A stretch of DNA of 64,000 bases from Rhizobium gallicum bv. gallicum R602sp (GTDB lineage: Bacteria > Pseudomonadota > Alphaproteobacteria > Rhizobiales > Rhizobiaceae), in NCBI RefSeq assembly GCF_000816845.1, contig NZ_CP006880.1:310001-374000 (forward strand). The letters are read 5' to 3'. Every line of letters starts with the position of its first letter. Position 1 is the first letter of the stretch. The notes below the pieces were generated by a model, which saw only the letters and a list, made by a program, of their open reading frames with translations, searched no databases and had not been told where the DNA came from. Positions 1-64,000 of the stretch are shown here, in pieces. Position numbers and translations under genes: made by a program.

Positions 1-253
1 CGTAGTTCTGGAACACCATTGCGATGTCCCGGTCCTTGGGGTCGAGGTCGTTGACCACCCGATCCCCGATGACGATGTCGCCAGATGTGATGGGGATCAG
101 CCCCGCTACAAGATTGAGCGTGGTTGTCTTACCGCAGCCTGAAGGGCCGACGAGCGCAACAAATTCGCCGTCATTGACCGTCAGCGAAACATCGTTGACA
201 GCTTTGAAACTGCCATAGGTCTTGACAAGATTTTTGAGGACCACGTGGGCCAC
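1..253 (-). CDS. Sugar ABC transporter ATP-binding protein (UgpC/MsmK type), 3' end outside window
   Basis: The cytoplasmic ATPase of a CUT1 carbohydrate importer, which hydrolyses ATP to drive the permeases encoded just upstream. The first 84 residues are visible. They begin [19 protein letters not shown], contain the Walker A motif [10 protein letters not shown] near residue 37 and run to the Q-loop (AMVFQNY) at the window edge. The start is taken as GTG at 253, because no in-frame ATG gives the conserved N-terminus. The gene lies 10 bases downstream of the MalG-like permease, so it is the fourth gene of the operon. The family assignment is firm; the substrate is not visible. The Walker B motif and the C-terminal regulatory domain lie outside the window. 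Confidence 0.93.
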
Positions 254-263
254 CGGCAACTCC

Positions 264-1154
264 CTAGTTCTTGACTGCGCCTTCTGTTAGGGCGCGTACG
301 AAGTATCGTTGCAGGACGAGGAACAGAACCACGACGGGCACGCTCATCATAAAGCTGGCCGCCATCAGGCCCGGAAAGTCCGTCGTATTTTCCGAGAAGA
401 AGCGCTGGATGCCGACCGGCAGTGTCAGCTGCTCGTTCTTGGAGAGGAAGGTGTAGGCGTAGATGTACTCGTTCCACGCGCCGATGAAGGAATAGATCGC
501 CGTGGCGATGATTCCCGGCGCCGAGAGCGGCATCACGATCAGGACAAAGGCCTGGAACCGCGTTGCCCCGTCGATGCGCGCGGCCTGCTCGAGTTGCACC
601 GGGATGTTGTCGTAGAAGCCCTTGAGGAGCCAGATTGCCAGCGGCAGGCCGAATGTGAGGTAAGTGAGGATGAGCGACCCATGCGTGTTCACCAGCCCGA
701 TCGCGCGCATCAGGATGAAGAGCGGCACGAGAAAGATCACCGCCGGGAACATATTGCGAAGCAAGACGGCGAAGAACAGAAAGTTCCGGCCCGGGAAGGT
801 GAAGCGGGAAAACGCGTAGGCCGCAGGAACCGCCACGATGACCGAAAGGATAGTCGTGGCAGTGGAGACGAAAAGGCTGTTCCAGAAGAAACGAAGGAAG
901 TCCTGGCCGACGCTGTTTTGCGGATCGAGCAGTTTCTGGTAGCTGGCAAGGGTGGGTTGGTCCGGCCACCATTGCGGCGGGAATTGCAAGGCCGCGAAGC
1001 CGGACTTGATCGAGGTGATCAGCATCCAGATCATTGGTAATGCGGTGTAAAGCAACATGAACACAAGAAAGATGCGTCCGCCCCACCGCCACCCATCGAT
1101 GCGGATGCGGCGACGCGCCTGGCCTGGAGGAGTAGTCTCGGCAATCGTGCTCAT
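264..1154 (-). CDS. Carbohydrate ABC transporter permease, MalG family
   Basis: Inner-membrane permease of the CUT1 sugar importer, 296 residues, the usual length for MalG-type subunits. The conserved EAA loop that docks the ATPase is seen as [15 protein letters not shown], followed by the membrane segment with [10 protein letters not shown]. About six hydrophobic spans can be read. The start is ATG at 1154 ([12 protein letters not shown]), chosen because it overlaps the stop of the upstream permease by four bases (ATGA), the normal sign of translational coupling. A longer frame continues upstream, but only by running over the neighbouring gene. The substrate is unknown; the enolase-superfamily genes across the divergent promoter suggest a sugar or sugar acid. 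Confidence 0.93.
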
Positions 1155-2125
1155 TCGCTCCCATCCTTCTGTTCGTTGCCGCTCAGCGCGCGGACGTAGA
1201 AGTAACCGAGCGACATCAGGATCAGGAACAGCAGCACCGAATAGGCCGATGCCACCCCCCAGCGCTGGCGGCCGAAGGCGAGTTCGTAAATGTGGGTGAT
1301 CCAGATATGCGATGCATTCGACGGCCCGCCGCCGGTCATGATCCAGGGGATGATGAAAGAATTGAAGTTGGCCACTGCCAGCAGAAGGATCGTCACCGTC
1401 GAGACGTTTCTCAGGTGTGGAAAGGTGACGTGCCAGAACCGCTGCCATGCGTTGGCTCCGTCGACTTTTGCGGCGCGCAGCAACTGGTCGGGAACCGTCT
1501 GCAGGCCAGCCATCATCATGATCATGGCGAACGGAAACTCTCGCCAGATATTCACGACGATCAGCGAGGGCAGCACTGTGCTGACGCTGTCGATGAAATT
1601 CGGCGGCCGATCGCTCAATCCCAGGCCAACCAGCACCGCGCCAATGATCCCAAAGTCCGAATGGTAGATCCATTTCCAGATATAGGACGCGGCAACCGCG
1701 CTGATAACCCAGGGAATGATCAGGACGGCGCGCAGGATGGCGCGGCCGGCAAAGTCACGATGAAGTGCGAGGGCGCAAGCGAACCCCAGGACAAACGAGA
1801 TGAAAGTCGATCCCGCTGTCCAGATAAGAGTGTTCGACGTAACCGTCCAGAACACCGGACTTTTGAGGATGGCGGTGTAGTTGTCGAGGCCGACGAAAAT
1901 CTTGTCCCGAAGCTGCAGGCCAGGCGGTGTGTTGAAGAGCGACAGCTCGATCGTGTAATAAATAGGGTAGGCTATGACGATGAGCATCACGGCGATCGCA
2001 GGAAGCACGTATGCGTAGTCAGCGCGATGCTCCCAGATCTTTCGCAGCACGCCGGACCCGTCGGGTTGCAGTCGTCGGGTAACCTCGGCCTTCCCAGTCA
2101 AGATCGTCACTGTGCAGAGCCTCAT
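1151..2125 (-). CDS. Carbohydrate ABC transporter permease, MalF/UgpA family
   Basis: First permease of the CUT1 importer, about 324 residues. It has an N-terminal membrane anchor (DYAYVLPAIAVMLIVIAYPI), further membrane spans and the EAA loop RAAKVDGANAWQRFWHVTFP, which contacts the ATPase. It follows the binding-protein gene and overlaps the next permease by four bases. The start is uncertain. ATG at 2125 is used here, but it has no good ribosome site; TTG at 2137 and GTG at 2110 (with GAGG about ten bases upstream) are alternatives. A perfect 10-bp hairpin lies just upstream and probably lowers permease output relative to the binding protein. Confidence 0.9.
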   Translation of the reverse strand: MRLCTVTILTGKAEVTRRLQPDGSGVLRKIWEHRADYAYVLPAIAVMLIVIAYPIYYTIELSLFNTPPGLQLRDKIFVGLDNYTAILKSPVFWTVTSNTLIWTAGSTFISFVLGFACALALHRDFAGRAILRAVLIIPWVISAVAASYIWKWIYHSDFGIIGAVLVGLGLSDRPPNFIDSVSTVLPSLIVVNIWREFPFAMIMMMAGLQTVPDQLLRAAKVDGANAWQRFWHVTFPHLRNVSTVTILLLAVANFNSFIIPWIMTGGGPSNASHIWITHIYELAFGRQRWGVASAYSVLLFLILMSLGYFYVRALSGNEQKDGSE

Positions 2126-2138
2126 CCTTGGGAACAAA

Positions 2139-2165
2139 ACCGGCTGCGATCGATGCGCAGCCGGT
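2139..2165 (-). promoter_or_regulatory. Intercistronic hairpin between binding protein and permease
   Basis: A perfect 10-bp inverted repeat (ACCGGCTGCG / CGCAGCCGGT) with a 7-base loop lies between the stop of the binding-protein gene (2184) and the start of the permease. No U-run follows, so it fits an mRNA-stabilising or partial attenuating element better than a full terminator. Such elements commonly keep binding-protein levels above permease levels. The function is inferred. Confidence 0.6.
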
Positions 2166-2183
2166 CAGATCGTCGGACTTGGA

Positions 2184-3662
2184 CTAGAGCCCACCGTCCA
2201 TCAGCTCTTTGACCTTCTTGGCCGCGTCGTCCGCTGCCTGCTCGACGGTCATGGCCCCAGTCAGAGCATTCTGGAGCATGTCCGGGATGATGATGTTCAT
2301 GATCTCGGGGGACTGTGGCAGTGCCGGGAACGGAATGCCGTAAGGCAGCATCGAGGTCGTGACATCAAGGAACTTGATGTTGTCCAGGCGTTCCTTCATC
2401 CATTTTGTCTTGAATCCGTTGAGGTTTCCCGGGTTCGAGCCGGCATAAGCCATCTTCAGTGACCATTCGGGGCTCGTCCACATGCAGATGATAGCTTTCG
2501 CCGCCGGCTCATCTACCTTGCCGCCCTCCACATATTCGGGCTTGAGGATGTGAATGTTTGAGCCGCCAAATACCACGGCACGCTTGCCGTCGGGACCAGT
2601 CGGGATCAAGCCGTACCGCATGTTGTCGATAACGGTCTGCGCCTTTTCCTTGTCCGTGTCCGTCGCCTTTTTCTGCAGGTCGAGCATAACGTCGTAATCA
2701 GATGGATGCGAGATCATCATGCCGAGCTGGCCAGCCAGAAAAAGGGGCTGGTTGTCTGCCTGCTGGTTCGTAAGCGCCGAAACCGGTACCGACTTGTCAC
2801 GAACATACATATCGTAGGAGGCTTGCAAAGCCGCCTTGCTCTGCGGGCTATCGAGCTTGACCTCCTTATAGGTCGGGTCGGCGGTGGCCTCGTCGAAGAC
2901 GCCGCCGCCATAGGCCCACAGCTGCGGCATGAAGCGGTAAGGCGTATTGCCGGCATTTTTGCGAGCCACGAGGCCGTAACCGGCAATGCCGAGCTTGTCG
3001 TGGATCTGCTTGGAATACTTGACGACGTCATCCCAAGTTGCTGGGGCCTTGTCCGGATCAAGGCCTGCACGCTTGAAGATGTCGGCATTCCAGATGAACG
3101 CCATCGTCTCGTTGTTGGTTGGAATGCCGTAGGTCACGTCCTCCCAGGTTACAGCCTTCATTGCGCCGGGCCAGAAATCCTCGGTCGCATATCCTACATC
3201 CTCGGGTTTGAGCGGCTGCAAATAGCCCTTTGAGGCGAACTCGGTGCCGCCCAGGATTTGCAGGCGGACCGCCATGGGCGCTGCATTGCCAAGGAGCGCG
3301 GTCCGGAACTTGTCCAGAAGGTCGTTATAGGTGAGGGCTTGTTCCTCAAGCTGGATGTTTGGATAGGTTTTGCGGAAGGTCGCGAAGAAATCCTTGTAAT
3401 ACTGGCGCAGGAGGTCGGGGTCACCCTCGAACACGCCCTGATACCAGAAAGTCAGTCGCCCCTTGTAGTCGAGCGGGGTGACCTTGGCGCAATCGGCCGC
3501 CGTGTCAAAATCCTGTGTGCCGGCAATGGAGCGCACATATTGCGGCGACCACTTGCTCAAGTCGACCGGCGCGCCCAGCGCAGACGCAGACGTCAACGAT
3601 ACCATCAAAGCAGTCGAGACAGTGCCGCGCAGGATGGCACCGCCGAGTGAAATCCTCGTCAT
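2184..3662 (-). CDS. ABC transporter periplasmic sugar-binding protein
   Basis: Extracytoplasmic solute-binding protein of the CUT1 importer (family 1 type), 492 residues and so somewhat longer than the usual 400-450. A Sec signal peptide covers about residues 1-30 and ends SASALGA. The mature part shows the typical pattern of this family, for example ATWDDVVKYSKQIHDKLG and GSNPGNLNGFKT. The start is ATG at 3662, with a strong GGAGG site eight bases upstream; the longer frame above it is discarded because it would hide the signal peptide. It is the first gene of the operon, divergent from the GntR regulator, with the operator region in the shared 206-base gap. Confidence 0.93.
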   Translation of the reverse strand: MTRISLGGAILRGTVSTALMVSLTSASALGAPVDLSKWSPQYVRSIAGTQDFDTAADCAKVTPLDYKGRLTFWYQGVFEGDPDLLRQYYKDFFATFRKTYPNIQLEEQALTYNDLLDKFRTALLGNAAPMAVRLQILGGTEFASKGYLQPLKPEDVGYATEDFWPGAMKAVTWEDVTYGIPTNNETMAFIWNADIFKRAGLDPDKAPATWDDVVKYSKQIHDKLGIAGYGLVARKNAGNTPYRFMPQLWAYGGGVFDEATADPTYKEVKLDSPQSKAALQASYDMYVRDKSVPVSALTNQQADNQPLFLAGQLGMMISHPSDYDVMLDLQKKATDTDKEKAQTVIDNMRYGLIPTGPDGKRAVVFGGSNIHILKPEYVEGGKVDEPAAKAIICMWTSPEWSLKMAYAGSNPGNLNGFKTKWMKERLDNIKFLDVTTSMLPYGIPFPALPQSPEIMNIIIPDMLQNALTGAMTVEQAADDAAKKVKELMDGGL

Positions 3663-3775
3663 AGGTATCCTCCAGGTTCTCCCATGCCGCTCTGCGTCGA
3701 AGCGAGCGGTCTTTGCTCCCCGGTCGCGGGATTTTCCACCCAATGTATCCCTTTGACCTTATCATACGTTTTCAG

Positions 3776-3813
3776 ATCGTAGATTGCCTGTCAACTAGCA
3801 AAATCGTACATTG
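3776..3813. promoter_or_regulatory. Direct repeats in the divergent promoter, possible GntR sites
   Basis: Two near-identical 11-mers, ATCGTAGATTG at 3776 and ATCGTACATTG at 3803, start 27 bases apart in the gap between the binding-protein gene and the GntR regulator. They are good candidates for the operator of the adjacent FCD-type regulator, which would control both directions. No binding evidence exists; the call rests on the repeat and its position. Confidence 0.4.
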
Positions 3814-3868
3814 TTTACGGAAATCTCGTGTGATATCCGAGTAATATATGTATTGATTGGGGACAGCC

Positions 3869-4579
3869 TTGGCCGAAACAAGCGATTTTAAAGCACAGCC
3901 ACCCGAAGGGATCGACGCTATCGGGGCCTCCAGCGAGGGCGCCTCGCTTTATCAACTGATTAGGGAAGACATCATCGAAGGGCGGCTCGCTGCCAACGAA
4001 CGCCTTGTTGTCACCGATCTCGCCCGGCGCCACGGCACCTCGACCAACCCTGTGCGCGAGGCTCTGCAGCTGTTGCGCGGGGAGGGCTTTGTCACCTTCG
4101 TTCCCAACCGCGGAGCGCGCGTCCGGCCCATAGATCAGGATTTTGTTCGGGACATCTACGAGATAGGAGTCTTGATCGAGCCGGCACTGACGCGATGGTT
4201 CGTGAATATGGCCACCGTCGAGGACATTGCTGAACTCGAACGCATCCAAGGCTTGATCGAAGAGAACAACTTCGCCGACACGTTCAGGCACAGCGAGCTG
4301 GACACCGCCTTTCACACCGTAATGTACCAAAGGCACTACAATCGCCATGCCGCCGAGCTTTGGTGGAAGCATCGCGAAGTGCTTCGTGCCGTGAGCCGGC
4401 GTTTCAACTTCACGCTCGCCCGGCGTGCCGCAATCCTTAGCGAGCATCGCGAGCTCATCGCGCATGTAAAAGCGGGAAATGCGAACGAGGCAGGCGAGCT
4501 CATTGCACGCCATGTCGAGGGCTCCGGCCGGCACATCCTCGAACATATGCGTGCGCGTAACGCCGCTCGGGCAGGATAG
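3869..4579 (+). CDS. GntR family transcriptional regulator, FCD (FadR) subfamily
   Basis: DNA-binding repressor or activator of about 236 residues. The N-terminal winged helix-turn-helix reads LYQLIREDIIEGRLAANERL then DLARRHGTSTNPVREALQLL. The C-terminal all-helical FCD domain carries the metal or ligand-binding type motif ELDTAFHTVMY and HRELIAHVKAGNANEA. No in-frame ATG precedes the domain. TTG at 3869 is chosen because GGGGA lies five bases upstream; TTG at 3857 is the alternative. It sits directly upstream of the enolase-family genes and divergent from the importer, so it most likely senses a sugar acid or its dehydration product and controls both units. Confidence 0.92.
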   Translation: MAETSDFKAQPPEGIDAIGASSEGASLYQLIREDIIEGRLAANERLVVTDLARRHGTSTNPVREALQLLRGEGFVTFVPNRGARVRPIDQDFVRDIYEIGVLIEPALTRWFVNMATVEDIAELERIQGLIEENNFADTFRHSELDTAFHTVMYQRHYNRHAAELWWKHREVLRAVSRRFNFTLARRAAILSEHRELIAHVKAGNANEAGELIARHVEGSGRHILEHMRARNAARAG

Positions 4580-4633
4580 AATACATGGCCTGGAATATCG
4601 TTATCCCGACCACTTCAGATAAAGGCAGTCGAG

Positions 4634-5800
4634 ATGAAAATCACCTGCGTTCGGCCGTGGCTCATCAAGTCCGATGCTTCTTATTGGGGAGAGTATCTGT
4701 TCGTCGAAGTGACGACCGACGAGGGGGTGAGCGGCTGGGGAGAGATCACCACCACGACAAGGCTCGCCAATCGCGCCCTCTGCACGATCCTGAGACAGAT
4801 CGGTGCCGCTGTGACAGGCGAGGACCCGGCGCGTATTGAGTATCTATGGCACAAGATATTCCGCAGTTTCACGTACATGGGCAGTCGCGGTGCCGCAGTC
4901 GAATGCGTGAGTGCCATTGACATAGCCCTCTGGGACATCCGAGGCAAGGTCTTGGGTAAGCCGATTTACGAGCTGTTGGGTGGACCGGTACGCGATGAAA
5001 TTGCGCTCTACACCCATCCCAACCAGGCTAAATTTACCAGCAATGAGGCTGTGGTCCGCGAAATTCGAGACATCGTCGAGTCCGGCCACACTGCGCTCAA
5101 GTTCGATCCTTTTCCCCAACAAGGCCGCACCGCCGATGGACAGCCTCGCGAACAGCGCGATGGCTACCTCGATGGCAGCATGACCCGCAAGGATGAGCGC
5201 GAAGCCGCCGAACTCACGGCTCTGATCCGCGAAACGGCGGGCTCCGATGTCGACATCCTCATCGATGCGCATGGCCGGTTCGACGTTCCAACCGCCATTC
5301 GCCTTTGTCGGAGCCTCGAGGAAGCCGGTCAGATCGACTGGTTCGAGGAGCCCTGTCCACCGGAGAGCCTCAACGCTCTCAAACAGGTCCGTGAGAAGGT
5401 CAGCGCCGCTATCTCGTGGGGCGAGCGCGGCCACACGAAGTGGGATTTCGTGCCGGTGCTCGAAAACAGGCTCGCTGACTACATCATGCCGGACGTCACC
5501 TGGACCGGCGGCATTACTGAACTCAAGAAGATTTCTGCCCTATGCGAAGCCTACTACATCCCCGTCTCGCCGCATGACGCGGCAGGGCCGATCAACGTGG
5601 TAGCGGGAGCGCAGGTGATGATGACCGTTCCTAATTTCTACAAACTCGAAACGTCGGAGTGGAACCTGGGCAAATACGATCACCTCATCGACAGCCCACT
5701 CGATGTTTCGAACGGCAGCCTCAAGCTTACGCCGAAGCCCGGTCTCGGCGTTGAAATGAACCGCGACTACCTTCAAAGCCACGAGATAGAGCTGGATTAG
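4634..5800 (+). CDS. Enolase-superfamily sugar-acid dehydratase, galactonate dehydratase-like
   Basis: Mandelate racemase / muconate lactonizing enzyme type protein of 388 residues. The N-terminal capping domain covers about residues 1-125, then a TIM barrel. The metal and catalytic residues follow the galactonate dehydratase pattern: D211 and H213 in IDAHGRFD, E238 or E239 in WFEEPCPPE, a third acidic ligand in WGERGHTKWD, and the late barrel histidine in VSPHDAAGPI. That pattern supports dehydration of an aldonic acid to a 2-keto-3-deoxy acid in the cytoplasm. It is the first of three paralogues and follows the GntR gene by about 50 bases, so it is probably co-transcribed. The exact substrate cannot be read from sequence. 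Confidence 0.9.
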   Translation: MKITCVRPWLIKSDASYWGEYLFVEVTTDEGVSGWGEITTTTRLANRALCTILRQIGAAVTGEDPARIEYLWHKIFRSFTYMGSRGAAVECVSAIDIALWDIRGKVLGKPIYELLGGPVRDEIALYTHPNQAKFTSNEAVVREIRDIVESGHTALKFDPFPQQGRTADGQPREQRDGYLDGSMTRKDEREAAELTALIRETAGSDVDILIDAHGRFDVPTAIRLCRSLEEAGQIDWFEEPCPPESLNALKQVREKVSAAISWGERGHTKWDFVPVLENRLADYIMPDVTWTGGITELKKISALCEAYYIPVSPHDAAGPINVVAGAQVMMTVPNFYKLETSEWNLGKYDHLIDSPLDVSNGSLKLTPKPGLGVEMNRDYLQSHEIELD

Positions 5801-5864
5801 CAACGCCCTCAGCCGCCCCAGCGTGCGCGGCGGCGAGCCACGCCGACCAAAACAAGGATAAATC

Positions 5865-7226
5865 ATGCCAGAGGCATATGGAGCCGACGAGGCGCTCAAT
5901 CGGGTGAACACGCATTCCAAGCCGACCGACCTTCGCATCACCGACATGCGGGTAGCCGAAATCGTCGGCGCGCCGTTCACCTCAGTGCTGCTTAAGATTT
6001 ACACCAACCAGGGCATCGCCGGGCTTGGCGAAGTGCGCGACGGTGCCAGCGCCACCTACGCGCTGATGCTGAAGAGCCGGTTGCTTGGCGAGAACCCTTG
6101 CAACATCGATCGACTGTTTCGCCGGATCAAGCAGTTCGGCGGGCACGGCCGGCAAGGCGGCGGCGTATCGGCGGTTGAAATCGCGTTGTGGGATCTTGCC
6201 GGCAAGGCCTATGGCGTCCCCATTTACCAGATGCTCGGCGGCCGTTTTCGGGACAAAGTGCGCGTCTACTGCGATACCGACGCCACCGTGCCGAGCGGCA
6301 CCGAGACCGGCAAGCGCCTCAAGCAGCGCATGGAGCTCGGCTTCACCTTCCTCAAGATGGATTTGGGACTGATGCAGATCGCGGATGTGCCCGGTGCGGT
6401 CGTGTTTCCTGCCGGATCACTGGAAGGGTACCGCGATCCTCCCAGTCGCGGGCCGCTGAAGACCATTGAAGATCGGCGTGTCCGCAATGCTGCGTACGAT
6501 TTGCATAACGTCCAGCACCCGTTTACCGGCCTCCACTTTTCCGACAAGGGTCTCGACCTGCTTGAGCAATACATCGCCGAGGTTCGTGAGGTCATCGGCA
6601 TGGATGTGCCGCTGGCGATCGACCATATCGGCCATATCTCGATGCAGAACGGCATTCGCCTTGCCAGGCGAATTGAAAAATACGTGCCAGCCTGGCTCGA
6701 GGATGTGATCCCATGGCAGTATACCGAACAATACCGACAACTGCAGGACGCCACCACGGTGCCAATCTGCACTGGCGAGGACATATACCTCAAGGAAGGC
6801 TTCGAGCCTCTGCTTAAGAGCGGTGGCGTCTCCGTTATCCACCCGGACCTGCTCACCAGTGGGGGCATCCTCGAGACCAAGAAGATCGGCGACATGGCGC
6901 AGGACCGTGGTGTCGCCATGGCCATCCACATGGCAGAAAGTCCAATCGCCGCAATGGCCGCTGCACATGTCGCGACCGCGACCGAAAATTTCATGGCGCT
7001 CGAATACCATTCAGCCGATGTCGACTGGTGGGACGATATCGTCACGGGCCTTCCCAAGCCGTTGGTGAAGAACGGCTTCATCACTGTTCCGGACAAGCCG
7101 GGCCTGGGAATTGACGACGTCGTCGACGAGGTGATCTCACAGCATCTGCAGCCGGGTGTCACCGGTATTTGGTCGCCTACGGATCACTGGGACGATGAGT
7201 ATTCCTGGGATCGTACCTGGAGCTGA
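5865..7226 (+). CDS. Mandelate racemase/muconate lactonizing enzyme family protein
   Basis: Second enolase-superfamily member, 453 residues, longer than the usual 380-410. The extra length is a 40-residue N-terminal tail plus an insert near residues 170-215 ([20 protein letters not shown]). Metal-ligand and catalytic features are [26 protein letters not shown] and the late barrel histidine in [10 protein letters not shown]. The start ATG at 5865 has AAGGA eight bases upstream. It lies 64 bases after the galactonate-dehydratase-like gene and 17 bases before the third paralogue. It probably acts on a related acid sugar or an epimer, but the reaction is not determined. Confidence 0.87.
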
Positions 7227-7243
7227 GGCGAAAAGGAACGAAG

Positions 7244-8443
7244 ATGAAGATCACCGATCTCCGCTGCGCCGTTATCGGCAAACACCCGATCGTCCGCATC
7301 GTTACGGACGCGGGCCTTTATGGCTTGGGCGAAGTCGAATTCACCAAGTCCTACCTCAAGCCCTGGGTGCTGCATTTCCGCGAGGCGTTGGTCGGCGAGG
7401 ACCCGACCGACGTCGAGAGAGTAATGTTGAAGATCCGCCAACGCGGCTCTTTCAAGCCGTACGGCGCGGCGGTGAGCGCTATTGAGCATGCACTGTGGGA
7501 TATTGCTGGCAAGGCCGCAGGCGTGCCCGCCTATAAACTGCTCGGCGGCAAGGTGCGGGACAAGGTGCGGGTCTACAATGGTTCGATTCGCCAGAAACGC
7601 ACGGGCGACCGGCCGGAAGATTACGCCGCTGACGTCAAATGGATGATGGAGCAGCCGCAGAACTTCTTCATGGTCAAGCAAGGAATCTCGTTCCACTCCA
7701 ACATGAAGGACACTATCGAGGGCTTCCACTACGGCGTGACGCAGAAGAAGGCCGGGTATCACGGTGCCATGGATCAGGGCGTGATCAGCGAGCGCGGTTT
7801 CAATCACATGCTCGACTGCGTGATCGCGATGAAGGAAGTGCTGGGCGACAGAGTCAGCCTGGCACTCGACTGCGGCCCGGGCTGGATGCTGCCCGACGCG
7901 ATTAAGTTCGCTCGCGCTGTCGAGAAGTACAATTTGATGTGGCTCGAGGACATGCTGACTGGCGACTACGTGCCGTGGGTCAATCCGCAGGCCTATCGGG
8001 AACTGACTACCTCCACCTCGACGCCAATCCACACTGGTGAGCAGATCTACCTGCGGCACAATTTCAAGGAACTGATCGAGACGCAGGCGGTACGCGTCAT
8101 CGGGCCAGATCCAGCCGATGTTGGCGGCATTGCCGAACTCAAATGGGTCGCCGAGCACGCCTACATGCACTCGATCCTGATGGCACCGCACGGCACCGCT
8201 AACGGCCTGCTGGGCCTCGGTGCGTTGATCAATGTGTGCGCCACGTTGCCGGCAAATTACATCGCCTTCGAATATCCGACCGCCTCCGACCCCTGGTGGG
8301 AGGACCTGGTAATCGGCTTGCCGCCGCAGATCGTGAAGGACAGCATGGTGGACCTACTGGAAGCGCCGGGGCTGGGCCTCGATATCGACGCTGAAGGGGC
8401 CAGGAGATATCTCAGCGAAGAAGATGCGGGCTTTTTCGCCTGA
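7244..8443 (+). CDS. Mandelate racemase/muconate lactonizing enzyme family protein
   Basis: Third enolase-superfamily member, 399 residues. The capping domain begins MKITDLRCAVIGKHPIVRI. The barrel shows SLALDCGPGWML, WLEDMLTGD, IHTGEQIYLR and MAPHGTANGL, in the order expected for the metal ligands and the general base. It resembles the second paralogue (shared W-L-E-D and T-G-E-I/D-I-Y-L blocks) more than the first, so the two probably arose by duplication. ATG at 7244 follows AAAAGGA. It ends the operon 89 bases before the convergent TRAP permease gene. Its reaction, dehydration or epimerisation, is unknown. Confidence 0.88.
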   Translation: MKITDLRCAVIGKHPIVRIVTDAGLYGLGEVEFTKSYLKPWVLHFREALVGEDPTDVERVMLKIRQRGSFKPYGAAVSAIEHALWDIAGKAAGVPAYKLLGGKVRDKVRVYNGSIRQKRTGDRPEDYAADVKWMMEQPQNFFMVKQGISFHSNMKDTIEGFHYGVTQKKAGYHGAMDQGVISERGFNHMLDCVIAMKEVLGDRVSLALDCGPGWMLPDAIKFARAVEKYNLMWLEDMLTGDYVPWVNPQAYRELTTSTSTPIHTGEQIYLRHNFKELIETQAVRVIGPDPADVGGIAELKWVAEHAYMHSILMAPHGTANGLLGLGALINVCATLPANYIAFEYPTASDPWWEDLVIGLPPQIVKDSMVDLLEAPGLGLDIDAEGARRYLSEEDAGFFA

Positions 8444-8532
8444 ACCTCCCTCCACCTGCGGTGTCCATCTTGTCGGGCGCCAGGTAATAGGGCTCGCCCT
8501 TGACTCCCGAGGGCTTACCGACTGAGCCGCGT

Positions 8533-11136
8533 TCAGCGCCCCGGCATGGCTTGCTTCCTGTCAGCCTGTCTGCGCACCCGCGCAAACTGCAGGCCGGCAA
8601 TGCCAGCGGTCGCAGCAAGCGCCAGGCCGATCGGAATAAGGCTCGAGGGCTGGTCGGCCTTTCTGAGCACGGCGATGACGTCATATCCGACATCCAGGCC
8701 GATGCGTTTGGCATAGGAACCGAAATCGACATTGCTGATCATCAGCGTGTCGCCCGCTTGCGTGATGGTGAGACCGATGCCGCGCAGCCGCTCCAACGGT
8801 TCGCCTGGCTCGCCGAGCGGGACGTTTACGGTCTTGCGGACGTCGTCGCCCATCAGGTCTACACCCTCAACGACGAAATTAATGCGCCCATCGGCCGGCG
8901 TCTGCGCGACCGCCGTCAGGAACTCGCTCGCCGGCAATTCCTCGTAAGGCGGCGAGACCTGATTGAGCCACCAGTCCGGCCGAAACAGCGTAAAGCAGAT
9001 TAGTAGCAGGGCCGCGCTTTCCCAAAGGCGGCTTTTCGTCACGAACCAGTTCATCGTCGCGGCAGCGAACAGCAGGATGGCAATCAACGAGACGGTCGCC
9101 ACCAAGATCGTCTGGGGCCAGGTTTCGACCCCGATCAGCAGGATTGCTGGATTGAAGATGAAGACGAACGGCAGGATCGCCGTGCGCAACGAATAGAGCG
9201 CGCCCTGGAAGCCGGTGGCGATCGGATCCTCCTTGGAAATCGCCGCCGCCGCGAAGGCGGCCAGCCCTACGGGCGGGGTGATGTCGGCCATGATGCCGAA
9301 GTAGAAGACGAAGAGGTGGACCGCGATCAGCGGGATGGGCAATCCGGCCTGCGCGCCGAGATCCACCACGACTGGCGCCATCAGCGTCGCGACCAAGATG
9401 TAGTTTGCGGTGGTCGGGATGCCCATGCCGAGCACAAGGCTGATCGCGGCGATGAGGATCAGCATCAGGATGACGTTGCCGCCGGAGATGAACTCAACCA
9501 GTTCCGTCATCATCAGACCGAGACCGGTCAGCGTGATCGTGCCGACGACGATGCCGGCGGTGGCCGTGGCGATACCGATGCCGATCATGTTGCGAGCGCC
9601 GAGCACCAGCCCATCGATCAGGTCGTCCCAGGCAGCACGCACCGAGGCGGCGAGGTCTTCGTTGCGGAATATTGCCATCAGCGGCTTGCGCGTGGCGACG
9701 ATGGCGAGGATCGACACGGTCGCCCAGAATGCCGAGAGGCCGGGCGACATCTGCTCGACCATCAGGCACCACAGAAGCACAGCGATCGGGATAAGAAAAT
9801 CCAGCCCGGTGCGCGTCACGTCCCAGGCGCGCGGCAATTCCAGGATTGGCGCGTTCGGATCGTCGAGCGCGAGATCCGAATAGCGGGAGGAATACCAGAC
9901 GGAGGCGATGTAGAGAGCTACGCCAGCGATTGCGAGCACCAGCGGCGCGGTCACACCGAAGATGGCCTTGATGGCAACGATGCCATAATAGACGATACAC
10001 ACGGCGAGAATGCTGCCGGACAGTCCCAGTCCCATCCGCAGCATCCGTTCCCTAGCCGGTGTCGGACGCTGCGGAATGGTCTTCAGGTCCATCTTTATCG
10101 CTTCCAGATGGACCATGTAGAGCAGCGCGAGATAGGAGAAGAGCGCAGGCAACAGCGCGTGCTTGACGATCTCCGAATAAGGAATCCCGACATATTCGAC
10201 CATCAGGAAGGCGGCCGCGCCCATGACGGGCGGCATGATCTGGCCGTTGATCGAGGCCGAAGCCTCGATGGCGCCCGCCTTGACCCCGGAAAGTCCGGTG
10301 CGTTTCATCAACGGGATCGTGAAGATGCCACCTGAAACCACATTGGAGACGGACGAGCCGGACACGACACCGTTGAGAGCCGATGAAACCACGGCGACCT
10401 TCGCCGGGCCACCGCGCAAATGGCCGAGCAGCGCGATGGATATCTGCATCATCCAGTTGCCGGCGCCGGCCTTTTCCAGAAGCGTGCCGAACAGGACGAA
10501 GAGAAAGACGAAGCTCGTCGACACGCCAAGCGCGATGCCAAAGACGCCTTCGGTGGTTAGCCATTGATGATTGAGAAACTTGGTGAGCGATGCGCCACGA
10601 TGCTGGATCACATCCGGCATAGACTGGCCGGCAAAGGTGTAGAAGATGAAGACGCAGGCCACGACCACCATCGGCAGGCCGAGAGCGCGGCGTGTCGCCT
10701 CGAGGAGCAACAGGATGCCGACGGTTCCGGTGACGAGATCGAGCGTGGTCGGCTGGCCGGGCCGGCCGGAAAGCTCGACATAAAAGAGAAACAGATAGGA
10801 ACCGGCAAAGGCGCCGGCGACCGCCAGAACCCAGTCGAGCAGCGGCACGCGATCGCGGGGCGAGGATTTCAGAGCCGGATAGGCGAGGAAGGTCAGAAAC
10901 AGCGCGAAGCCGAGATGGATGGCGCGCGCTTCGGTGTCATTGAGGATGCCGAAGCCGAACACGAATGGCAAAGGCGAAGCGTACCAGAGCTGGAATAGCG
11001 ACCAGGAAACCGCAACCCAGAGCAGGATTCGACGGACGGTCCCGCCTGGATGCCGGCCACCCGTATCGGCCTCCGCAACGAGCTGTTCTAGAACTTCAAG
11101 ATTAACGTCAGCCGGCTGCTTCGTCGCTTCGCTCAT
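8533..11136 (-). CDS. TRAP transporter permease, fused 4TM/12TM (DctQM type)
   Basis: Large inner-membrane secondary transporter of 867 residues, in which the small and large TRAP membrane subunits are fused, as is usual with TAXI-type receptors. The N-terminus is cytoplasmic and is followed by many hydrophobic spans. The family blocks ALNGVVSGSSVSNVVSGG, IEASASINGQIMPPVMGAAA and GMGIPTTANYIL are clear. A soluble C-terminal tail of about 120 residues follows the last spans. It uses an ion gradient to import the ligand carried by the receptor encoded upstream. A perfect hairpin lies between the two genes. TAXI ligands are often glutamate-like or dicarboxylic compounds, but the ligand here is unknown. 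Confidence 0.94.
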   Translation of the reverse strand: MSEATKQPADVNLEVLEQLVAEADTGGRHPGGTVRRILLWVAVSWSLFQLWYASPLPFVFGFGILNDTEARAIHLGFALFLTFLAYPALKSSPRDRVPLLDWVLAVAGAFAGSYLFLFYVELSGRPGQPTTLDLVTGTVGILLLLEATRRALGLPMVVVACVFIFYTFAGQSMPDVIQHRGASLTKFLNHQWLTTEGVFGIALGVSTSFVFLFVLFGTLLEKAGAGNWMMQISIALLGHLRGGPAKVAVVSSALNGVVSGSSVSNVVSGGIFTIPLMKRTGLSGVKAGAIEASASINGQIMPPVMGAAAFLMVEYVGIPYSEIVKHALLPALFSYLALLYMVHLEAIKMDLKTIPQRPTPARERMLRMGLGLSGSILAVCIVYYGIVAIKAIFGVTAPLVLAIAGVALYIASVWYSSRYSDLALDDPNAPILELPRAWDVTRTGLDFLIPIAVLLWCLMVEQMSPGLSAFWATVSILAIVATRKPLMAIFRNEDLAASVRAAWDDLIDGLVLGARNMIGIGIATATAGIVVGTITLTGLGLMMTELVEFISGGNVILMLILIAAISLVLGMGIPTTANYILVATLMAPVVVDLGAQAGLPIPLIAVHLFVFYFGIMADITPPVGLAAFAAAAISKEDPIATGFQGALYSLRTAILPFVFIFNPAILLIGVETWPQTILVATVSLIAILLFAAATMNWFVTKSRLWESAALLLICFTLFRPDWWLNQVSPPYEELPASEFLTAVAQTPADGRINFVVEGVDLMGDDVRKTVNVPLGEPGEPLERLRGIGLTITQAGDTLMISNVDFGSYAKRIGLDVGYDVIAVLRKADQPSSLIPIGLALAATAGIAGLQFARVRRQADRKQAMPGR

Positions 11137-11161
11137 GACGCCCTCCTGTTGCGTATGCCGC

Positions 11162-11183
11162 CGGCGAGTTCCCCAACTCGCCG
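11162..11183 (-). promoter_or_regulatory. Intercistronic hairpin between TAXI receptor and TRAP permease
   Basis: A perfect 9-bp inverted repeat (CGGCGAGTT / AACTCGCCG) closes on a 4-base CCCC loop, in the 69-base gap between the receptor stop and the permease start. There is no U-run. As in the other importer operons here, it probably protects the receptor mRNA or attenuates read-through. The function is inferred from position. Confidence 0.6.
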
Positions 11184-11205
11184 CTCTGTCGTCAGGTCGC
11201 GAAGC

Positions 11206-12192
11206 CTACTTCAGCCAGCCCTTCTCCTTGAAGTATTTTTCGGCGCCCGGATGCAGCGGCGCGGAATTTCCCTCCCCGACCATCTTTTGGGGATCGAGAT
11301 TGGCGAAGGCCGGATGCAGCGACTTGAACTCGTCGAAATTCTCGAACACCGCCCTGGTCAACTGATAGACGCTCTCTTCGGGAACCTTGACTGAAGCGAC
11401 CAGCGTGGCAAGCACGCCGAAGGTCTCAGTGTCCTCGGCATTGTTCGCGTAGAGACCGCCCGGGATGACCGCCTTGGCGTAGTAGGGATTTTCCGCGACC
11501 AGCTTGTCGACCGCTTCGCCGGTCAGCGGCACCAGCTTGGCGGCGCAGGTGGTGGTCGGGTCCTGGATATTCGCGGAGGGATGGCCGACACCGTAGAAGA
11601 AGCCGTCGATCTTGCCGTCGCAGAGCGCCGGGCCGTGCTCGTCAGCCTTCAGCTCCGATGCCAGCGAGAAGTCGGCCAACGTCCAGCCCATGGCCCCGAG
11701 CAAGCGCTCCATCGAGGAACGCGTACCAGAACCGGGATTGCCGACGTTGAAACGCTTGCCTTTGAAATCCTCGAATTTCGTCACGCCGGCGTTCGGATGC
11801 GCCAGTACGGTGAACGGCTCCGGATGGATCGAGAACACCGCGCGCAGGTCGGCATGGGCGCCGCCTTCCTTGAATGATTCCTCGCCCTTGAAGGCGTTGT
11901 ACTGGACGTCGGATTGCGCCATGCCGAAGTCGAGCTCGCCTTCCTTGATCGTGTTCACGTTGAATGCCGATCCGCCGGTCGATTCGACCGAGCAACGGAT
12001 GCCGTGTGTCTTGCGATCCTTGTTGAGCAGGCGGCAGATGGCGCCACCGGCGGCATAGTAGACACCGGTGACGCCGCCGGTGCCGATGGTCACGAATTGT
12101 TGCTCCTGCGCTGACGCACCGCCGGCGAGCAGAAGCGCGCCCGCAAGTATTGCCGCCTGTGTGGCACGGCCGATCATGGTGGTATTTTTCAT
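11206..12192 (-). CDS. TAXI family TRAP transporter solute receptor
   Basis: Periplasmic substrate-binding receptor of 328 residues, with a Sec signal peptide ending AGGASAQEQ near residue 29. The TAXI signature is obvious: [24 protein letters not shown] and later [17 protein letters not shown] with [17 protein letters not shown]. It hands its ligand to the fused permease encoded 69 bases downstream. The gene is divergent from the RpiR regulator, so the 126-base gap probably holds its promoter and operator. Confidence 0.94.
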
Positions 12193-12304
12193 CTCGTGCT
12201 CCCTTTGTTGTTCCCGGCGCGCCGATACTGCCTATAAGGTTTGCATGTCCGACCGCATTCGGCTTACGTTACAACTGGTTCACTTTATCAGGCAAGGGCA
12301 TATT

Positions 12305-12313
12305 TGTTACATA
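12305..12313. promoter_or_regulatory. TGTTACATA element before the RpiR gene
   Basis: The 9-mer TGTTACATA lies six bases upstream of the RpiR start codon and occurs again at 14567 in the divergent aminotransferase/BKACE promoter. A shared site in both promoters would fit autoregulation and control by the RpiR protein. This is a pattern match only. Confidence 0.3.
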
Positions 12314-12318
12314 GAGAG

Positions 12319-13182
12319 ATGACGAGCTTCGCGACCGCACAGGACAAAATTCTGGAAGAGCTTCCGTGGCTCAGCATGGAGCTCCGCAAGGCAGCCCGTT
12401 TCCTGCTCGATCATCCCGACGAAGTTGCGCTCGTTTCCATGCGCGTGCTGGCAAGCCGCGCTGAGGTGACGCCGACCACTTTCGTAAGACTCGCCCGCCG
12501 TCTCGGCTTCGGCGATTGGGCGCAACTGCGCGAGCCATTTGAGAACAGGCTGCGATCGGGTAGTTCGCCCTATGCGGCGAAAGCCGACGCGCTGGTGCTG
12601 AGATCGGCTCGGGAGACGATCTTCGCCGAATCCGTCAACGCGGCGGCGGCCAATATCACGGCAGTCACCGCGACGAATTCACCGCACGACATATCGGCTG
12701 CATGCGTCCTGCTTGAAAAAGCCAAGGGTGTTCGCGTCGTCGGGTTCCGGAGCTGCCGCGCGCCGGCACATTGCCTGGTCTATCTCTGCCGCATGTTCAG
12801 GAACGATGTCACACTGCTCGGCAGCGATGGCGGAGCTCTCGAAGCCGAACTGGCCTCGCTCGACAGGGGCGAGGCGGTGGTGGCGATAGGCTTTCAGCCC
12901 TATTCGCGGGAACTCGGTCTTGTGACCGACGTGGCGCGACGCCGCGGCGTGCCTGTACTGGCAATCGTCGACAGCATGGCGGCGCCCCTGACGCGGGACG
13001 CCGATGTGATCCTGCGTTTTTCGGTCGACAGCCCATCGTTCTTTCCGTCGGTGGCGGCGGCGGTCGCGACCGTCGAGGCGCTTGCCGCAACCATGCTGAC
13101 GCGCAGCGGGGCGAAGGGCGCGGCCAAGGTCAGGCAGACCGAAGCGGAGTTGACCGCGTTGGGCGCATATATGCCGGATTGA
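12319..13182 (+). CDS. MurR/RpiR family transcriptional regulator
   Basis: Regulator of 287 residues. An N-terminal RpiR helix-turn-helix (about residues 1-80, ELRKAARFLLDHPDEVALVS then ASRAEVTPTTFVRLARRLGF) is followed by a SIS domain (about 120-260, with AKGVRVVGFRSCRAPAHCL and GEAVVAIGFQPYSRE) that normally binds a phosphosugar or similar ligand. The start is ATG at 12319 (MTSFATAQDK), with an AGAG-type site; the frame is open further upstream, but that part has no domain. It is divergent from the TAXI receptor and convergent with the aminotransferase, so it likely controls this transport and catabolic set. Confidence 0.92.
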   Translation: MTSFATAQDKILEELPWLSMELRKAARFLLDHPDEVALVSMRVLASRAEVTPTTFVRLARRLGFGDWAQLREPFENRLRSGSSPYAAKADALVLRSARETIFAESVNAAAANITAVTATNSPHDISAACVLLEKAKGVRVVGFRSCRAPAHCLVYLCRMFRNDVTLLGSDGGALEAELASLDRGEAVVAIGFQPYSRELGLVTDVARRRGVPVLAIVDSMAAPLTRDADVILRFSVDSPSFFPSVAAAVATVEALAATMLTRSGAKGAAKVRQTEAELTALGAYMPD

Positions 13183-13190
13183 TCCTGTGC

Positions 13191-14513
13191 TCAGGCGACG
13201 GCCGCATCGACGGCGTCGCCAAGCCGTTCGACGATCGTGTCGATTGCCGCCCGGTCGATAATGAAGGGCGGCGCAAGCAGCACATGATCGCCTCGCGCGC
13301 CGTCGATCGTACCTCCCGCCGGATAGACCAGCAGGCCGCGCGCCATCGCCTCACGCTTGATGCGCGCATGCAATTTGCGGCTCGGGTCGAACGGCTCTTT
13401 CGACGAACGGTCCTCGACCAGCTCAAGCCCCATGAAAAGGCCACGGCCGCGGATGTCGCCGACATGGGCGTGGTGGGAAAAGCGCTCACTGAGGCGCCGG
13501 GCGAGATGGGCACCCATCGCCTTGACGTTGTCGAGCAGGCGATCACGATCGATGACCTCTTGGACGGCAAGTGCTGCGGCGCAGGCCATGGGGTGACACA
13601 TGTAGGTATGGCCGTGCTGGAAGAAACCCGAGCCTTCCGCGAAAGCGTCGAAGATGCGGCCTGACAGTAGCACTGCCCCGATGGGCTGGTAGCCTCCGCC
13701 GAGGCCCTTGGCGATTGTCATCAGGTCGGGCACGACGCCGTCCTGCTCGCAGGCGTGCAGCGTTCCCGTGCGACCCATGCCGCACATCACCTCGTCGAGG
13801 ATCAGGAGCACGCCGTATCTGTCGCAGACCTCACGGATGCGCCTGAAATAGCCGGGAACGGCTGGCACCGCACCCGCCGTGGCGCCGACGACGGGTTCCG
13901 CGACGAAGGCCATGACGGTATCCGAACCCAGTTCGAGAATCTTGTCCTCGAGCGCCTTGGCGGCACGCAGGCCGTAGGCCTCCTCACTCTCGCCGGCTTC
14001 CCGATAGCGGTAGGCATAGCATGGGTCGATGTGATGCGTCTCGATCAGCAATGGGCGGAATTGCGCCCGGCGCCATTCGTTGCCACCGGCAGCCAGCGCG
14101 CCGAGCGTGTTGCCGTGATAACTCTGGCGGCGGGCGATGACGTTGCGCCGCTCGGGCCGGCCCGTCTCGACGAAAAACTGGCGCGCCATCTTGAGCGCCG
14201 CTTCCACCGCTTCAGAGCCGCCGGACACGAAATAGGCGTGGCTCATGCCTTGTGGCGCGCCGGCGATGAGCATTTCGGCCAGTGTCTCAGCCGGCTCGTT
14301 GGTGAAAAAGCTGGTGTGGGCATAGGCGAGCTTGTCGGCCTGTGCGTGGAGCGCGGCTATCAGGTCGCGATGGCCGTGGCCGAGGCAGGAAACCGCCGCG
14401 CCTCCCGACGCGTCGATATAAGCGCGGCCATCGCTGTCGAAGAGTTCGATGCCCTTGCCACCACTCGCAACGGGCAGAGTCGCGTGGATCTGGCGGTGCA
14501 GGATGCGTGTCAT
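13191..14513 (-). CDS. Class III PLP-dependent aminotransferase
   Basis: Omega-type transaminase of 440 residues. PLP-site features are the glycine-rich phosphate region SGGSEAVEAALKMARQ, LILDEVMCGMGRTG with the cofactor-binding Asp, and the Schiff-base lysine in MTIAKGLGGGYQPIGAVL. It would move an amino group from an omega- or beta-amino acid, or an amine, to a keto acid. The start is ATG at 14513, with AGGAAA upstream; the longer frame above it is not conserved. It is divergent from the BKACE gene, and its 3' end lies eight bases from the RpiR stop. With BKACE next door, a beta-amino acid substrate giving a beta-keto acid is a reasonable inference. Confidence 0.92.
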   Translation of the reverse strand: MTRILHRQIHATLPVASGGKGIELFDSDGRAYIDASGGAAVSCLGHGHRDLIAALHAQADKLAYAHTSFFTNEPAETLAEMLIAGAPQGMSHAYFVSGGSEAVEAALKMARQFFVETGRPERRNVIARRQSYHGNTLGALAAGGNEWRRAQFRPLLIETHHIDPCYAYRYREAGESEEAYGLRAAKALEDKILELGSDTVMAFVAEPVVGATAGAVPAVPGYFRRIREVCDRYGVLLILDEVMCGMGRTGTLHACEQDGVVPDLMTIAKGLGGGYQPIGAVLLSGRIFDAFAEGSGFFQHGHTYMCHPMACAAALAVQEVIDRDRLLDNVKAMGAHLARRLSERFSHHAHVGDIRGRGLFMGLELVEDRSSKEPFDPSRKLHARIKREAMARGLLVYPAGGTIDGARGDHVLLAPPFIIDRAAIDTIVERLGDAVDAAVA

Positions 14514-14560
14514 GCTTTCCTCGATTGACGATGGCGCGATTTGGAACGAACTTATCATGC

Positions 14561-14585
14561 AACATATGTTACATATTGCGCAATA
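14561..14585. promoter_or_regulatory. Palindromic operator cluster between aminotransferase and BKACE genes
   Basis: Two perfect palindromes sit in the 98-base divergent gap: AACATATGTT (14561-14570) and TATTGCGCAATA (14574-14585). Between them lies TGTTACATA (14567-14575), shared with the RpiR promoter. They are likely operator or activator sites coordinating the two divergent genes; the RpiR protein is the natural candidate to bind them. Confidence 0.45.
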
Positions 14586-14611
14586 CTGAAACAATTGGAC
14601 TGTATGTATCC

Positions 14612-15469
14612 ATGACCACTGATTCGAGCCCGGCCGGCCCGGGATTCATCGCGCCGACGGCAATCGCCGTTGCGCCGAACGGCGGGCGGCGCGGCAAGAG
14701 TGACCACCCCGCCCTGCCGATCGGCCCGAAGGAACTGGCCAGCACCGCAGCCGCCTGCCTCGAGGCGGGCGCCGCAATGATCCACGCCCATGTCCGTGAT
14801 CGAGACGGCGGTCATTTGCTCGACGCCGACGCCTACCTTGAGGTGACGAAAGCGATACGCGACGCGGTAGGCGAGCGGCTCGTCGTCCAGATCACCAGCG
14901 AGGCCGTCAGCAGATACCGACCGGCTGAGCAGATGGGGGTGGTGCGCGCCACCCGTCCCGAGGCGGTGTCGCTGGCGCTGCGCGAACTGGTCCCAGATGC
15001 CTCCCTTGAGACCGCATTCGCGGACTTCCTGTCGTGGCTGAAACGCGAGCGGATCGCCCCTCAGATCATCCTCTACACGCCCGAGGAGGCGTCCGCTCTG
15101 GCTGTCATGCAGCAGCGTGGGCTCGTGCCCTTCGACGATGTCCCGGTACTCTATGTGCTCGGACGCTACACGCCGGGCGAGATTTCGCGGCCGGCCGACC
15201 TGCTTGCCTTCCTTGCTCACGGCCGTCCGCGCTTTGCGCACTGGATGGTCTGCGCCTTCGGTCGGGAAGAGACCGCATGCGTTGCCGCAGGTGCGCTGCT
15301 GGGCGGTCATGCTCGCGTCGGCTTCGAGAACAATCTTGTTCTGCCTAGCGGCGTGACAGCTACCGACAATGCTGCTCTGGTCGTAGCGGCTGCGGCCGCA
15401 CTCGAGGCTTGCGGCCTTGAAACCGCGAGCGCCGGCCAGTTGCGCGCCGATTGGTCGATCGAGCGTTAA
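14612..15469 (+). CDS. BKACE family (3-keto-5-aminohexanoate cleavage type) enzyme
   Basis: Metal-dependent beta-keto acid cleavage enzyme of 285 residues. Family members react a beta-keto acid with acetyl-CoA to give acetoacetate plus a new acyl-CoA. The zinc-binding pair is H58 and H60 in MIHAHVRDRDG, and the third ligand region is the late GFENNLVLPSG block. ITSEAVSRYRPAEQ and AHWMVCAFG are other conserved stretches. The start is ATG at 14612 (MTTDSSPAGPG); no strong ribosome site is seen, which may mean a leader-poor transcript. The specific keto acid is unknown; it is probably the product of the divergent aminotransferase. Confidence 0.9.
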   Translation: MTTDSSPAGPGFIAPTAIAVAPNGGRRGKSDHPALPIGPKELASTAAACLEAGAAMIHAHVRDRDGGHLLDADAYLEVTKAIRDAVGERLVVQITSEAVSRYRPAEQMGVVRATRPEAVSLALRELVPDASLETAFADFLSWLKRERIAPQIILYTPEEASALAVMQQRGLVPFDDVPVLYVLGRYTPGEISRPADLLAFLAHGRPRFAHWMVCAFGREETACVAAGALLGGHARVGFENNLVLPSGVTATDNAALVVAAAAALEACGLETASAGQLRADWSIER

Positions 15470-15563
15470 CCCTCACCCCGCGCGCCGCAACCTTTACCAC
15501 GGGGTGCGGATGCCGGCTGTTTGTTTCTGTAGTTCCCGGACATCACAACAGGGGGAATGGAGT

Positions 15564-16442
15564 ATGTTTGCGATCGTCGGAGCCGCCGGCAATGTCGGCT
15601 ATTCAACGTCATCGGCCCTGCGCTGGGCGGGTGTTCCAGTCCGGGCAATCCTGCGCGACAGGACAAAAGCAGCGCGACTGAGCGACATCGGCTGCGAGAT
15701 TGCTACGGCCGATTTGCAAGATGCCGCCTCCCTCGCCAAGGCGATCGGCGATGCTGACGCCGTGCAAATCATCATCCCGGTATTGCCACGGGCAAAGGAC
15801 CCGGCTGACGAGCTCCGACGCTCGATCGAAAGCCTGTTCGAGGCGCTGGCCCAGGCACGCCCGAAGCAGGTGCTGGCAATCTCCGATTACGGAGCCCATG
15901 TCGCCGATGACATTGGCATGCCCAGCATGTTCCGCAGCCTTGAGGCGCGGCTCGCCCAACTCCAAACCCAGCTGCTTGTGCTGCGGTCGGCCGAACATAT
16001 GCACAATTGGGGGCGCGTCATCCCGATGGCCGTCGCCTCCGGCATTTTGCCGACCTTGCAGGACCCGGTCGACATGGCGCAGCCGACGATCTCCGCCCAC
16101 GACCTCGGCCTGATTGCCGCCGACCTGCTGCTGCGACCCGAGAGCGGCAAGGACCTGGAGGTCATCCATGCCGAGGGACCGCACAGGTATAGCGCGAACG
16201 ACGTTGCGGCGGCCGTGAGTCAACTGTCGGGCCGGGTGGCGCGCGCTCGGGCGGTGCCGCGGTCGCAATGGCAGGAGACCCTCGAACGCACCATACCGGC
16301 AAGTCTTGCCAACCTGCTGATCAAGGCCAACGACGCCAAGAACGAGGGTGGTCTGGTCGAGATTGAGCCGAACGCCAGCGAGGTTCGCTATGGCACTACC
16401 TCATTGATCGATGCACTGCGGCCGCTTGTTCTGCCGGTGTGA
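15564..16442 (+). CDS. NmrA-like NAD(P)-binding protein
   Basis: Atypical short-chain dehydrogenase-like protein of 292 residues. The N-terminal Rossmann motif is FAIVGAAGNVGYSTSSALRW, and ILRDRTKAARLSDIGCEIATADL fits the dinucleotide-specificity loop and the acidic end of the following strand. The overall shape is that of NmrA / NAD(P)H:quinone-reductase-2-like proteins that sense or use NADP(H). The start is ATG at 15564 after GGGGGAATGGAGT. It lies 94 bases after the BKACE gene on the same strand, but no functional link is visible. A catalytic role cannot be assigned. Confidence 0.85.
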   Translation: MFAIVGAAGNVGYSTSSALRWAGVPVRAILRDRTKAARLSDIGCEIATADLQDAASLAKAIGDADAVQIIIPVLPRAKDPADELRRSIESLFEALAQARPKQVLAISDYGAHVADDIGMPSMFRSLEARLAQLQTQLLVLRSAEHMHNWGRVIPMAVASGILPTLQDPVDMAQPTISAHDLGLIAADLLLRPESGKDLEVIHAEGPHRYSANDVAAAVSQLSGRVARARAVPRSQWQETLERTIPASLANLLIKANDAKNEGGLVEIEPNASEVRYGTTSLIDALRPLVLPV

Positions 16443-16505
16443 CGTCGTACCGAGGCTGCCAGCCGCGCCAATCGGACGGCGCAACGACATTCAGCGGTTC
16501 GCGCG

Positions 16506-16809
16506 TCAGCGCGAGGCTGACCTTGGGGAAGCGCTGGCCAGCAGGCCGTAATGCCGGATGCGGTGGAAGCCGCGCGGCAGGACACGGAGCTGGCAGCGGC
16601 GGTAGCGGAAGGTGACGCCGCTCGCGTCGAAGCGAATGAGGCGACGGTTCGAGATCGCGACCGGGTGCCTGTAGCGCGGCAGATAGGCGAGCACAGCTTC
16701 GGTCCGGCGAAGGGCGGTTTGGCGTAGGCCACCCAGCGTTTATTGCGGACCGGGGAGAGATGGTGAAGGAAGGCCCATCGCTCGGCGAGGTGCGCCATTG
16801 ATCCGAAGG
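16506..16809 (-). pseudogene. IS91-family transposase remnant
   Basis: Broken pieces of a Y2-type IS91 transposase C-terminal half. One frame gives AERWAFLHHLSPVRNKRW then VAYAKPPFAGP. After a frameshift comes VLAYLPRYRHPVAISNRRL with IRFDASGVTFRYR, and then VLPRGFHRIRHYGLLAS. The usual stretch of about 40 residues between the last two blocks is missing, so there is an internal deletion as well. The N-terminal catalytic part is absent. It marks a past insertion beside the NmrA-like gene. The rest of the 16443-17099 interval shows nothing recognisable. Confidence 0.8.
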
Positions 16810-17099
16810 AGGCAAGCCCCCGCGTCGTGCAGTGCGAGCAAGCGATCGTGCCGAACGGAATGTCCAAGCGGCCGCATCCCCAGTTCCTCGGGTGGCATCG
16901 CGAGAACTGCTTCAAGCACTGAAAGTTTGCGAAATTCATTTGAGTCAAGGGATTTGGCCGTCTGACGAGAGCCGCTCAGAATTTCATCTCTAAATCCTGC
17001 GTCGATGTTTCCATTTTCACGAGATGCCTTTTCGCCAACCCTACCCGAAAATTCGCTCAAAACGCCTGCCTCGTCGAGTGTAACAGCATGTCGTCGGCG

Positions 17100-17915
17100 T
17101 CAGACCGGCAGCCCGAGCTGCTTTCGCAGGCTCTTGTCGAATGCGAATGCGGGAACGAAACGGCGCAAAAAACTGACTTGGCGTGCCATTTTTCCGGCCG
17201 CATAGCGCCTCTTCGGAGCGGGATCGGTCGCAGCGGCCAAAATGGCCTTGGCCACCACCTCGGGCGCGTCGCCTTTTTCCATTGCTTTCTGCACGACTAC
17301 ATTCATGCCAGCGCGCGCAGAGTCATAGATATCGAGCAACTGATCCGGCCTGGCGAGATTGTCTTCGAATGACGTCCGGGTATAGGCCGGCTCCACCAAC
17401 GAAACGCGAATGCCGAAGGCGCGCAATTCATGATCTAGCGATTCGGAATAACCCTCGATGGCATGTTTGGTCGAGGAGTAGAGCGCGAAATAGGGAGCGG
17501 GGATGAACCCCTGTACTGAGCTCAAATTAACGATTCTGCCTTTCCCTTGGCGCCGCATTGCCGGCAACACCGCGTTGGTCACGCGGAAAACGCCGAAGAC
17601 GTTCACGTCGAATAGCGACTTAGCCTGGTTCATTGAGGACTCCTCCGCGCCACCAAGCAGGCCCATGCCAGCATTATTGACAAGAAGATCGATGCGCCCG
17701 GCCTCTTCCAGTACATCATCAACCAGTTTGACCACGGAGGCGTCGTCAGTCACGTCGCAAGTCAGCATGGAAACGCCGTCGCTCCTGTGGGCTGCGAGAC
17801 GGCGGCTGGTCCCGTACACGCGAAAGCCCGCGTTGTGGAGGGCCGCGGCCGTTACATACCCGATGCCGGTGGATGCCCCAGTCACCAGGGCGACGCCAAG
17901 ATTGGTCTTGTTCAT
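17100..17915 (-). CDS. Short-chain dehydrogenase/reductase (classical SDR)
   Basis: NAD(P)-dependent oxidoreductase of 271 residues. Motifs in order: TGASTGIG (about residues 13-20) for cofactor binding, the acidic DVT of strand 4, LVNNAGMG, NLSSVQG with the catalytic serine, and YSSTK with the catalytic tyrosine and lysine. Then comes SLVEPAYTRTSF, typical of the retinol or steroid dehydrogenase-like SDRs that act on bulky alcohols. The gene stands alone. Its upstream region carries an operator-like block that is nearly duplicated in front of the RND efflux pump, which suggests co-regulation by the TetR protein at 25.2-25.8 kb. Confidence 0.92.
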   Translation of the reverse strand: MNKTNLGVALVTGASTGIGYVTAAALHNAGFRVYGTSRRLAAHRSDGVSMLTCDVTDDASVVKLVDDVLEEAGRIDLLVNNAGMGLLGGAEESSMNQAKSLFDVNVFGVFRVTNAVLPAMRRQGKGRIVNLSSVQGFIPAPYFALYSSTKHAIEGYSESLDHELRAFGIRVSLVEPAYTRTSFEDNLARPDQLLDIYDSARAGMNVVVQKAMEKGDAPEVVAKAILAAATDPAPKRRYAAGKMARQVSFLRRFVPAFAFDKSLRKQLGLPV

Positions 17916-18000
17916 GAAATCACTTCTTTCTGTGTGCCGAACCGCGTTTTGAGAATCTCGGGCGGGTGTCTGCGGCTTACGTGCACTGTCCCCTCCCTTT

Positions 18001-18050
18001 TAGATTTCGTTATAAATCTATGCACGGTATAGAGCTCGAACGCAATCTAA
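18001..18050. promoter_or_regulatory. Operator-like block A, shared with the RND/TetR promoter
   Basis: A 20-base element begins with TAGATTT and ends with AAATCTA, a perfect 7-bp inverted repeat around a 6-base spacer. CGCAATCTAA follows exactly 40 bases from the element start. The same elements, in the same order, orientation and spacing, occur at 25767-25816 beside a TetR gene. The 20-base elements match at 16 of 20 positions. It is probably a TetR-family operator controlling the SDR. Confidence 0.6.
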
Positions 18051-18658
18051 AAACGAGATTGATCCGCGAGCGCGTGCCTGCGGCAGCGCTGTTGCTTGCA
18101 ACCGCGGCTTTTCCGGAGGAAGCGGAGCGCTCGATCGAACGCGGCAGTCTGCGAGAGGGCACTTCGAATGATGGTCTGCCGCGTCCCGATCGACGCGATC
18201 TGCTGGAGGTCACCGCCATCTGCGCGCCAAGGAATGGGAACTCGCTGTGGATCGTCACGGGTCTCGCTGAGGGCGGCTCATGCCAGGCTATCAGGACTCG
18301 CGTTACGCGTTTTCAAGCTCCGGCTAGGAGGTGACGGTCCCGGCTGCCGTGCGCCGCCGGTTTGAGCGTCTCGGTCATGTCCCCCCACTTTCCATTTCAC
18401 CGTCGTGGTCGTTCATCCTGGGTTGGGTAGAATACTTGCCCATGAGGACTTTTCACGGTTCACAAGCGGCGGGCAGCGGTCTTGTCGTCCAAGCGACAGG
18501 TGGCTACGAGGAGGCGGTCGCCCGGACAGATTGCAAGCTGCATGTGCGTGTTATGGATTCGAGCAAGCCCGGTTTTTCAGCATTATTCGAGCGCAATAGA
18601 CCCGAAATCGTTGGCAATCTCTTTGTCGTTTATTCGACCGCGTCTTCCTTCTCGCCGG
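18051..18658. other. No recognisable gene
   Basis: Open frames exist here on both strands, but none has a ribosome site, a domain or natural-looking composition. The missing SIS domain of the adjacent RpiR fragment was looked for on the minus strand and was not found. The interval is probably decayed sequence. Confidence 0.5.
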
Positions 18659-18955
18659 TCAATTCCGTTTCGAAAAACGTGATCGAAACCGAACTTCATT
18701 CTGAAAAGTCTCACGTGCTTCTTTGATGTTCGAGAAGCCGATCATATTGACAAACCTCAACACCGTCGAGCTTGAGACGCCGGCACGTTTTGCAATGTGA
18801 TTGGTAGAGCTAAAGGCAAGCACTTCCGGACGATCCAGGCACAATCTTGCAACTTCCTCGACCCGAGCAGGGAAGAGCAGGTCTCGTTTGGCGATCCGGT
18901 CTTTAATTCTCCGGAAAGTGGGATCCGGAGCCATGGCCGTTTCGAGCGCTGGCAT
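18659..18955 (-). CDS. Truncated RpiR-type regulator, HTH domain only
   Basis: A 98-residue protein that is essentially the N-terminal RpiR helix-turn-helix: RIKDRIAKRDLLFPARVEEV, then SSTNHIAKRAGVSSSTVLRF with VNMIGFSNIKEARETFQNEV. It ends soon after, without the SIS ligand domain that normally brings the family to about 280 residues. The start is ATG at 18955 (MPALETAM), 17 bases after the IolG-like gene stop, so it may be translated as the last gene of the inositol-type operon. It may be a pseudogene, or a ligand-independent DNA-binding protein. The HTH itself looks intact. Confidence 0.65.
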   Translation of the reverse strand: MPALETAMAPDPTFRRIKDRIAKRDLLFPARVEEVARLCLDRPEVLAFSSTNHIAKRAGVSSSTVLRFVNMIGFSNIKEARETFQNEVRFRSRFSKRN

Positions 18956-18971
18956 GGCTCGCCACCAGTCC

Positions 18972-19970
18972 TCAGAGTATGTCAGCAAGTCGGACGATTT
19001 GTCCGGTTGCCAGAGAGCGTGTCGCTGCCTCCGCAACAGCGAGCGCTTTGACGCCGTCATCAAGCGAAACTGGCAGCGCCGATCCCGACGTAATGGCTTC
19101 GACGAATGCGTTCCATTCGATGGAGTATGCGCGCATGTAGCGTTCGAGGAAGAAGAATTCAGGCTTGGCGCCTGTCACTCCACCCTTTGTGGCCTTGGTC
19201 ACGGTATTCTCCAGGATGTTTCCGGCCGAGAGCAGACCCTCCGAGCCCAACAACTCAATACGCTGATCGTAGCCGTAGCAGGCTCGCCGGCTGTTCTTGA
19301 TGACGGCGATGCGGCCATCGGCGAACTTGAGCGTGACCGCAGCGGTATCGACATCGCCCGCTGCGCCGATGTCCGGATCGACGAGCGAACTTCCAATCGT
19401 CGTAACAGTCCTGGGCGCGCCACCGAAGATCCAGCACGCCATGTCGAAATCGTGGATCATCATGTCCCGGAACAGACCGCCAGAGACCCTTATGTAGGAC
19501 ACCGGTGGTGGTGCGCGGTCGAAGGAGGTGATCGACAGCAGTTCCATCTTGCCAATATCGCCCCGGTCGGCAGCAGCCTTGAGCGCCGCGAAGTTCGGAT
19601 CGAAGCGGCGGTTGAAGCCGATCATGACCGGTTTGCCCGTGGCCCCCGCCGCGATTTGGCATGCGCGTGCCCGTTCGAGGCTGAGATCGACCGGCTTCTC
19701 GCACAGCACCGCCTTGCCGGCCTTCGTCGCCGCCTCTATCAGGTCCGAATGCGTGTCCGTCGATGTTGCTATGAGCACGGCGTCGATGGCAGGATCGTTG
19801 ACGATGTCCAGGCTGGAACGGGCCTCGGCTCGATATTGGGTCGCGAGCTTTGCGGCGGCGTCCGTGTTGATATCCGAGACCGCGACCAGCGCGCTTCGGG
19901 GATGAGACGTGATCGCTTTGGCGTGGACGTTTCCAATCCGCCCTGCACCGAGAAGACCAATTTTCAGCAT
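18972..19970 (-). CDS. Gfo/Idh/MocA oxidoreductase, inositol 2-dehydrogenase-like
   Basis: NAD(P)-dependent dehydrogenase of 332 residues. The Rossmann fold opens with KIGLLGAGRIGNVHAKAI, the strand-5 motif is CEKPVDLSLERA (with the conserved E-K-P lysine), and the active-site block is GGLFRDMMIHDFDMACWI with the conserved D-x3-H-D-x2. The closest impression is IolG, which oxidises myo-inositol to scyllo-inosose, but related sugar dehydrogenases share these motifs. The start is ATG at 19970, six bases after AAAAGGA; the upstream in-frame ATG touches the ribosome site. It lies in the same operon as a CUT2 importer, so a cyclitol or sugar substrate is likely. Confidence 0.88.
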   Translation of the reverse strand: MLKIGLLGAGRIGNVHAKAITSHPRSALVAVSDINTDAAAKLATQYRAEARSSLDIVNDPAIDAVLIATSTDTHSDLIEAATKAGKAVLCEKPVDLSLERARACQIAAGATGKPVMIGFNRRFDPNFAALKAAADRGDIGKMELLSITSFDRAPPPVSYIRVSGGLFRDMMIHDFDMACWIFGGAPRTVTTIGSSLVDPDIGAAGDVDTAAVTLKFADGRIAVIKNSRRACYGYDQRIELLGSEGLLSAGNILENTVTKATKGGVTGAKPEFFFLERYMRAYSIEWNAFVEAITSGSALPVSLDDGVKALAVAEAATRSLATGQIVRLADIL

Positions 19971-20032
19971 TCGCATTCCTTTTAACATGTGGTCGCACGT
20001 GCCTGACGAACGGCCGCGCAGAGATGAGATTG

Positions 20033-20836
20033 TTAAAGGGTAAAGGCCTGGCGGAAGCGGCTCAGGGCCAGTTCGTCGTCCGCAGCCGGCCAGGCCTCAA
20101 GCCCGATGACGCCGGTGTAGCCCATGGCGTTCAGCGCGCGGGCAATCGCCGGGTAGTTGATCTCCCCGGTACCAGGTTCCGTGCGGCCGGGCACGTCCGC
20201 AACCTGGATTTCACCGATGAACGGATGTGCGTGACGGCAAAGCTCAATGAGGTTCCCTTCACCAATCTGTGCGTGATAAAGGTCGAGATTGAGCTTCAAC
20301 GACGGCCGGTCGATGGCCGAGACCAGAGTGATCGTGTCGGCCGCCTTGGCGAAGGGGGTCTTCGGATGGTCGACCGCTTCGTTGAGGTTCTCGAGCACGA
20401 AGGTGACGCCTTCCTCCTCACCGAGATCGGCGATACGATTGAGGGTGTCGCGTGCCTTCAGCCACATCGCGCCGGTGACGCCATCCGACTTGACCACCGG
20501 CAGCCCCTGTTCGTCGAGACCCGTCCCGTGCAGATTGAGCCGGGGGCAACCGAGTTCCTTTGCAACAGGGATAGACAGGCGCGCCGTCCTGATGAGCTCA
20601 TCGGCACCCTCATCGTCTGCGAGCGTGCCGGTGATGTACCCCGTCATCGACGAGAACGTCGCGCCGGACCGGGCAAGAGCTCGAATGTCATGCTTGGTCC
20701 AGTCCCAGATCTCGGCTTCAAACCCAAGCTCGGTAATGCGCTTCAACCGCTCCGTGACCGGCAGGGAGCGGAAAACCATTTCCGCGCAGACTGCCAGCGT
20801 GAAGGCCCCCGAAGATGCGTGTTCTTCAGTCATCAT
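20033..20836 (-). CDS. TIM-barrel isomerase, hydroxypyruvate isomerase-like
   Basis: Sugar phosphate isomerase/epimerase superfamily protein of 267 residues, with the Hyi-like pattern LAVCAEMVF near the N-terminus, ELGCPRLNLHGTG, FVLENLNEAVDHP (metal-binding Glu), LKLNLDLYHAQIGEGNL (Asp and His ligands) and YTGVIGLEAWP (final Glu). It would isomerise or epimerise a small sugar or keto acid in the cytoplasm. It sits between the importer ATPase and the IolG-like gene with short gaps, clearly one operon. In inositol or rare-sugar operons such enzymes follow the dehydrogenase step. AGGA lies five bases upstream of the first ATG. Confidence 0.87.
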   Translation of the reverse strand: MMTEEHASSGAFTLAVCAEMVFRSLPVTERLKRITELGFEAEIWDWTKHDIRALARSGATFSSMTGYITGTLADDEGADELIRTARLSIPVAKELGCPRLNLHGTGLDEQGLPVVKSDGVTGAMWLKARDTLNRIADLGEEEGVTFVLENLNEAVDHPKTPFAKAADTITLVSAIDRPSLKLNLDLYHAQIGEGNLIELCRHAHPFIGEIQVADVPGRTEPGTGEINYPAIARALNAMGYTGVIGLEAWPAADDELALSRFRQAFTL

Positions 20837-20855
20837 TGCAATCCTGTTTCATGAA

Positions 20856-21656
20856 TTAGATGGTGCCACCGAGCTCGTTGGAGAGCGCCTGCAACTCCTT
20901 GCCGCCGGCCATCATGTTTTGAAGTTCGTCGATGGAAATCTCGCTCTTGGCGTAGGTGCCCAGCGTCTTGCCGCGATTGAGGATGGTGAAGCGATTGCCG
21001 ACGGCAAAAGCGTGGCGCACATTGTGCGTGATGAAAATAACCCCCAGACCCTTCTGCTGCACATGGTTGATGTATTTGAGAACCATGGACGTCTGCGCCA
21101 CGCCCAGCGCAGATGTCGGCTCGTCGAGGATGAGAACCTTTGCCCCGAAATAGACTGCACGGGCGATCGCCACGCATTGCCGTTCGCCGCCCGACAGGGT
21201 TCCGACTGCCTGGTTCGGGTCGCGGACATCGATCCCGATCTTGTGCATCTCCTCCCGCGTCACGGCATCGCAATGCTTGAAGTCGATGTAGCGGAAGGGC
21301 GCGATCCCCTTACGCGGCTCGCGACCCATGAAGAAGTTACGCGTCACGGACATCAGAGGGATCATGGCCAGATCCTGATAAACCGTGGCGATGCCGGCAT
21401 CGAGCGCGTCGCGCGGGCTGGAGAACGTGACAGGCTTGCCATCGACGAGCAGGTCACCACCGGAAGGCTTGACCACGCCGGACAGTGTTTTGATCAGCGT
21501 CGACTTGCCGGCGCCATTGTCGCCCAACAGGCACAAGACTTCGCCTTGAAGCACCTTCATCGAGATGCCCGAAAGCGCAATGACGGAGCCATAGTGCTTC
21601 ACGATGTCCTTGGCTTCGATGATCGGGGGCGTGGAATAGGATTTCATGTCAGCCAT
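20856..21656 (-). CDS. CUT2 sugar ABC transporter ATP-binding protein (single ATPase domain)
   Basis: Cytoplasmic ATPase of 266 residues with Walker [18 protein letters not shown]-loop [24 protein letters not shown] signature [16 protein letters not shown] and Walker [13 protein letters not shown]. It has one nucleotide-binding domain, not the tandem pair of RbsA, as in the FrcA and inositol/fructose type systems of rhizobia. The start is ATG at 21656 (MADMKSYST), two bases after the permease stop; a longer frame upstream only overlaps the permease. It is coupled to the permease and followed by the TIM-barrel isomerase. Confidence 0.93.
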
Positions 21657-21658
21657 GC

Positions 21659-22780
21659 TCAGCGCTCCCCTGTCACCTTGCGACGGATGAAGTTGTTGAA
21701 GAGGACGGCGAGCAGCAGCATGGTGCCGAGAAAGACCTGAAACCAGTCGGAGTCGAACGTCGTGTAGGTAAGGCCGATGGAGACGAGACCAAAGATGATG
21801 GCTCCGAAGAAAGCCCCGATCGCGGACCCATAGCCGCCCGTTAACAGGCTTCCGCCGATGACGGCTGCGATGATGGCTTCGAACTCCTTCTGGAAACCGC
21901 GTCGTGCGTCCGTCGATCCGGCATCGAGCACCGTGATGATGGCGACGAGGGCAGCGGCGCATGCGGTCAAGGCAAACAGCCCAGTCTTGACGCGATCGAC
22001 CGGTACGCCGGAGTTTCTCGCAGCATTGGCATCGCCGCCGACAGCGAAAATCCAGTTTCCGACCCGGGTGCGCAGCAAGACCCACGTCGCTACCCCGGAA
22101 AGACCGACGAACCAGACCACGGAGACCGGCACGCCTGCGACCTTCGGCACGCCATTGTCGAATTTCTCGATCAGGTCGTTTTCGGCAAGCCAGGCAAAGA
22201 AGCCTTGGAAGGCCAGGCCTGAGAACAGGCTCGCAATTGAGGTATCGCCAACGGCATCGCTGATACCGCGGAGCTGCGTCGATCCGCCGGTTGCCCATTT
22301 GAGGCCGACAAGCGTCAGTCCGCGAAGGATGAACAGGAAAGCCAGGGTTACGATGAACGAGGGAAGCCGTGTGCGGATGACGATTTGACCGTTTACCGCG
22401 CCAAGAACGGCGGCAAAGAGCAGGGTGAACAGGATCGCGATCCAGAGTGGCTGGCCAAAATTGACCAGAAGACCGCCGAAGATGAGACCTGCAAAGGCGA
22501 CCATCGAGCCAATGGAGAGATCAAACTCGCCACCGATCATCAGCATGGACGCTGCAATGGCGAGGATGCCCAGCTGGGATGCCGGCGCCAGGATGGTCAT
22601 CAGGCCCGACAAGGAGAACATCGATGCGTCGGCGGCGAAAAAGAAAAAGGTCACCACCATCAAGAGGCCCGCAACGGCCCCAAGTTCGGGGCGTCGCATC
22701 AGACTTGTCAGAACACTGACCTTCTTCAGGCGTTCGTCGGTTTTAATCGATGTGGCTGGAATTCTGCTAATTTCGGTCAT
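21659..22780 (-). CDS. CUT2 sugar ABC transporter permease (RbsC/FrcC-like)
   Basis: Inner-membrane permease of 373 residues with about ten hydrophobic spans. Family blocks are [60 protein letters not shown] and [20 protein letters not shown]. The start is ATG at 22780, with GGGAGGA five bases upstream; the earlier in-frame start lacks a site. It forms the channel for a monosaccharide or cyclitol delivered by the binding protein encoded upstream. A perfect 12-bp hairpin separates it from that gene. Confidence 0.93.
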
Positions 22781-22834
22781 GGTTCCTCCCGTGGGTGTCA
22801 TACGCCACAGCCATGCAGGACAATGCGAAGGGGT

Positions 22835-22869
22835 GGTCGGCAGCCCTCTTGTTGGCGGGGCTGCCGACC
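22835..22869 (-). promoter_or_regulatory. Intercistronic hairpin between CUT2 binding protein and permease
   Basis: A perfect 12-bp inverted repeat (GGTCGGCAGCCC / GGGCTGCCGACC) with an 11-base loop lies between the binding-protein stop and the permease start. It has no U-run. It is the third hairpin in this position in the window, and is likely to set the ratio of binding protein to membrane subunits. Confidence 0.65.
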
Positions 22870-22891
22870 GCGCTACGCGACTGGAGATGGA

Positions 22892-23839
22892 TCAACGGAT
22901 ACCCTGTGCGGATAGCTCGACGACCTGAGCGGCCTTGTCCTTGGTGATCAGGTTCGGACCCGAGGGTACGTTGCCGCCCGGGATAAGGCCGTATTTCGCG
23001 TTGTTGGCCAGAAAGACCGTCGGCAAGTAACCCTGTAGGAACTGCTGCTGATCGATGGCAAACGCGGCTTCGCCTGCATCGACTGCTTTCAGGAAATCGG
23101 CAGAAAGATCGAAGGTCGCCACATTGATCTTGCCGGTCTTGCCAATGTCCTTAACGGCTGCGAGAGCAGGCTCGCCGGCAGTGCTTGCACCCAACGCCAT
23201 GATGGTATCGACCGCATTGTTCGCGCTCAGAGCGGCTTTGACTTTGGCCTGGACTTCCGCTGGATCGTTGGAAACTGGCAGCACGGTGACAGTGCCACCG
23301 AAGCCATCCGAGAAGCCCTTGCAGCGCAGGTCGAGCGAAACGTTTCCAACTTCCTGGTTTATGCAGATGCCGGTCTTGCCGCCCATCTGGTTGAGCTTCT
23401 CGCCGGCGGCCTTACCTGCACTGTACTCGTCCTGGCCCACATGCAGCAAAGCGCCAAGCTTCTTGGATACGTCGGACCCGGAGTTGATGGAAATCACCGG
23501 AATACCAGCAGCGACGGCTTTTTCGATCGACGGCCCGAGAGCCGAAGCATCCGGGATCGACACGATCAGACCATCGGGCCTCTGGTTGACCGCAGCGTCG
23601 ATCAACTGGCTCATCGCCACCATATCGAACGTTTCGGGCGCGCGATAATCAACCTGAACGCCTGCATCCTTCGCACTGGTTGTGACGCCATTCTTGACCA
23701 CCGACCAGAAGGGGTCGTTTGCTTGCCCGTGTGTGACAGCGATGATCTTGATGTCTTTTGCGGACGCCAGGCTTCCAGCACCCGCAACGGCTGCGACGAT
23801 CGAAACGCCGAGCACTAGCTTCTTGATAATCGATTTCAT
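22892..23839 (-). CDS. CUT2 periplasmic sugar-binding protein (inositol/ribose type)
   Basis: Solute-binding protein of 315 residues with a Sec signal peptide (MKSIIKKLVLGVSIVAAVAG, cleavage near SLASAKD). The periplasmic-binding-protein type 1 pattern includes HGQANDPFWSVVKNGVTTSA, QLIDAAVNQRPDGLIVSIPD, GIPVISINSGSD and QFLQGYLPTVFLANN. The start is ATG at 23839, with GGGAGGAG upstream. As first gene of the operon, divergent from the LacI regulator, it is under the palindromic operators at 23918-23955. The ligand is probably a monosaccharide or inositol. Confidence 0.93.
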   Translation of the reverse strand: MKSIIKKLVLGVSIVAAVAGAGSLASAKDIKIIAVTHGQANDPFWSVVKNGVTTSAKDAGVQVDYRAPETFDMVAMSQLIDAAVNQRPDGLIVSIPDASALGPSIEKAVAAGIPVISINSGSDVSKKLGALLHVGQDEYSAGKAAGEKLNQMGGKTGICINQEVGNVSLDLRCKGFSDGFGGTVTVLPVSNDPAEVQAKVKAALSANNAVDTIMALGASTAGEPALAAVKDIGKTGKINVATFDLSADFLKAVDAGEAAFAIDQQQFLQGYLPTVFLANNAKYGLIPGGNVPSGPNLITKDKAAQVVELSAQGIR

Positions 23840-23917
23840 AAAAACTCCTCCCAAAGGGTGTCCCGCACCTCGAAGCGCGAGAACCACTGAAAACGCCTCA
23901 GGCGGGCGTCGCCCAAA

Positions 23918-23955
23918 TTGCTACCGGGTGCTTATATTTTGCTACCGGTAGCAAA
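23918..23955. promoter_or_regulatory. LacI-type operators in the divergent promoter
   Basis: A perfect 18-bp palindrome, TTTGCTACCGGTAGCAAA, lies at 23938-23955, and an imperfect copy, TTGCTACCGGGTGC, starts 20 bases earlier at 23918. The CG-centred symmetry and the spacing of about two helical turns are typical of LacI-family operators. They sit between the binding-protein gene and the LacI gene, so both directions are probably repressed. Confidence 0.75.
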
Positions 23956-24052
23956 CGTGCATAGCTATAAGATTCTTGCTAAAAGAAATCAACCATTCAT
24001 TTCGCCATTCAGCAGAAATGGAATATATGTTTCGAAAAGGAGAAGGTCGACC

Positions 24053-25045
24053 ATGAAGCGAGCGACGGCGCAGAACGTGGCATTGGAGGCCGGCGTTTCG
24101 AAGTGGACGGTCATCCGCGCCTTTACCCCCGGTGCATCGATCACGGAAGCTAGCAAAGCCAAGGTGCTGGAGGCGGCAGCGCGACTCAATTATCGGCCGA
24201 ACCTGTTGGCGAGGAGCCTTGCCACCAATTCTACACATCAGGTCGCGGTTCTCATTGACGACTTTGAAAACCCGCACAAGCTTCCGTTTCTTGAAAAGCT
24301 GACCGCCAGCCTGCAGGCGGAGGGACTCGTGACTATGTTGATCAATATCAATCAGCACTACAGTCACGTGCATGCCATATTGAATGCCGACCAACGGCAG
24401 GTTGATGCGATCGTGCTCTTTGGCACAGCGTTTCGCGACGAGATGTTGACGGATCATATGCTGGGGCGCGGTGGGCCTCCGATGTTTGTTCTCGCTCGAG
24501 ATAGCCAGATCGAAGGTGTTCCCGCCATCTCCTGCGACGCGGTCGTGGCGATTGCGGAGATCGGCAGGTACCTATTGGAAAGGGGGTATCGGAGGCCGGG
24601 ATTTATGGCCGGGGCGCGTACATTGTCTACAGCACTTGGCAGGCGGAGGAACTTTAAGGAGTTCTGGCGAACCACTCTCGGCGTCGATCTCGTAGAGCTG
24701 TCGGCCGAGCGCTACAGCGCAGAAGCCGGCGCGCAGGCCGCCCGCGACTATCTGTCAAAAGTTACGCGGGAAGACCGGGTCGATGTTCTCATGTGCGAAA
24801 ACGACGCCCTCGCGTTCGGAGCGATGGATGTTGCCCGCAGCGAGTTCGGGTTACGTGTCCCCAACGATCTCGCCATTGTGGGCTTCGATAACGCCGCTCC
24901 AGCGGCGTCACCAGCATACAGCCTGACAACCTATGAGCAGCCGACCGATCAAATGGTCAAAGCGGCGATAGACATGATTTTAGAACGAGCACCGAGAGAG
25001 ACAATTAACCTCCAGGGCAAGCTCGTTGCGCGAGATTCAGCTTGA
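24053..25045 (+). CDS. LacI family transcriptional regulator
   Basis: Repressor of 330 residues. The N-terminal LacI helix-turn-helix reads ATAQNVALEAGVSKWTVIRA, and the hinge helix is RLNYRPNLLARSLATNST. A periplasmic-binding-protein-like effector domain follows, ending with DLAIVGFDNAAPAASPAYSL. The recognition helix has SKWTVIRA where SxxTVSRA is usual, so its operator preference may be shifted. The start is ATG at 24053, after AAAAGGAGAAGG. It is divergent from the CUT2 importer, with two operators in the gap, and most likely responds to the imported sugar or an intermediate. Confidence 0.93.
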   Translation: MKRATAQNVALEAGVSKWTVIRAFTPGASITEASKAKVLEAAARLNYRPNLLARSLATNSTHQVAVLIDDFENPHKLPFLEKLTASLQAEGLVTMLININQHYSHVHAILNADQRQVDAIVLFGTAFRDEMLTDHMLGRGGPPMFVLARDSQIEGVPAISCDAVVAIAEIGRYLLERGYRRPGFMAGARTLSTALGRRRNFKEFWRTTLGVDLVELSAERYSAEAGAQAARDYLSKVTREDRVDVLMCENDALAFGAMDVARSEFGLRVPNDLAIVGFDNAAPAASPAYSLTTYEQPTDQMVKAAIDMILERAPRETINLQGKLVARDSA

Positions 25046-25165
25046 TTGATCAAGCAATAGGCGCGGTCGCGCCGAGTGGGGCTATCTGCAAGATTTTTTT
25101 TAAGGCAGGGGCATCCTTCTGAATGGGCATGTCGGTCATCAGTCGGCTGGACGCCAGGTCAGCCT

Positions 25166-25753
25166 TCAGGCGACATCGTCAGCGTGCGCAATGCGCCTGA
25201 CTTCGCCAGCCGCCGCGTCGAGGATGCCTTGCGACAAATTCTCGTCTTCCATGATCCGCGACAGCGTAACGGCCCCTACCATGAGAGACAGCATCGCCAT
25301 CGCCCTACTGCTGGGATTAGAACCTTTGCCGCCGCCCATCAGTTCATCCAGAACCTCGAAGTGAGCCCGGATCCCGTCTTCAAACGGACGCCGTACCTCT
25401 TCGCTCTGGCGAGCAGCGTCGGATCCCAACGCCACCAGAGGGCAACCTTCTGCTTTTTCGCCTCTGTGGTCCGGGGAGAGATAGAACGCCATGACAGCCT
25501 CAAGCGGATCCGGATTGTTCGCCGCCGCCGCTGACCATCTTCGGGTAGCACTTTCCATTGCGCGCCTCGAGGCCAGCGCAGCAAGGTCGTCCTTCGACGC
25601 GAATTGTTTGTAGAAGCCTCCCTGGGTCAGGCCCGCACCTTTCATCAGATCCTTAAGCCCGATCCCATCGAAGCCATGCTCTCGGAAAAGACGGCTTGCG
25701 ACGTTGATTACCGTTTCGCGGTTCTCCTCGGCCTGTGCCCGGCTCACTCTCAT
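25166..25753 (-). CDS. TetR family regulator of the RND pump
   Basis: Repressor of 195 residues. The N-terminal TetR helix-turn-helix reads NRETVINVASRLFREHGFDG, IGLKDLMKGAGLTQGGFYKQ and FASKDDL. The C-terminal helical ligand domain includes AEGCPLVALGSDAARQSEEV, a pattern seen in TetR proteins of the AcrR/NemR-like group. It is divergent from the RND operon by about 100 bases, with inverted repeats in the gap, so it likely represses the pump and itself. The same operator block stands before the SDR at 17.9 kb, which may extend its regulon. Confidence 0.92.
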   Translation of the reverse strand: MRVSRAQAEENRETVINVASRLFREHGFDGIGLKDLMKGAGLTQGGFYKQFASKDDLAALASRRAMESATRRWSAAAANNPDPLEAVMAFYLSPDHRGEKAEGCPLVALGSDAARQSEEVRRPFEDGIRAHFEVLDELMGGGKGSNPSSRAMAMLSLMVGAVTLSRIMEDENLSQGILDAAAGEVRRIAHADDVA

Positions 25754-25766
25754 GTCGACCTCTGAT

Positions 25767-25816
25767 TAGATTTCATTTGACATCTATAAGCTAAATAGAG
25801 TTAGATCGCAATCTAA
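25767..25816. promoter_or_regulatory. Operator-like block B in the TetR/RND divergent promoter
   Basis: A 20-base element starting TAGATTTC and ending ATCTA (25767-25786) is followed by the near-palindrome TTAGATCGCAATCTAA (25801-25816). The order, orientation and 40-base spacing to CGCAATCTAA match block A at 18001. It is probably the binding region of the adjacent TetR protein. Confidence 0.65.
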
Positions 25817-25852
25817 ATTATTCGTGTCGCTGGTCAAGAAGAGAAACTCAAG

Positions 25853-26968
25853 ATGGAACGCAAACATGCCCTGGCTTTGGTAGGTCTCGTGGCAGCGGCT
25901 GGGGCAGCCGGTGCCTTTCTACTGGTTCTGGAACCCAAGAAGCTGGAGGCCGAGGCTGCTGACCCAAGGACGGCTTCACCGCTGGTAAGAGTGGCTGAGG
26001 CGGCGAGGACTGGAACAGCGGAACGCTCGTTTACCGGCGCGGTCGCTTCCCGGGTTCAGAGTAATCTCGGTTTTCGAGTTCCGGGCAAGATCGTTGAACG
26101 GATGGTGGATGTGGGACAGCAGGTCAGGCAAGGTCAGGCTCTGATGCGAATTGACGGGACCGATCTCCTGCTTGCGTTGACATCGAAGCGCAATACCGTC
26201 ACTGCAGCACGCGCCATTCTGGTCCAGGCGCAAGCAGACGAGAAACGCTATGCGGTGCTGGTGAAAAATGGTTTGGCCGCCACTCCACAGCGTTATGAAC
26301 AGGCGAAGGCGACTCTCGATACGGCAACGGCACAGCTTGCCGCGGCTGAAGCAGATGCCGAGGTTGCAGAAAATGAAGCCGCATACACGGTCTTGCTCGC
26401 AGACGCTGATGGAACCATAGTCCAGACGCTTGGAGATCCGGGACAGGTCGTGTCAGCGGGCCAGACGGTCGTTCAACTGGCGCAGGCGGGGCCGCGCGAG
26501 GCCGTTGTCTGGCTTCCGGAGACCCTGCGGCCGAAGATAGGCTCCGAAGCGCGGGCCAGTGTCTATGGATTCGAGGGGTTCAGCGGGAAGGCCAGGCTGC
26601 GCCAGATTTCCGACGCTGCCGATCCGCAGACGCGGACTTACGAAGCGCGTTATGTTCTCGAAGGCGATGCAGCTTCCGCCCCGCTCGGCTCCACCGTGAC
26701 AATCAGGATTATGGATGCGGACCGCCAGTCGGAGGTTGCCGTACCGGTCGGCGCTATCCTGGATGACGGCAGCCGGACAGGTGTGTGGGTGGTCGACAGC
26801 ACATCTTCATCCGTGAAGTTTACTCCGATCGAAGTGAAGCGGATCGGTGAAGAGACGGCGTTTGTCACCGGAGTGGGGGTTGGCCAACAGGTTGTCGCTC
26901 TTGGTGCGCATCTGCTTGAAAATGGCGCGGCCGTCAGGGTTGCCTCGCAGCCGGAGGTGACAAAGTAA
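25853..26968 (+). CDS. RND efflux periplasmic adaptor (membrane fusion protein)
   Basis: Periplasmic adaptor of 371 residues, anchored by an N-terminal hydrophobic segment (ALALVGLVAAAGAAGAFLLV) with no lipobox cysteine. The biotinyl-lipoyl half-motifs are FRVPGKIVERMVDVGQQVRQ and DADGTIVQTLGDPGQVVSAG, flanking an alpha-helical hairpin (about residues 100-170). Beta-barrel and membrane-proximal domains follow. It links the inner-membrane pump to an outer-membrane channel. No channel gene is present nearby, so a TolC-like protein encoded elsewhere is needed. Its stop overlaps the pump start by one base (TAATG). Confidence 0.93.
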   Translation: MERKHALALVGLVAAAGAAGAFLLVLEPKKLEAEAADPRTASPLVRVAEAARTGTAERSFTGAVASRVQSNLGFRVPGKIVERMVDVGQQVRQGQALMRIDGTDLLLALTSKRNTVTAARAILVQAQADEKRYAVLVKNGLAATPQRYEQAKATLDTATAQLAAAEADAEVAENEAAYTVLLADADGTIVQTLGDPGQVVSAGQTVVQLAQAGPREAVVWLPETLRPKIGSEARASVYGFEGFSGKARLRQISDAADPQTRTYEARYVLEGDAASAPLGSTVTIRIMDADRQSEVAVPVGAILDDGSRTGVWVVDSTSSSVKFTPIEVKRIGEETAFVTGVGVGQQVVALGAHLLENGAAVRVASQPEVTK

Positions 26969-29900
26969 TGAACTTCAATCTTTCTGCCATCGCCGTTCGC
27001 GAACGTGCCGTCACCTTGTTCTTCATTGTTCTGCTGGCGGCCGCCGGAGCCTACGCCTTCGTCAAGCTGGGGCGTGCTGAGGATCCTTCCTTCACCATCA
27101 AGACACTGACGGTCACGTCAGTCTGGCCAGGTGCCACAGCGCGCGAAATGCAGGATCTTGTGGCTGAGCCACTCGAAAAACGCATTCAAGAGCTGACCTG
27201 GTACGACCGCGTCGAGACGACAACGCGACCGGGCTACGCCTTTCTGACGGTCACGCTCAAGGATAACACGCCAGCCTCTGCCGTCGAAGAGGAGTTCTAC
27301 CAGGCGCGCAAGAAGCTCGGTGACGAAGCCCGAAATTTACCCCCTGGCGTTATTGGTCCGTTCGTCAACGACGAATATTCCGATGTGAGCTTCGGCCTCT
27401 ATGTCTTGAAGGCAAAGGGCATGCCGATGCGCGACCTCGTGCGGCAGGCAGAGACCATCCGCCAGGATCTCTTGCATGTTCCGGGCATCAAGAAAATCAA
27501 CATCGTCGGAGAACGCCCCGAACAGATCTTCGTCGAGTTTTCATACGCGAAGCTGGCAACGCTTGGCATATCGGCTCAGGACATCGCCACAGCTTTGCAG
27601 AGACAGAACACAGTCACGCCCGCGGGATCGATTGACACAAGAGGTCCCCAGGTCTTCATCCGGTTCGACGGGGCTTACAACAGCGTCCAATCGATCGCCG
27701 ATACGCCGATCGTGGCAGCTGGCCGGACGCTGAGGCTCTCCGACATCGCAGACGTACGGCGGGGCTACGAGGATCCCGCAACCTACGTCATCCGCCATGA
27801 GGGCGAGCCGACAATCATGCTCGCAGCGGTGATGCAGGCGGGCTGGAACGGACTTGATCTCGGCAAGGCGCTTGAAGCTCGCTCTGCTGCGATTTCGCAG
27901 GCATTGCCGCTGGGGATGACGCTCACCAAGGTCAGCGATCAGGCCGTCAACATCCAAGAGGCGGTCGGCGAGTTTATGCTCAAGTTCGCGATGGCGCTCG
28001 GTGTCGTGCTGTTCGTCAGTTTGATCGCACTCGGTTGGCGCGTCGGCATTGTCGTGGCGCTTGCTGTGCCGCTGACGCTCGCCGTCGTCTTCCTCATCAT
28101 GCTGGAGACCGGACGGTTTTTCGATCGTATCACGCTTGGCGCGTTGATTCTCGCACTGGGCCTTCTCGTGGACGACGCGATCATCGCGATCGAGATAATG
28201 GTCGTGAAGATGGAAGAGGGCATGGACCGCATCAAGGCGGCAGCCTATGCCTGGAGCCATACGGCGGCGCCGATGCTGTCGGGCACACTCGTCACGATCA
28301 TCGGGCTGATGCCCGTGGGATTCGCGAAATCAACGGCTGGTGAGTACGCTGGCAACATCTTCTGGGTCGTCGGTTTTGCGCTGATCGTATCCTGGATTAT
28401 CGCTGTCACCTTTACGCCCTACCTCGGCGTAAAGATGCTGCCGAACTTCAGACCAGTCGAGGGCGGTCATCACGCCATCTACGATACGCCGAACTACCGT
28501 CGCCTGCGTTCCGTCATCGAGTTCGCCGTCCGCCATAAATTTATGGTCTGCGCCGTGGTTGGCATCACCATGGCCGTCTCGGTTGTCGGGATGGGCGGTG
28601 TTAAGCAGCAGTTCTTCCCGACATCGGACCGTCCCGAGGTGCTGGTTGAAGTGCGCATGCCCGAAGGCACGAGCATCGAGGCCACAACATCAGCGGTGAA
28701 GAAAGTCGAAGACTGGCTACAGGCTCAGCCAGAGACAAAAATCGTCACCAGCTATGTAGGGCAGGGCGCACCCCGGTTCTTCTTTGCCATGGCTCCGGAA
28801 TTGCCTGACCCTGCCTTTGCAAAGGTCGTCGTTCTCACGCCCGATGCCCACGCACGCGAAGAACTGAAGCACCGCCTTCGTGCCGCCATATCGGAGGGTC
28901 TTGTTCCCGGGGCCTCGGTTCGCGTGACCCAGCTAGTATTTGGACCGTACACGCCGTTCCCAGTCGAGTTTCGGATCATGGGGCCTGACCAGGATGAACT
29001 CTACAAGATCTCCGAGCAGGCTCTGGCAATCATGAAAACTGTGCCCGATGTCCGGCAGGCCAACCGCGACTGGGGCAACCGCACCCCTGTCCTGCGATTT
29101 GTCCCGGACCAGGAAAGGCTGAACCTGATTGGCCTTTCACCTTCGGAGGCAGCTCAACAGATGCAGTTGCTCTTGAGCGGCATCCCTGTCACGCAGGTGC
29201 GCGACAATATCCGCAATGTGCCCGTCGTAGCACGCAGCGCAGGCGAGAATCGTCTCGATCCATCACGGCTTGCCGACTTTTCGCTGATGAGCCGGAATGG
29301 CCGTCAAGTTCCGCTGGATCAGATCGGGCATTCCGAGATTCAGTTCGAGGAACCGATCCTGAAGCGTCGCGATCGGACGCCGGTCATCACTATCAGGTCG
29401 GACATCAATGAGGCGACGCAGCCCCCAGAGGTTTCGCAACAGGTCATGAAGGCCCTTCAGCCGCTGATCGCATCGCTTCCCGTCGGATACCGCATCGAGA
29501 TGGGCGGCAACATCGAGGAATCCCTCAAAGCCAACGTCGCGCTGGTCCAGGTCTTCCCGCTGATGATTGCAGCTATGTTGATCGTCATCATCCTGCAGGT
29601 TCGTAGCCTATCGACAATGACAATGGTGATGCTGACCGCACCCCTTGGCCTGGCCGGGGTGGTCCCAACCTTGCTGCTGTTCAATCAACCGTTCGGATTC
29701 AACGCCATTCTCGGGTTGATCGGACTGGCAGGTATCCTCATGCGAAATACGCTGATCCTGACAGAGCAGATCAAGGAGAACCAGGCGGTCGGACTCGACG
29801 ACTATCACGCCGTCATCGAGGCGACGGTGCAGCGCACGCGCCCTGTCATCTTGACTGCACTTGCTGCAATTCTGGCATTTATACCGTTGACGTCTTCGGT

Positions 29901-30078
29901 ATTCTGGGGGTCGATGGCCTATACCCTAATTGGTGGCACGGCGGCTGGCACAGTCATGATCTTGCTCTTCCTCCCGGCGCTCTACGCTGTGTGGTTTCGG
30001 ATCAAACCACCCAAAGCAGAGGGGAAAGAGAAAACGGTCGAACATCGGGTACAGCCGATAGCACTGGCGGCAGAATAG
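26968..30078 (+). CDS. RND efflux transporter inner-membrane pump
   Basis: Proton-driven multidrug-type exporter of 1036 residues, the family norm. It has twelve membrane spans in two repeats. The N-terminal block is FNLSAIAVRERAVTLFFIVL. The proton-relay region of TM4 shows ALGLLVDDAIIAIEIMVVKM with the Asp pair, and the second half shows AILGLIGLAGILMRNTLILT. The porter-domain motif LTWYDRVETTTRPGYAFLTV is clear. It lies in the group of pumps without a third gene in the operon. It is co-transcribed with the adaptor under the divergent TetR; substrates are unknown. Confidence 0.94.
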   Translation: MNFNLSAIAVRERAVTLFFIVLLAAAGAYAFVKLGRAEDPSFTIKTLTVTSVWPGATAREMQDLVAEPLEKRIQELTWYDRVETTTRPGYAFLTVTLKDNTPASAVEEEFYQARKKLGDEARNLPPGVIGPFVNDEYSDVSFGLYVLKAKGMPMRDLVRQAETIRQDLLHVPGIKKINIVGERPEQIFVEFSYAKLATLGISAQDIATALQRQNTVTPAGSIDTRGPQVFIRFDGAYNSVQSIADTPIVAAGRTLRLSDIADVRRGYEDPATYVIRHEGEPTIMLAAVMQAGWNGLDLGKALEARSAAISQALPLGMTLTKVSDQAVNIQEAVGEFMLKFAMALGVVLFVSLIALGWRVGIVVALAVPLTLAVVFLIMLETGRFFDRITLGALILALGLLVDDAIIAIEIMVVKMEEGMDRIKAAAYAWSHTAAPMLSGTLVTIIGLMPVGFAKSTAGEYAGNIFWVVGFALIVSWIIAVTFTPYLGVKMLPNFRPVEGGHHAIYDTPNYRRLRSVIEFAVRHKFMVCAVVGITMAVSVVGMGGVKQQFFPTSDRPEVLVEVRMPEGTSIEATTSAVKKVEDWLQAQPETKIVTSYVGQGAPRFFFAMAPELPDPAFAKVVVLTPDAHAREELKHRLRAAISEGLVPGASVRVTQLVFGPYTPFPVEFRIMGPDQDELYKISEQALAIMKTVPDVRQANRDWGNRTPVLRFVPDQERLNLIGLSPSEAAQQMQLLLSGIPVTQVRDNIRNVPVVARSAGENRLDPSRLADFSLMSRNGRQVPLDQIGHSEIQFEEPILKRRDRTPVITIRSDINEATQPPEVSQQVMKALQPLIASLPVGYRIEMGGNIEESLKANVALVQVFPLMIAAMLIVIILQVRSLSTMTMVMLTAPLGLAGVVPTLLLFNQPFGFNAILGLIGLAGILMRNTLILTEQIKENQAVGLDDYHAVIEATVQRTRPVILTALAAILAFIPLTSSVFWGSMAYTLIGGTAAGTVMILLFLPALYAVWFRIKPPKAEGKEKTVEHRVQPIALAAE

Positions 30079-30086
30079 GGGCGTCC

Positions 30087-30719
30087 GTGCCACGTATCAT
30101 GATCCCACAGGGCCGCTCTGGCACCGAAGTCGACACGTGGCGCGAGCGCATACTCAATGTGGCGGAAGAGCACTTTCGCCGCATCGGTTACGAGAAGACA
30201 TCCGTGGCCGACATAGCTTCGTGCCTGGGGATGAGCAGTGCCAATATATACCGCTTTTTCCCCTCAAGGGCGGCTATCAACCAGTGTATCTGTGACCGCT
30301 TCGTTGGGCAGACTATCCAGCTAGCCGCCGCAGTCGCTCGGCGAGATGCGCCGGCCCATGACAAGCTCAGGAGACTTTTCAATCTGCTGTTTGAGGAGAG
30401 AAGAAGGCAGCTTATCGAGGAGAAGTACGTCCATGACCTGGTTGTCGCAGCGACGATAGAAAACTGGGCGATTATGAGCATCCATGGCAGTCGTCTCGTG
30501 ACCATGGTCCAGAAGATCATCGAAGAAGGAACTGAAGCAGGCGACCTTTCAGTCAATGATGCAGTTGAAGCTGCTCGAAGTGCGATGAACGCCTTCTTAT
30601 CGTTCTATCACCCAGTCCTTGTCGAGGCGCGGCTTCGAGACGCCGAGGCGGCCAAACAAGGCCCTGATCAGCAGATCAGCTTCATTCTTTCCGCTCTGGA
30701 TGGGTATCGCGCCTCGTAG
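30087..30719 (+). CDS. TetR family regulator downstream of the RND pump
   Basis: Regulator of about 210 residues with the HTH WRERILNVAEEHFRRIGYEK, TSVADIASCLGMSSANIYRF and FPSRAAINQ, typical of a TetR subgroup that often follows RND pump genes. The start is taken as GTG at 30087 because AGGGG lies a few bases upstream; ATG at 30099 is possible. It begins eight bases after the pump stop, so it is in the same operon. With another TetR at the head of the operon, the pump appears to have two TetR proteins, one divergent and one co-transcribed. Confidence 0.9.
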   Translation: MPRIMIPQGRSGTEVDTWRERILNVAEEHFRRIGYEKTSVADIASCLGMSSANIYRFFPSRAAINQCICDRFVGQTIQLAAAVARRDAPAHDKLRRLFNLLFEERRRQLIEEKYVHDLVVAATIENWAIMSIHGSRLVTMVQKIIEEGTEAGDLSVNDAVEAARSAMNAFLSFYHPVLVEARLRDAEAAKQGPDQQISFILSALDGYRAS

Positions 30720-31047
30720 GTCGTCGGTCATATAACTCTGCCCTCACCGATGAGCGCCGGGAAAGATGCGACGCCTAACGCTGTGCGCAACAATTTACGC
30801 AGGAGCTGGATTTTCAGGAAATCTATGGAGTCTTCCATGGCGCACCTGCAAATGGCCGTCACGCTTCGCGGAATTCAACCATTTGATCGGTTTGTCGCCC
30901 AAGGCGCTCCCATTCACCTGCCCTCTGCTTCTCGCTTTCCTTCTCGGCTGCCGCGTACAAAGCATGAAGGCTTGCGGGGGAGCGCAACTTCGGAACCTTA
31001 CCGTAGCAAGCCGCGTTTGCGAAAGGGCCCCTGCAAAAGGTTTCGAC
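30720..31047. other. Intergenic interval without a supported gene
   Basis: No start with a ribosome site fits here. The downstream frame stays open through this stretch, but the extra N-terminus is arginine- and cysteine-rich and unlike a leader. A minus-strand frame ending at 30859 has a charged tail, but no start or domain supports it. It probably holds the promoter of the fusion gene. Confidence 0.5.
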
Positions 31048-33591
31048 ATGCCGAAAGAGACAAATCGCCCGGCCATTCTCATCACGGGCTCGGCCGGCTT
31101 CCTGGGACAGGCGATCGCGCACGGTCTGAGTAATCGATATCGCGTCATTGGATTCGACGTCGCCGCCCCGAAAGGGCCGTCGGACAGCTTCGAGACAATC
31201 GAGGTTGACCTCACGTCCGACGACAGTGTCACCGCGGCAGTGGAGGCGGCCCGCGAGCGTAGTGGCGGTCGCTTGGCCTCGGTAATCCATCTCGCCGCCT
31301 ACTACGACACAACCGGCAAGAGCAACCCCAAATATCATACCGTCAATGTTCAGGGAACGCGCCGGCTGCTCGCCGCGCTGCAAAATCTTGAGACCGAGCA
31401 GTTCGTCTATTCAAGCACGCTGCTGGTGCACGCTCCGAGCCCGCGCAAAGGCGTGCGGATCAACGAGGACTCTCCGCTCGAGCCGTCCTGGGCCTATCCA
31501 AAGTCGAAGGCAGAGACCGAAGCGCTGGTTGCGAAGGAACGCGGCAAGATCAAGACGGTGATCCTGCGGCTTGCCGGCGTCTATGACGAGGATTGCCGCG
31601 CCGCTTTCATCGCCCAACAGATCGCCCGTATCTTCGAGCGGCTTCCGACCGCCTATCTGTTCAGTGGCGATCCGGGAGCAGGGCAGCCCTACCTGCACAA
31701 GGATGACCTTGTCGACGCAATTGTGCGCACCGTCGAGCGCCGCACCACGCTTTCCGATGAAAGCGTGGTGCTGATCGGCGAGGAAGAAACCCTGTCCTAC
31801 GAGGAGCTGCAGAAGCGTATCGGCCGGCTGCTTCATCGCCAGGACTGGAACACGCTCGTGCTGCCGAAAAGCCTCGCCAAGGCTGGCGTATGGATGCAGA
31901 CGGAGGTGCTCGACCAGGACACCGACATCCGGCCATGGATGATCGAGACCTCCGACGACCACTACGAGATAGACATATCCCGGGCCCGCGCGCTCATCGG
32001 CTGGGAACCCCGGCACAGCCTGGCTGCCACGCTGCCGGAAATGATCCGGCGGCTGAAAGAAGATCCAACCGACTGGTATGCGAAGAACAAGCTCGAATCC
32101 TCCGTTGTGGCGGCCTCCAAGCCGGAGATCGAAGAGGCAAAGAAGCGCCTGCGAGCGCCGCTCGAGCGCAGTGATGAGGAAGTCGAAGCCGCCGTGGAGC
32201 GACACCGGCTTTGGACGCTCTGGGCGCCACTGGCGAACGTGGCGCTCGGACTATGGCTCGTCGCCTCGCCAATGACGCTCGGTCTCTTTGATCCGGTCGT
32301 CGCCCCGTTCCCGCCAGCGCTGGGGCACGAGATCGCGGAGCCGGCCATCCGCGATGCGCGTCTGGGCGCAAGCGAGGTCCTGTCCGGTCTGCTTGTGGTG
32401 ACATTCGCTCTACTGGGGATGTACCGCCGCTGGTCCTCGGTACAATGGATCACAGCGCTTCTCGGCGTCTGGGTGATGTTCGCCCCGCTCGTCTTCTGGA
32501 CGACAAGTGCGGCCGCCTACGCAACCGACACACTCGCAGGCATTTTGATCGTCGCCTTTGCCGTGATGATCCCGCCGACGCCAGGAATTCGCGCGCGGGC
32601 GCTCGCGGCGGACGACGACCGCCCTCTCGGTTGGAGCTATTCGCCGTCCGCGTTCACTCAACGCCTCCCGATCGTGGCGCTCGCTTTCGTCGGCCTGTTC
32701 GTCTCGCGCTATCTCGCCGCTTACCAGTTGGGCCATATCGACGGCCTCTGGGATCCGTTCTTCGGCCCGGGCGAGGCGTCCGTTCGCAATGGCAGCGAGG
32801 CCGTCGTTACCTCCTGGGTGTCGAAAGGCTTTCCGATCGCCGATGCCGGGCTCGGGGCCTTCGCCTACGCGCTCGATATTCTCGCCGGCGCGATCGGCGA
32901 CCGCCGCCGCTGGCGCACGATGCCCTGGATGGTGCTGCTGTTCGGCCTGCTGATTGTGCCGCTTGGCGCGGTGAGCGTCTCCTTTATCATCATTCAGCCG
33001 CCCCTGATCGGCGCGCTGTGCACGCTTTGCATCATCCAGGCGGCCGTCACGGTCGTGCTCATCCCCTATTCGATCGACGAGGTGCTGGCGACGGTCCAGT
33101 ATTTGTGGAGAGCCAAGAGGGCGGGCGAGCCCCTCTGGCGGACATTCTGGATGGGCGGTCCCGCGCTTTCGGAAAACCAGACGCCCGGACCCGATCTAGA
33201 CCGTCCGGCTGCGCAGCTATTGAAGGAATTCATCACCGGCGGTGTGAACTTTCCCTGGACGCTGGTCACGAGCGTCCTGCTCGGCGCGCTATTGATGACG
33301 ACACCGCTCGTCTTCGGTAGCAATCCGCCTCTCTATTACAGCGACCATGTCGCTGGCTGCACCGTCATACTGGTTGCCATCATTGCGATGGCGGAGGTCG
33401 TTCGGCCGGTGCGTTTCCTTAATGGGGCGCTCGGCGCATGGGTCGCGGCATCGCCGTTTCTACTTGGCGGCGGCGGAATGGTGGGCACTTTGGCGGACGT
33501 GGCGATAGGGCTGGCCCTGGTGGTGCTCAGCCTGCCACGCGGGACGCGCAGCGAAGAGCACTATGGCGGCTGGGACCGGGCAATTGTCTGA
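31048..33591 (+). CDS. Fusion protein: extended SDR, SPW, VKOR-like and SPW domains
   Basis: Unusual 847-residue protein. Residues 1-330 form an NAD-dependent epimerase/dehydratase-type extended SDR: GSAGFLG at 14-20, catalytic Y150 and K154 in YPKSK, and GDPGAGQPYLHKDDLVDAIV. A charged linker follows. Residues about 388-510 are a first SPW-type four-helix membrane module (LWLVASPMTLGLFDP, LLGVWVMFAPLVFW). Residues about 537-700 resemble a vitamin K epoxide reductase membrane domain with one CTLC motif (C658, C661) and no loop cysteines. Residues 733-847 are a second SPW module (GAWVAASPFLLGG). The start is ATG at 31048, seven bases after AAAAGG. The protein is predicted to sit in the inner membrane with the SDR in the cytoplasm; its function is unknown. 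Confidence 0.88.
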   Translation: MPKETNRPAILITGSAGFLGQAIAHGLSNRYRVIGFDVAAPKGPSDSFETIEVDLTSDDSVTAAVEAARERSGGRLASVIHLAAYYDTTGKSNPKYHTVNVQGTRRLLAALQNLETEQFVYSSTLLVHAPSPRKGVRINEDSPLEPSWAYPKSKAETEALVAKERGKIKTVILRLAGVYDEDCRAAFIAQQIARIFERLPTAYLFSGDPGAGQPYLHKDDLVDAIVRTVERRTTLSDESVVLIGEEETLSYEELQKRIGRLLHRQDWNTLVLPKSLAKAGVWMQTEVLDQDTDIRPWMIETSDDHYEIDISRARALIGWEPRHSLAATLPEMIRRLKEDPTDWYAKNKLESSVVAASKPEIEEAKKRLRAPLERSDEEVEAAVERHRLWTLWAPLANVALGLWLVASPMTLGLFDPVVAPFPPALGHEIAEPAIRDARLGASEVLSGLLVVTFALLGMYRRWSSVQWITALLGVWVMFAPLVFWTTSAAAYATDTLAGILIVAFAVMIPPTPGIRARALAADDDRPLGWSYSPSAFTQRLPIVALAFVGLFVSRYLAAYQLGHIDGLWDPFFGPGEASVRNGSEAVVTSWVSKGFPIADAGLGAFAYALDILAGAIGDRRRWRTMPWMVLLFGLLIVPLGAVSVSFIIIQPPLIGALCTLCIIQAAVTVVLIPYSIDEVLATVQYLWRAKRAGEPLWRTFWMGGPALSENQTPGPDLDRPAAQLLKEFITGGVNFPWTLVTSVLLGALLMTTPLVFGSNPPLYYSDHVAGCTVILVAIIAMAEVVRPVRFLNGALGAWVAASPFLLGGGGMVGTLADVAIGLALVVLSLPRGTRSEEHYGGWDRAIV

Positions 33592-33667
33592 ACTGCGCAA
33601 GTTCGGCTGTTTTCTCGGGTGAGGCATTGCCGCATGGCGAGCCTGCCGCGCCGCGCGTCATCCTGTT

Positions 33668-34447
33668 TCAGGTCATCTCCGCAAGCGCCATGATGAGCAG
33701 GAAACCGAAGGCGCTGGCAACCGCCGATGACTGCTGGAACTGATGCGATTCCGCCTCGGGCACGAGGTCGGTGATCGTAAGGTAGAACATGCCGCCCGCC
33801 CCCATCGCAAAAAGAAAACCTAGAACTGCCTCTGGGAGTCCCCTCAGTAGAAACCACCCCGTGAAGGTTGAGACGAACACGGAAAGGCCGATCAACGAGG
33901 TCCAGCCGAGAATTTGCCAATTTGCATCGTTCTCCTCCTCGTCGAGGACCAACTCACCAATGCTCATGCCCTCGCTCAGATTGTCGATGCATATCGCCAA
34001 CCCCACAATCAGCGCGACGCCAGGTTCGAAGGCGACGCCGATGCCGATGATCATCCCTTCGATAAGTTCCTCGGCGCTCGTGCCGCTGGCGAGCACGGCA
34101 ACGTTGCTGCCGCGGGGTCTCTTGCGCCGGTGCAAACGATCGACCTCGCGCTTCTGATCCGCCTCCGGTCCTGCCGTTCGCCAGCGATTGACGTAAAGGT
34201 CGAGAATGTAGACGAGAGTGAGGCCGATGAGAAAACCGCCGGCCACGAGTGGGACAGATGCCCATTCAAGGGATTTTGGCATCATCTCGAATGCGAAAGT
34301 GCCAAGTAGGACGCCGGCTGCAAAGCCGACAGCAATCGAAAGCAGCAGGCTCGACGGTCGGATGCAGATCGTCACCAGGCCGCCAAGCGGCGACGCAAGA
34401 GCCGCGGCGGAGGCTACTCCCAACATGATTAGCAGATCATTGTCCAT
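33668..34447 (-). CDS. ZIP family divalent metal transporter, divergent
   Basis: Membrane protein of about 259 residues with eight likely spans and a positively charged middle loop (KREVDRLHRRKRPRG, about residues 105-120), as in ZIP permeases. The two metal-site helices are altered: SAEELIEGMIIG replaces the usual HNxPEG block, and CIDNLSEGMSIG replaces the second HNIPEG block. The histidines are thus exchanged for acidic residues while the EG pairs remain. This suggests an intact but changed metal selectivity. The start is ATG at 34447; the ribosome site is weak. It is convergent with the fusion gene and about 76 bases from it. Confidence 0.82.
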   Translation of the reverse strand: MDNDLLIMLGVASAAALASPLGGLVTICIRPSSLLLSIAVGFAAGVLLGTFAFEMMPKSLEWASVPLVAGGFLIGLTLVYILDLYVNRWRTAGPEADQKREVDRLHRRKRPRGSNVAVLASGTSAEELIEGMIIGIGVAFEPGVALIVGLAICIDNLSEGMSIGELVLDEEENDANWQILGWTSLIGLSVFVSTFTGWFLLRGLPEAVLGFLFAMGAGGMFYLTITDLVPEAESHQFQQSSAVASAFGFLLIMALAEMT

Positions 34448-34736
34448 CACCGCCGCCCAGACATGGCTCAGCCAGCATTCTTTTCCGGTGAACTTCCTCG
34501 GCAACAGGCGGGAGCGGTGTTTGCCTGATGGCGGCGACGGCGCCAAGAGTGACAGTACCGCCCGCAATTGCCGGCTGCCAGAAATAGTTTATCAATATGG
34601 TCGCCCATCCAATGTCGTAAGGCGATCGCGAAGCGCCAAAAGCCAAAACGGTCAGGCCGGTAGAGTTCCAATCTTGCGAGAATTCAGCGCCCAATTGAGC
34701 GGCGGTCGCACTCACGAGCTTTCTTCCAAATCCCAC
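34437..34736 (-). CDS. Possible small membrane protein, weakly supported
   Basis: A 99-residue frame beginning at GTG 34736 and ending inside the start region of the ZIP gene. It contains one hydrophobic stretch (WATILINYFWQPAIAGGTVT). It has no clear ribosome site and no family was recognised. It could be a real upstream partner of the ZIP gene or a chance frame. Confidence 0.25.
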   Translation of the reverse strand: MGFGRKLVSATAAQLGAEFSQDWNSTGLTVLAFGASRSPYDIGWATILINYFWQPAIAGGTVTLGAVAAIRQTPLPPVAEEVHRKRMLAEPCLGGGDGQ

Positions 34737-34950
34737 GTTGACATGCCGTGAGCTGACGGGCCGCTGTATTGCGTTCCTGCATAGGCCGGCCCCAAAAGCT
34801 AAGATTTAACCCAAACCTTAGGCGCAGATCCTGTGTCATCGGATATGTGTCGCGGATTCTAATCCTTTCAAGGCGATGAAGTCGGTTGGCATCGTGCGGA
34901 TGCGAACTGCGGCACACGCTCGAGCCCCCCAAGTTGGACGTTTCGCAACT

Positions 34951-35127
34951 CCAGCGAGGCTTGTATCGAGGAAATGGAGGCCAGCCGCCTTGAATTTTCC
35001 TACAAGATCGATCGCGTCCTGCAGGGTCTTCGTCACGGCCGTCAAACTCGATGACGCCGCAGCGAGCGGTCAGCGGACGGTCCTCGGGCCAGACTTCACG
35101 AACGGCCGCAACCTTTTCGAACTGATC
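34951..35127 (-). pseudogene. Old Yellow Enzyme (NADH:flavin oxidoreductase) fragment
   Basis: Reading down the minus strand from 35127 gives DQFEKVAAVREVWPEDRPLT, then ARCGVIEFDGRDE. After a frameshift comes TLQDAIDLVGKFKAAGLHFL with DTSLA. Together these match the middle of Old Yellow Enzyme-type flavoproteins (the R-x-G-V-I-E-x-D-G-R-D-E and L-D-F-L-D-V-S region). Both ends of the gene are missing. It is one of several redox-enzyme relics in this part of the window. The flanking bases to 35316 hold nothing recognisable. Confidence 0.7.
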
Positions 35128-35316
35128 GGCGGTTTGCCCCTGCCTTCGTGAAAGCCCACCCGCTTCATGCCGGTCACGCGCTGCCGCTATCCAGTGGCGT
35201 ACCGGTGCGGGGTAGCGCGTCCTTCCACCCTCATCCTCGAAAGTGAGGATGAGGAGCGTAAAGGGCTGCCCCTCCTTGGGCGCCCAAGCGTTCTGATCGC
35301 ATCGATAGGGATCGCT

Positions 35317-36690
35317 TTAGTGCCTGCCGGCCAAGTCCAGCACTTTCTCCTGGACAGGGTCTCGCCCCTGCGCATAAGCCCTGAAACTCAGCTCAACTGT
35401 GGTTTCCGGCGCAATCGAGATACCCCGCGGGCCGAAGGCGACAGTCGCCCAATAGCAGTCGCCGACGTCAAAGCAGCCGGTCTCGTAGTCATGAAATTGG
35501 TGGCTGTAGCGAACGGCGATCTGGGAGTTCGGCAACTTGACATACTTGCCCTCGGACCAGAACTGGCCGCCATCCCCCATCGGTTCGCCGACTAGAGTGA
35601 CCTTGTCGCCTCCCTCTCCCTTAAGCATGGCCGCGGTCGTAATGCCGGCAGAGAAGGTTGCCCTCCCGACAAGCACGAACACACGTCCGTCGCGCGGCAC
35701 AAGTCGAGGTATCGCCCGGGAAAACAGGATCGTGTTGAAGAAGTCGCCGCCATTGTTCAGGCGGAGGTCGACGATGATGTGCTTGGGCTGCATCGGCAGG
35801 ATTTTGTCGAGGACAACGCCGGCGAACTTGTCCGGCAGGGGCGTTTCGTCGATGCTTCTTGCCATGTCGTTACGGATGTAGAGCACCTTCTTGGAATCAT
35901 CGAGGAAGCGCGCCACATCATTGCGCTTGCCATAGATCGGCGGCAGCTCCTTGCGGCCGTCGAGCAGATGGCGCCAGCGTCCCGGCAAGTCCGGATCGTC
36001 GGGAATAAGCACGGAATAGCCCCTGTTCAGGCTTGCCTTGCGCTCATCGCCGGGATCTTCGCCTTTCGTAGGCGCAAGCTCGACGATCTCCGTCCGTCCA
36101 TCGTCAAACTGCAAGGTCAATGGAACGTGGTCCGTGCCGTCGACGGCGCCGATCTGCTCAAGGACGGCGGGCGCAACCAGATAGCCGGGGGAGAGAAAAC
36201 GAATCCGCTGGTCCGTGCCGGGAAGGTAGGCGCGCACCCGGTCGAGCGCTTCCTGCGTTGTTAGGGAGCCGATTCCGTCGATTCGTGCGCCAAGCAACCA
36301 TTCGAAATCCGGGTGAGTCTTGACGATATAAAGCCCATCGGAAAACGACCACACGCGTACGGGAAGGTCGGCGCCAAGCAAAGTCCCGACATTGGCGTTG
36401 GTGTGTCCGTTGCGCGCGATGGCCACGGCCTTCATCACTTCGAGCGCGAACTCTTCCGGCTCCAGATCTTCCACCGCAGAGGCGGTCTCATCAAGATGCC
36501 GGCCGAACGCCACCCTCTGGCTGTCGCTGAAGCTTTTATCCAGCGGAGCCCATTTCTCTTTTAAAAAGGTAAGATCCTCTCGCATCTGGGGCGGCGTCAA
36601 TTTTACATCAGCCGCCTGCGCAAAACCGGTAACAGCTAGCGTGAGGGCCACCGCGGCAGTTCGAGGGAGTGCGAGCCATCCTGGGGACAT
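35317..36690 (-). CDS. Secreted S41-family (C-terminal processing protease-like) peptidase
   Basis: Exported protein of 457 residues with a Sec signal peptide (AAVALTLAVTGFAQAADVK, cleavage near residue 26). The C-terminal half has the S41 fold marks: HIIVDLRLNNGGDFFNTILF and VFVLVGRATFSAGITTAAML, which carries the likely nucleophilic serine, followed by VGEPMGDGGQFWSEGK. A PDZ-like middle segment is not obvious; residues 130-190 may play that part. It may be a periplasmic protease or a non-proteolytic relative. The gene stands alone, with no partner visible. Confidence 0.85.
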   Translation of the reverse strand: MSPGWLALPRTAAVALTLAVTGFAQAADVKLTPPQMREDLTFLKEKWAPLDKSFSDSQRVAFGRHLDETASAVEDLEPEEFALEVMKAVAIARNGHTNANVGTLLGADLPVRVWSFSDGLYIVKTHPDFEWLLGARIDGIGSLTTQEALDRVRAYLPGTDQRIRFLSPGYLVAPAVLEQIGAVDGTDHVPLTLQFDDGRTEIVELAPTKGEDPGDERKASLNRGYSVLIPDDPDLPGRWRHLLDGRKELPPIYGKRNDVARFLDDSKKVLYIRNDMARSIDETPLPDKFAGVVLDKILPMQPKHIIVDLRLNNGGDFFNTILFSRAIPRLVPRDGRVFVLVGRATFSAGITTAAMLKGEGGDKVTLVGEPMGDGGQFWSEGKYVKLPNSQIAVRYSHQFHDYETGCFDVGDCYWATVAFGPRGISIAPETTVELSFRAYAQGRDPVQEKVLDLAGRH

Positions 36691-37194
36691 ACGTGCTTTC
36701 CTCTAGTTCGAATTCAGGCGGTCTTCGCCGCCACATTAATCATGACGATCGGGTTCGCGGGCTTGCGACAATTGTGCGCGAAAAAATCGGAAAGCCATTC
36801 AGTGCGATCCGCATCGGCGTGCGCCTGATGCGAGGCGTATCTTGCTGGGCAAGCCCGTAGGCGGCATTGCGAAATGGCCATAACTGTGGTCACTCGTGAT
36901 GCCCGTTATGCTTCCGCGTTGAAGCGAGAGGGGTGCACAGAACATCGAAATCGACATTCGCGATGTGAGCGGGCTTCACGATGTTTTCCACAGTGGCCGC
37001 CGTGCGTTCCCTTCTGAACCCGCCGACAGATCCTCCACAGACAATATGCGTGGAAAGGAAGGTCCCATGGCGCCTACCTAGAATTTTCACTAAGAAATCC
37101 AGCTGGATTTCTGGCCCAAATAAGGCCGTCGGCGGTTCGATTCCACTCAAGACCTGGTGTAATCGGGCAGTTGCTCATCTGCGTTAGAGCCTTT
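36691..37194. other. Intergenic interval, no supported gene
   Basis: No convincing coding frame was found. A stretch at 37131-37154 looks like a tRNA T-arm (GGTTCGATTCC), but the stem has a mismatch and no acceptor or anticodon arm could be folded. A near-copy of the same 24 bases occurs at 61005. The first part may hold the promoter of the S41 gene. Confidence 0.5.
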
Positions 37195-37375
37195 TTAAGA
37201 GGAATACTCTTCTCCATCAACGAGATGACGGCAGGCGCAAAGGGTCAGGGCCATGACGGTGAGGGTGGTGCCGGCAACTCCACTGCCGGGGAAGGCGCTG
37301 GCGTCGGTGACGATGAGGTTAGGCGCGTCCCAAACTTGGCAGCGCCCATGCACATGGTTTTGCGGAACCATGTCC
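37195..37375 (-). pseudogene. GMC oxidoreductase C-terminal fragment
   Basis: The minus strand reads NHVHGRCQVWDAPNLIVTDA, then SAFPGSGVAGTTLTVMALTL and CACRHLVDGEEYSS before a stop at 37195. This is the C-terminal active-site segment of glucose-methanol-choline flavin oxidoreductases (H-G, then P-N-L-x-V-x-D-x-S, then P-T-L-T-x-x-A-L). The remaining 400 or more residues are absent. It abuts a truncated MDR reductase, so a deletion joined two genes. Confidence 0.8.
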
Positions 37376-37408
37376 GAAACATGAAGCGGGTGGAGCCTGG
37401 GTCAGCTC

Positions 37409-37558
37409 TCAGTGCAATTCACCAATGAGGTCGCCTCCCTCAATGGAAATAGCCTCGACGGCAATGAGCACATCGCCCGGCCCGCAGGCAGGATCCGGCA
37501 TATCGACATATTCAAGAACGGCCGGAACACCAGGGTTGCCATAGACTGCAGCCTTCAT
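37409..37558 (-). pseudogene. Truncated MDR-type quinone/alcohol dehydrogenase, N-terminus only
   Basis: A 49-codon frame with a good start (ATG 37558, ribosome site GGAAGAA) reads MKAAVYGNPGVPAVLEYVDM, then PDPACGPGDVLIAVEAISIE and GGDLI. This is the N-terminal GroES-like start of a zinc-type MDR or quinone reductase. It stops after GELH, where the sequence passes into the GMC remnant. Typical enzymes are about 330 residues, so this is a truncated relic unless the peptide has a new role. Confidence 0.8.
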
Positions 37559-37766
37559 CTGTTCTTCCTTTTCCGTAACTGCACGGGCTAACTGTCATTC
37601 TCCGATGAACCCAATTTGCAGCGCTCAGCCCAATCTGCTGAATTCCACTGATAAGGGATTGCCCAGCGATTGCGGGGCCAGATCGCGGTCGTCCCGCCCC
37701 TGCCGGGCGCCATTTGCATTGCTAAAAGGCAAGACGCCTGTAAACGCTTCAGTCCTTCGATAGTTG

Positions 37767-37916
37767 CTATAGCGGCTGAGCTTCCCGCTTGAAGAAATAA
37801 TGAAAGACGAAATGCGCTGGTGAAACGACCGCAACTAATTCCCACCCGGCGTCACCAAGTTCGTTCATCTGCTGGTTATCGAGTGTCTTGTCGACTGTCA
37901 GGTATTCCCATTTCAT
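37767..37916 (-). CDS. DUF4177-like small protein
   Basis: A 49-residue protein beginning MKWEYLTVDKTLDNQQMNEL and continuing GDAGWELVAVVSPAHFVFHY with FFKREA. This is the full DUF4177 pattern (E-Y, then L-N-x-x-G-x-x-G-W-E-L-V and a final hydrophobic F-K-R strand). The start is ATG at 37916, with GAGGT about seven bases upstream. The function of the family is unknown. It appears to be co-oriented with the small hypothetical gene upstream at 37970. Confidence 0.75.
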   Translation of the reverse strand: MKWEYLTVDKTLDNQQMNELGDAGWELVAVVSPAHFVFHYFFKREAQPL

Positions 37917-37969
37917 GATGGACCTCGTTTATTGCTGTGACCGATTGCCTGGGACAGGGAAGTGCTTTT

Positions 37970-38314
37970 TCAGGGCGCCGTGGTCTGTGCTGTGTGGCTC
38001 TTCCAATAGGTGTCAATGATGTTGCGACAGTTCCGAATGACATGTTCGCCAACCTCCGGGTTTCCTCCCCGCAGCGTATCCGGATTGCCTCCGCAAAGGC
38101 GCACGAATGTTGCTTGCTGAACCGCAAACATGAAGTAGCCTTCACTGGTCGGTTCAAATTCCAAACCAGCGTCTTGCACGTTCCTCGTGACTTCGGCTGT
38201 CGCATCGGAGATGGCGCGCGACACCTTCTCAAGCATGGTCTGTTCGGCCGCTTGCTGGATGGCTAGGAAGGAGCGCTCCTGCGGTGTGGGAATGGGGCAA
38301 CTGTCGGTGTTCAT
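37970..38314 (-). CDS. Hypothetical protein
   Basis: A 114-residue soluble protein starting at ATG 38314 with AAGGAG seven bases upstream. It is rich in helix-forming residues (LAIQQAAEQTMLEKVSRAIS) and has a middle segment EFEPTSEGYFMFAVQQATFV with two cysteines (RLCGGNP, RNCRNII). No family was recognised. The ribosome site and natural composition argue that it is real. It lies between the DUF4177-like gene and the RidA gene on the same strand. Confidence 0.65.
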   Translation of the reverse strand: MNTDSCPIPTPQERSFLAIQQAAEQTMLEKVSRAISDATAEVTRNVQDAGLEFEPTSEGYFMFAVQQATFVRLCGGNPDTLRGGNPEVGEHVIRNCRNIIDTYWKSHTAQTTAP

Positions 38315-38439
38315 TACATTCTCCTTGGGAGGCTGAGATTCTGATCGCATTAAGGCGGTCACAGGCTTTGGCCATGGGTCGGTCGTTGCTAAACGCGACT
38401 AGCCTTTGCATCGTAATGCAGCCGTGGTAGGCGCCAGAG

Positions 38440-38841
38440 TCATTCCAGGATGGCAGTGACACGGATCTCAATTCGCATGGCGGGGAGCCCAAGGGCTTCC
38501 ACACCGGTCTGCGTCCAGATCGGAGCTCGATCGGGCATGTACTCACGGAAAAGACCGGCAATCGTATCGTTCACGATCGGTGGAAAGCCTCCGACGTGAT
38601 AAGAGTTGACATGGACGACATCCTTCCAGTCCGCGCCAGCCGTGGCCAAGGTTCGCCGGACATTCTCAAATGCTCTCTCGATCTCGGTCACGATTGACTC
38701 CGGAATTTCGAGTTCATCGTTCCATCCGCCCTGGCCGGAGATCTCGATGCGATCACCAATCTTGAGCGCTTGTGAAAAGTGCAAAAGCTCATGGAATTTC
38801 TGCCCGTACCCGGGCGTGACGAAAAGTTCAGGCTTTGCCAT
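38440..38841 (-). CDS. RidA/YjgF family protein
   Basis: A 133-residue member of the RidA superfamily of enamine/imine deaminases or related hydrolases. Conserved stretches include LKIGDRIEISGQGGW, VRRTLATAGADWKDVVHVNS and the C-terminal RIEIRVTAIL with the arginine expected to bind a carboxylate. The start is ATG at 38841, with AGGAG upstream. It lies in a row of small detoxification-type genes (SDR and alpha/beta hydrolase upstream). It may clear a reactive intermediate made by one of them; the specific substrate is unknown. Confidence 0.88.
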   Translation of the reverse strand: MAKPELFVTPGYGQKFHELLHFSQALKIGDRIEISGQGGWNDELEIPESIVTEIERAFENVRRTLATAGADWKDVVHVNSYHVGGFPPIVNDTIAGLFREYMPDRAPIWTQTGVEALGLPAMRIEIRVTAILE

Positions 38842-38967
38842 TGAGGTCTCCTATTGTGAGGAAGGTATAAGCATGGAGATGGCGCCCACCGAAATGGTGT
38901 GTTGCCGGTTAGTCCGGGCGATCGAAAAGGTGGCACCATCGCTCCATCAGAATCTTGCACGAGCAAG

Positions 38968-39708
38968 TCAGGCGATTGCACCGCCGTCTGCGGTGAGAAT
39001 AGCGCCCGTGATGACACTCGCGGCCGGGCTTGCAAGAAATACCACAGCGTTGGCAATCTCCCGCGGTTCGCCGTAGCGTCCCAAGGAGGTCAAGCTTTTC
39101 TGCAAGTCTGCAGCCGGGCCGTCCGCCGGGTTGCTTTCAGTATCGGTTGCTCCGGGTTGCACGAGGTTGACGGTGATACCACTTGGACCAAGTTCACGCG
39201 AAAGACCGCGTGTGAAGGATGTGAGAGCTGCTTTGGACATTGCATAGGGTGTTATGCCGGGAAACGGTACCCGCTCGCCCAGAGCCGAGCCGATTGTGAC
39301 GATGCGGCCGCCTTTGCCGAGATGCGGGATGACGGCTTTCGCGAACAGGACCGGAGCTCGTACATTGACATCCATCAAGGTCTGATACGCTGAGACGTCC
39401 AGGTCGACGATCATGCCGTTGTGGCCAATCGCGGCGCTGTTCACGAGGATGTCCAGCCCGCCCAAAGCGGAGACGGCCTCGCTTACTGAGCTAGCAATTG
39501 CCTCGGGGTCGGCGCTGTCCGCTTGGATTGCAGCCACGCGACGCCCCATCTTTTCGATCGCTTCGGTTACCTTCGAGGCCTTTTCGGCGGAGCGTTGGTA
39601 GGTGAACGCGACATCCGCGCCGTTTTCTGCCAGCGCCAATGCGATCGCAGCACCAATGCCTCGCGACCCGCCAGTTACCAGTGCGCGTTTGCCTTTAAGA
39701 TTGATCAT
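38968..39708 (-). CDS. Short-chain dehydrogenase/reductase (FabG-like)
   Basis: Classical SDR of 246 residues: TGGSRGIG at about residues 12-19, DILVNSAAIGHNG (serine in place of the second Asn of NNAG), VTIGSALGERVPF with the catalytic serine, and YAMSKAALTSFTRGL with catalytic Tyr and Lys. The C-terminus ends SVITGAILTADGGAIA, as in the FabG/glucose dehydrogenase group. AAGGA lies upstream of ATG 39708. It is co-oriented with RidA and the alpha/beta hydrolase. The substrate is unknown. Confidence 0.92.
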   Translation of the reverse strand: MINLKGKRALVTGGSRGIGAAIALALAENGADVAFTYQRSAEKASKVTEAIEKMGRRVAAIQADSADPEAIASSVSEAVSALGGLDILVNSAAIGHNGMIVDLDVSAYQTLMDVNVRAPVLFAKAVIPHLGKGGRIVTIGSALGERVPFPGITPYAMSKAALTSFTRGLSRELGPSGITVNLVQPGATDTESNPADGPAADLQKSLTSLGRYGEPREIANAVVFLASPAASVITGAILTADGGAIA

Positions 39709-39972
39709 TTATCTGTTCCTTTCCACCAGGATAAGTTGATGTGTTTCAAGCTATTTTCGAAGGACACCGTCGGATCCAACCGAACAAGCGAATACTATTT
39801 CGCGGGGATTGCTGGCATCCTGTAGGTGCCAGACGTGCAAAACTCCGTTGCTTGAACAGGAACACTTGGAATAGGTCGTAAAACCCGTACCTGTCTTCCC
39901 CGTGAATCTTCGCGATTGTCCGCTTTTCAGTGGCCACTTGAGCCAAGCCCGACGACGACAGTCGTATCGAGC

Positions 39973-40830
39973 TTAGACATGTCTGATCAGGAAGCTCCGA
40001 ATGAACTGAGCGATCTCATCTGCATGTGTTTCCAAGGCAAAATGGCCGGTATCGAGCAGATGGACCTCCGCGGGGGGCAGGTCGCGCTTATAGGCCTCGG
40101 CACCCGCAGGTACGAATGCTGGATCATGTCTGCCCCAGACCGCCAGGAACGGTGGTTGGTGATCGCGAAAATACGCCTGAAACTCCGGATACCGGTCAAT
40201 GTTTGTTCTGTAGTCGAGGATTAGATCCAGTTGAATGTCTTCAGCACCCGGCCGCGACATGAACGCGATATCAAGTTGATAACCATCGGGTGAAAGACGC
40301 TCCTTTGATGTCCCGGTGCGGTATTGCCAGTTCTCGATCACATCAGGAGACAGAGATGCCCGACATGCCTCTCTGTTTTGAGCGGAGGGGTCACGCCAAT
40401 ATGCCTCCCACGCCGTCCATGCATCACTGAACCCTTCGATGTAGGCGTTGCCATTCTGGCTGATGATGGCGGAGATTCGGTCCGGATTGGCCGTCGCCAT
40501 CCTGAACCCGATCGGTGCACCATAGTCGAAAACGTAAAGTGCATAGCGGCTGAGGCCGAGTGCCTCTGTGAAGCCCGTCATGACAGCGGCGAGTTTATCG
40601 AATGTGTAAGGGAATTCTCCACGTGCAGGTGAACTCGTTCGACCGAACCCGGGAAGGTCTGGTGCGATGACGCGGTATCGATCTGCCAACAGCGGGATCA
40701 GATCACGGAACATGTGGCTTGATGACGGAAAACCGTGGAGCAGAAGAAGGACTGGTGCTTCCTTTGAACCGGCCTCTCTGTAGAAAACCTCGACGTCTTG
40801 TACCTTTTGCGTTTTGTAGCTTACGGCCAT
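39973..40830 (-). CDS. Alpha/beta hydrolase, epoxide hydrolase/haloalkane dehalogenase-like
   Basis: Cytoplasmic hydrolase of 285 residues. The oxyanion motif is LLLHGFPSSSHMFRDLIPLL, the nucleophile elbow carries Asp (ALYVFDYGAPIGFRMA), the acid lies in AVWGRHDPAFVPAG and the base histidine in [12 protein letters not shown]. An aspartate nucleophile points to epoxide hydrolase or dehalogenase chemistry, not to an esterase. The start is ATG at 40830, with GAAGGAG upstream. It is divergent from a TetR gene with a palindromic operator between them. A close paralogue with a signal peptide occurs at 58.97 kb. Confidence 0.9.
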   Translation of the reverse strand: MAVSYKTQKVQDVEVFYREAGSKEAPVLLLLHGFPSSSHMFRDLIPLLADRYRVIAPDLPGFGRTSSPARGEFPYTFDKLAAVMTGFTEALGLSRYALYVFDYGAPIGFRMATANPDRISAIISQNGNAYIEGFSDAWTAWEAYWRDPSAQNREACRASLSPDVIENWQYRTGTSKERLSPDGYQLDIAFMSRPGAEDIQLDLILDYRTNIDRYPEFQAYFRDHQPPFLAVWGRHDPAFVPAGAEAYKRDLPPAEVHLLDTGHFALETHADEIAQFIRSFLIRHV

Positions 40831-40888
40831 TTTAGAACTCCTTCTCAAAGGATTCGACAAACCAACAGTCGCGAATGAAGGTAAAATA

Positions 40889-40902
40889 CGACCGAACGGT
40901 CG
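40889..40902. promoter_or_regulatory. TetR-type palindromic operator
   Basis: CGACCGAACGGTCG is a 14-base palindrome, symmetric except for its two central bases, with arms CGACCG / CGGTCG. It lies between the hydrolase and TetR genes. Sites of the A-C-C-G-N-N-C-G-G-T type are common TetR-family operators, so it likely allows the adjacent TetR to repress the hydrolase and itself. Confidence 0.7.
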
Positions 40903-40962
40903 GTTGTCAACCCTTTAGATTTCCTGTATCAAGTGCGGAGAACCCTGGCTCGGAGAAAACGT

Positions 40963-41529
40963 ATGAAAGTCATGAGAGAAACGATCGTATCGACTGCGAG
41001 GGAGTTGTTTCGATCAAGAGGGTATGCAGGCGCGTCGATGAATGACCTCGCGGATGCCGTGGGCCTGAAGAAATCATCGCTGTACGTCCGCTTCCCCAAT
41101 AAGGAAGCTCTCGTTCCGGCGGTACTTGATCTCACTTTGCAAGAGACATTCGGTCAAAGAGACTCAGCCTCCGGGCAATGGGATGATGAATTCGTCGAGG
41201 TCATCGAATTTGTCGCGACCACTCTCACTGATCGCGGCAGATGCGTAGGTCTGCATCTAGCCTACGGCACAAGTGACGAGACCCCGATTGCGAAGCATGC
41301 CGTTCGAGCATTTTTTCAAGCGCATCGCGATCATCTGTCGAGCATCCTGTCCCGCGCCATGCCTGTCGATGTAGCTCGCGACATTGCGACTGACACGTTA
41401 GCCCGTTTGGAAGGTGCCACGGCTTTTGTTGCGATATTCGGCGAGAAGGATGCCATGAAACGAGCGGTTCGCCTTTCCATCGAAGAAGCTAAAAATGCAG
41501 CCGCTGCGAAGTCACTGTCTAGCCGATAA
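40963..41529 (+). CDS. TetR family regulator
   Basis: Regulator of 188 residues with HTH segment RETIVSTARELFRSRGYAGA, SMNDLADAVGLKKSSLYVRF and PNKEAL, and a C-terminal ligand domain resembling the TetR_C group near QADR-type regulators (LHLAYGTSDETPIAKHAVRA). The start is ATG at 40963, with GGAGAA upstream; GTG at 40933 is less likely. It is divergent from the alpha/beta hydrolase, with a palindrome between, and probably represses that gene and the SDR/RidA row behind it. Confidence 0.9.
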   Translation: MKVMRETIVSTARELFRSRGYAGASMNDLADAVGLKKSSLYVRFPNKEALVPAVLDLTLQETFGQRDSASGQWDDEFVEVIEFVATTLTDRGRCVGLHLAYGTSDETPIAKHAVRAFFQAHRDHLSSILSRAMPVDVARDIATDTLARLEGATAFVAIFGEKDAMKRAVRLSIEEAKNAAAAKSLSSR

Positions 41530-41666
41530 CGCCTAAGCCGTGCCGGTTACCGTATCCGCTACCGCATTGAGAATACCCGTCCGTCCATCGGGAAGCTCAT
41601 TGGCAGCCCTGGAACTTTGACCCTACGCCAAATACTAAGCTCAATCCCTTGAGATGGAGGATAATA

Positions 41667-42476
41667 ATGCCTGTTTGTGCTTACGTCGAAATGACCGATG
41701 GCTTGCAGCCGCATGGACCGGCGTGGGAGCAATTTGCCCAAGCTATTGGCAAGTGCAGGCCCGATATACTGTTGATGAATGAGATGCCTTTCGGTCAGTG
41801 GCTGGCTCGAAAGATTGATTTCGTAGTCGAGGACGCACAGCAAAGTGTTGAGATCCACGAAGCTGGAACCGCTGCTCTCGCTGCGCTGAACATTCCGGCC
41901 GTTATAACAAGCCGTCCAATGCTGCTCGCCGACCGCCTTGCCAATGAGGCGATTGTCATCGAGAACGGCGAGGTTCGCCCCCTGCATACGAAGACCTACC
42001 TTCCGCAGGAGCCTGGTTGGTCCGAGGTGTCCTGGTTCAGTCGAGGCGATGGGCGCTTCAACATCCAGAATATTTGCGGGCTAGGTGTAGGCGTCCTTTT
42101 GTGTACCGAACTCATGTTCAACGAACATGCCAGACAATACGGCCGATGCGGAGCCGATTTGATTGCCGTTCCTCGGGCGACCGGTTCTGCCCACGAAAGC
42201 TGGATAACTGCCGGCAAGATGGCCTCAATCGTCTCTGGGAGTTACGTCGTCAGTTCGAACAGGGTCGGGCATTCTACGGATGGTCCACGCTTCGGCGGAG
42301 GCGGCTTCGCCATCACCCCCGGGGGCGATCTGGCTGGGCGGACAGAAACCAGTTTTTCCATCATGCTAGTCGACATTGATGCGCAGGTTTCTGCCCGACA
42401 GCGGCAGGAATATCCCTGTTACGTGGACGAACTGCATGACCCTGGCGGCATCGGGGTCCCTGATATCGATATTTAA
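41667..42476 (+). CDS. Carbon-nitrogen hydrolase (nitrilase superfamily)
   Basis: Amidase or nitrilase-type enzyme of 269 residues with the catalytic triad in order: Glu39 in LLMNEMPFGQ, Lys in PLHTKTYLPQEPGW and Cys in VGVLLCTELMFNEHA. It is a typical length for the superfamily. It hydrolyses a C-N bond of an amide, carbamoyl or nitrile compound in the cytoplasm; the cysteine context CTELMF leaves the branch open. The start is ATG at 41667 after GGAGG. It stands alone, downstream of a TetR gene on the same strand, followed by a strong hairpin. Confidence 0.88.
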   Translation: MPVCAYVEMTDGLQPHGPAWEQFAQAIGKCRPDILLMNEMPFGQWLARKIDFVVEDAQQSVEIHEAGTAALAALNIPAVITSRPMLLADRLANEAIVIENGEVRPLHTKTYLPQEPGWSEVSWFSRGDGRFNIQNICGLGVGVLLCTELMFNEHARQYGRCGADLIAVPRATGSAHESWITAGKMASIVSGSYVVSSNRVGHSTDGPRFGGGGFAITPGGDLAGRTETSFSIMLVDIDAQVSARQRQEYPCYVDELHDPGGIGVPDIDI

Positions 42477-42542
42477 TTGTCAAAAAACCCAGTCACTGTA
42501 GTTCTCTGCAGGACTGCTACTACGTTGCACTGCCGTATTGCC

Positions 42543-42566
42543 GGTCCTCCCGCTCTTGGGAGGACC
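42543..42566. terminator. Strong hairpin after the nitrilase-like gene
   Basis: A perfect 9-bp stem (GGTCCTCCC / GGGAGGACC) with a 6-base loop lies 66 bases after the nitrilase-like stop and 36 bases beyond the minus-strand MFS relic. No clear U-run follows on either strand, so it may act as a weak bidirectional terminator or merely as a stabilising hairpin. Confidence 0.5.
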
Positions 42567-42602
42567 TTGATCCTGCCTGTTCCTGCCAAAGACGGCTTCG
42601 TA

Positions 42603-42840
42603 TCAGGCTTCGCCCGGCCGGTTGATCGCCAGGAAACGGCGAACAACAGGCCTGTCGGGACCCGAGTGGTAGGCAAGTACCTTGGCCTGGAGGTCGGCAT
42701 CGGCCTGCGAAACCCGTTTGTGCTGGCGCAGGTGCTTCGCCCAGGACTCGACCATGAACCATTCGACCTCTTTTGCGGATCGGCAGAATCCTCGGTCACG
42801 CCCCAGCCATAGGCGCCATCGCTCCTGCGAGAGGTGAGCA
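42603..42840 (-). pseudogene. MFS (DHA3-like) transporter C-terminal tail
   Basis: Two frames join to read RRSDGAYGWGVTEDSADPQ and then KEVEWFMVESWAKHLRQHKR, VSQADADLQAKVLAYHSGPD and RPVVRRFLAINRPGEA before a stop at 42603. This is the cytoplasmic C-terminal tail found on MFS exporters of the DHA3 group (F-x-V-E-S-W-x-E-H-L-R-Q-H). The membrane part is missing and a frameshift splits the tail, so it is a relic. Confidence 0.65.
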
Positions 42841-42982
42841 AGTGCATGCAGGATCAGGATTGTTTTTTCGGCGTTGTTTTGCCGAAACTGACCGAAGTTT
42901 CGTTCAGTTCGCCTAGCGATTACTTGCTGCCCGAAACCTATTACATCAAGTTAGTGATCGTTGCTGCGAGGCAGACCTACAT

Positions 42983-43492
42983 TCAGACAGTGATTTCGGA
43001 CCTGTCTGGGTTCGCTTTGATGGAATACTCGCCACCGTTTCTGAAACTGCGGACCGTTGCGAAAGTATCTTCCATAAACTGCACATAAGACAGCTTGCCG
43101 TTCTCACCGCGCGCCAGAACCGAAAAGGGCGACGTCACCGTTTTGCCCAAAACGTTTGATGTGTAGGTGAACGTGCCGAAGATCGCTGCTCCGTTCTTAT
43201 TTTCGAAGCTGTCCTGAATTTCGAAGTTGTCTGTCGTCCAGTAACGGCCGACATCGATAAAAGTCTGAACCAGCCCTTCGGTACCTTCGTTGGTACCGGC
43301 CCAAGGCATGATCCGCTTCAGCTCCGCGTGCTCATAGTTCAGCGAAACATAAATGAAATCGTCCGTCGTGAATTGTTTTACGAAATCCAGGTCAGTCGGG
43401 TTCGACAGGATCGACTGCAATACCCCCAACGGTGACGTGGGGGATGCAGGCTCGGCTTTAGACAACTTCTTAGCGTGCGCATTGATAGACAT
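42983..43492 (-). CDS. NTF2-like (SnoaL-type) protein
   Basis: A 169-residue protein with a cone-shaped NTF2-like domain after a 25-residue tail: VKQFTTDDFIYVSLNYEHAE, TEGLVQTFIDVGRYWTTDNF, GAAIFGTFTYTSNVLGKTVT and GKLSYVQFMEDTF. Such proteins act as hydratases, isomerases or ligand carriers, and many have no known activity. The start is ATG at 43492 with a strong AGAAGGAGG site. It lies 40 bases from the aldehyde dehydrogenase gene on the same strand and may be in one operon with it. Confidence 0.82.
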   Translation of the reverse strand: MSINAHAKKLSKAEPASPTSPLGVLQSILSNPTDLDFVKQFTTDDFIYVSLNYEHAELKRIMPWAGTNEGTEGLVQTFIDVGRYWTTDNFEIQDSFENKNGAAIFGTFTYTSNVLGKTVTSPFSVLARGENGKLSYVQFMEDTFATVRSFRNGGEYSIKANPDRSEITV

Positions 43493-43532
43493 CGTATATT
43501 CCTCCTTCTAAGTGACTTTGGGAATTGAGGTG

Positions 43533-45011
43533 TCAGCGTTGCGCCAAGCCCGGCTTGAGCGCGATGTGCTTGTGTTCGATGAAATCGTCCAGCGCGGCCA
43601 GACCGTTCAAGCGGCCAACGCCAGACTGCTTGAATCCGCCCTCCTCGGTACCGTCGTAGACCTTCGCCCAGTCATTGATCCACACCGAGCCCGCTTCGAG
43701 CGCCTGCGCGACGCGCAAGGATCGATCTACATCGCGTGTCCAGATGCTGGCCGACAGTCCGTACTCATTGTCGTTGGCAAGACGGATCGCTTCCGCCTCG
43801 TCAGAGAACCGCTGAATCGTCAGCACTGGACCAAAAGTCTCCTCCTGTACGATAGCAAGACTGTTGTCGGAGACTTCCAGAAGGGCCGGGCGGAAGAAAG
43901 CGCCGTTTGCAAGGGGACCCACATTGATGGGTCCGCCCCGCTCGACGACCTTCGCGCCGGCTGCGATAGCGGCCTCGACCACACCATCGACCCGCGCAAC
44001 GTTAGCGCGGTCGATCAGCGGGCCCATATCGCTGGAGGGGTCGGCGGCGGGGCCAACCTTGACGTTGCGCAATCTCTCCGCCAAGCCGTTGCGCACGGCC
44101 TCATATTTTCCATCCTGCACGAGCAAGCGGGACCCCGTCATGCAGAACTGACCGCTGAAGACAGTCAGCGCCTTTTCCAGTACCGGCAAGGCGGCATCAA
44201 GGTCTGCATCGTCAAAGACGATCATCGGCGTCTTGCCGCCGAGCTCCATTCCGAAACGTTTGAGGTACCTCGCGCCGGCGCTGCTAATGGCTCGGCCGGT
44301 ACGGGTAGATCCGGTGAAACTGACGACTGGAACCTCCGGCGAGTCCACGAGATAAGCGGAGCCCTCAGGACCGCTTTCGAAAAACAGATTGATCACGCCG
44401 TTCGGAAGATCCTCTGCTTCCGCCATAATCTCGGCCATGACGCTTGCCGTCTGTGCGACTTGTGCCGGGAGTTTGATGACGGTGGTGCAACCAGCAGCGA
44501 GCGCTGGGGCGAGTGATCGGATCGTCAGAATAACCGGAGAGTTCCAAGGTGCAATGACCGCCGCGACTCCCATCGGTTGCCGAAGGATCACGGAGATGCT
44601 CCCGGGCTTTGGTGTCAATGCCCGTCCACCTTCGACCAGGGCAGTGGCTGCCGAGTAGCGGAGTTTGCTCGCAACCATGTCCAGCTCGAATGCAGCTTCA
44701 GCCTTTACCTTGCCGTTCTCCAACGACAGAATTTCGAGTAGTCTGTCGCGATTGCGTTCGAAGGCGCACGCTAGTTGGTCGAGCACACCAGCCCGTAATT
44801 CATGATCATGCGCCCACATTGTTTCGCGAAAGGCTTTAGAGGCTGCTGCCACCGCAAATTTCGCTGCCTCAAGGCCGTAGTCGGGGTAGTGGCCGATTAC
44901 GTTATAAGTCGCTGGGTCTATTGACTGTTTCAACTGACCTTCTTGGCATTGAGATCCGCTGATCCAATTGAAGGCTTTGCGGCTCGGTATGTTGTCGAGG
45001 GGCATCGTCAT
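43533..45011 (-). CDS. NAD(P)-dependent aldehyde dehydrogenase
   Basis: Aldehyde dehydrogenase of 492 residues, complete for the family. It has VAAVIAPWNSPVILTIRSLA, the cofactor segment TGSTRTGRAISSAGARYLKR, ELGGKTPMIVFDDADLDAAL with the general-base Glu, GQFCMTGSRLL with the nucleophilic Cys, and EETFGPVLTIQRF. It ends VWINDWAKVYDGTEEGGFKQ and SGVGRLNG. The preferred start is ATG at 45011, with AAGGAT upstream. It oxidises an unknown aldehyde to the acid and is followed by the NTF2-like gene. Confidence 0.94.
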   Translation of the reverse strand: MTMPLDNIPSRKAFNWISGSQCQEGQLKQSIDPATYNVIGHYPDYGLEAAKFAVAAASKAFRETMWAHDHELRAGVLDQLACAFERNRDRLLEILSLENGKVKAEAAFELDMVASKLRYSAATALVEGGRALTPKPGSISVILRQPMGVAAVIAPWNSPVILTIRSLAPALAAGCTTVIKLPAQVAQTASVMAEIMAEAEDLPNGVINLFFESGPEGSAYLVDSPEVPVVSFTGSTRTGRAISSAGARYLKRFGMELGGKTPMIVFDDADLDAALPVLEKALTVFSGQFCMTGSRLLVQDGKYEAVRNGLAERLRNVKVGPAADPSSDMGPLIDRANVARVDGVVEAAIAAGAKVVERGGPINVGPLANGAFFRPALLEVSDNSLAIVQEETFGPVLTIQRFSDEAEAIRLANDNEYGLSASIWTRDVDRSLRVAQALEAGSVWINDWAKVYDGTEEGGFKQSGVGRLNGLAALDDFIEHKHIALKPGLAQR

Positions 45012-45058
45012 ATCTGTGGATCCTTCCACTTTCGAGTATTCGTCCGGAAAGGACGAGG

Positions 45059-45268
45059 CTAGAGCCGGTTACGTGATTGCCACTGCACCATTACCTGTTC
45101 GATTTTGCCGACAATTGTCCTGACTGCGGGTTGGCTAACGTTGGTGACAATTGGCACAACCATGAGCGTTGCGCCCAGTACGCGCAGCGGCATTGGCCAA
45201 TCCTGCATGCAGTCGCCTACAATCCAAATAATCAGAAGGACGCTTGGGTAGACGGCGAGCCACACCAT
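45059..45268 (-). CDS. Small membrane protein, possibly a truncated gene end
   Basis: A 69-residue frame with two hydrophobic spans (MVWLAVYPSVLLIIWIVGDC and PLRVLGATLMVVPIVTNVSQ), separated by DWPMPLR. The pattern resembles the membrane tail attached to some antibiotic-biosynthesis-monooxygenase-like proteins. There is an in-frame stop just upstream and no ribosome site, so it may be a relic of such a gene. It lies 47 bases upstream of the aldehyde dehydrogenase on the same strand. Confidence 0.4.
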   Translation of the reverse strand: MVWLAVYPSVLLIIWIVGDCMQDWPMPLRVLGATLMVVPIVTNVSQPAVRTIVGKIEQVMVQWQSRNRL

Positions 45269-45512
45269 CGCAGTCGTTTTTTTGGCGTTCGAATATTACC
45301 TGCCGCAATCCTGTCATTGCTTGCTTGATCCTTTACCCGGCGCGTTGAATGATCAACGATGGGGCACGTGCATGAGTGTGAGACATGATTACTTCCTCCC
45401 AATGCTTAGCTCGACGTTCTAGTAGCGGTCTGCGCGAACAGTTGCTGTGTTGATATTGGAGAATCGCGGCTGTTGACGGAATGGGGGTATTCGTCGCATC
45501 ATACCGGACATA

Positions 45513-46424
45513 ATGTCTTCAATCGTCTCAATAGAATCCCTTAGCGGCCTCGTCGCGTTTTCAGTCGCCGTCGAAACCGGAAGTTTTGCGGCTGCGGGAA
45601 GGAAGCTTGGTCTATCTGCATCGGCCGTGGGAAAGGCGGTGGAGCGACTTGAGGCGCGTCTAGGCCTGCGATTGCTGAACCGTACGACCAGATCGCTAGC
45701 CGTGACCGGGGAAGGCGACATTCTATATCGATACGTCGCCCGCATATTGAAAGAACTGCAAGACGCTGAGCAAGAGCTTCACTTGGTTCAAAAGGCACCC
45801 CGAGGCCGCATTAAGGTGAGTGTGCCCACAGTCTTAGGTCGCAAGATCATCATGCCGGCGCTCCTCGATTTTCGCATCCGCTTTCCAGATGTGATGACCG
45901 AGATCAGCCTCGATGACGTCAAGGTTGATATTATCAATGGTGGGTATGACGTGGTGCTGCGGCTAGGTGAGCTGGACGATTCGACGTTACGCGCACGGAG
46001 GATCGGACCACACACATTCATAACGTGCGCCTCGCCGAAATATCTTGCACACCGCGGCACCCCGCAAACTCCGTCAGATCTTCATAATCACTGCTGCGTT
46101 TTTTATCGTTTTCCGACCACCGGTCGGCCGGAAGTTTGGGCCTTCAAAAATTCACTCCAACCAACGCCAATCAAGCCCTCTGTCGTTTTAAATGACGGCG
46201 AGGCACTTGCATCCGCCGCACTGGGTGGCTTGGGGATTATTCAGGCGCCGAGCTATCTCGTAAGCGAAGACATTGCGGCGGGACGGCTTCAAGCTGTCCT
46301 CGCAGATTACACGGACGAACGTGGCAGCGTTTCGCTCGTCTGGCCCCCTATGTCGGCACGAGCGCCCAAAGTTCGCGCCTTCATTGATTTCATGGCCGAG
46401 CGCGTTTCCCAAAAGCTTTATTGA
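45513..46424 (+). CDS. LysR family transcriptional regulator
   Basis: A 303-residue LysR-type regulator. The winged HTH lies at residues 8-66: LSGLVAFSVAVETGSFAAAG, RKLGLSASAVGKAVERLEAR and LGLRLLNRTTRSLAVTGEG. The effector domain carries INGGYDVVLRLGELDDSTLRAR, typical of the subgroup that controls redox and quinone-type genes. It is divergent from the aldehyde dehydrogenase unit and may regulate it. The start is ATG at 45513; the ribosome site is weak. Confidence 0.92.
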   Translation: MSSIVSIESLSGLVAFSVAVETGSFAAAGRKLGLSASAVGKAVERLEARLGLRLLNRTTRSLAVTGEGDILYRYVARILKELQDAEQELHLVQKAPRGRIKVSVPTVLGRKIIMPALLDFRIRFPDVMTEISLDDVKVDIINGGYDVVLRLGELDDSTLRARRIGPHTFITCASPKYLAHRGTPQTPSDLHNHCCVFYRFPTTGRPEVWAFKNSLQPTPIKPSVVLNDGEALASAALGGLGIIQAPSYLVSEDIAAGRLQAVLADYTDERGSVSLVWPPMSARAPKVRAFIDFMAERVSQKLY

Positions 46425-46747
46425 GTCGGCACCCAAGATTTCTGTCCACTGCTATGGGACAGTTTGCTGTTTAGGATCGGTCTCATGGGAAATGCTCTTT
46501 AATTCAAGCCACTTAACAGCAGAAGCGCAGGAGCCGAAGGTCGTATCCGTTCAAGACCTGCATCTGAAAACATGCGCGCATTGGTGGCCGGCCATTCTAT
46601 CTGAATTCACGTCATGGCGGATGTTTCCAGCCATCGATCAAGCTCCTTCTTGGCGAACCCTTCACAGATTTTGAGGGTGAGATCAGCACCTGGCTTTGTC
46701 ATTAGACATCCCCTTATTTCTGCAGGAACACATCTCACCCGATAGAA
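46425..46747. other. Intergenic interval with a possible 31-codon ORF
   Basis: No known gene. On the minus strand ATG at 46702, preceded by AAGGGGATGTCTA, opens a 31-residue frame (MTKPGADLTLKICEGFAKKE, then LDRWLETSAMT) ending at 46607. It has a good site and natural composition and may be the surviving N-terminus of a lost gene. Nothing else is visible. Confidence 0.3.
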
Positions 46748-47269
46748 TCAGAGCTTGTAGCCGCCGCTCGCCTCGATCACCTGCGCGGTCACCCAACGGC
46801 CTTCATCGGAGGCAAGAAACGCGACCACTGCTGCGATGTCGGATGTTTCACCATCAGGCAGCCGGCTCAAAGCCGACTGAACGAGGAAGAAGGGCGCTCG
46901 TGCGTGAACAGCGAACATGGTGTTCCAGGCCTCGGGCGTCGCATCGGCGAGGCCGCCCCAACCTGAATTGCCGGCATTGTTGACGAGAATGTCGAGCGTC
47001 TTGCTGGCATTCCGTTCCGTAAGCTCGCGATCGAGCTCATCGTACAAGCTTGGGATAGACCCCGCGTCGGCGAGATCCGCGTGCAGCGTAAAGGCGGTGC
47101 CGCCCGCCTTCTCGATGGCTGCCACCGCTTCCTCCGCGGCAGCGCTGCTTGCATTGTAGGTGATCGCGACGGTCGCGCCTTCGGCCGCGAGCCGTTCAGC
47201 GATCGCCCGACCGATACCGCGTGATCCTCCGGTCACGAGAGCGGTTTTCCCTTTGAGGGCCCGCGACAT
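46748..47269 (-). pseudogene. SDR gene with internal deletion of the catalytic core
   Basis: The 173-residue frame starts as a normal SDR: TGGSRGIG near residue 14, then DILVNNAGNSGWGGL. After FLVQSALSRLPDG it jumps directly to ETSDIAAVVAFLASDEGRWV and TAQVIEASGGYKL, the normal C-terminus. About 75 residues, including the catalytic Ser, Tyr and Lys, are missing while the reading frame is kept. The promoter side looks intact (AAGGAGAATCTC before ATG 47269). The product should bind cofactor poorly, if at all, and cannot catalyse. Confidence 0.8.
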
Positions 47270-47330
47270 GAGATTCTCCTTCGTTAGGCGAAATGCAATT
47301 CAGTGATTTGTGGGGAGCCCGCGTGGTCGC

Positions 47331-48029
47331 TCAGGCGACCCGCTCGCGCACGATCGGGCCGGGACTTGCCTCGACGACCGTGAGAGCCAGGCGGATGAGG
47401 TCAGCGTCGCCACCATACTCGTGGCCCGCGATGTGATGCAGGAGCACGCCAACTTGTTCGAGTTGCCGGGCACCGTTAAGCGGGCCGGCATTGACAGGCT
47501 TAAATCCAGCGTCACCGATCAGACCCCGCGTCACCTCTCCGGCGGCGTCGTCGTCGGTTACGTAGAAGATGTTCGGCTGCAATGGCGATGCTGACCAAGC
47601 CGCCGCTTCGAGCGCGGGAGCCGCCATCAGGTTGAACGCCTTGACGATTCGCGCCTTCGGCAACCGCCGTTGCAGGTCTTCCGCGGTTGAGCTGTCGCGC
47701 ATGAATTCCAGATCGTGGAAGTGCACGAAGTCGGCAGTGACACCGAGCGGGTTCATGGTCTCGATAACGACCTTGCCGTCGAGCGCGCCGCCGACCTCGG
47801 CAACGATTGCTTCGACCCGCGGCCAATAAACGGAGAATAGAACGGCGTCGCCGAACTCGGCTGCCTCTCGGATCGTGCCGAGGCGAGCCTTGTCGCCCAG
47901 CTCTGCAAGTAATGGTGCGATTTTCCGGTCCTCACCGTCCTTCGCGATCACGAGTTCATGGCCTGCGGCCACCCAGGCTCTTGCCAGACGACTGCCGAGA
48001 TTGCCGGCGTTTAAAATTCCGATTTTCAT
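47331..48029 (-). CDS. NADPH-dependent F420 reductase-like NAD(P)-binding protein
   Basis: A 232-residue protein of the coenzyme F420-dependent NADP oxidoreductase fold. It opens with MKIGILNAGNLGSRLARAWV, followed by AVLFSVYWPRVEAIVAEVGG, GKVVIETMNPLG and KARIVKAFNLMAAPALE; later GPLNGARQLEQVGVLLHHIA closes the domain. The first glycine of GxGxxG is replaced (GNAG-like LNAGNLG). Alphaproteobacteria outside F420 producers often carry such proteins with unknown substrates. The start is ATG at 48029 after AGGATATC. A decayed LysR regulator lies upstream. Confidence 0.87.
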   Translation of the reverse strand: MKIGILNAGNLGSRLARAWVAAGHELVIAKDGEDRKIAPLLAELGDKARLGTIREAAEFGDAVLFSVYWPRVEAIVAEVGGALDGKVVIETMNPLGVTADFVHFHDLEFMRDSSTAEDLQRRLPKARIVKAFNLMAAPALEAAAWSASPLQPNIFYVTDDDAAGEVTRGLIGDAGFKPVNAGPLNGARQLEQVGVLLHHIAGHEYGGDADLIRLALTVVEASPGPIVRERVA

Positions 48030-48363
48030 TTAGATATCCTGTCTACTTCAACATTTATGCCCACCGAGGAGCGGTTCTGTTGAAAGTTAGGATATCGCTC
48101 GGGAATAGATTAGATGCCGGAAGAACCTCAGTCTGTTGTTCGTGTGAGCAACAATGATGAACGGAGATGGCCGCGGTTCGGTCGCGGCGCTGGCGCGCAA
48201 CTCAGATCTCTAAGCGAGGTGCAAAGCCAACTATCCGGTCCGGCCGTACCGGCGGGAAGCAGGTCGCGGCTCCCGCCTTGCACGAGCTACACGCTTCGGC
48301 GAGACCCACCGGCGGTCCTACTTGAGGTTCGCCGGCGGCGACGAGTGTTATGGTCGGCTCGCT
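48030..48363. other. No recognisable gene
   Basis: The interval between the oxidoreductase start and the LysR pseudogene stop has only arginine-rich frames without ribosome sites. The oxidoreductase promoter must lie in its left part. No repeat or hairpin stood out. Confidence 0.5.
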
Positions 48364-49275
48364 TCAGGCTAGACTGGCGTCGCTACCATCCCCGAAAGCG
48401 GCGCGACAAAGATCAACGAAGCCACGCACCTTCGGATCCATGTAGCGCGTGGAGGCAAAAACGGCATGGACTGGCATCGGTATGCTTGCCCAGCCCGGCA
48501 AAACCCTTACCAGGGTACCCTCCGCCACATGCGGCTCAGCCATGAACCGCGGAAGTTGCGCCACTCCCAACCCGGATACGGTCAGGTTTTTGGCGGCAAC
48601 GATGTTATCGAGTGCGCACCGTGGCGTCTGCGAGACTTTTTCTGTTGCTTGGCCGTTGACAAGGGTCCAGCTCGCACGGCCGCTGGACGTCTTCGTAATG
48701 AGGTCGTGGCGCTTCAAATCGTCGACGGTGCGGAGCTCTGCACCTTCCTTCAAATATCCAGGCGCAGCATCGAGACCGTACGTTATCTCTCCAAGCTTGC
48801 GGGCCGACAGATCTGAATCTTGCAAAGTTCCGATGCGGATCGCGACATCGATTCCCTCATGAATGATGTCAACGAACCGAATGGAGTATACCGCTTCCAC
48901 GGTGACCTTCGGCCACTTAGACAAATAGGCTGCGATCCAGTTGTCGACCCGCGTGGTGCCGAATTCTGGTGTCGCTGTAACCTTTAGACGGCCCTGCGGC
49001 TCCTGGCTCTGCTGGGCAACGGCTGCTTAGGCCGCCTCTGCGGCGGCAAGGATCGACGAGGCACGCTCGAAATAGTCCCTACCGACTTCCGTGACGCTGA
49101 GCCGGCGGGTCGACCTGTTCAGCAGCCTTGCGCCGAGTTTTTCCTCGATCCGCTGCACGATGCGGCTCACCCGAGCCTTGTCAGTCTCGAGGCGATCGGC
49201 CGCAGCGGTGAAGGACTCCTCCATCACCACCGCGACGAAAACCTGCATTTCTGAAAAGCCGACTGTGGATGTCAT
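48364..49275 (-). pseudogene. LysR regulator interrupted by an in-frame stop codon
   Basis: A complete LysR gene by length (304 codons) with a single TAA at 49027-49029. Upstream of it is an intact HTH (FSEMQVFVAVVMEESFTAAA, DRLETDKARVSRIVQRIEEK, LGARLLNRSTRRLSVTEVG). Downstream, in the same frame, comes AAVAQQSQEPQGRLKVTATP and a full effector domain ending GFVDLCRAAFGDGSDASLA. The intact paralogue at 51.3-52.2 kb has GAA at that place, so one base change explains the stop. The HTH half alone (82 residues) could still be made. It lies upstream of the F420-type gene. Confidence 0.85.
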
Positions 49276-49419
49276 GGGCAACATTCTGTCACGCGCCGCT
49301 TGAGCGATCAATCTGCGCGACCCTTATATATTCGACACTAGTCGGCTCCATACGACTGGACTGTTGTCATTGGAACAACAGCAGAATTCGGTCGATTTGC
49401 CGAATCAATGGTCCAGCAA

Positions 49420-49791
49420 TCAGTCGCGAGCCGTTGTCTCGATGGCGTCGACGCGGTCCGGGTAAAACGCGAGGTATCCCTGGATGATCGGCATGTGGTC
49501 GAAAGGGTTCTCGTACGACCAGGCGACATCCTTAGCGGCGCCATTTCGCGCGCTAAAATAGCTGGCGTCGCCCTTGTACGGGCAGTGGGTGCTGGTGTAG
49601 CTCATGCTGAGTTCGCCCATCGCGACGTCGGCGCGCGGGATGTAATAGACCGGATGGAGGCTCGCCTCCTTAAGGATGAGGGCGTCGCGACTGTCGGCGA
49701 GGATTGCATCATCCAGCTTGACGACGACCCTCTCCCCGGCCGGAGCGATTGTAATCGGATGGTCGGGACCCGGCTTTCTTCCACCTTGCAT
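49420..49791 (-). CDS. DUF427 domain protein
   Basis: A 123-residue protein with the DUF427 pattern: RVVVKLDDAILADSRDALIL, HPVYYIPRADVAMGELSMSY, STHCPYKGDASYFSARN and the closing AWSYENPFDHMPIIQGYLAF with YPDRVDAI. The family forms a compact beta fold of unknown function, often near redox genes. The start is ATG at 49791, with AAGGA eight bases upstream. The gene faces the same way as its LysR-flanked neighbours and may belong to their regulon. Confidence 0.9.
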   Translation of the reverse strand: MQGGRKPGPDHPITIAPAGERVVVKLDDAILADSRDALILKEASLHPVYYIPRADVAMGELSMSYTSTHCPYKGDASYFSARNGAAKDVAWSYENPFDHMPIIQGYLAFYPDRVDAIETTARD

Positions 49792-49908
49792 GTCATGTTC
49801 CTTTTTGTTCGCTAGTGTGCGCAAGTCTCGCGCCGCGCGCGGCCTGCTTGTCCAGAGATACGCGCACCGGCGTTCGCCCGGCCGGGGCCCGCGGATTTTT
49901 GCGTGTGC

Positions 49909-50265
49909 CTACTGTTGGACCGCGACGACGGCGGGCAGCGGGCGCCATGCGATAGTCATTGTCTCGATGCGGCCGTCCTCGCCCAAGCGGACGTGGTCGA
50001 ACGCGTCGATCACATGGTTCTCGAACCGGATCGTGAGGACAGCGATGACGTCGGCGTCCTCGCGCGTCATCATCTTGGGCTCGAACGCGTCGATTGTGGA
50101 GAGCAGTGCGCCGAGGACAGCCGACACACTGGCGCGCCCCTTGAACGGCGTGGGCAGGATTGGGCTATTGAGTTCGACGGTCTCGGACAGATGCTCGCTC
50201 GCGCGCGCAATCTCGCCCTCATGCATCGCCTCGAGGAAAGGGGTGAGGTGGCCTTCGCTCGGCAT
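49909..50265 (-). CDS. NTF2-like (SnoaL-type) protein
   Basis: A 118-residue NTF2-like protein: LTPFLEAMHEGEIARASEHL, SETVELNSPILPTPFKGRAS and a pair of strands ending FDHVRLGEDGRIETMTIAWR. The start is ATG at 50265 (MPSEGHLTP), with AGGAG eight bases upstream; the longer frame above it is unlike this family. It lies between DUF427 and the frameshifted oxidoreductase, on the same strand. The ligand is unknown. Confidence 0.8.
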   Translation of the reverse strand: MPSEGHLTPFLEAMHEGEIARASEHLSETVELNSPILPTPFKGRASVSAVLGALLSTIDAFEPKMMTREDADVIAVLTIRFENHVIDAFDHVRLGEDGRIETMTIAWRPLPAVVAVQQ

Positions 50266-50358
50266 CGCTGCGGCTCCTGAATATGTGAGGCCCGGCGAGC
50301 CCCGCAGGGCTCCCACAACCGAATGCCGGACGCCCTTGGAGGGGCGTCCGGCAGGGGG

Positions 50359-50927
50359 TCAATTTGCGACGGTCGCGGCGCTGGCCTGGGCCATGAAGAG
50401 GTCGACGTGGACCTGCGGCATGCCCTCGAACGTGCCGCCGATCGGCGACGGGCGCTTTGCCTCGTCGATCAGGCGCTGAGCATCTTCGCGCGACACGGGC
50501 GTACCGGGCTGCGTGTAGGCGCGCTCGGCTTCCGAACCCGTCGCCTGCAGGTCTACCGTCGGAGCGTAGGCCCAGAAGTAGATCGGCGTGCTCGGTTCAA
50601 TGCGCCAGCTGTCTGCGAGCGAGCCCGCGTCGATGGCATCGAAGCCGATCTTGTTCGTCTGGTCGAGTACACCTTGCCCGCGAACTTGTCGGCGGGCAGC
50701 TGCTCGGAGGCGGCGATCGGGATCGAGAGCGTGACGATGTAACCCGCCGCGATGGCCTCCTCGGTGGTGCCGGCGCTCGCCAGCGGACCAAGCTTCTCGA
50801 TCAGGTCCTTGATGGTGTCCGCGCCGCGGGAGTTGCTGATCACCACCTTGTAGCCAGCTGCGGTCGCGAGGCGCGCGACTGCCTTGCCGACGAGGCCGGA
50901 GCCGATAATTCCGATAGTTTGTGTCAT
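50359..50927 (-). pseudogene. Frameshifted NADP oxidoreductase (F420-dependent type)
   Basis: ATG 50927 opens an NAD(P)-binding domain: MTQTIGIIGSGLVGKAVARL, ATAAGYKVVISNSRGADTIK and GYIVTLSIPIAASEQLPADK with FAGKV. At about 50670 one base appears to be missing. In the next frame the protein goes on as LDQTNKIGFDAIDAGSLADS, WRIEPSTPIYFWAYAPTVDL and further to a stop at 50359, giving a 189-residue total. The length 569 is one base short of a whole number of codons. The second half does not look like a usual F420-type C-terminus, so a fusion of two relics is possible. A sequencing error is also possible. Confidence 0.7.
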
Positions 50928-51261
50928 TGACGATGTCTTTCTAATTGGGCGGTAGCCGCCGGGAGGGTTCATGCGCCCCGCGCTGTCGCTCGCGTCCCTG
51001 GACTGCGAGAGCCACAGCAAATGGCACGAGGGAGAAATATGAATCTGCCCATTGAGTTACCAGTGGCGGCATGGGCAACGCACTGTTGTCCCTGATGACG
51101 ACAATAATTTTCGAGATGGCGCTGGTATGGGTGCTCGCGCCGATACGCAAACGACTACGCCTCAGGAAATTAGACGGCGGTCACCGAGACAGCGGGGGCT
51201 GACCAGCGCGAGATCGATAGGCTGGAATTTCCGCATCCCGTGGGAGCGCAAGTAAGTTACC

Positions 51262-52170
51262 TCAACTGAAGCATTCAATGTTGGCTTTGAAAGCATCACG
51301 GCAGAGGTCGACAAAGCCACGCACCTTTGGGTCCATATAGCGCGTGGAAGCAAAGACCGCGTGGACTGGCACTGGGATGCACGCCCACGCCGGCAAGACT
51401 CTGACAAGCGCGCCATCGACGACATAAGGTTCAGCCATGAACCCCGGCAGCTGGGCGATCCCTAGGCCTGACAGCGCAAGGTTCCTCGCGGCTATGGTGT
51501 TGTTGACGGAGCAGCGGGGTGCCTGCCACACTTTCTCCGTCTTCTCACCATTTACCAAGGTCCACGTTGGACGACCGCGCGGTGCGTGCATAATGAGGTG
51601 GTGCCGCTTCAGATCCTCGACCGTCCGGACACCGGTGACGCTTCCGAGGTATTCCGGCGAGGCATACAAGCCGTAGGTCAACTCGCCCAGCTTACGTGCC
51701 GATAGCTCTGAATCCTGCAATGGTCCGATGCGAACTGCTACATCGACACCTTCATGAATAATGTCGACGAGACGGTTCGTGTATGACACTTCGACAGTCA
51801 CCTTGGGCCACTTGCGCAAGAATTCGGCAATCCAGCCATCAACCTGCATCGTCCCGAACTCAGCGCCAGCTGTCACTTTCAGCCGGCCCTTCGGCTCCTG
51901 TGTCCGTTGTGCAACGGCGAATTCCGCCGCTTCGGCAGCAGCCAAGATGGATGAGACCCGTTCGAAATAGTCACGACCGACTTCTGTCACGCTGAGGTGC
52001 CGGGTCGACCTGTTCAAGAGCCGCGCGCCGAGCTTTGCTTCCATTCGGCTCACAATTCGGCTCACCCGCGCCTTGTCGGTTTCGAGGCGTTCCGCCGCAG
52101 CGGTGAAGGATCCCTCCCTCACCACCGCGAGGAAGGTCCGCATTTCCAAGAAATCTATTGTTGCTGCCAT
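51262..52170 (-). CDS. LysR family transcriptional regulator
   Basis: An intact 302-residue LysR protein. HTH: FLEMRTFLAVVREGSFTAAA, ERLETDKARVSRIVSRMEAK and LGARLLNRSTRHLSVTEVG. Effector domain: RLKVTAGAEFGTMQVDGWIA, DIIHEGVDVAVRIGPLQDSE and a C-terminus YMDPKVRGFVDLCRDAFKAN. It is a close paralogue of the interrupted gene at 48.4-49.3 kb, and both stand upstream of NAD(P)-binding proteins on the same strand, which suggests a duplicated regulator-enzyme unit. The start ATG at 52170 is chosen to match that paralogue; no strong ribosome site is seen. Confidence 0.92.
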   Translation of the reverse strand: MAATIDFLEMRTFLAVVREGSFTAAAERLETDKARVSRIVSRMEAKLGARLLNRSTRHLSVTEVGRDYFERVSSILAAAEAAEFAVAQRTQEPKGRLKVTAGAEFGTMQVDGWIAEFLRKWPKVTVEVSYTNRLVDIIHEGVDVAVRIGPLQDSELSARKLGELTYGLYASPEYLGSVTGVRTVEDLKRHHLIMHAPRGRPTWTLVNGEKTEKVWQAPRCSVNNTIAARNLALSGLGIAQLPGFMAEPYVVDGALVRVLPAWACIPVPVHAVFASTRYMDPKVRGFVDLCRDAFKANIECFS

Positions 52171-52389
52171 GACAACAGTCTGAAACTGTAACGCGGAATT
52201 ATCAATCCTCAAACAACCGACATTCCGGCTTGTGGACGCGAGCAGAGGTCAGAGCTCGCATGGCGTTAACAATGCGAGGGGTACAAATGGCAGGCCAGCA
52301 AGCTCCCAATTTTCCAGTCATTTATGAAATATGGGGTAGAGGCCAACGGTTCGAGCCGGCTCAAGGCGGCCATTGAACGTCATCAGCTG

Positions 52390-52591
52390 CGGTCGATCGC
52401 GCGGTCGCCCGAGTTTTGCGTCGTGACATTGACGCCGTCACAACGCAATCGAACTTCCGTGGAGCGACGGCTAGGTGGAAGGCCACATCAATCCGCCTGA
52501 AGACGATCAAGCGTGCAATGTATGGCAGAGCAGGTCCAGAGGTCGTTAGAGCGGGAATGCTGCCCCCTCAGCAGCACGACCACAAAATTTG
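52390..52591 (+). pseudogene. ISL3-type transposase C-terminal remnant
   Basis: Plus-strand frames join to read LRRDIDAV, NAIELPWSDG, a stop, VEGHIN and then RLKTIKRAMYGRAGPEVVRA with GMLPPQQHDHKI before the final stop at 52591. This is the typical end of ISL3/IS1001-like transposases (E-L-P-W-S-N-G-x-V-E-G-x-x-N-R-L-K-x-x-K-R-x-M-Y-G-R-A). Two frameshifts and one stop show that it is dead. The rest of the 52171-52740 gap holds no recognised gene. Confidence 0.75.
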
Positions 52592-52740
52592 AGGAACACC
52601 CCGTTTTACTGCCAAACCACACTGAAAACCAAGAGGTCTACTAATAACGGCGTGCCTCCGGTACCTCATAAATTGGAATTTACTTTCGACACGCTTCATC
52701 TCATTAATTGTGATCCCTCACTGATACAATGGAGCATGTG

Positions 52741-52974
52741 ATGACTTCCGCCCGTGTCGAATGCGCCAGAACCTCCATCACAGATCGTGCCCCGTTCAGC
52801 GACGTCGTCCCGGAAAAGCTGACATCGGTGGACAGGTGGACACGCAAGGCGGAAGAGGTATTGCGGCTGGAGGCCGCTGGTAAGTCGGTAGACTGCATCG
52901 CCGAAGAGCTTGGATTGAGCCGTGCAAGCGTGGTAAGGGTATTTCGGTTCGTCGAGCGCGCTGCCGCAGCATAA
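52741..52974 (+). CDS. Small helix-turn-helix protein
   Basis: A 77-residue protein starting at ATG 52741, with GGAG five to six bases upstream. The C-terminal half is a clear HTH: RKAEEVLRLEAAGKSVDCIA then EELGLSRASVVRVFRFVERA, like the DNA-binding part of resolvases or small Hin-type regulators. The N-terminal half is unrecognised. Lying between transposase and decarboxylase relics, it may be the detached tail of a site-specific recombinase or a small regulator. Confidence 0.5.
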   Translation: MTSARVECARTSITDRAPFSDVVPEKLTSVDRWTRKAEEVLRLEAAGKSVDCIAEELGLSRASVVRVFRFVERAAAA

Positions 52975-53029
52975 CCGGGCGGAAAAGGTGCGCTATGCGG
53001 ATCGATGGAGGATTGCAGGCATGCGTCTG

Positions 53030-53125
53030 CGGCCCGACCCATGTCTACTCGCTCCCGTTGTCCTCCAGACAGCTGCCGGGGATAGTGGTCCAGCAAGGGC
53101 TAAAGGCCCAGGATAATTGCGACAT
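53030..53125 (-). pseudogene. ABC transporter ATPase fragment (signature motif)
   Basis: The minus strand reads PLLDHYPRQLSGGQRERVDM then GRA, which is the ABC signature region of sugar-importer ATPases (P-R-Q-L-S-G-G-Q-R-Q-R-V-A-M-G-R-A). Only about 30 codons survive; the sequence diverges on both sides and a stop precedes it. A shorter piece of the same relic (LLDH) is present beside the decarboxylase at 61.1 kb. Confidence 0.65.
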
Positions 53126-53259
53126 CGGCCACTCTAGTTTGCTTTCCGCGCATTATCGGGGATCGACCGCTGAGGCACGACAACCTGGATGATGGACAGG
53201 CTGTTCAGGTTTTCTTTGGCGCCATCCATGGCTTCCTCCAGTTCGCCATAGGTATGCAC
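53086..53259. repeat. Copy 1 of a duplicated segment (about 170 bases)
   Basis: The segment runs from TGGTCCAGCAAGG through the decarboxylase stop and the last 40 codons. It matches 61088-61263 with scattered substitutions and one 3-base difference near the stop codon. Both copies have the same orientation. The divergence suggests an old duplication or exchange between related loci. Confidence 0.85.
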
Positions 53260-53262
53260 GTT
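53134..53262 (-). pseudogene. Keto-acid decarboxylase C-terminal fragment
   Basis: Reads HTYGELEEAMDGAKENLNSL, SIIQVVVPQRSIPDNARKAN and a stop at 53134. It is a near copy of the last 45 residues of the intact decarboxylase at 61136-62791 (DTYGELEEAINGAKENLNSP). The rest of the gene is missing. It shows that this part of the decarboxylase locus was duplicated. Confidence 0.85.
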
Positions 53263-53390
53263 CTCGGGATTATTGCGTCAGCCGTAATTATGAACTGCGA
53301 AACTCGGCCGTTCTCACGGGCGAACGATTATTGCACCTTCGAGACGCGGATCGGGAATGAACCCATCCGAGAATGTCTCAGGAGCAGCTC

Positions 53391-54002
53391 ATGAAACTTT
53401 ATCACCATCCTCTGTCAGGGCACTCGCATCGGGCCCGTTTGTTCGTCTCGCTACTTGGTCTGCCCCACGAACTGGTCGAGGTCGATCTGAAATCTGGCGC
53501 GCACAAGAAGCCGGAATTTCTGAAGCTGAATCCGTTCGGCCAGGTGCCGGTACTGGAAGACGATGGCGTGGCCATCTCCGACAGCAATGCCATCCTCGTT
53601 TACGTCGCCAAGAAGGCTGCGCGCACCGATTGGCTTCCCGAAGACGCCCAGGGCGCCGCCGCCGTTCAGCGCTGGCTATCGGTTGCCGCCGGGGAGGTGG
53701 CCTATGGTCCTGCAGCGGCACGGCTGATCACCGTCTTCGGTGCCAAGTACAACCCTGAAGAGGTGATTGGGCGCGCTCATGCGCTGCTCGGCAAGCTCGA
53801 AAGCCACCTCACCGACCGCACCTGGCTTGTCGGCAATGGGCCGACGATCGCGGACGTTGCGATCTACAGCTACGTGGCCCGGGCGCCAGAGGGGAACGTC
53901 GATCTCACCACCTATCCGGCTGTCGATGCCTTTCTCCGCCGTGTCGAAGCGCTACCAGGCTTCGTTCCGTTTGTTCAAACGCCAGTCGGCCTTGCTGCTT
54001 GA
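53391..54002 (+). CDS. Glutathione S-transferase
   Basis: A 203-residue cytosolic GST. The N-terminal thioredoxin-like domain reads [40 protein letters not shown] (cis-Pro and Ser for glutathione) and NAILVYVA. The C-terminal helical domain includes [20 protein letters not shown] with the N-capping motif. The start is ATG at 53391, six bases after CAGGAGC. It is the first gene of a plus-strand redox operon followed after 60 bases by the flavin/iron-sulphur fusion. It probably conjugates or reduces an electrophile. Confidence 0.93.
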
Positions 54003-54062
54003 GCCGGGATACGGGCGTGCGGCTGCGTGCGCCCGATCTTTATTTTTTCGGGGAGACAGGAC

Positions 54063-56129
54063 ATGAACGAGACCTTGAAGGCGCTGCCGGTCTGGCACGC
54101 AGGTGAGACCTATATTCAAGAGAAGGTCGGCGTCGCCGAACGCATGGCGGCCGTCGGTCAGCGTGTCATTCGCGACTTCATGCCCGATCAACATCGCGAC
54201 TTTTACGCTCAGCTACCATTCATCGTGCTGGGCAGTGTCGACAGGCGAGGCGACGCCTGGGCGACTTTCCTTGAGGGCCACTCAGGCTTCATGTCCTCCC
54301 CATCGTCAACCATCCTGAATATCGCGGCCAGAAGCGATGCCAGCGACCCCGCGAGCGCAGGTTTGGCCGAGGGCCAGCCCATCGGCCTTCTCGGCATGGA
54401 GATGCACACAAGGCGGCGCAACCGCATGAACGGGATCATCTCGAATTCAGCCGACGGTTTGCGCGTGGACGTCGACCAGAGCTTCGGAAACTGTCCGCGA
54501 TATATCCAGTTGCGCGATTTTGAATTTGCGCGCGAGCCGGGCGAAGCGTTTGCCGGCTCTGTCGAAGACCTGTCCGTCCTCGACAACGCAGCGCGTGCCA
54601 TGATCGCGGCGGCAGATGCGTTTTTCGTCGCCTCTTTCGCTGATCGCGAGGATCGACGCCAGGTCGATGTGTCTCATCGCGGCGGCAAGGCTGGTTTTGT
54701 TCGCGTTGCGGGCGACGGGACACTGACGGTCCCGGACTTCGATGGAAACATGTTTTTTTCAACCCTCGGAAACATCCTGTTGAACGGCAAGGCGGGGCTT
54801 GTGTTCGTCGATTACGCCAGTGGCGACATGCTGCAGATGACCGGTGACGCCGAGGTTATCCTGAACTCACCCGAGATCGCGGCTTTTCAGGGAGCCGAAC
54901 GGCTGTGGACCTTTAAGGCGCGCCGCATTGTTCGCCGTCGCAACGCGCTCGCGCTGCGCTTTGCCTTCCGGCAAGACGGATGGTCTGCCAATTCCTTGAT
55001 GACCGGAGATTGGGCGCAGGCAGCCGACCGGCTGCGTGCCGCGGAGCTTGCCAGTCAGTGGCGCGCTCTGACAGTGACGAAGATCGTCGAGGAAAGTGCC
55101 TCGATCCGTTCGTTTCACCTTCAGCCGGCCGATGGGGCAGGTTTGCTGCCGCATATTGCCGGGCAGCATTTGCCGATTCGCATCAGCGTCCCTGGCGCCG
55201 ATAAGCCTGTCATCCGGACCTATACCCTGTCCGTTGCGCCTTCGGACGGTCTCTACCGCATCAGTGTCAAGCGAGACGGTGCAGTGTCCCAACACCTCCA
55301 CGATCATATCCGCGTCGGCGACACGATCGAAGCGCGGGCGCCGGCCGGCGCCTTCACCATCGATGCCCGCGCGATCCGCCCGGCGGTGCTGCTTGCCGGT
55401 GGGGTGGGGATTACCCCAATGCTCGCCATGTTGCGCCACGTCGTCTACGAGGGACTGCGCAAGCAGCGCATTCGGCCGATCATTGTTTTTCATGCGGCAC
55501 GTTCCAGACAGGAGCGTCCGTTCGACCGGGAAATCGCCGAGCTTGTGAACGCCGCGCAAGGCGCTGTCAGGCTCATCCGAGTCTTGAGCGATGCCAGTGG
55601 CGCTGAAGAAGGCGTTGACTACGATGTGATCGGGCATATCAACCTGGCGCTGCTCTCCCGCCACTTGCCGTTCAACGATTATGATTTCTACGTTTGCGGG
55701 CCGCCGCAGTTTACCCAGTCACTATACGACGGGCTGCGTGGTTATAATGTCGCCGACGGGCGCATCCATTCAGAGGCGTTTGGCCCTTCGTCGCTGAAGC
55801 GAGTGTTCGACGCCTGGTCGATCGTGACCCCTCGCCTGCCGCCATCCTCTAAACCTGTGCCGGTCGCCTTCGTGGGATCGCTGAAAGAGGCGCGCTGGAC
55901 GCCCGATTCCGGCACATTGCTGGAACTGGCGGAAGCGCGTGGCCTGAGCCCCGAATTCAGTTGCCGGGAAGGAAATTGCGGAACATGTCGCACCAAGCTC
56001 ACCAAGGGTGCGGTGACCTACGTCAAGGAGCCAACGGCGACGATTGCCGAAGGCGAAGTGCTGCTGTGCTGCGCCGTTCCTGCTGAACAGGAGAGCGATG
56101 AGGAAAACCGGATCCAGCTCGAACTCTGA
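54063..56129 (+). CDS. Fusion: FMN split-barrel, ferredoxin reductase and 2Fe-2S ferredoxin domains
   Basis: A 688-residue soluble oxidoreductase. Residues about 30-310 form a pyridoxamine-5'-phosphate-oxidase-like split barrel (QHRDFYAQLPFIVLGSVDRR, GDAWATFLEG, LTVPDFDGNMFFSTLGNI). Residues about 330-570 are an FAD/NAD(P) ferredoxin-reductase module (IRTYTLSVAP for FAD, LLAGGVGITPMLAMLRH for NAD(P)). Residues about 600-688 hold a plant-type 2Fe-2S cluster: C634, C639, C642 and C669 or C670. Electrons likely run from NAD(P)H through FAD and the cluster to another acceptor, perhaps FMN in the barrel. The start is ATG at 54063 after a GGGGAGACAGG site. The substrate is unknown. Confidence 0.92.
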   Translation: MNETLKALPVWHAGETYIQEKVGVAERMAAVGQRVIRDFMPDQHRDFYAQLPFIVLGSVDRRGDAWATFLEGHSGFMSSPSSTILNIAARSDASDPASAGLAEGQPIGLLGMEMHTRRRNRMNGIISNSADGLRVDVDQSFGNCPRYIQLRDFEFAREPGEAFAGSVEDLSVLDNAARAMIAAADAFFVASFADREDRRQVDVSHRGGKAGFVRVAGDGTLTVPDFDGNMFFSTLGNILLNGKAGLVFVDYASGDMLQMTGDAEVILNSPEIAAFQGAERLWTFKARRIVRRRNALALRFAFRQDGWSANSLMTGDWAQAADRLRAAELASQWRALTVTKIVEESASIRSFHLQPADGAGLLPHIAGQHLPIRISVPGADKPVIRTYTLSVAPSDGLYRISVKRDGAVSQHLHDHIRVGDTIEARAPAGAFTIDARAIRPAVLLAGGVGITPMLAMLRHVVYEGLRKQRIRPIIVFHAARSRQERPFDREIAELVNAAQGAVRLIRVLSDASGAEEGVDYDVIGHINLALLSRHLPFNDYDFYVCGPPQFTQSLYDGLRGYNVADGRIHSEAFGPSSLKRVFDAWSIVTPRLPPSSKPVPVAFVGSLKEARWTPDSGTLLELAEARGLSPEFSCREGNCGTCRTKLTKGAVTYVKEPTATIAEGEVLLCCAVPAEQESDEENRIQLEL

Positions 56130-56255
56130 CACGCGTCATTGATGCGTCTGACGCAAGGGTATCTTCCGCCTTTTCGAGGTTCATCATCCGACAAAATCGG
56201 AGCATCTTATTCGGGACGAAACGGAAGCCTTTGCAACCAAATCAAGGAGATAGAC

Positions 56256-56804
56256 ATGTCACGAATTCCGACGCCTGCCACAATCAACGATGCGCCCGAA
56301 GCCTCGCGGCCTGTGCTCGAAGCCATCCAGAAGCAGATTGGTTCTGTGCCGAACATCTTCCGCCTGGTGTCGAACAGCCCAGCGGCTTTGAGCGGCCTGA
56401 CGGCCCTGCAGGGTGCTCTCGGTAAGGGTAAGCTGCCTCCGGCCACCCGCGATCGGATCGCGCTGACCATGGCCGAAGCCAATGGTTGTGACTACTGCCT
56501 TTCCGCACATACCTATACTGGCACAAAGTTTGCCAAGCTGGACGAGACCGAAATCGAAGCGAACCGCCGCGGCACCTCGAATGATCCGAAGGCCGCCGCC
56601 GCTGTCGAGTTCGCCCGCGCCCTTGTCGACGATCGCGGCTCGGTGGCGTCAGTCGAAATCGAAAAGGTCCGCGCCGCGGGTTACAGCGATGCTGAAATCG
56701 TCGAAATCATCGCTCATGTCGCGCTGAACACATTCACCAACTACATCAACGAGGCCCTGGGCACCGAGATCGATTTCCCGCGTATCGATCGCCTTGCAGC
56801 ATGA
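56256..56804 (+). CDS. Carboxymuconolactone decarboxylase / AhpD-like protein
   Basis: A 182-residue alkylhydroperoxidase-type protein. The redox motif is C78-x2-C81-x3-H85 in [14 protein letters not shown], preceded by the conserved Glu (TMAEANG), as in Ahp[21 protein letters not shown] is the family C-terminal helix pair. The start is ATG at 56256, after AAGGAGA. The gene follows the fusion protein, and the CxxC could reduce peroxides with electrons handed on by redox partners. It is not a true lactone decarboxylase. Confidence 0.92.
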
Positions 56805-56868
56805 TCAATTAACGGGTGGTCGCCTGCCTGCCCGCCCAACCCTTTCCCAATCTACAAGGAGTAAAACT

Positions 56869-57333
56869 ATGTCTCGTCCGCCACTTCCCCCTTTCAATGA
56901 ACAGAGTGCTATCGAAAAGGTACGTCTTGCCGAAGATGGCTGGAACAGCCGCGATGCCGCCAAGGTGGCGCTTGCTTATACGGTCGATACGCGCTGGCGC
57001 AACCGCGCCGAATTCGCAACCAACCGTGCCGAGGCTGAGGCCTTCCTGACGCGCAAATGGAACCGCGAGCTCGATTATCGCCTGATCAAGGAGCTTTGGG
57101 CCTTCCAGGGTAACCGCATTGCCGTTCGCTATGCTTATGAATACCACGACGACAGCGGCCAGTGGTTTCGAGCCTATGGCAACGAGAACTGGGAATTCGC
57201 CGAGGACGGGCTGATGCGCGCGCGCCATGCCAGCATCAACGAGCATCCCATCACGGAGGCTGAGCGCAGGTTCCGCTGGCCACTCGGACGCCGGCCTGAC
57301 GATCATCCAGGGTTGAGCGACTTCGGCTTCTGA
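56869..57333 (+). CDS. DUF1348 family protein (NTF2-like)
   Basis: A 154-residue protein with the DUF1348 signature: [40 protein letters not shown] and [20 protein letters not shown], with [20 protein letters not shown] and GNENWEF. The fold is NTF2-like and the function is unknown, although such genes recur near AhpD-like and GST genes. The start is ATG at 56869 after AAGGAG. It is co-directional with its neighbours and about 65 bases from the AhpD-like gene. Confidence 0.92.
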
Positions 57334-57362
57334 CCGAGGCCCGGATCAAGGAGGTCACGGCC

Positions 57363-57680
57363 ATGACAGGTTTCAAAATCGATGCTAAGGCGAGGCTGTC
57401 GATCGAACTCGCGCTTACCGCCGGACGCCGTGATCCCATTTTTGTCCGGCAGCAGGAAAAGGACGCGAAGGCGCTCGGCATGACCGGCGCGGAAATCGAT
57501 TTAGCCCGCAACGGCTCGAGCTTCGATTTCCAGCTGTCCAGAGCGATGGCTTTGGCACTTTCATCGAACGCCGAAAACCGCGAGCGCGGGATGAAAGCCG
57601 GTCTGGACGCACAAGCCTGTGCGGACATTGAAAGGATCGCGGCGTCTTATATCAACCGATCTCAGTTGAGATCCGCATAA
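57363..57680 (+). CDS. Small protein, AhpD-like without the CxxC
   Basis: A 105-residue helical protein with AKARLSIELALTAGRRDPIF, VRQQEKDAKALGMTGAEIDL and ARNGSSFDFQLSRAMALALS. The helix pattern resembles carboxymuconolactone-decarboxylase-like proteins, but no CxxC is present; the only cysteine is in AQACADIE. The start is ATG at 57363, after AAGGAGG. It is the last gene of the GST operon, 30 bases after DUF1348. It may be a partner of, or a diverged relative of, the AhpD-like protein. The function is unknown. Confidence 0.75.
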   Translation: MTGFKIDAKARLSIELALTAGRRDPIFVRQQEKDAKALGMTGAEIDLARNGSSFDFQLSRAMALALSSNAENRERGMKAGLDAQACADIERIAASYINRSQLRSA

Positions 57681-57824
57681 GCCACCACCAACGCTTCTTT
57701 TATGACATCTCCAGTTATGTCATTGGTATCAATCTCGAAACGGTCTTGCTCAATCCGTTTCGGGATTCATACAATTTTGAGCAACGGTCACGTCGAAGCA
57801 GCACGAGCAATCTTTGGGGGGCGT

Positions 57825-58715
57825 ATGGATCGATGGCAGGCAATGCGGATTTTCGCAAAGGTTGCGGAGATGGAAAGTTTTGCGGATACGGCGCGCCACA
57901 TGCATATGAGTGCACCCGCGGTGACGCGGGCTGTTGCAGCACTTGAAGATCTCATTGGTGCCCGCCTGTTCGTTCGCACGACGCGATCCGTCAAGATGAC
58001 CGAGGCAGGCACACGGTATTTCGAGGATTGCCGCCGCATATTGGCCGATATCGCCGAAGCGGAGGCTGCCGCGGGTGGTTCCTACGCGACCCCGACCGGT
58101 ACGCTGGCGATCACGGCCTCGGCCTTGTTCGGACAGATGTATGTGCTGCCCATTGTAACTGAATTCCTGAATACCTTCCCGACCATGCATGCAAGGACCC
58201 TGTTTATTGATCGCCCCGTCAACATTGTCGAAGAAGGGGTCGACGTGGCCGTTCGCATCGGCCACCTGCGTGATTCCGGTTTCTCTGCTATCAAAGTGGG
58301 TACTGTGCGGCACGTCATTTGCGGATCCCCGAGTTATTTCGAAAGCCACGGCGTTCCAACCACCCCGGCCGACCTCAAAAACCATCGCATTGCGGCGTCA
58401 ACAAGCGCCTGGGCATCGCCGGAATGGCGTTTTGCGAATGACCAGCGTGTAATGATCGACCCGATACTTCAGTGCAATACGAATGAAGCCGTGATAACGG
58501 CGGCCCGAGCAGGGTGGGGTTTGACCCGGGTTCTGCATTACCAGATCGGCCCGGCACTCATTGCGGGGGAATTGCAGATCGTCCTCAGCGACTATGAAGA
58601 ACCACCGATGCCGATCCATATCCTACATCCGCAGGGGCGGCACGCGCCAGCCAAGGTTCGCGCCTTCGTGGACATGGCAGCGGCCCACCTGCGGGAAAAC
58701 CGGCTCTTAAACTAG
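57825..58715 (+). CDS. LysR family transcriptional regulator
   Basis: A 296-residue LysR protein: HTH at residues 2-60 (MRIFAKVAEMESFADTARHM, HMSAPAVTRAVAALEDLIGA, RLFVRTTRSVKMTEAG), and an effector domain with VEEGVDVAVRIGHLRDSGFS and PMPIHILHPQGRHAPAKVRA. The start is ATG at 57825, with GGGGGGCG just upstream; the longer frame is not supported. It lies after the GST operon on the same strand and before the secreted hydrolase, so it may control either. Confidence 0.92.
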   Translation: MDRWQAMRIFAKVAEMESFADTARHMHMSAPAVTRAVAALEDLIGARLFVRTTRSVKMTEAGTRYFEDCRRILADIAEAEAAAGGSYATPTGTLAITASALFGQMYVLPIVTEFLNTFPTMHARTLFIDRPVNIVEEGVDVAVRIGHLRDSGFSAIKVGTVRHVICGSPSYFESHGVPTTPADLKNHRIAASTSAWASPEWRFANDQRVMIDPILQCNTNEAVITAARAGWGLTRVLHYQIGPALIAGELQIVLSDYEEPPMPIHILHPQGRHAPAKVRAFVDMAAAHLRENRLLN

Positions 58716-58971
58716 ATTGAGGCCGGCTCGGGCCAAATTCATCGCTTTCCGATGATGCTTGGCTCCTATCGGGCATAACTCGATCAACATCTTGCCAAAT
58801 TCGCACCGATCAAAAGGGAAAGGATCCGGCCTTAATTTTCAGGTGAGTGCGTTCATTGTTTCATACGATGTAATTATCACTTCCGAATTGAGCGGATTAT
58901 CATTTTTTTGCTCATGGATATGTTGGTCTTCAAGCCAGTCGTAGCTGGCCTCAAACCCCAAGGAGACCACC

Positions 58972-59946
58972 ATGAAACGCCTGATCCTGACCCTGATGCT
59001 CGCAACTGTCAGCTTCGCCCCACTGTCCTTTGCCGCGTCGTCCACGCCCGACCAAGCAGCCACGCAGCAGGCTCCCGTCACCGTTCATTACCGGACGGCC
59101 GCTATCGCCGGTGTGAACATCTTCTATCGTGAAGCGGGTCCGAAAGACGGTCCGGTGGTCGTTCTACTCCATGGTTTTCCGACATCGTCCCATATGTTCC
59201 GTAATCTCATCCCGCTTCTCGCCGATCGCTATAGGGTCATCGCTCCAGACTACCCGGGCTTCGGCCAGAGTGACGCCCCCGATCACACCAAATTCGTCTT
59301 TTCCTTCGGCCATTATGCCGATCTCGTCGATGGGTTGCTCGATCGGCTCGGTGCCAAGAAATATTCCATGTACGTGATGGATTACGGCGCACCCGTTGGC
59401 TATCGCCTTGCCTTGAAGCATCCGGATCGCGTGGCTGCCCTCATCGTCCAGAACGGGAACGCCTATGAAGAAGGCCTTCGCGAATTCTGGGATCCGATCA
59501 AGAAATACTGGGCCGATGGCTCAAAGGAAAGTCGTGACGCACTTTCCGGTCTTGTCACCCTGGAGACCACGAAATTCCAGTATACCGATGGCATGAGCGA
59601 TCTAAGCCGCATCAGCCCGGACAACTGGGTTCACGATCAGGCGCTGCTCGATCGTCCCGGCAACAAGGACATCCAGCTTGATCTCTTCTATGATTACCGG
59701 ACCAACGTTCCCCTCTACCCGCAATTCCAGGCATTCTTTCGCGAACGCAAGCCGCCGACGTTGATCGTGTGGGGTAAGAACGACAAGATCTTTCCCTCAG
59801 AGGGAGCGCGTCCTTATCTTCGTGACCTTCCCGACGCTGAATTGCACCTGCTGGATACCGGACATTTCGCGCTGGAAGACAAGCTGGATGTCATGGCCCC
59901 GCTCATTCACGACTTCCTGGACCGGAAAATTGCCGAGGGTAACTGA
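58972..59946 (+). CDS. Exported alpha/beta hydrolase, epoxide hydrolase/dehalogenase-like
   Basis: A 324-residue hydrolase with a Sec signal peptide ([20 protein letters not shown], cleavage near AASS). Motifs: [20 protein letters not shown], nucleophile Asp in [16 protein letters not shown], acid Asp in [14 protein letters not shown] and base His in [12 protein letters not shown]. It is a paralogue of the cytoplasmic enzyme at 40.0-40.8 kb with the same catalytic spacing, but it acts in the periplasm. AAGGAG precedes ATG 58972. A clear terminator follows. The substrate is unknown. Confidence 0.92.
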
Positions 59947-59956
59947 ATAAAAGGCG

Positions 59957-59990
59957 GCGCAGCTTCCTGTAGCTGCGCGGCTTTCTTTCT
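59957..59990 (+). terminator. Rho-independent terminator of the exported hydrolase gene
   Basis: A perfect 8-bp stem (GCGCAGCT / AGCTGCGC) with a 6-base loop is followed by GG and a T-rich tail (CTTTCTTTCT), starting 11 bases after the hydrolase stop. This is the clearest intrinsic terminator in the window. Confidence 0.75.
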
Positions 59991-59991
59991 C

Positions 59992-60815
59992 TAGCCCAGC
60001 ACAGCGCGGGGTTCGAGAAAGGCTTCGAGCCCGAACGCGCCGAATTCGCTTCCGAAGCCTGCTTGAAGCCACCGAAGGGAGCCAGAGGTTCATGAGGCGC
60101 GCCATTGATAATGACGCGGCCCGCTTCAATCCGGTCTGCAACTCGTTTCGCCCGGTTTATGTCCAAGGAGAACACCTGGGCCTGCAGGCCATAATCGGTG
60201 TCATTTGCAATCGCGATGGCATCCTCCTCATCGTGATACGAGATGAGCGAGAGGACAGGCCGGGCGATGCGCATGTCGTTGCGAACGCCGGTAAAGATGG
60301 TCGGCTGCACGAACCTCCCGCCTGACAAACCCTCCGGCCGTCCTTCGCCACCGGCGAGCAAGGTGGCTCCTTCCTTCTTTCCAGTCGAATATAGTCCTGC
60401 ACGCGATCCCATTGCTTCTGGCTCACCATCGGCCCGACCTGGATCTGTCTGTCGGAAGTATCTGTCGCCTTGCAGTCCTTGACCGCTTGCTGGAGACGTT
60501 CCTCGATGTCGCCAAGTCTGCTGTCGGGAGCAAGAATGCGGGTTCCGGCTATGCAGGCTTGCCGCTGTTGCGGAAGCCTGCTGACAGCACCTGCGGGATG
60601 GCGACGTCAAGATCGGCATCGTCGAGGATGATGCTGGGGCTCTTGCCGCCAAGCTCCATCGTCACGCGCTTCATCGTTTCCGCTGCCGTCTGGACGATGG
60701 CACGGCCGGTGACAGTGGACCCGGTGAAGGTGATCTTCGACACATCGCGGTGCGTGGTCAGTGCTAATCCAACGACGTTGCCGTAAGCGGTCAATGGGAG
60801 AACACGGCGTCGCAC
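59992..60815 (-). pseudogene. Aldehyde dehydrogenase, truncated and frameshifted
   Basis: The minus strand begins at about 60815 in the middle of an aldehyde dehydrogenase: YGNVVGLALTTHRDVSKITF, TGSTVTGRAIVQTAAETMKR and VTMELGGKSPSIILDDADLD, up to RNSGKPA. Several frameshifts follow. Recognisable blocks are MVSQKQWDRVQDYIRL, EGATLLAGGEGRPEGLSGGR, FVQPTIFTGVRNDMRIARPV and AGRVIINGAPHEPLAPFGGF. The first 190 or so residues are missing and at least three frame changes occur, so it is dead. Confidence 0.85.
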
Positions 60816-60847
60816 GACATATTGCTTAGGGCAGGCTCATCCCCGTT

Positions 60848-60969
60848 GTGAAAGAGTGGAGCCCCCACTATCGAGGCTCAGCCTCTACTTCTCTCAACGC
60901 CGGCACATGCCGGCTAAGCTGCGGGGGTTGATAGACCTGATCCGCGAGCGGGCAATTGGCGGCATCTGA
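60848..60969 (+). pseudogene. LysR regulator C-terminal fragment
   Basis: Plus-strand reading gives VKEWSPHYRG, and after a frameshift LSLYFSQRRHMPAKLRGLID and LIRERAIGGI, then a stop at 60967-60969. This is the usual LysR ending (Y-x-P-x-R-R-x-M-P-A-K-L-R-x-x-I-D). The rest of the gene is absent. Together with the aldehyde dehydrogenase relic beside it, it marks a breakpoint. The bases from 60970 to 61087 hold nothing else recognisable. Confidence 0.7.
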
Positions 60970-61087
60970 CGGCCAGTGGTGCCCCTGTCGACGCGGAATG
61001 GGTTGACGGTTCGATCCCCCTCAAGACCATCGCGTCGGCTGAATCGTGCTCAATCACCATTGATTGTCCCTTCACGGGTTTGCCTGG

Positions 61088-61263
61088 TGGTCCAGCAAGG
61101 ATTGAAGACCCAGAATAATTGCGACATCGGCCACTCTAGTTTGCTTTCCAGTTCGCGTTATCGGGGATCGACCGCTGAGGCACGACAACCTGGATGATGG
61201 ACGGACTGTTCAGGTTCTCTTTGGCGCCATTTATGGCTTCCTCCAGTTCGCCATAGGTGTCCA
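61088..61263. repeat. Copy 2 of the duplicated segment (about 175 bases)
   Basis: This copy contains the true 3' end of the intact decarboxylase gene and the start of the ABC-ATPase relic downstream of it. It matches 53086-53259 with scattered changes and has three extra bases near the stop codon. Confidence 0.85.
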
Positions 61264-62791
61264 CTTTCCAGCCTTGGCAGCCAAAGACCTCTGCCAACTT
61301 GCTGTAATTCCATCGGTGCAGGATGCATGAATTGTAGAACGGCTTGTCACCATGGAAAACCGATGCATCGGCAAGCCATTGCTCCACGCCATAGATGCCG
61401 TTGTCCATCACGAAGATGATCGGGTTGAGATTGAAATGGGCTTGTGTCGAGAGGCATTGAGCGGTCATCTGAAACCCGCCATCTCCCGCAAAGACGATCA
61501 GCCTCTGTTTGTCTTGCTTGGCCAGCGAAACCCCGGTCGCGGCCGGGCCGATATAACCGATCGCCGAATAGGATGACTGTACGATGAAACCGCGGCGAGC
61601 ACCCACTTCAAGAAGCAGGCTCCCGAAATAATTCAAACTCGCGTCGGCACCAACGATAGTATTTCCGTCGATCTGGTGCTGAATGAAATCGTAGAAGCCC
61701 TGATATGTAATTTCGCCTGCCGGATTCACGACCGGCGCTAGCCGGGCTGTTTTCGTTGGAAGACGTTGGGCTTTGCACGTCAACCTTTTATCAATCAAGC
61801 CGTTGACGAGATCCGCCAGCGAAACCTGTGCGTTGAAGCTCGTGCCATATTTCACTGTATCCCAGGAGGCGAATGCGGTTTTATCGAGATCGATAGGCCA
61901 GCCCAAATCATTGATATCAGTCAACCAGACGCCCAGCGCCAATACGAAGTCGGAGTCTTTGACCAAAGACTGGACGTAGGGTGATGACGATTTGCCATCA
62001 AACACCCCGGCAAATTGTGCATCGTCTTCCGACAGGATGGCCTTGCTCAAGAGCTCGGTCACGTAGGGAATTTTGAGGTCTCGAATGAGCCGCTCCGCCT
62101 GATGGTGAAGGCCAAACCGGTCGACCTCGACACCGATCCAGATCAGGGGTTTGGTAGCGTTTTGCAATCTTTCGCTGATTTGCGCGATCGACTGATTGAG
62201 ACTGTCCTCGTCGGATATGACCGGCGCCGCTTTTAATGCATTCGACGGGCGCGCGCATTCCAGGTCCACCATATCCTCCAGCAACTCGATATAGACCGGA
62301 CGTCTTTCCGTGATGCACTGCGTCAGCGCATAATCTATGAGCATTGGCGCAAGATGAGGGCTATCGATGCGGACGGCAGCGGCCGTTATGTATTCGAACA
62401 CCTGAAGATCCGTTTCCCGCCCGCTGATAAAATGATGCGAACTGTAGCCGGTCTGTTCGAATGTGAGCGTTTTCTTGATGCTTGGCGCACCGTTGATCAG
62501 AACAACCGGCACTTTCTCGACGTAAGATCCGGCGATCGCATTTGTTGCGCAAAGCGCGCCTGCGGAATAGGTTACGCACAGCGCACCAATTCCTTTCAGT
62601 CTCGCATAGCCGTCAGCCGCATAACCGGCATTCAGTTCATTCACCTCTTCAATGACCTGAATATCGCTTTTCTCGACATAACTGTTCACCCATTCGATCG
62701 AATAATCGCCCGCTATGGAAAACAGGTGTCCCAGGCCCAGTTCGCGAAGTCTGTCGACCAGATATTGCCCAACCGTGTATGTCTCGTCCAT
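61136..62791 (-). CDS. ThDP-dependent 2-keto acid decarboxylase (pyruvate/indolepyruvate type)
   Basis: A complete 551-residue thiamine-diphosphate enzyme. The N-terminal PYR domain has VIEEVNELNAGYAADGYARL with the activating Glu. The middle domain begins near residue 190. The C-terminal PP domain has the ThDP motif VFAGDGGFQMTAQCLSTQAH and ends its metal-binding stretch with FVMDNGIYGVEQ. It decarboxylates a 2-keto acid such as pyruvate, indolepyruvate or phenylpyruvate to the aldehyde. The start is ATG at 62791, with GGGGAG upstream. An MBL-fold gene precedes it on the same strand, 38 bases away, so the two are probably co-transcribed. The substrate is uncertain. Confidence 0.93.
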   Translation of the reverse strand: MDETYTVGQYLVDRLRELGLGHLFSIAGDYSIEWVNSYVEKSDIQVIEEVNELNAGYAADGYARLKGIGALCVTYSAGALCATNAIAGSYVEKVPVVLINGAPSIKKTLTFEQTGYSSHHFISGRETDLQVFEYITAAAVRIDSPHLAPMLIDYALTQCITERRPVYIELLEDMVDLECARPSNALKAAPVISDEDSLNQSIAQISERLQNATKPLIWIGVEVDRFGLHHQAERLIRDLKIPYVTELLSKAILSEDDAQFAGVFDGKSSSPYVQSLVKDSDFVLALGVWLTDINDLGWPIDLDKTAFASWDTVKYGTSFNAQVSLADLVNGLIDKRLTCKAQRLPTKTARLAPVVNPAGEITYQGFYDFIQHQIDGNTIVGADASLNYFGSLLLEVGARRGFIVQSSYSAIGYIGPAATGVSLAKQDKQRLIVFAGDGGFQMTAQCLSTQAHFNLNPIIFVMDNGIYGVEQWLADASVFHGDKPFYNSCILHRWNYSKLAEVFGCQGWKVDTYGELEEAINGAKENLNSPSIIQVVVPQRSIPDNANWKAN

Positions 62792-62829
62792 GTTCCAACG
62801 GCTCCCCTGTTGACGACAATTGACGTATA

Positions 62830-63654
62830 TTAAAACTCGCTCGCGTCATCGAATAAGCGAGGTATGTATATGTCGAATATTGCGGGGCATTTTCGTTCGG
62901 GAAATCTTTCCAGCATGAAGCGTTTGAAAGTATCATTGGTGAGTCCGTCGCCGGCGGCCTCCATGGCAACGGACAAATATTCTATATTTTTGGCAAGCTC
63001 GTTTTTGTCAGCTGGAAAGCCGTGACCGGGAAGGAACAGCTCATAGTCGGACAGCAGCATACCCTGCAAAATCCCAATCCAATGCTCCATGTATTTCGTA
63101 AGGTAAAGGTGCGTTCCGCTGTAGATCAGGTCTTGCGCAATGAAAACACCCACGCCCGGAAGACCTATGGTGAGAAGAAAATCGATCTCCGTATCAACGA
63201 CTTCATCAAATACGTATTTGACTCCGTCGATGATTTCCTCGCCGGCGTGGACAGTTTTTTCGGGAATTACCAGGCTCTTCGGAGCGAGGTTGCCCATTTT
63301 CCAATGGTCATTCAGGGAATCCTTCCCATGCTGCTGCAGGAACTCTATCGTTTTCGGCAATGCATAAATCGGAATGTCGCTGAATGCGGCTCCCAGGCCG
63401 AACCAATGGTCGGGATGCCTGTGCGACAGGTAAATCCGGTCGATCTCCTTGCCGATACTGTTGGCATACTCCCTGAATTGCCGCGCATAGGGAACGAGAA
63501 ATTGCCCATCGACAAGAACAAGCTTGTTCCTGCTTTCGATTATGTGCGTTGCATTGGCGATGTTGTCATCCGTGAAAGCTGAAATGAAAGTATGAATACG
63601 GACATCGCCTGCTCGCCTGACGATTTTAATGGGATCCGGCAATTGCGCCACCAT
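62830..63654 (-). CDS. MBL-fold metallo-hydrolase
   Basis: A 274-residue metallo-beta-lactamase-fold hydrolase. The zinc motif HxHxDH is seen as YLSHRHPDHWFG (about residue 77), with later ligands in VFIAQDLIYSGTHLYLTKYM and the histidine of ELFLPGHGFPADKNE. No signal peptide is present, so it is cytoplasmic. It resembles glyoxalase II-like or quinoprotein-relay-type family members, but the substrate cannot be told. The start is ATG at 63654 after GGGAGA. It is the first gene of a two-gene operon with the keto-acid decarboxylase, which suggests work on an acyl or thioester product of the same pathway. Confidence 0.88.
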   Translation of the reverse strand: MVAQLPDPIKIVRRAGDVRIHTFISAFTDDNIANATHIIESRNKLVLVDGQFLVPYARQFREYANSIGKEIDRIYLSHRHPDHWFGLGAAFSDIPIYALPKTIEFLQQHGKDSLNDHWKMGNLAPKSLVIPEKTVHAGEEIIDGVKYVFDEVVDTEIDFLLTIGLPGVGVFIAQDLIYSGTHLYLTKYMEHWIGILQGMLLSDYELFLPGHGFPADKNELAKNIEYLSVAMEAAGDGLTNDTFKRFMLERFPERKCPAIFDIYIPRLFDDASEF

Positions 63655-63841
63655 AGGTATCTCCCTGATTGAAAGGTCGTTTGTTGAGGTTTGACGTTTA
63701 CTCGGGCAGGGCGGTCAGACAGGATTGGCCACCATGCCGTCCCCGGAGGTGCTGGATGGAGGTGCCCTTTGAGGCGCCTTCTCGGAGATGAAGGCTCCCC
63801 AGCATCCTGGAGTAGTTTCCAACATGCGCGGCTGAGCGCCA

Positions 63842-63985
63842 TCACGGATAAGATCGACGACCGTGGGAATCGATCTTTTCCTCCAATGTCTTCAGGGCGG
63901 CGCGCGCAACGTCGTAGGCGCTGTCGACGCCCGCCTCCGGCGCGTCCTCATCGGGCCGCCAGAAGCGTCTGCGCGTCATTCTCAT
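63842..63985 (-). CDS. Possible small protein at the window edge
   Basis: A 47-codon frame, MRMTRRRFWRPDEDAPEAGV then DSAYDVARAALKTLEEKIDS, with GAGAG upstream of ATG 63985 and a second ATG two codons later. The helical charged composition looks natural, but no family was recognised. It lies upstream of the MBL gene on the same strand. The bases between 63655 and 63841 hold nothing recognisable. Confidence 0.35.
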   Translation of the reverse strand: MRMTRRRFWRPDEDAPEAGVDSAYDVARAALKTLEEKIDSHGRRSYP

Positions 63986-64000
63986 CGAGCTCTCGAAGGG

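What the first reader, a model, noticed from the sequence alone, without database searches (positions are those of the whole stretch)
31048..33591. Single protein joining an extended SDR, two SPW modules and a VKOR-like CTLC membrane domain
Seen: a Rossmann SDR with intact GSAGFLG and Y150/K154, then two separated SPW-type membrane modules around a VKOR-like helix bundle with only one CxxC (C658, C661). Known: VKOR proteins normally use a second loop cysteine pair to pass electrons from quinone reduction to a thioredoxin-like partner, and here that pair is absent. Inference: the SDR may supply reducing power or a nucleotide-sugar or quinol substrate to a membrane redox step, an uncharacterised NAD(P)H-to-membrane-thiol device.
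Basis: partly seen in the sequence, partly recalled or inferred. Interest (0 to 1): 0.7.

Follow-up and report, generated by a model that had tools for sequence, protein, structure and literature searches.

The report
Enzyme fused to VKOR-like membrane protein
This rhizobial gene encodes a soluble NAD-type enzyme joined to a twelve-helix membrane protein that contains a cut-down relative of the vitamin K recycling enzyme; it belongs to a large, seemingly unstudied family often found among metal resistance genes, and here it carries a stress-response promoter.

Summary
One 847-aa ORF (31048-33591) carries an extended SDR, an SPW module, a VKOR domain and a second SPW module, over Pfam cut-offs. 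It is a widespread, apparently uncharacterised family: the 120 listed of 1740 hits share these domains, and the membrane half is also a separate gene in Haloarchaea, Bacteroidota and Proteobacteria. The missing loop-cysteine pair is a family trait: 0 of 459 rows have two loop cysteines. The CxxC is in 440 of 459 rows; 16 of the 19 exceptions lack both cysteines, and the 12 full-length ones keep an intact SDR. Sequence-based topology puts SDR and CxxC on opposite membrane faces, against a direct NAD(P)H-to-thiol device. Diverged relatives adjoin metal genes in 40-41 of 50 loci, the window's clade in 1 of 30 (control 24/28 against 5/45). The window copy instead has a GGAAC-N17-CGTT (EcfG-type) promoter 56 bp upstream, conserved in Sinorhizobium/Ensifer. 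Best reading: a stress- or metal-linked membrane redox accessory. The mechanism is inferred; no structure could be predicted.

The parts
30992..31017 (+). EcfG/RpoE2-type general stress promoter, GGAAC-N17-CGTT, 56 bp upstream of the start codon
   Evidence: Only exact GGAAC-N16/17-CGTT match on either strand of the 64 kb; same motif 46-66 bp upstream in 10 of 13 Sinorhizobium/Ensifer loci, one-mismatch form at 34 bp in the other 3; R. etli EcfG1 motif GGAAC-N16-CGTT (passage of PMC3892343)
31048..33591 (+). SDR-SPW-VKOR-SPW fusion protein, 847 aa
31069..32079 (+). extended SDR domain (residues 8-344), predicted cytosolic; GxxGxxG, D37, T124, Y150, S153, K154
   Evidence: Pfam Epimerase; conservation
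32080..32220 (+). charged linker (residues 345-391), predicted cytosolic; His/Met-rich in stand-alone relatives and some metal-island fusions, not here
32221..32592 (+). first SPW module, four predicted TM helices (residues 392-515)
   Evidence: Pfam SPW at residues 438-506; hydropathy
32668..33075 (+). VKOR-like four-helix domain (residues 541-676) without loop cysteines
   Evidence: Pfam VKOR; alignment to canonical VKORs
33019..33030 (+). CTLC motif (C658, C661), predicted periplasmic end of TM8
   Evidence: CxxC in 324 of 339 and 116 of 120 rows
33256..33534 (+). second SPW module, four predicted TM helices (residues 737-829)
   Evidence: Pfam SPW; hydropathy
33668..34450 (-). ZIP-family metal transporter, convergent neighbour; collinear with the fusion gene in some Sinorhizobium/Ensifer loci
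   Evidence: Pfam Zip; blastn match over fusion gene and ZIP at 77-81% identity in L013, L026, L027, L029, L043 of 14 loci compared

Best explanation
A 12-helix inner-membrane protein (4 SPW + 4 VKOR + 4 SPW helices) carries an active-looking NAD-type extended SDR on its cytosolic face. The VKOR-like bundle keeps the CxxC at the periplasmic face but has no loop cysteine pair and no thioredoxin domain, so if it does VKOR-type chemistry, quinone or quinol exchanges electrons with C658/C661 and the pair deals directly with a small thiol, a metal ion or a protein partner. The SDR most likely converts its own carbonyl/alcohol substrate with NAD(H) at the membrane and is docked there for channelling or co-regulation, not for electron transfer to the thiols. 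The family works as an accessory of envelope/metal stress (metal-resistance islands in the diverged clade); the window's Sinorhizobium-type branch has come under the general stress sigma factor EcfG. Shown by sequence: architecture, absence of the loop pair, conservation, neighbourhood, promoter motif. Inferred: topology, quinone use, NAD specificity, regulation by EcfG, role in stress.
For: Domain hits. SDR catalytic residues in 204 of 204 rows. No row of 459 with two loop cysteines; CxxC in 440 of 459. Canonical VKORs have the loop pair where this family has none. Mean Lys+Arg in predicted inside loops sums to about 22.6, in outside loops to about 3.3. Metal genes in 24 of 28 loci against 5 of 45 control stretches taken from 24 of the same 28 genomes, p 1.3e-10 (counts unchanged when self-derived seeds are left out); 41 of 50 against 1 of 30 by clade, 40 of 50 without self-derived seeds. 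Copper-protein/GH15/classical SDR neighbours in archaea and bacteria. EcfG-type promoter; NepR gene in the genome. A published passage says that loop-cysteine mutants of human VKOR stay active, so a one-pair VKOR is chemically plausible (PMC5732223).
Against: No structure model, so the quinone pocket is untested. The membrane-half profile found no solved structure, canonical VKORs included (0 at E up to 1), and aligned to two canonical VKORs only weakly (8.2 and 6.2 bits). 19 of 459 rows lack an intact CxxC, so thiol chemistry cannot be the only function. The window copy has no copper or mercury gene in the 64 kb by the seeds used; only its RND pump rings, with the CusA seed, and that pump scores best as a multidrug type. 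With the strict copper/mercury gene set the clade contrast is 22 of 50 against 1 of 30 and the control 16 of 28 against 3 of 45. Related loci are not independent. No expression or mutant data were found.
Confidence: 0.4

Rival explanations
1. One reading: the SDR oxidises or reduces a mobile carrier so that NAD(P)H reducing power reaches the membrane CxxC.
For: Both halves are fused in one chain and the SDR is intact; the CxxC is in 440 of 459 rows; a separate SDR gene lies 35 bp upstream of the membrane gene in Pontibacter.
Against: Predicted opposite membrane faces; 12 full-length CxxC-less members keep an intact SDR; the haloarchaeal and Stutzerimonas membrane genes examined stand beside an SDR of classical type, not an extended one.
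Confidence: 0.15
2. A metal-handling membrane protein: the VKOR/SPW bundle binds or moves Cu(I)/Hg(II), with CxxC as a metal site and the SDR as a stress-metabolism add-on.
For: Metal genes at 41 of 50 diverged loci (40 without self-derived seeds); His/Met-rich N-termini of stand-alone forms (H+M fraction 0.168 in 49 rows against 0.057 in 208 fused rows); ZIP neighbour in window and S. meliloti.
Against: The clade that holds the window has metal genes in 1 of 30 loci and the linkers of it that were printed are not His/Met-rich; all 12 CxxC-less locus rows are in metal-labelled loci, though for L022 and L024 that label rests on a plastocyanin-type gene only, in L024 the seed itself; some of the 49 stand-alone rows are fragments of fused proteins.
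Confidence: 0.25
3. The VKOR bundle has become a structural or quinone-binding scaffold and the SDR alone is catalytic (membrane-anchored sugar/lipid SDR).
For: SDR catalytic residues in 204 of 204 rows; CxxC loss needs two events on the tree, with pN/pS 0.09-0.27 in the membrane half of three CxxC-less pairs; GH15/trehalase-like genes nearby in some islands.
Against: The CxxC is kept in 96% of rows and in 16 of 19 exceptions is lost as a pair, which points to a function where present; stand-alone membrane proteins without a fused SDR are common, four of them CxxC-less.
Confidence: 0.2

Closest known systems
VKOR family (PF07884), including bacterial VKOR-thioredoxin fusions
   Same: Profile match over cut-off, four-helix bundle, Ser589, CxxC at the start of the fourth helix
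   Different: No loop cysteine pair in 459 rows, no thioredoxin domain, flanked by SPW modules, often fused to an SDR; 19 rows lack an intact CxxC
SPW repeat proteins (PF03779), such as the 126-aa frame elsewhere in this genome
   Same: Same Pfam module
   Different: Here two modules flank a VKOR domain within a large protein
Extended SDRs (PF01370), GalE/3-beta-HSD-like
   Same: TGxxGxxG, YxxxK, T124, D37
   Different: None of the 25 NCBIfam models shown (of 31 matched) reaches its cut-off; closest solved chain 4id9, E 4e-12
Copper-linked cassette of four-helix copper-binding protein + GH15 + classical SDR + stand-alone SPW-VKOR-SPW (Haloarchaea, Stutzerimonas)
   Same: Homologous membrane half (40-47% identity)
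   Different: The window copy is fused to an extended SDR and stands without Csp, GH15 or copper genes
Hypothetical VKOR on the plasmid-like region of Sulfobacillus thermotolerans (PMC6803676, listing abstract and two passages)
   Same: VKOR gene on a plasmid-like region that carries metal-resistance determinants
   Different: Whether it belongs to this family was not tested

Membership tests
VKOR (PF07884) | Profile score over the curated cut-off | tested here: met
   80.2 bits against 27.5
VKOR (PF07884) | Active-site CxxC | tested here: met
   C658/C661 in the window; 440 of 459 rows
VKOR (PF07884) | Loop cysteine pair between helices 1 and 2 (stated as conserved in a passage of PMC5732223) | tested here: not met
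   0 of 459 rows with two loop cysteines, 3 with one; canonical L120/L121 have both
VKOR (PF07884) | Thioredoxin-like domain (usual for proteobacterial VKORs: passage of PMC4555120) | tested here: not met
   No thioredoxin Pfam hit up to E 1
VKOR (PF07884) | Sequence match to a solved VKOR structure | tested here: not met
   0 chains at E up to 1 with the membrane-half profile
VKOR (PF07884) | Quinone binding and thiol oxidation activity | not testable with these tools
DsbB (PF02600) | Profile match | tested here: not met
   No hit listed up to E 1
Extended SDR (PF01370) | Glycine-rich motif and YxxxK with Ser/Thr | tested here: met
   G14, G17, Y150, S153, K154 in 204 of 204 rows, T or S at 124 in 204, G20 in 203
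SPW (PF03779) | Profile score over cut-off | tested here: met
   72.2 bits against 31.5; two places over cut-off
EcfG general stress regulon | GGAAC-N16/17-CGTT promoter at a fitting distance | tested here: met
   30992, 56 bp upstream; conserved; NepR in the genome
EcfG general stress regulon | EcfG-dependent expression | not testable with these tools
   RpoE2 tables of PMC3616915 are in supplements that could not be read; tags SMb2000x/2001x are not in its main text
Copper/metal-resistance island gene | Metal-resistance genes beside it | tested here: not met
   Window scan: only the RND pump, with the CusA seed; met for 41 of 50 diverged relatives (40 without self-derived seeds)

The most novel reading that the evidence does not exclude
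A new class of one-pair VKOR membrane enzyme, spread over Archaea and Bacteria, in which SPW four-helix modules replace the loop-cysteine/thioredoxin relay; it links a cytosolic NAD-dependent SDR reaction to quinone or metal redox at the periplasmic face during metal or general stress, and has been moved from metal islands into the rhizobial general stress regulon.
Probability: 0.25. Interest if true: 0.75.

Novelty: new variant of a known kind. Interest (0 to 1): 0.52.

Why it matters
Published passages treat CxxC plus loop cysteines as conserved across VKOR homologues (PMC5732223). Here is a family with thousands of scored hits (1740, 2141 and 4505 in three capped, overlapping searches) in which none of 459 rows examined has the loop pair, and some lineages have dropped the CxxC too while staying under selection. 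It adjoins metal-resistance genes in many genomes and a stress promoter in Sinorhizobium, so a knock-out in Sinorhizobium meliloti, where an 82% identical gene lies on pSymB, would test it.

Tried and rejected
Considered and rejected: a chance fusion or assembly error (same domains in the 120 listed homologs); the longer ORF from 30766 as the true start; the split halves of L055 and L070 as real gene fission (nearly identical intact siblings on the tree, so probably frameshifts; inference). The membrane-half profile found no solved structure. NCBIfam gave no family for three stand-alone membrane proteins. The Csp model of NCBIfam matched two of the copper-binding proteins below its cut-off (37 bits against 100). 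The lone SPW protein elsewhere in the genome showed no exact stress promoter on its own strand in the stretch held; one match lies on the other strand. Literature: no paper held both 'SPW repeat' and VKOR, none 'SPW repeat', none VKOR with EcfG; VKOR+fused+epimerase (3 papers), VKOR+copper terms (4 papers; 20 listed of 116), VKOR+fusion terms (9) and Csp/VKOR terms (10 listed of 41) showed none on this family in titles and abstract starts. One paper lists SMb20013 as 'putative oxidoreductase' (passage); I could not tie that tag to the ortholog. The terms searched for in PMC3616915 and PMC6180224 (locus tags SMb2000x/2001x; in the second also 'vitamin K' and 'epimerase') and in PMC8877191 ('epimerase', 'vitamin K') were not found.

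Caveats on counts: rows are hardly deduplicated (458 distinct strings in 459 rows; they include the window and its own copy L107, and many close relatives). The tree (91 rows) left out 8 redundant Sinorhizobium loci, L107 and the CxxC columns; it is a quick search with long branches and an assumed root. In one search only starts with more than 150 bases upstream were counted (89, window included): 16 had an exact match, 11 of them the Sinorhizobium-type set with the window, 5 at other distances (110-161 bp). Metal seeds came from relatives' neighbourhoods; leaving out each locus's own seeds changes 41 of 50 to 40 of 50 and nothing in the control. L098 groups with the solitary clade on the tree but was counted among the 50 diverged loci.

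Full report
What is there. The ORF 31048-33591 encodes 847 residues. Pfam finds an Epimerase-type extended SDR (10-241), VKOR (541-676) and SPW (three stretches, best 737-829), all over their cut-offs. The protein has four cysteines: 183, 658, 661, 771. None of the 25 NCBIfam models shown reaches its cut-off. It is the only VKOR domain found in the 7.3-Mb genome, which holds one other SPW match, in a 126-aa frame.

Context in the window. The left block (20-30.3 kb) matches a Rhizobium plasmid at 87% and the right block (37.1-44 kb) others at 98%; these records do not cover the stretch between, which fits an insert. From about 30.97 to 34.45 kb the window is collinear with L027 (80%), promoter region, fusion gene and convergent ZIP gene together; L026 has the same in two pieces, and L013, L029 and L043 match from about 31042 on (77-78%); of the 14 loci compared the other nine match only the fusion gene, with or without the promoter region. 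Of the same-genus genomes G001-G119, G085 has a full-length relative (48%), G063 one in two frames (46%) and G073 a C-terminal fragment (76%); the other matches listed cover mainly the SDR part. So the gene is accessory here and probably came from Sinorhizobium-type relatives (inference).

A family, not an oddity. The first search scored 1740 relatives; the 120 listed all carry Epimerase, VKOR and SPW. The S. meliloti ortholog is on pSymB at 82%. The membrane half alone found 2141 proteins, many of 460-495 aa without an SDR domain; the Natrinema stand-alone protein found 4505, of which the 120 listed are 114 short and 6 fused by length. These searches score at most about 8000 candidates each. 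In an even draw of the phylum, 6 of 398 genomes, the window's own included, have the membrane half.

How the halves are joined. In Pontibacter the extended SDR is a separate gene 35 bp upstream of the SPW-VKOR-SPW gene. In Natrinema, Halocatena, Haladaptatus and Stutzerimonas the membrane gene stands next to an SDR of classical type and a GH15 gene, with a four-helix copper-binding protein annotated nearby in three of these four; Haladaptatus has a further NAD(P)H-binding gene, which did not match the window protein. Cupriavidus has both the fusion and copper-binding protein, GH15 and SDR genes. Rooted on the archaeal/Pontibacter rows, the tree places stand-alone forms near the base (root assumed).

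Missing loop pair. Two canonical VKORs from the same phylum (L120, L121; their C-terminal CPxC part looks thioredoxin-like by eye) have two loop cysteines; the family profile aligns to them weakly (6.2 and 8.2 bits) and has none there. Of 339 rows none has two loop cysteines and 3 have one; of 120 further rows none has any. The family keeps Ser589, which aligns with a serine of the canonical SASPYS stretch.

CxxC. It is present in 324 of 339 and 116 of 120 rows. Of the 19 exceptions 16 lack both cysteines and 3 lack one. Twelve of the 16 are full-length fusions with G14, G17, Y150, S153, K154, S589 and RWRTMPW intact (G20 is Ala in one); the other four are stand-alone by length. On the tree of 91 rows the change needs two events. 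In three CxxC-less pairs the membrane half has pN/pS 0.09-0.27, against 0.13, 0.26 and 0.34 in three CxxC pairs. So the pair probably matters where present, but the protein has a function without it.

SDR. G14, G17, Y150, S153 and K154 are invariant in 204 rows, position 124 is Thr or Ser in all, and D37 is Asp in 201. By general knowledge of SDRs (recalled) an acidic residue here favours NAD(H).

Topology. Averaged hydropathy gives 12 peaks after residue 390; loops alternate with a positive-inside bias, about 22.6 Lys+Arg inside (6.2 of them in the long linker) against 3.3 outside. The SDR and both termini are then cytosolic and C658/C661 lie at the periplasmic end of TM8.

Neighbourhood. Of 50 diverged loci 41 have at least one metal gene in the stretch held, up to 9 kb each side (12 seed kinds: copper, mercury, MerR-type regulators, CDF and RND parts, plastocyanin); of 30 rhizobial-type loci one. 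Without self-derived seeds this is 40 of 50, and with strict copper/mercury genes 22 of 50 against 1 of 30. Against stretches from the same set of genomes: 24 of 28 against 5 of 45, strict 16 of 28 against 3 of 45. The window itself has none except its RND pump, which scores best as a multidrug type.

Stress promoter. GGAACCTTACCGTAGCAAGCCGCGTT at 30992 is the only exact hit in the window, 56 bp before the ATG. Ten of 13 Sinorhizobium/Ensifer loci have the motif at 46-66 bp and the other three a one-mismatch form at 34 bp; background is 0.005 per 250 bp of strand. R. etli EcfG1 and Sphingopyxis use GGAAC-N16-CGTT (passages of PMC3892343 and PMC7083833); the window spacer is 17, the relatives have 16 or 17. 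NepR is present.

Verdict. Real, well conserved and uncharacterised as far as my searches show; a new variant of the VKOR superfamily. The direct NAD(P)H-to-thiol device is unlikely on predicted topology and on the CxxC-less members. The most likely role is a stress- or metal-linked membrane redox accessory; the reaction itself remains unknown.

Noticed in passing
L019, L020, L025, L017 (neighbours of the membrane gene): GH15 trehalase-like hydrolase, SPW-VKOR-SPW and classical SDR, in three of the four with a four-helix copper-binding protein, occur together on haloarchaeal and Stutzerimonas plasmids; the hydrolase's role is unexplained.
   Followed up: partly
L076:10354-11013 and the matching genes of L080, L083, L085, L087: Five Sphingomonadales loci, all with CxxC-less (STPA) copies, share a gene that reads like a peroxiredoxin (by eye), just downstream of the fusion gene in L076.
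   Followed up: no
L018:5563-7131; L017:5689-7146; P0177, P0203: Stand-alone membrane proteins have a His/Met-rich N-terminus, predicted cytosolic, as has the linker of some metal-island fusions; the rhizobial linkers looked at lack it.
   Followed up: partly
window 30300-37136: Probable insert between two blocks that match Rhizobium plasmids; the right block from about 37136 is 98% identical to R. laguerreae/leguminosarum plasmids.
   Followed up: partly
L014:7191-7658, L021:3971-4435 and relatives: A small protein of about 155 aa, membrane-like by eye and without a Pfam match, recurs next to the fusion gene in several loci.
   Followed up: no
L013:6701-7945: In S. meliloti a Gfo/Idh/MocA oxidoreductase gene ends 55 bp upstream of the fusion gene and may be co-transcribed; no such gene was seen directly upstream in the window.
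   Followed up: no
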